Position numbers and translations under genes: made by a program
Assembly: GCA_009786735.1 (NCBI GenBank)
Contig: WQRM01000018.1
Location: 1 to 13,864 of the forward strand
Origin: Oscillospiraceae bacterium
Lineage (GTDB): Bacteria > Bacillota > Clostridia > Oscillospirales > Acutalibacteraceae
Length of the DNA stretch: 13,864 bases
Reading direction: 5' to 3'
Shown: positions 1 to 13,864 of the stretch, piece by piece
Position numbering within the stretch: the stretch's first letter is position 1
How the letters are laid out: each line of letters begins with the position of its first letter
Notes under the pieces: model-generated
Seen by the model: the letters and a program-made list of their open reading frames with translations, nothing else
The model's database searches: none
Told to the model about the DNA's origin: nothing

Positions 1-86
1 CCTCCCGCAAATTTCCATGCGTAAATCCGCAGAAATTCGGGGGGGGGGGCAATTTTGGCTAATTTGCACAATCGCAAACAAGCAAA
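1..86. other. Left edge, no gene recognised
   Basis: I see no supported gene here. The stretch holds an uninterrupted run of 11 G (39-49) and AT-rich flanks. The plus-strand open frames crossing it have no ribosome site and run into the microprotein gene on the other strand. Confidence 0.6.
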
Positions 87-115
87 CACCCGCGCAGGTC
101 AAACCCGCGCAGGTG
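87..115 (-). terminator. Probable terminator of the microprotein transcript
   Basis: On the minus strand CACCTGCGCGGG, loop TTTGA, CCTGCGCGGGTG forms a 12-bp stem with two G-U pairs, followed by TTTGCTTGTTTGC. It arises from a direct repeat of CCCGCGCAGGT (89-99 and 104-114). On the plus strand the same stem has two A-C mismatches but is followed by CTTTTTGG. Confidence 0.5.
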
Positions 116-232
116 CTTTTTGGTTGCTTACCAACCTTTATGTTCCCAATTATCATCCAAGGAGTTTCCACTCATCTTGTTTTCTCCAAGGCCGCCAGCC
201 CAAGGCTTCAAGGCCTTCCAAGTCCTTGGCCG
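87..232 (-). ncRNA. Possible structured RNA or 3' structured tail (family unknown)
   Basis: Downstream of microprotein B the minus strand can fold into a chain of hairpins. CCAAGG/CCTTGG (224-229 with 186-191) encloses AAGGC/GCCTT (213-217 with 202-206). GAGT-GGAA-ACTC (162-173) has a GNRA-type tetraloop. GGTTG/CAACC (132-136 with 122-126) and the 12-bp stem at 87-115 follow. The G-U pairs and the GGAA loop only work on the minus strand, which argues for that orientation. I cannot match it to a named RNA family. It may be a free RNA, a 3' UTR of the microprotein transcript, or chance in repeat-like DNA (AAGGC/GCCTT is repeated). Confidence 0.35.
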
Positions 233-236
233 GTGA

Positions 237-368
237 CTAGCAACAGTTGCAGTTGTCGCCGCCGAACAGGCCATTGCCACAGCATTGGTTGTTGTTGCCG
301 CCTCCCATTGCTCCGATGACGAAAAGGATAAGCAGCAGCGGTAACAATGCGCTGAAGTTGCCGTTCAT
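237..368 (-). CDS. Cys-rich membrane microprotein B (43 aa)
   Basis: The second tiny gene starts at ATG 368 with GGGGGG about seven bases upstream and stops at TAG 237-239. The protein begins MNGNFSA, has one strong transmembrane helix (LLPLLLILFVIGAMGGG), then NNNQCCGNG and a short tail LFGGDNCNCC: five Cys, all after the helix. The layout (Asn/Gly, helix, Cys-Gly-Asn tail) matches microprotein A, so the two look like divergent paralogues in one transcript. The helix with a Gly-rich exit also recalls small YjcZ-type sporulation proteins of Bacillus, but the Cys tail does not, and I do not assign it there. No function is known to me. Its 3' side leads into possible structured RNA. Confidence 0.7.
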   Translation of the reverse strand: MNGNFSALLPLLLILFVIGAMGGGNNNQCCGNGLFGGDNCNCC

Positions 369-400
369 GAGATGACCCCCCGTTTTTTCAGATTTGTTTT

Positions 401-441
401 GTGCATAGCATGTTTATGCGCGGCCGGGCTGCCTTATGCAC
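401..441 (-). other. Intercistronic hairpin between the two microprotein genes
   Basis: GTGCATA (401-407) pairs perfectly with TATGCAC (435-441), enclosing a smaller GCAT-GTTT-ATGC hairpin (408-419). It has no T-run on the minus strand (AAAACAAAT follows). It looks more like an RNA stability or processing element than a terminator. Confidence 0.4.
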
Positions 442-458
442 GAGTTTTGCGCTTGTGC

Positions 459-578
459 TTAGCTGTTGCAGCAGCAGCTGTTGCAGCAGCTGTCGAAGTT
501 ACCGCCGCCGTTGCCGCCATTGCAGCACATCATCAGGATGAGGATCATGAACATCATGTTGTTGTTTCCGCAGAACAT
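459..578 (-). CDS. Cys-rich membrane microprotein A (39 aa)
   Basis: This is a very short gene supported by an excellent ribosome site (AAAGGAGG at 586-593, seven bases before ATG). The protein begins MFCGNNN, continues with a short hydrophobic helix (MMFMILILMM) and ends in a Cys/Gly/Asn tail (CCNGGNGGGNFD then SCCNSCCCNS): eight Cys after the helix plus one before it. I do not recognise a named family. Similar N-rich starts, one short helix and CC-Gly-Asn tails occur in many uncharacterised Clostridia proteins, as far as I recall. The tail could bind metal, cross-link by disulfides or coat a surface; none of this is shown. A second protein of the same design follows 90 bases downstream. The gene could not be a chance frame easily, given the ribosome site and the shared design. 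Confidence 0.75.
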   Translation of the reverse strand: MFCGNNNMMFMILILMMCCNGGNGGGNFDSCCNSCCCNS

Positions 579-613
579 CGTGTGGCCTCCTTTCGTTTTA
601 GCCTTACACTGTC

Positions 614-642
614 ATCATATGCGCCTGCGCAAAAAGAGTGAA
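614..642 (-). promoter_or_regulatory. Candidate promoter for the Cys-rich microproteins
   Basis: On the minus strand TTCACT (637-642) and TATGAT (614-619) are 17 bases apart, a fair sigma-A match. The same -10 region reads CATATGAT, which also fits the CATAnnnT pattern of the mother-cell sporulation factors sigma-E/K. It lies about 35 bases before the first microprotein start and beyond the upstream terminator, so an independent promoter is expected here. Confidence 0.45.
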
Positions 643-651
643 AGATAATTC

Positions 652-755
652 TTAATTCATAATTAACATAAGAGCAAACCCCCAGCACAGACGGAAGCTC
701 CGTCTATACTGAGGGTTGCGTTTTAGCCAATTATGCATTATGCATTGTGAATTAA
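652..755. mobile_element. AT-rich inverted-repeat unit carrying the terminator
   Basis: TTAATTCATAAT (652-663) and its complement with one mismatch (744-755) bracket the terminator. The inner right arm holds ATGCATTATGCATT, an AT version of the ATGCGTAATGCG repeats in the nadB element. The right end abuts the permease stop codon at 757. It could be a member of the same short-repeat family that moved in with a terminator hairpin, or only AT-rich DNA around a terminator. Confidence 0.45.
677..717 (-). terminator. Terminator hairpin behind the large permease
   Basis: Two 19-base arms pair around an AGC/GCT loop with three mismatches; the core is ACGGA/TCCGT and the foot is AACCC/GGGTT. On the minus strand the stem runs into TTTGCTCTTATG, and on the plus strand into GCGTTTT, so it may work in both directions. 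It lies 40 bases after the permease stop. Confidence 0.7.
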
Positions 756-756
756 A

Positions 757-3700
757 CTACTCCACGCTCTTGAGCGCCTCAACCATGTTGATGCCCTTGA
801 TGCGGAAGTGCATCACCACGTTGATGCCCACGGCGAACACGAGGGTCACCAGCCCCGCGGCGATGAACACCCACGGCACCAGCGTGCGCACGAACATCAT
901 GCTCTCGATTTCCGCCTGGCGGATGATATAGCCGAAAATCGGCACGCCCAGCGCAAGCCCGGCAGCAATGCCCAGCACCGACAAAATGATGTTCTCGCGA
1001 TAGATGAACATGTCGGTCTGCTTGTCGCTAAAGCCCAGCACCTTGATGGTGGCCAGCTCCCGAATGCGCTCATAGATGTTGATGATGTTGAGGTTATACA
1101 GCACCACGAACGCAAGGGCGCCCGATGCCGCCACAAACACCACCGTCACCACGTCACGCATCACGCGCAGTTGCGCGCCCACGCTGTCGATGATCGTTTG
1201 GTTAAACGCCACCGCCATCACGTGCACGGTGTCGGTCAGGTCGCGAGCCAGAGCAGTGCGGTCTTCCATGGCGGTGGCAAGGGTGTCGCCGGTCAGCCCC
1301 GCCACACGCAGGCTGGGGTTGAGGTTCACCAGCACCATGTTGAACTCACACGGCATGCCGAAGGTCTGCTCAAAATACGCAGGCGACACATAGATCCAAT
1401 GGTAGATATAGTTGTAGTTGATGGCCGCCACGCGCATGTTGGCCTGTTGCAGCCCCCAATGCACCGTGATGGTGTCACCCACGCCGATGTCCATGATCTC
1501 CGCCAGCTTGCCGTTGATGATCGCGCCTTCGCTGGCCAGATGCAGTTGCTCGCCGGTGTCGTTGTCAATCAACTGCACAAACTCGTCAAAGTTTTCCGTC
1601 GTTTCCGGCACCGAAAGCCGTGCGGGCACTTGGCGGTCAAAGCCTGCGGTGTCCACATACAGCTGCTGAATGAACGCCGGCAAAATACTGGTGATATCCC
1701 CCGTCTGCAGGTGTGGGGCGAAGGCCTCCAGCTGCACGGTGTCACCGGCACGCATCGGCACTTGCAGGTTTGCCTGCGCGTCAAAGCGCATAATGCTTTC
1801 CGGACCAAACTGGCGGTTGAGCATCGTGCCCAACGAGTCGCCAATGCCAAAGCCCACCACCAGCAACGCCGTGCACGCCATGATACCCGTGAAGGTCATC
1901 AGTCCGCGCATCTTGTTGCGCATGAGATTACGCGTGGTCACCTTGCCGGTGAAGCCCATGCGGTTCCAGATAAACGGCACGCGCTCCAGCATCACGCGTT
2001 TGCCCGCGCGCGGCGCTTTCGGGCGCATGAGCACCGACGGATGATTGCGCACATTCACCACAACAGACGCAAGCACTGCGCCCACCGTGGAAATTAGCGC
2101 CGCCGCCACACCAATCACGGCTTCCAGCGGGAAGAACCCGAAGGGCATGGTGGGAATCAAATACAGAATTTGATAGGCGAAGAAAATCGCCTGCGGAACG
2201 AACAGGAAGCCGATTGCCGTGCCCAAAATCGCGCCCAGCACACCGGCTGACGCAGCATAGAAGATATACTTCAGCGAAATGCTCGCCGCCGAATAGCCCG
2301 CAGCTTTCAACATCCCCATTTGCTTGCGGTCGTCTTTTACCATGCGCGTCATGGTGGAGAAACTCACCAAGCTCGCCACCAGGAAGAACAAAATCGGGAA
2401 GGCGATGGCGAACTGCTGCATGCTGTCGGCCGTGTCACCAAAGTTGGTGTAGCCGGGGAAGTGGTCACGGTTGTTGGTCATCCACTGCGCATCAGGCAGC
2501 GTCACCAGCAGATTCTCTGCCTGGCGCAGCAAGCGCTCGCTGTTGGCAATGCGCTGCAGACCAAAGTTCTGCTCTTGCAGGGCGATTTGCAGGTCACGCT
2601 CGGCTTGCTCAAACTCATGCTGCATGATGGCAAACATGATGTCTGCGTTGTTCAGCCAGTGTTGCGCGTCCAGCATTTGCGTTTCAGCTTCCAGAATGTC
2701 ACGCCGTGCCGCTTCATAGGCATCGAGCTCCCGCAGATACGGACCAAAGCGTGCCAGTCGCGCGCGCTCGTGTTCCAGGTCAAGCCGCGCTTCTTCCAAC
2801 ATAATCTCTTGGAAGTCCATGTCCACGCGTGCTTCTTCCAGCATGCGCGTCACGCCCGCCACGTTTGCGTCACCGGGATTCATCGGGAAGTAAATGCTCA
2901 AAATCGCAATCGCGTTGCCCATGCGGGCGGGGTCGCCGCTTTCTAATATAGCTTCTGCGGTTTCAATTGCCGCGCGACCAACCTGCAGCCCCATGTCCGC
3001 CATTTCCCAGCTTTCTTGTGCGGTTCTCATGCGGTTTTGCGCGTGAATATAATCCTCACGCGAATAGGGGATCGTCGCCCGGCGAGCGTGCGCCACCATG
3101 TAGCGCTCGTGGGCTGCTTCAAACTCCGCCAGATTCTGCTCAAATTCCGCCATCAAGCGGTCATAGCGCTCCTGCGCGGTTTCGGCAAGCAGCTCTTGGC
3201 GGCGCGCCTCCAGCTCCGCAGGACGGTCGGCGAGGGCTTGGGTGAGCTCTTCCACTTGCTCGCGCGCAGCTTCCAGCTCGGCACGTCCGTTTTCAATTTC
3301 TTCTTCCAACTGCGGACCAATGCGTGCCGTGCGCTGGGCGAGAATGCGCTGCGCTTCTTCCTCCACGGTTTCACGCACGCGCCGCACCAGATAGTCATAC
3401 TCCGCCGTGTAGGGCGCATGGCCACGCGAGCCCGCCACGCCAACGAGCAGCGTGGTGTAATACGGACGATGGAACGCGCGGTTGGGGATGTAAATATAGC
3501 CCGACAGCTCGCCGCCGCCAGCCTGCGACGCACCCAGTTCCATCGCAAGGAACTCCGGCGTGTGCACCACACCAACAATCGTGTAAATCACACCGCCGTC
3601 GTGGCGTTCTTCCACGCCGGGGGCGTTGCGCACGGTGTCCAGCAAGTTCTCGTGGTCGCCGCGCACCAAGATGCGTTGGTTCACCGAAAACCGCTGCGGC

Positions 3701-4197
3701 TCCATGCGGTTGGCATAGGCGCTAACCACCGCTTCGTTGTAGTTCTCCGGCCAGCGACCTTGCACCAAGCGCAGCGTGTTCAAACGGTCGCTGCGTTGGT
3801 TGTCTTCGTCATAGCCCTCAAAGTCGTGCCCAATCACGCGGATAACATAGGGCGCGCCGGTCATGCCTTGCGCCATCACCGGGTCATAGCTGCCCGGCAG
3901 CGGCGGGTCAAACAAAATGCCGTCCACAAAGCGCGACAGCGTCACGTTTTCCACGCCAGAAAGCTCAAGCACGGCCAAGCGGTCGTGTTCGTCAAAGCCA
4001 ACGGTAGACTGAATCACGATGTCCGCCAAGTGCAGCTCGGCGAAAAATTCATACGCCGCCGCACGCATGCCCGGCGACACCGCACGCAGGCCCGTGAAAA
4101 AGCCCACGCCCAGCGCAACGATAATCACAATGGAGATAAAGCGCGGCAACGTGCGCCGCATCGAGCGCAGCGTGTCGCGAAACAGGGCTCTAGTCAT
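757..4197 (-). CDS. Giant FtsX-type ABC permease with coiled-coil insert
   Basis: The protein is 1146 residues from ATG at 4197, chosen because GGGGGG lies six bases upstream (a GTG at 4200 adds one residue). Numbering here counts from that GTG. Segments: membrane helix 21-43 after a basic start; extracytoplasmic domain 44-270; a Glu/Arg/Ala-rich helical stretch 270-565 with coiled-coil character, broken near 420-450; FtsX core with helices around 597-618, 643-675 and 690-715; a second long MacB-like half opening with the helix TGIMACTALLVVGFGIG (770s); and a final FtsX domain with three helices from about 1010 (VVFVAASGALAFVVLYNLN, IILSVLGIAAGLALGVPIF, WVFIAAGLVTLVFAVGINVV). One polypeptide thus holds both permease halves. 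The insert would project outside the membrane and may reach the wall or a substrate. Partner is the upstream zinc-ribbon ATPase. Cargo unknown. Confidence 0.9.
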   Translation of the reverse strand: MTRALFRDTLRSMRRTLPRFISIVIIVALGVGFFTGLRAVSPGMRAAAYEFFAELHLADIVIQSTVGFDEHDRLAVLELSGVENVTLSRFVDGILFDPPLPGSYDPVMAQGMTGAPYVIRVIGHDFEGYDEDNQRSDRLNTLRLVQGRWPENYNEAVVSAYANRMEPQRFSVNQRILVRGDHENLLDTVRNAPGVEERHDGGVIYTIVGVVHTPEFLAMELGASQAGGGELSGYIYIPNRAFHRPYYTTLLVGVAGSRGHAPYTAEYDYLVRRVRETVEEEAQRILAQRTARIGPQLEEEIENGRAELEAAREQVEELTQALADRPAELEARRQELLAETAQERYDRLMAEFEQNLAEFEAAHERYMVAHARRATIPYSREDYIHAQNRMRTAQESWEMADMGLQVGRAAIETAEAILESGDPARMGNAIAILSIYFPMNPGDANVAGVTRMLEEARVDMDFQEIMLEEARLDLEHERARLARFGPYLRELDAYEAARRDILEAETQMLDAQHWLNNADIMFAIMQHEFEQAERDLQIALQEQNFGLQRIANSERLLRQAENLLVTLPDAQWMTNNRDHFPGYTNFGDTADSMQQFAIAFPILFFLVASLVSFSTMTRMVKDDRKQMGMLKAAGYSAASISLKYIFYAASAGVLGAILGTAIGFLFVPQAIFFAYQILYLIPTMPFGFFPLEAVIGVAAALISTVGAVLASVVVNVRNHPSVLMRPKAPRAGKRVMLERVPFIWNRMGFTGKVTTRNLMRNKMRGLMTFTGIMACTALLVVGFGIGDSLGTMLNRQFGPESIMRFDAQANLQVPMRAGDTVQLEAFAPHLQTGDITSILPAFIQQLYVDTAGFDRQVPARLSVPETTENFDEFVQLIDNDTGEQLHLASEGAIINGKLAEIMDIGVGDTITVHWGLQQANMRVAAINYNYIYHWIYVSPAYFEQTFGMPCEFNMVLVNLNPSLRVAGLTGDTLATAMEDRTALARDLTDTVHVMAVAFNQTIIDSVGAQLRVMRDVVTVVFVAASGALAFVVLYNLNIINIYERIRELATIKVLGFSDKQTDMFIYRENIILSVLGIAAGLALGVPIFGYIIRQAEIESMMFVRTLVPWVFIAAGLVTLVFAVGINVVMHFRIKGINMVEALKSVE

Positions 4198-4209
4198 CAC
4201 TATCCCCCC

Positions 4210-5076
4210 TTACCATTCTAAGTCTGCCACGTTCATCGGGCTTGGGTTCACCGTCACGTCATACACCTGCCCGCTACGCATGCGCACCACACGGTCAGCA
4301 ATGGGCTCAAAGGCCATGTTGTGGCTGATAATCACCACTGTCGTGCCCGTTTGGCGGCAAGTGTCTTGCAGCAGCTGCAAAATCTGCTTGCCGGTTTCGT
4401 AGTCAAGCGCGCCGGTGGGTTCGTCGCACAGCAACAAGCGCGGATTCTTCGCCAGCGCCCGTGCGATGGACACACGTTGCTGCTCACCGCCCGAAAGCTG
4501 CGCGGGAAAGCTGTCCATGCGGTCATGCAACCCAACCATGTTCAGCACATCCTCGGGCTTCAGCGGATCTTTGCTCAACTGCGTGGCAATTTCCACGTTC
4601 TCAAGCGCCGTCAAGTTCGGAATCAAGTTGTAAAACTGGAACACAAAGCCCACTTGGTTGCGGCGATAGTCAATCAGCTGCTTGTTGGAAAGCGACGTGA
4701 TCGTGCGACCGTCCACCTGCACTTCGCCGCCGGTCACGCTGTCAATGCCGCCGAGCACGTTGAGCGCCGTGGTCTTGCCCGCACCCGACGAGCCGATGAT
4801 CAAACACAGCTCACCCTCGGCAATGTCAAACGTCGCACGGTCAAGCGCATCAATCTTCACTTCGCCCATGGTGTACTGCTTCGACACATCGTTGAACGCA
4901 ATGAACACAGGACCTGTGCGCGCAGGCGGCGCATAGGTCGCTTGTTCGGTCGCGGGTGCTGGTGGCGGGGTGTAGTTGTTCACGCGAGGCGCTTCTTCGC
5001 CCATCACACGGTGACCACAACTGTCGCAGAACATGGCGTTTTCCTCCAGGTGCACGCCACAAACTTCACAAAACAT
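4210..5076 (-). CDS. ABC ATPase of the MacB/LolD class with N-terminal zinc ribbon
   Basis: This 288-residue protein begins [21 protein letters not shown], two CxxC pairs (C3, C6, C17, C20) that form a zinc-ribbon knuckle. A Pro/Ala/Thr-rich linker (about 28-55) leads to a canonical ATPase. Walker A is GSSGAGKTT (95-103), the Q-loop is Q147, the signature is LSGGEQQRV (194-202), Walker B is [12 protein letters not shown] (214-225) and the switch histidine is H252. This ATPase class works with FtsX-type permeases as mechanotransmission machines rather than simple pores (MacB, LolCDE, BceAB). The zinc ribbon is an addition I would not expect in those proteins. It could be a protein-interaction or redox/metal-sensing module; that is inference. 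The permease starts 12 bases after the stop, and a dedicated strong promoter lies upstream. Confidence 0.92.
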
Positions 5077-5081
5077 AGAGC

Positions 5082-5089
5082 TTCCTCCC
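5082..5089 (-). promoter_or_regulatory. Ribosome site fixing the ATPase start at 5076
   Basis: GGGAGGAA lies five bases before ATG at 5076. It decides this start over the in-frame upstream codon at 5091, which would place the ribosome site inside the gene (residues GGSS). Confidence 0.8.
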
Positions 5090-5136
5090 AAAATCTCGTT
5101 ATCACTTCGTCGCGCCTCCGCGCATAAATCCTACTT

Positions 5137-5165
5137 ATTATAACATATTTTTTTGGACAAGTCAA
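5137..5165 (-). promoter_or_regulatory. Strong sigma-A promoter for the zinc-ribbon ABC system
   Basis: On the minus strand TTGACT (5160-5165) and TATAAT (5137-5142) are separated by exactly 17 bases, with TG one base before the -10 (extended -10) and an A7 run in the spacer. Transcription would begin near 5130, leaving a leader of about 50 bases. It lies directly behind the nadC stop, so this ABC unit has its own promoter as well as possible read-through. No clear operator palindrome overlaps it. Confidence 0.9.
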
Positions 5166-5166
5166 T

Positions 5167-6015
5167 TCATTTCACAATCCGCATGCTGATATTCGCCGCC
5201 TGCACCGAATGCGTCACCGCGCCCAGGCTCAACACATCCACGCCGGTTTGCGCAACCTCGCGGGCATTCGCAAGTGTGATGTCACCCGACGCCTCCGCAA
5301 TCACGGCACGCGGCTGTCCGCGCAGCCAGCTCACTGCCTCTCGCATCGCTTCAATCGTCATGTTGTCCAGCATAATCACATCCGCGCCGGCAGCATAGGC
5401 CTGCTGCACCTCATCAAGATTGCGCGTCTCCACCTCAATTTTCACCATGTGCCCAACGCCCGCGCGCACCTGCGCCACCGCCCGCTCAATGCTCCCACAA
5501 GCATCCACGTGGTTATCTTTGAGCATCACCGCATCGCTCAAGTTAAAGCGATGGTTGCGCCCACCGCCGCAGGTCACGGCATACTTCTGCAGTGCACGCA
5601 GCCCGGGCAGCGTCTTGCGCGTGTCGGCGATGGCAGCGCCTGTGCCTTCAACCGCCTCCACCAGCGCATGCGTCGCGGTTGCCACGCCCGTGAGGTGTTG
5701 CAGCAGATTCAACGCCGTGCGCTCGCCTTGCAGCAGCATAGCCGTTGGACCACGCAGCTCCAGCAGCACATCACCGCAGTTGAACCGCTCGCCATCACGT
5801 ACCTTCAGCTCGCAGGTCACGCCTTCGCCAAGCAGCGCAAACACGCGCGCGAAAATTTCACCGCCGCACATCACGCCAGCTTGATTCGCCACGAGATACG
5901 CACGGCTTTCGTGCTCCGGCGTGAACAAGTGCGCGCACGACAAATCAACATAGTGCATGTCCTCCTTCAGCGCGCGCAAAATCACATCATCCACGATAAA
6001 TTGCGGTAATTTCAC
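5167..6015 (-). CDS. nadC: Nicotinate-nucleotide pyrophosphorylase (carboxylating)
   Basis: This 282-residue quinolinate phosphoribosyltransferase makes nicotinate mononucleotide from quinolinate and PRPP. Conserved segments are ALKEDMHYVDLS, ERTALNLLQHLTGVATAT, ADTRKTLPGLRALQKYAV, CGGGRNHRFNLSDAVMLKDNH, KIEVETRNLDEV, ADVIMLDNM and VDVLSLGAVTHS. I chose the GTG at 6015 rather than the upstream frame opening at 6048. GGAGGAA lies six bases before this GTG, the protein then starts at KLPQFIVDDVI as expected, and GTG overlaps the nadB stop as GTGA. Coupled translation of NadB and NadC is therefore likely. The EASGDIT segment departs slightly from the more usual EASGGI. There is no terminator after the gene; a strong promoter for the next unit begins within two bases of its stop. 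Confidence 0.95.
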   Translation of the reverse strand: MKLPQFIVDDVILRALKEDMHYVDLSCAHLFTPEHESRAYLVANQAGVMCGGEIFARVFALLGEGVTCELKVRDGERFNCGDVLLELRGPTAMLLQGERTALNLLQHLTGVATATHALVEAVEGTGAAIADTRKTLPGLRALQKYAVTCGGGRNHRFNLSDAVMLKDNHVDACGSIERAVAQVRAGVGHMVKIEVETRNLDEVQQAYAAGADVIMLDNMTIEAMREAVSWLRGQPRAVIAEASGDITLANAREVAQTGVDVLSLGAVTHSVQAANISMRIVK

Positions 6016-7475
6016 AATAATTCCTCCAGTATCAACATCGCCACGCACGCAAGCGAGCGCAGCTCGGCAGACTCCCGCGTGGGCACGCCGGTTTCACGCA
6101 CAAGCTCTTCGTAAAGCGCCCGCATCTGCGCCGCCGCCGCAGGCAACTTCGCCTTGTTCGGGAACACGAAGAAGGTGTCCTGCATCGTCTGCTGAATCAG
6201 CTCTCGCTGATTCAATGCGTAATGCGTAAGTCGTAATTCGCAATTATTTGGGCGTTCACCGTGCGCTTCATTACGCATTACGCATTGCGCATTACGCATT
6301 ATATCCTCCGCCGCGCGCCGCCCAAACACCAGCGCCTCGGGCAGGCTGTTGCTCGCCAAGCGATTACCGCCATGCAAGCCCGTGTGTGCGCACTCCCCAG
6401 CGGCATAAAGCCCCGGCACGCTCGTGCGGCTGTGCAAGTCAACTTCCACGCCACCCATATGATAGTGCTGGCACGGGAACACCGGGATTAAATCTCGGGT
6501 AATGTCCACACCGTTGCGCAGGCAGTTGCGATATATCCCCGGGAAGCGCTGGCGCAAAAATGCCTCGCCCCGGTGTCGAATGTCCAGGTAGATATCCGTG
6601 CTGCCCATGCGCTGGGTCTCCAGCACAATGGCACGGCTCACCACATCACGCGGGGCAAGCTCCTCGCGCGCATCATAGTGGTGCATAAAGCGCTCGTGCT
6701 CGGCGTTGAGCAACAGCCCGCCCTCGCCGCGCACCGCCTCGGTGATCAACGAACGTGAGATTTCATCTTCGCCGCCGCCCGCAAACGCCGTGGGATGAAA
6801 CTGCACATAGCGCATGTTGCGCAGCGTTGCGCCAAGCTCATAGGCCAAGCGGATGCCGTCGCCGGTGCACACTGCAGGGTTTGTCGTGTGGCGATACACC
6901 TGCCCGATGCCGCCGGTGGCCAGCAGCAAAAAGTCGCAGGTGAAGCGTTGCGGCTGCCCACCCAACAGCGCATCCACCGCAAAGCCGCCGCCCGCAAGCT
7001 TTTCCGCAGCATAGACCGTGGCATCCTCCAACAGCGTAGCGTTCGCTTGCTCGCGCACATGCGGCACCAACTTGTCCATCATCTCGCGACCGGTGCGGTC
7101 GGCATGATGCACCACCCGGCGGCGGCTGTGTCCGCCCTCGATGGTCGTGGCGAGCTCACCTTCAGGCGTGCGATCAAACTGCACGCCAAGGCTCATCACG
7201 CGGCGCACATCTTCAGGACCTTCATGCACCAGTGTTTCCACCGCATCAATGTCATTTTTATAGTTCCCCGCCGCCAGAGTATCATCGCGGTGCAGGGCAA
7301 AGCTGTCGTCTTCGCGTTCCAGCACCGCAGCCACACCGCCCTGCGCCATCGCAGAGCTGCTGTCTTTGGGCGCTTGTTTGCTCAGCAGCAGCACGCGCAT
7401 GTCGCTTTCGGCCAAGTGCAGCGCAGCATAAAGCCCGGCCAAGCCGCTGCCAACAATCACAACGTTATAATGCAT
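6012..7475 (-). CDS. nadB: L-aspartate oxidase, with an in-frame repeat insertion
   Basis: This 487-residue flavoenzyme oxidises aspartate to iminoaspartate, the first step of de novo NAD synthesis. It has the FAD dinucleotide motif VVIVGSGLAGLYAALHLAE, SSSAMAQGGVAAVL, EGGHSRRRVVHHADRTG, YVQFHPTAF, RGEGG, APRDVVSRAI, YHMGGVEVD, GECAHTGLHGGNRLASNSL and ALVFGRRAAED. The catalytic Arg/His set of the family is therefore present. Residues about 392-421, between the flavin domain and the C-terminal helical domain, are not NadB-like. They are the translation of an 87-bp inverted-repeat element (6214-6300). The reading frame is kept and normal NadB sequence resumes at QRELIQQTMQ. AGGAG lies five bases before ATG. 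The gene ends in a GTGA overlap with nadC. No nadA (quinolinate synthase) is adjacent, although it is needed for the next step. Confidence 0.95.
   Translation of the reverse strand: MHYNVVIVGSGLAGLYAALHLAESDMRVLLLSKQAPKDSSSAMAQGGVAAVLEREDDSFALHRDDTLAAGNYKNDIDAVETLVHEGPEDVRRVMSLGVQFDRTPEGELATTIEGGHSRRRVVHHADRTGREMMDKLVPHVREQANATLLEDATVYAAEKLAGGGFAVDALLGGQPQRFTCDFLLLATGGIGQVYRHTTNPAVCTGDGIRLAYELGATLRNMRYVQFHPTAFAGGGEDEISRSLITEAVRGEGGLLLNAEHERFMHHYDAREELAPRDVVSRAIVLETQRMGSTDIYLDIRHRGEAFLRQRFPGIYRNCLRNGVDITRDLIPVFPCQHYHMGGVEVDLHSRTSVPGLYAAGECAHTGLHGGNRLASNSLPEALVFGRRAAEDIMRNAQCVMRNEAHGERPNNCELRLTHYALNQRELIQQTMQDTFFVFPNKAKLPAAAAQMRALYEELVRETGVPTRESAELRSLACVAMLILEELL
6021..6027 (-). promoter_or_regulatory. 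Ribosome site fixing the nadC GTG start
   Basis: GGAGGAA on the minus strand lies inside the last nadB codons (LEEL), six bases before GTG at 6015. It decides the start against the longer frame opening at 6048. Confidence 0.8.
6214..6300. mobile_element. MITE-like inverted-repeat element inside nadB
   Basis: This 87-bp unit is bounded by a perfect 13-base inverted repeat (AATGCGTAATGCG at 6214-6226; its complement at 6288-6300). A second copy of CGCATTACGCATT lies at 6274-6286. Further related arms (GTAATTCGCAATTA on the left) allow a long imperfect hairpin around a short unique centre (GGGCGTTCACCGTGCGC). Its length is exactly 29 codons and all codons are sense in the nadB frame, so the gene is not broken. 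No transposase is encoded. The motif family is echoed in AT-richer form around the terminator at 652-755. Confidence 0.75.
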
Positions 7476-7502
7476 TTACACTCCTGTAATATTACGCAAA
7501 AT

Positions 7503-7522
7503 GGGCGACGCAACCGCCGCCC
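7503..7522 (-). terminator. Weak hairpin between thrC and nadB
   Basis: On the minus strand GGGCGGCG, loop GTTG, CGTCGCCC forms an 8-bp stem with one G-U pair, followed by ATTTTG. With only four Ts it would at most partly terminate or mark an RNA processing point. A perfect 10-base palindrome GTAATATTAC (7486-7495) lies between it and the nadB ribosome site. Confidence 0.35.
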
Positions 7523-7528
7523 TCTCGC

Positions 7529-9007
7529 TTATATATACTGCGCCATGTCTTCTTTGTCGCACACTTCGGTGAAGCGCTCGGGCTTCTCCTGCAGCCCACG
7601 CAACGGCGCGGGAATCTGCACGCCAGCCACTTTCGCAAGCACATCCAAAGCATCAAACTCATTCTCAGGCATAGTTTCGCCCAATGCTGCTAGCACACTC
7701 CCCACAAACTTGAAGGGGCTCGCCGTGCTCACTACCACGCTGCGGGTTTGGTCGCCCGTCACTGCGCGGTATTCTTCCAGCACATGCAGCGCAACCGCCG
7801 TGTGCGGATCACTCAAATAGCCCCGCTCCCGCCACGCTTTCGCGATGGCCGCGGCACACTGCGCCTCATCACAAGCCGAGCCATAGAACTCACCTTGCAG
7901 CGCCGCCAGCAAATCCGCAGGCACGGCATAGCTCCCGCTTTGGCTCAACTGCGCCATCCAGTCGGCAGTCACCGCGCTGTTTTGCCCGCTGAGCAAAAAC
8001 AGCAGACGCTCCAAGTTGCTCGAAATCAAAATATCCATGCTCGGCGAGCTCGTGCAATAGAATGGGCGGTTGCGGTCATACGTGCCACCGGCGAAGAAGT
8101 CCGCCAACACGCGGTTCGCGTTGGACGCACACACCAGTTTGTGCACCGGCAAGCCCATTTGCTTGGCATACCACCCAGCCAGAATGTTGCCGAAGTTGCC
8201 CGTGGGCACCACAAAGTTCACCACCTCACCGGGGGTAATCTTGCGGCTGTTCATCAGGTCGCAGTACGCGCTGAAGTAGTACACAATCTGCGGCACCAAC
8301 CGTCCCCAGTTAATCGAGTTCGCGCTGGTGAAGTCCGTGCCCTCGGCAGCCGCCTTTGCGATAAACTCGCCATCCCCAAAGATGGCTTTCACGCCGTTTT
8401 GCGTGTCATCAAAGTTGCCGCGCACCGCCACCACGTGCACGTTATCGCCCGCTTGTGTGGTCATCTGGCGCTTTTGCACCGGGCTCACGCCATCGTCGGG
8501 GTAATACACCACAATGCGCGTGCCGGGCACATCGGCGAAGCCATCGAGGGCAGCCTTGCCGGTGTCACCCGATGTCGCCACCAGAATACACAACTCGCGG
8601 TCGGGCTTTTCGCGTTGCGCAGCGCGGGTGAGCAGCCGCGGCATAATCTGCAGCGCCATGTCTTTGAACGCGCAGGTCGGCCCGTGGTAGAGCTCCAGCA
8701 CATCCGTGTTGTCATCAAGCGTGACCACGGGTGCGGTGTCTGCATGGCGAAACGTGCCGCCATAGGCCGCCGCCGCGCAGTCGCGCACTTCGCCAGCCGC
8801 CCAGCCGCCTTGCGCGGTGAGAAACTTGCTCAAGATGTAATCTGCGCGGGCGATGTAATCCATGCCCGCCAGCATGCCCAGTTCCTCGGCGTTCACGCTC
8901 GGCATGCAGCGCGGCACAAACAGCCCACCTTCGGACGAAAGCCCCTGCACGATTGCCTCGGCAGAGGTAACTTCAATGTTGTTGTTGCGTGTGCTCGTGT
9001 ATAGCAT
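7529..9007 (-). CDS. thrC: Threonine synthase
   Basis: This 492-residue PLP enzyme converts O-phosphohomoserine to threonine. The length and the N-terminus (TSTRNNNIEVTSAEAIVQGLSSEGGLFVP) are those of the longer threonine synthase class found in many bacteria and fungi. The PLP lysine is K115 in HGPTCAFKDMALQ, the phosphate-binding loop is ATSGDTGKAA (144-153), and FVVPTGNFGNILAG is the second conserved glycine-rich segment. No other threonine pathway gene is in the window, so it is an insert within the NAD cluster. The start is ATG six bases after rsfS, with GGAG about twelve bases upstream, a rather long spacing. A GC-rich hairpin (7503-7522) follows the gene before nadB. Confidence 0.95.
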   Translation of the reverse strand: MLYTSTRNNNIEVTSAEAIVQGLSSEGGLFVPRCMPSVNAEELGMLAGMDYIARADYILSKFLTAQGGWAAGEVRDCAAAAYGGTFRHADTAPVVTLDDNTDVLELYHGPTCAFKDMALQIMPRLLTRAAQREKPDRELCILVATSGDTGKAALDGFADVPGTRIVVYYPDDGVSPVQKRQMTTQAGDNVHVVAVRGNFDDTQNGVKAIFGDGEFIAKAAAEGTDFTSANSINWGRLVPQIVYYFSAYCDLMNSRKITPGEVVNFVVPTGNFGNILAGWYAKQMGLPVHKLVCASNANRVLADFFAGGTYDRNRPFYCTSSPSMDILISSNLERLLFLLSGQNSAVTADWMAQLSQSGSYAVPADLLAALQGEFYGSACDEAQCAAAIAKAWRERGYLSDPHTAVALHVLEEYRAVTGDQTRSVVVSTASPFKFVGSVLAALGETMPENEFDALDVLAKVAGVQIPAPLRGLQEKPERFTEVCDKEDMAQYI

Positions 9008-9013
9008 AGCTTG

Positions 9014-9358
9014 TTAAAACTCCAGTTCCAGTTTTTCAGCGTCTTCCCACAGGCGTTCGATGTGGTAATATTCGCGTTGTTCGGGCAGGAACACGTGCAC
9101 CAACACGGTGCCGTAGTCCAACAGAATCCAGCCGCCGGTGCGCCCTTCCACGCCGCGCGGCATGATATCGTGGCGCTTTTTCATCTCAAACTCAAGGTCT
9201 TCCGTCAGCGCCTTCACATGCGGCGTGGACGTGCCCGAGCACACCACGAAGTAGTCCGACAGAATCGTCTGCTCTGCCGTGTGGATGGCAACGATGTCAA
9301 TGCCCTTTTTCTCATCGAGAATCGCGGCAATGGTTTTGGCTAAGTCTAATGGTTGCAT
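9014..9358 (-). CDS. rsfS: Ribosomal silencing factor RsfS
   Basis: At 114 residues this is the usual length for RsfS (YqeL/YbeB/Iojap family). The protein binds uL14 on the 50S subunit and blocks joining with the 30S in starved cells. Diagnostic segments are SDYFVVCSGTSTPHVKAL, GVEGRTGGWILLDYGTVLVHVF and the C-terminal REYYHIERLWEDAEKL. A strong GGAGGT lies about six bases before ATG. Next to nadD and yqeK it completes the conserved Bacillota cluster nadD-yqeK-rsfS, here with a lipoprotein gene in between. The threonine synthase gene starts six bases after the stop, and its likely ribosome site (GGAG) is inside the end of rsfS, so the two are probably coupled. Confidence 0.95.
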   Translation of the reverse strand: MQPLDLAKTIAAILDEKKGIDIVAIHTAEQTILSDYFVVCSGTSTPHVKALTEDLEFEMKKRHDIMPRGVEGRTGGWILLDYGTVLVHVFLPEQREYYHIERLWEDAEKLELEF

Positions 9359-9375
9359 AAATTACCTCCAAAGTG

Positions 9376-9978
9376 TTAAAACCAGCCAGGAAATTCCGTA
9401 AAAATCCAGCGGCCGTCAATCAGCTCGCGAGTGAAATGCGCGTGCCAATCGTCAATGTCATCAAAACTCGTGCTAATTTGCTTGCGGTAGCGCACGCGCG
9501 TTGCGGTTTGTTCTTCAATGCGCACGAAATCCAAGTCGTATGGCGTGCCGCCTCTGCCGGAGCAAGCCACCGCGTAAAGCTGCCCATCAAATTCGGTGTA
9601 TCGCGCGGCTGAATTAGCCAAGATTTCTTGCACAAGCGCAGCCGAAAAATACTCGTGCAGAAGATTTTCCAAGTCTGCAATCGTTTGTAGCTCAGGATCG
9701 GTCACGCGATGAAAACCATGCGCAGATTCTTCGTCATCATCGACCAGAAGCCCTAGATCATTCCTCACAAATAGATTAAACACGCGCGCCGCCGAGCCTA
9801 AAAAGCGCCAAATTTCCGCGTCCGTCAAGTAGATATACTCAAACGGCGCTTCCGTCGTGGCAACTTCAGCGGTAGTCGGCTCGGTCGTGGTCGTCGTTTC
9901 GTCAACAACGCTCTCCACCGCGCCACAAGCCACCAGAAACACCAGCGCAACCGCCAGCAACAACACAAATCTCTTCAT
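9376..9978 (-). CDS. Secreted lipoprotein, probably IseA (DL-endopeptidase inhibitor)-like
   Basis: This is a 200-residue lipoprotein. The signal peptide MKRFVLLLAVALVFLVAC ends in the lipobox LVAC (Cys18) and is followed by a Thr/Glu-rich tether (VVDETTTTTEPTTAEVATTE). The mature part contains RYTEFDGQLYAVACSGRGG, an alternating strand region (ATRVRYRKQIS) and the ending GRWIFTEFPGWF. The combination of D-G-x-L-Y, a Gly-rich turn and a terminal W-x-F-x-x-F-P-x-W resembles IseA-type proteins, which inhibit cell-wall DL-endopeptidases. This is recognition by memory, not a search. I chose ATG at 9978 because GAGGG lies six bases upstream and the signal peptide then starts with MKR; the GTG at 9990 would add only four residues. 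It starts nine bases after the nadD stop and is followed by rsfS after 17 bases. Confidence 0.7.
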   Translation of the reverse strand: MKRFVLLLAVALVFLVACGAVESVVDETTTTTEPTTAEVATTEAPFEYIYLTDAEIWRFLGSAARVFNLFVRNDLGLLVDDDEESAHGFHRVTDPELQTIADLENLLHEYFSAALVQEILANSAARYTEFDGQLYAVACSGRGGTPYDLDFVRIEEQTATRVRYRKQISTSFDDIDDWHAHFTRELIDGRWIFTEFPGWF

Positions 9979-9986
9979 GCAAACCC

Positions 9987-11078
9987 TCACTTCTTCGCAC
10001 GCTTCGCCGCAAACTTCCGCGCCTTATACGCCATGATGTGCCGGCAGCACGCCGCCAAATCCTCTTGCGCAAGCGCGCGCACATGCGCAACGTCGGGGTA
10101 GTCACGGTCAGCGCTCGTCAAGTCCGCCGCCACGATAATCTGCTCCAGCACGCTCATGTCCTCGCGCCCCATCGTGTGATAGCGCACCGCGTCGAGCACC
10201 TCCTCATCGGCAATGCCCATGTACTCTTGCAGATACTCCGCACCCACCGCGCCGTGCATCCAGCCGTGCTCGGCCATGTGCTTGCCGCAGTCGTGCCACA
10301 GCCCCGCGAATCTCGCCTTGGCAGGGTCTGCACCATGGCGACGCGCCAGCTGCTCGGCGGCATCAGCCACGTTGCGGCTGTGCTGCAGCCGTTTGGGCGG
10401 CAGATTCGGCTCAATGTAAATCCCCTGCTCGCGGATATACGCCAACGCCGCAGGCGCAAGATACGCCGAAGCCTCCTCGCCCAGCGCCAGCATGCCCCGC
10501 AGCCGAGTGGAGCTAATCTCCACCGGCGCAAAGCAGCTCAACACATGCACCGGCAGCGGCGTTTGCAACGGCTCGGCATCGCGTTGCAGCGCACACACGG
10601 TGCACAGCCGCAGGATCTCCTCCCACTTGTGCCAGCGCGTGAACTTCGCCAGCTGGTCAGTGCCGATGAGCATGCATAGCTCCGCCTCGGGGTAGCGTTC
10701 GCGCAGTTGCAGCAGCGTGTCAATCGTGTAGCTCGTGCTGGTGCGCGCGAGTTCCATGTCGCTCACCGGGTAGCCAAACGTGCGGCGGCACAGTTCAAGC
10801 CGATGCTCGGCCGCCACGCTGGGATGCCCCTTGAGCGGCGATTGCGCAGTCGGCATGATCAACAACTCGTCCAGCTGCATCGCGCGCGCAAAGAATCGCG
10901 CAGCCGCCACATGACCAAGATGAGGGGGGTCAAACGCCCCCCCGTAAACGCCAAGTTTGCGCGTTGTTTCGGACGAGCAAAGCTCGTCCCTACGCGGATT
11001 CGGCCAATGGCCGCAACACATCATCTTCCCAACGCATTGGGTTTTCGCGGATATATTGTTGTATTGTTCGATATTCAT
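9987..11078 (-). CDS. nadD: Nicotinate-nucleotide adenylyltransferase fused to YqeK-type HD hydrolase
   Basis: This protein joins two enzymes that are separate neighbouring genes in Bacillus. The NadD part (residues 41-220 of the longest frame) transfers AMP to nicotinate mononucleotide. It shows KLGVYGGAFDPPHLGH with the nucleotidyltransferase GHxGH-like motif, IGTDQL, and the ISSTRLR loop. The HD part (about 228-355) shows H233, HD at 262-263, H275, H301 (RYHTMG) and D319, as in YqeK enzymes that split Ap4A symmetrically. There is almost no linker. The start is problematic. NadD normally begins two or three residues before KLGVYGG, but here that position is ACG with no ribosome site, and a REP hairpin sits immediately upstream. 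ATG codons in frame exist only inside the transposase gene (11078, 11024, 11021), none with a good ribosome site. The frame upstream of residue 40 is translated REP and transposase DNA. The stop is just before the lipoprotein gene. Confidence 0.88.
   Translation of the reverse strand: MNIEQYNNISAKTQCVGKMMCCGHWPNPRRDELCSSETTRKLGVYGGAFDPPHLGHVAAARFFARAMQLDELLIMPTAQSPLKGHPSVAAEHRLELCRRTFGYPVSDMELARTSTSYTIDTLLQLRERYPEAELCMLIGTDQLAKFTRWHKWEEILRLCTVCALQRDAEPLQTPLPVHVLSCFAPVEISSTRLRGMLALGEEASAYLAPAALAYIREQGIYIEPNLPPKRLQHSRNVADAAEQLARRHGADPAKARFAGLWHDCGKHMAEHGWMHGAVGAEYLQEYMGIADEEVLDAVRYHTMGREDMSVLEQIIVAADLTSADRDYPDVAHVRALAQEDLAACCRHIMAYKARKFAAKRAKK
10971..10993 (-). repeat. REP palindrome, nadD-side end of the RAYT unit (REP1)
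   Basis: On the minus strand this reads GTAG, GGACGAGC, loop TTT, GCTCGTCC. The TAG of GTAG is the transposase stop codon. The far edge of the stem lies six bases from an ACG codon that would be the natural start position of nadD. The accessory palindrome CGGCCAATGGCCG lies at 11001-11013. Confidence 0.88.
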
Positions 11079-11466
11079 CAGCGGTATCTACCACACGGTC
11101 GTGAAATTTCTCTTGCCACAGCGGAGCCTTGGCTTGCTTGGAAATCGCGCCCTTCCATTGCTGAATCACGCGCGAAACCGAAGGGTTTGTTTCATTGTTA
11201 ATCAGATGCAAAAGCATGTGCACATGATTAGGCATTATCACAAAGCTATCCATGACCACAGATGTGTATACTTGTTCGATGTCGCACAAATGTGCTTGCA
11301 CGATCTTCCCGATTTCGGATAAAACCATTTCATCGCCGTTAATTTCCCCAAACAATTCATGGCGGTCTTTCGTGCAAATAGTGAGAAAATATGCCCCATT
11401 ATGGCTATAGTTTTTGCCTGCAATACGATGATATTTTCGCGTTGGCCATTCTTTATCCACGTTCAA
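10990..11466 (-). CDS. REP-associated tyrosine transposase (RAYT, Y1/HUH family)
   Basis: This is a 158-residue single-domain nuclease of the TnpA_REP class, related to IS200/IS605 transposases. The metal-binding HUH motif is in MPNHVHMLL and the catalytic tyrosine is probably in EYRTIQQYIRENP. YFLTICTKDR near the N-terminus and the LWQEKFHDRVV block are typical of the family. RAYT enzymes nick single-stranded REP hairpins next to GTAG, and such hairpins flank this gene on both sides. There is no ATG: the frame opens at TTG (11466), with GTG at 11460 as an alternative. A G-rich stretch (GAGGGGTGG) lies about eight bases before TTG. The last residues (LAESA) and the TAG stop are encoded by the REP end itself. 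All expected motifs are intact, so it could be active. It overlaps the extended nadD frame in another phase. Confidence 0.9.
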   Translation of the reverse strand: MNVDKEWPTRKYHRIAGKNYSHNGAYFLTICTKDRHELFGEINGDEMVLSEIGKIVQAHLCDIEQVYTSVVMDSFVIMPNHVHMLLHLINNETNPSVSRVIQQWKGAISKQAKAPLWQEKFHDRVVDTADEYRTIQQYIRENPMRWEDDVLRPLAESA

Positions 11467-11504
11467 TCAGCGCACCACCCCTCACGGCCTTTGGCCGCAT
11501 CCGC

Positions 11505-11527
11505 GTAGGGACGAGCTTCGCTCGTCC
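11505..11527 (+). repeat. REP palindrome, upstream end of the RAYT unit (REP2)
   Basis: GTAG (11505-11508) is followed by GGACGAGC, loop TTC and GCTCGTCC, a perfect 8-bp stem. It is in inverted orientation to the copy at 10971-10993. The accessory palindrome CGGCCTTTGGCCG lies on the transposase side at 11485-11497. Confidence 0.88.
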
Positions 11528-11546
11528 GAACCTCTACAACTACGCG

Positions 11547-12365
11547 CTATTTCAACGAAATCTTGCGCTTGAGCAGCCAGTTGGTGATGAAGAAGAAGCC
11601 CGTCGCCAGCGCCAGCATCACAAACGCGCTGCTCACGTTATACACCGGCGCTAATCCACCGGCCAATTGCCCGCCAAAGTTCAGATGCACGTTAATCGCA
11701 GGCAGCAGCGGCGTGATGTTGCTCACCGCCAGCCAGCACACAATCGTGATGGCAACGAGGAAGATGAACGTCCACAGCCCGCTGCGGCGTTGGAAGCTGC
11801 GCACATGGCTCAGCGTAATCACAAACAGCACCACCATCATCGCCAGCACCAGGAACACCAGCGCTTCAATCAAGAAAAAGCCGATAAATAGCACAAATTC
11901 ATTCAGCGGCGGGAACTCCACAAACGCCCCCATCGCTTCCGGCGCAACTTCATACAGCAGGTCGTCGCCCGCCGCAGCCAGCACCCGCGTGATGTTGCTC
12001 ACCGTCACCGCAACCAGCGAAAGCGCAAGCGCCATGTTCACCAGCATCAGCACAACATTCGTCAGCAACTTGCCGCCCAGCAGCGCCGTAGACGACACCG
12101 GCAGCGAAAACGTCAGATATCCGCGCTCCGAAAACATCGAGCGGTTGGTATTCACCAGCAGCAAAATCACGCCCACAATTTGCATCACGCCTGCGCCAAA
12201 CAAAATCGCCGCATTCAGCAGCACCGCACCGGCGAACTGTCCGGGTCCGGGGTCTTGCCCCAACGTCACCAGCGCGCCAATCAGTCCTGCGCCCGCGCTG
12301 ATAATCAGCAGCCACATGAAGATGCGTCCGCTTTGGTGAAATTCGTGTTTGAGTAGTTTAAGCAT
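11547..12365 (-). CDS. ABC transporter permease, six-helix type
   Basis: This is a 272-residue integral membrane protein, the partner of the preceding ATPase. Six hydrophobic segments are visible, including FMWLLIISAGAGLIGALVTL, NAAILFGAGVMQIVGVILLL, LLTNVVLMLVNMALALSLVA, IEALVFLVLAMMVVLFVITL, LWTFIFLVAITIVCWLAV and FVMLALATGFFFITNWLL. The opening MLKLLKHEFHQSGRIF and the pattern of helices resemble ABC-2 type permeases of the YtrC/D or BcrB kind. The start is well fixed: AGGAGGTG lies seven bases before ATG, inside the end of the ATPase gene, giving an 8-base overlap. A basic tail (KRKISLK) follows the last helix. A REP hairpin lies about 20 bases after the stop. The transported substrate cannot be inferred. 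Confidence 0.85.
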   Translation of the reverse strand: MLKLLKHEFHQSGRIFMWLLIISAGAGLIGALVTLGQDPGPGQFAGAVLLNAAILFGAGVMQIVGVILLLVNTNRSMFSERGYLTFSLPVSSTALLGGKLLTNVVLMLVNMALALSLVAVTVSNITRVLAAAGDDLLYEVAPEAMGAFVEFPPLNEFVLFIGFFLIEALVFLVLAMMVVLFVITLSHVRSFQRRSGLWTFIFLVAITIVCWLAVSNITPLLPAINVHLNFGGQLAGGLAPVYNVSSAFVMLALATGFFFITNWLLKRKISLK

Positions 12366-13056
12366 AGGGAAACACCTCCTGGAACAACTGATTTAACGTC
12401 TTGCCTTGCTCGTTGAGATTGGCCACGCTGTCAAACAGCAACACTTGCTGGCGGCCAACCATCAACGCATAGTCAAACACTTTTTCCATGTCATACACCA
12501 TGTGTGTGGAAAGCAGCATCGTGCTGCCCTCGGGGCGGTTGCCCAAAATCGTGTCAGTAATAAACTGGCGCGCCGTGGGGTCAACCCCGCCGAGCGGTTC
12601 GTCCAACACATACAGCTTTGCGCTGCGGCACATCGTCAGCAACAGCAGCAGTTTTTCCTGCATACCCTTGCTCATCGTTTTCACGCGCATGCCGGGTCTC
12701 AGCTGCATTTGCTCCAGCATTTCAAAGGCCTTGGCTTTGTCAAAGTTGTCATAGAAATCGTCCATGTAGGTGATAGCCTGTTTGGCGGTCATCCACTGGG
12801 GCAGATAGGTTTTGTCGGGCAAAAACGCCACGTGCTCCTTGGTGTAAGGTCCAACCAGTTGGCCGTCCACAAACACCTCGCCTTTGTAGTCATTGATGAG
12901 CCCGGCGATGATTTTCATCAGCGTGGTTTTGCCGCAGCCATTAGGGCCCATCAGCCCCACAATGGCGCCGCTGGGCAACGCAAGGTTGATGTTATCCAGC
13001 ACCAGGTTGCTTTCATACGACTTGCGAAGCTGCTTGATTTCGAGAATGTTGCTCAT
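12358..13056 (-). CDS. ABC transporter ATP-binding protein (YtrB/CcmA-like)
   Basis: This is a 232-residue nucleotide-binding subunit of a two-gene exporter. Walker A is GPNGCGKTT (37-45), the signature is the degenerate MSKGMQEKL (128-136), Walker B is LYVLDEP (148-154) and the switch histidine is H185 (LLSTH). The FLPDKTYLPQ segment sits where the Q-loop is expected. This signature and the short length are typical of the YtrB/BcrA class, whose members pair with a six-helix permease and often act in peptide-antibiotic or cell-envelope stress export. The last codons overlap the permease start by 8 bases, so the two subunits are translationally coupled. A GAAGGA ribosome site lies about ten bases before ATG. 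No GntR-type (YtrA) regulator is visible upstream; the neighbour is an MFS gene. Substrate unknown. Confidence 0.9.
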   Translation of the reverse strand: MSNILEIKQLRKSYESNLVLDNINLALPSGAIVGLMGPNGCGKTTLMKIIAGLINDYKGEVFVDGQLVGPYTKEHVAFLPDKTYLPQWMTAKQAITYMDDFYDNFDKAKAFEMLEQMQLRPGMRVKTMSKGMQEKLLLLLTMCRSAKLYVLDEPLGGVDPTARQFITDTILGNRPEGSTMLLSTHMVYDMEKVFDYALMVGRQQVLLFDSVANLNEQGKTLNQLFQEVFPYA

Positions 13057-13106
13057 ACGAAATTTTTCCTTCTTTCTATTTTTTGTGCTAATCTGAAAAA
13101 GTGCGC

Positions 13107-13129
13107 GGACGAGCGAAGCTCGCCCCTAC
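13107..13129 (-). repeat. Solo REP palindrome (REP3) behind the MFS gene
   Basis: Read on the minus strand this is GTAG followed by GGGCGAGC, loop TTC, then GCTCGTCC: an 8-bp stem with one G-U pair. It matches the two REP copies flanking the transposase at 10971-10993 and 11505-11527 apart from one stem base and the loop. It lacks the second CGGCC hairpin that those copies carry. A T5 run lies six bases beyond the stem, so it could also weakly terminate the MFS transcript. Confidence 0.85.
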
Positions 13130-13864
13130 GCCGCCTCCGGCTCGGGCAGTTCTTGCGGCACATCGTCGTCCCCGTCGTCCAGTTCTTCTTTGCTTGCCTC
13201 ACCGTGGCGCACAAACAGCAGCGACAGCCCCGCAAACACAAACATCACCGGGATGTAATAGAACATCGACATATACGTGCGGGTGAACAGCACAAAGAAA
13301 CCAAACGAGATTGGCGCAATGATTTGCGCGCTGAACGTGGCGATGTAGTAGTAGCCCGTGAAGGTGCCCACGCGCCGTTTGCCGCCGAGCTCAACCACCA
13401 TGGGCATCGCATTCACCAGCAGCATCATCGATGCTAAGCCCGCCACAATCAGCACCGGGAAGATCAACGAGTTCAGCGTGCGCAGATTCGCCTGAATGGC
13501 CGTCTGCATACGCGCGAAGGCATCGCCAACATCGGTGTAGTCCGTCTCAAACACGCCGTTGACCATGCTCGGCAAGTGCGCGAAGTCTCCGGCGTGTTGC
13601 GCCACAAATTCATTCGTGGTGATCGTCGGCGCATCCTCCGCGTTGAAGGGAACGCCCGCTGCTTCAGCAGCTTCTCTGGCCGCTGTAATAATCGGCGCGT
13701 TGTATTGCATGGTTTGGTCTGTCACTTCAACATACACATGGTTGAGCGTGGTGTATTGGTTCATCGTCATGCCATTGCGCGAGCTGCTCACCAGGAACAC
13801 CCCAAAGAACGTCACCAGCGCCGCCATGATGATGCACAGCCCGGCGACCATCGTGTTGCGGCGG
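13126..13864 (-). CDS. MFS transporter, C-terminal part (runs off the right edge)
   Basis: The frame is still open at the window edge (upstream residues read RRNT), so the methionine at 13851 is probably internal and the N-terminal half is missing. A hydrophobic segment (MVAGLCIIMAALVTFFGVF) is followed by a soluble stretch of about 90 residues. Three or four membrane segments follow: LIFPVLIVAGLASMMLLV, a helix after GGKRRVGTFTGYYYIATF, and YIPVMFVFAGLSLLFV. The tail is acidic (EELDDGDDDVPQELPEPEAA). The G-G-K-R-R-x-G loop followed by GYYYIATFSAQ resembles MFS permeases of the SLC45/sugar type common in Clostridia, an assignment by resemblance only; the substrate is unknown. The stop codon TAG is part of the GTAG foot of a REP hairpin directly behind the gene. 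The next gene starts 69 bases downstream. Confidence 0.75.
   Translation of the reverse strand, partial: RRNTMVAGLCIIMAALVTFFGVFLVSSSRNGMTMNQYTTLNHVYVEVTDQTMQYNAPIITAAREAAEAAGVPFNAEDAPTITTNEFVAQHAGDFAHLPSMVNGVFETDYTDVGDAFARMQTAIQANLRTLNSLIFPVLIVAGLASMMLLVNAMPMVVELGGKRRVGTFTGYYYIATFSAQIIAPISFGFFVLFTRTYMSMFYYIPVMFVFAGLSLLFVRHGEASKEELDDGDDDVPQELPEPEAA

Follow-up and report, generated by a model that had tools for sequence, protein, structure and literature searches.

REP sequences tagged with GTAG and accompanied by RAYT-type transposases, the use of the TAG of such REPs as stop codons and the coupling of translation through overlapping stop and start codons are all already described in the available parts of five papers (PMC12548453, PMC10666635, PMC3733652, PMC8266576, and PMC6006769). 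With regard to the distances over which coupling operates, the accessible text of PMC12548453 reports that the lysis genes of phages fr and MS2 couple at −38 and −50 nucleotides (nt), that one study found no coupling at −25 nt, that others recorded a steep loss as the overlap grows, and that a start at +25 nt was coupled in another; the accessible text of PMC10666635 has intergenic distances of about 20 nt nearly abolishing coupling or reinitiation. Why RAYTs are so stably maintained is posed as a question in the available portion of PMC6006769.

Here, we describe a 13,864-nt window (contig WQRM01000018.1 of the draft assembly GCA_009786735.1 from an uncultured Oscillospiraceae bacterium; "window" denotes this whole stretch) in which, as comparison with relatives shows, a REP-RAYT-REP unit separates nadD from the gene of an ABC permease, breaking their overlap and leaving no canonical start beside the NadD core. 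On balance, we think it probable that NadD is now initiated at a pair of ATG codons (11024/11021) in the terminal stretch of the transposase gene, perhaps with the help of the ribosomes that translate the transposase, after the unit broke the overlap with the permease gene.

A REP-RAYT-REP unit separates the permease gene from nadD

The core of nadD, which is fused to yqeK, runs on the minus strand from KLGVYGG to the stop codon (9987..10958) and was assigned by the Pfam CTP_transf_like and HD domains and by NCBIfam models; on the 363-aa open reading frame (ORF), the curated NadD model TIGR00482 scores 126.1 bits (cutoff, 112.45) and TIGR00488 scores 88.7 bits (cutoff, 70.15). The motif GGxFxPPHxGH is conserved across 53 aligned NadD sequences, and the NadD of the window keeps its motifs. 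Also on the minus strand are the permease gene (11547..12365), which the gene order in relatives identifies as the former neighbor of nadD, and an ABC ATPase gene overlapping it by 8 nt (12358..13056), both named from their translations. The window also carries nadB and nadC, assigned by the same reading of translations; nadA is on another contig. The nadB-nadC pair overlaps as GTGA with GGAGG upstream (6012 to 6048), and nadC likely starts at the GTG at 6015 rather than at the longer ORF start at 6048.

The inserted gene (10990..11466, minus strand) encodes 158 aa from a TTG, with a GTG at 11460 as another possible start, and contains a Y1 transposase domain (PF01797, Y1_Tnp; 31.3 bits, above the cutoff of 23). 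Its best NCBIfam match, NF047646 (REP_Tyr_transpos), scores 71.2 bits, below the cutoff of 80, and for this reason we call the protein RAYT-type by virtue of its REPs and not a certified member of that family. Its segments MPNHVHMLL and IQQYIRENP are candidates for the HUH and catalytic tyrosine motifs. Matches to solved structures were weak, comprising ISDra2-type transposases (E = 0.057 to 0.063) and, scoring better than these, an antibody chain that is a chance match (E = 0.021).

The right REP (10968..11013, minus strand) consists of a GTAG tag and the hairpin GGACGAGC/GCTCGTCC with a TTT loop, and its TAG is the stop codon of the transposase gene (10992 to 10990), relative to which the nadD frame is +1. 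The left REP (11485..11531, plus strand) is inverted with respect to the right one and 93% alike. Since GTAG adjoins the hairpin in the aligned REP copies, and parts of the unit have 29 matches in their own genome, one of them full length, with the REP recurring, the transposase gene is flanked by inverted, GTAG-tagged, dispersed REPs. The aligned copies diverge past GTCCG(A/C)A, which places the end of the unit at about 10968; on this account, the nine bases ACAACGCGC that precede the AAA codon of nadD look like flanking DNA rather than part of the unit. No exact empty site or target site duplication was found, the flanks sharing by eye only short GC-rich words; the ATG may have disappeared with the insertion itself or afterward. 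A search of 10900 to 11650 for promoter-like sites returned none, against 1.0 in shuffled sequences.

Several further features of these repeats may be recorded. Many REPs of this genome form inverted pairs about 70 to 95 nt apart in a REPIN-like manner (window 10968 to 11531; loci L034, L037, L038, and L047). A single REP at 13106 to 13131 supplies the TAG stop of the gene at 13126 to 13851; its counterpart in the related genome G001 has GCGTAA at its end and is followed, about 60 nt downstream and before the ABC ATPase gene, by a RAYT unit (65% identical). Another related REP-flanked RAYT (68%) in that genome (L067; G001:C11:39029-39496) has a REP that begins directly after an upstream stop codon, and the genes flanking it are presumably pyrB and pyrI. 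Finally, the C terminus PNSRRDDLRSSETKE of a 170-aa database RAYT (P0125) much resembles the segment PNPRRDELCSSETTR of the NadD extension described below; in that relative, the REP is thus read, in the frame of the nadD extension, as a transposase tail.

The permease-nadD junction across the genus

A search of the genus yielded 14 genomes, all with the permease gene, in which 15 permease-nadD junctions were read, that of the window included (G005 has two). In 8 of the 15, the permease stop and the nadD start overlap, as ATGA (G004, G006, G008, G009, and G012), GTGA (G011), or TAATG (G002 and G010); judged from the codons, these relatives have the overlapping arrangement that is typical of translational coupling. 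One more nadD starts 7 nt after the permease stop (G003), and DNA intervenes in the other six, namely, the RAYT unit of the window (G000), about 250 nt (G001), a RAYT (G013), a palindrome array (G005b), about 60 nt (G005a), and about 100 nt (G007). The RAYT of G013 (L109, 7540 to 8420) is 40% identical to that of the window and has different palindromes, and the nadD gene next to it keeps an ATG with a ribosome site. The insert of G001 belongs to a dispersed repeat whose matches number at least 71 in G001, at least 65 in G010, and 32 in G000 (40 of the candidates were scored for G001 and G010). This repeat, of about 180 to 250 nt, is found before nadD in G001 (L107, 7060 to 7305) and at the 3′ end of nadD in G010 (G010:C28:15384-15563), where the NadD protein continues into the repeat copy. 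Given the inserts at the junction and the repeat at the 3′ end in G010, the borders of nadD are often hit by repeats.

The window stands apart in the position of the nearest in-frame start. Each of the 14 other junctions has an ATG or GTG no more than 12 codons away from the conserved GG, and among the six interrupted junctions, the window alone was left without a close start. A wider scan took in the best 30 of 60 genomes plus three loci of the genus; of these 33 sources, 30 showed the motif, corresponding to 28 distinct loci (G013 and G005b were entered twice), and the nearest in-frame start is 4 to 16 codons before the GG in the other motif-bearing loci as opposed to 26 in the window. The three without the motif in the scan (L004, L005, and L022) were read directly and have an ATG 1 to 3 codons before the matched stretch. 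The NadD proteins of relatives begin, for example, with MKLG, MRIG, MLRLG, or MTRIG.

A sequence-only reading of this DNA had proposed that the RAYT insertion removed the nadD start, with a comparison of the 5′ end of nadD in close relatives as a check. The comparison bears out that the unit was inserted, that it occupies the place where nadD used to start, and that the relatives lack the extended N terminus; what was lost, however, is mainly the overlap with the permease stop, and G010, for one, also has no Shine-Dalgarno sequence there.

Candidate starts of nadD

Direct reading of the minus strand gives GAA ACA ACG CGC AAA CTT in the nadD frame. It agrees with the earlier reading in codons and coordinates: an ACG (10964 to 10962) lies exactly where the NadD start is expected, the REP stem ends (10971) six bases upstream of it (10970 to 10965), and in-frame ATGs (11078, 11024, and 11021) occur only inside the transposase gene. 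The frame is open upstream to 11087, and as far back as that position it has no GTG or TTG upstream of the NadD core; further starts 3′ of the beginning of the core all lie behind the conserved GGxFxPPHxGH motif. The most likely present starts of NadD are the adjacent ATGs (11019..11024, minus strand), which would yield 345 and 344 aa and overlap the transposase gene up to its stop by 35 and 32 nt. The third ATG (11076..11078, minus strand; 363 aa) overlaps it by 89 nt, and the ACG adjoining the core (10962..10964, minus strand), a rival start, comes 25 nt after the stop. From the ATG pair, the open frame runs over the 3′ end of the transposase gene and the right REP (MMCCGHWPNPRRDELCSSETTR; 10959..11024, minus strand), with CCGHWPNPRRDELCSSETTR as the stretch encoded in the NadD extension; the database protein P0001 is called from 11021. 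Of the three frames leaving the element, only that of nadD carries upstream ATGs, so finding one there had roughly a one-in-three chance and is no sign of design.

We scored ribosome sites as the pairing with the 16S rRNA tail upstream of each candidate start. The baseline was the best candidate per ORF for 220 of the 222 long ORFs in 20 stretches of the same genome (median, −8.3 kcal/mol, a best-of-many value that flatters real starts), and 854 random ATGs gave a median of −2.2 kcal/mol. The values are −2.8 for the ATG at 11078, −2.0 at 11024, −4.2 at 11021, and −1.9 kcal/mol for the ACG, equaled or bettered by 40%, 54%, 21%, and 55% of random ATGs, respectively; hence, none of the three ATGs or the ACG has a Shine-Dalgarno sequence clearly above random ATGs. 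The best site is at or below −4.2 kcal/mol in 89% of the 220 ORFs and weaker in about 11%. The start of the transposase gene scores −8.4 kcal/mol, with a Shine-Dalgarno-like GAGGGG at 11483 to 11478. Among the three relatives scored, the nadD start is at −0.9 in G010, where it overlaps the permease stop, −5.9 at its own ATG in G013, and −4.7 kcal/mol at a TTG beside the ATG in G001. In the window, then, the overlap is gone and no ribosome site is seen to have been rebuilt, in contrast to G013. Predicted RNA structure around 11024 and 11021 has mean unpaired probabilities of 0.34 and 0.32 and local folds of −15.0 and −19.1 kcal/mol, and the predicted fold at the ACG is strong (−21.1 kcal/mol). 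The region from 10930 to 11100 as a whole has a z score of −1.89, with 6 of 200 shuffles folding as well.

Integrity and uniqueness of nadD

The dN/dS of the window nadD is 0.130 against G001 and 0.145 against G010 (0.114 for the G001-G010 pair), the highest of seven genes compared, the six others ranging from 0.040 to 0.107. These values point to purifying selection on NadD, with the proviso that a dS near 1 would hide recent change. Unique residues in the three nadD genes number 37, 18, and 27, the window having the largest number, and the permease has the same tilt (26, 6, and 6). Relaxed selection was considered and set aside, there being no nadD-specific sign of it beyond the somewhat high dN/dS.

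The draft comprises 227 contigs and is 70.58% complete; in this recovered part of the genome, no second nadD, which would have spoken against the sequence-only reading, is found among the PF01467 matches. Apart from nadD, PF01467 matched a single gene, which we read as coaD in view of its sequence and the genes around it. The identical extended protein (P0001, for which the start at 11021 is a prediction) occurs on three contigs of up to 70,544 bases, which are perhaps not independent, and the protein database lists no other member of its 90% cluster. In some solved NadD chains, the alignment begins only after 19 to 47 residues (at position 20 in 1yul and 48 in 4wso), suggesting that NadD can tolerate additional residues there, although those in the solved chains may be tags.

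How NadD might be initiated

Initiation at 11024/11021 would add an extension of 21 to 22 residues, mostly REP encoded, to NadD. With less certainty, ribosomes translating or terminating on the transposase gene probably aid this initiation, in which case the upstream coupling partner would have switched from the permease to the transposase. We propose such help because the ATG pair, for which there is no convincing ribosome site, is placed in structured RNA 32 to 35 nt before the stop of a gene whose own ribosome site is good. Coupling to the transposase, to whatever degree, is plausible and would fit the anatomy, while published data on long overlaps are mixed: the starts in the window are at −35/−32 nt from the transposase stop, and the accessible text of PMC12548453 has coupling at −38 and −50 nt in phages and none at −25 nt. 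Against this, poor expression would account for the weak ribosome sites just as well as coupling would. The stronger version, in which NadD production depends on transposase translation, such that NadD would no longer be made once the transposase was lost or silenced and the host would have to retain the element, strikes us as rather doubtful. A transposase-NadD fusion by frameshifting was also considered; it needs a +1 shift, and no known slippery motif was recognized.

The upstream ATGs (11024/11021 or 11078) might instead serve alone, independently of transposase translation. AUG codons are usable with weak ribosome sites, and the −4.2 kcal/mol at 11021 is reached by 21% of random ATGs; a best site as weak as this is nevertheless found in only about 11% of the 220 ORFs, and the start is in predicted structured RNA, so we regard unaided initiation as fairly unlikely. 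ACG is a very poor start codon in bacteria, and initiation there is less likely than at the ATG pair. A start at 10964, whether ribosomes reinitiated past the transposase stop or made one of the rare initiations at a non-AUG codon, would give a near-native N terminus in keeping with those of the relatives, and the transposase ribosomes end just 25 nt before it; yet its pairing (−1.9 kcal/mol) is like that of random ATGs, the local fold is strong (−21.1 kcal/mol), and reinitiation is nearly lost at about +20 nt according to the accessible text of PMC10666635, even though +25 nt was coupled in another study (PMC12548453, available part). We judge this route improbable.

That nadD is poorly expressed or silent, with NAD made through another nadD copy or a bypass that the draft lacks, or with the gene decaying, would suit a genome recovered to 70.58% and a gene with no good ribosome site. 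We nonetheless give this little credence: the frame is intact and under apparent purifying selection (which would not register a recent event), nadA, nadB, and nadC are present, and the sole other PF01467 match reads as coaD. It is least credible, and in our estimate very improbable, that the junction stems from misassembly or from a minor strain variant. Repeats in a draft of 227 contigs do invite chimeras, but the permease and nadD flanks are neighbors in every one of the 14 other junctions, the draft contains the full-length unit only once, and a one-off error would not readily place the identical extended protein on three contigs of up to 70,544 bases.

Comparison with described systems

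For each REP type, a single full-length RAYT gene tends to be retained, according to the accessible text of PMC6006769. If translation of the transposase does feed a housekeeping gene, the element would thereby have a specific route to being locked in. Within the genus, moreover, this one junction forms a natural series, from overlap in 8 of 15 cases through repeat insertions that range from a nadD with its own ribosome site (G013) to one with a lost start (the window). In a literature search by titles and beginnings of abstracts, we recognized no report of a RAYT unit that supplies the only ATGs of a housekeeping gene or takes over the start of a neighbor. The terms "Firmicutes" and "Clostridi" are absent from the available text of PMC3733652, and that of PMC6006769 ties Clostridia only to an insertion sequence subclass; a REPtron in the family of the window may for this reason be little described.

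The unit resembles REPtrons in its Y1 transposase, its inverted GTAG REPs on both sides, and the dispersal of these REPs in the genome, as well as in drawing a stop codon from the TAG of the REP, which the available part of PMC3733652 reports for GTAG REPs. It differs in sitting on the start of a housekeeping gene, for which it supplies the only in-frame ATGs, and in its host family, which is absent from the families named in the available parts of PMC3733652 and PMC6006769. Moreover, REPtrons apparently do not move as a unit, according to the accessible text of PMC6006769, whereas related REP-flanked RAYTs (65 to 68%) are found elsewhere in G001. Coupled pairs with overlaps of −4 or −1 nt have their like in 8 of the 15 junctions of the genus and in the nadB-nadC pair of the window (GTGA); the nadD of the window has, instead, a long overlap with the transposase gene. 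In this respect, it resembles the coat and lysis genes of phages fr and MS2 as presented in the available part of PMC12548453, where the downstream start is tens of bases inside the upstream gene and near hairpins. In the window, the upstream gene is that of a mobile element and the downstream one encodes a housekeeping enzyme.
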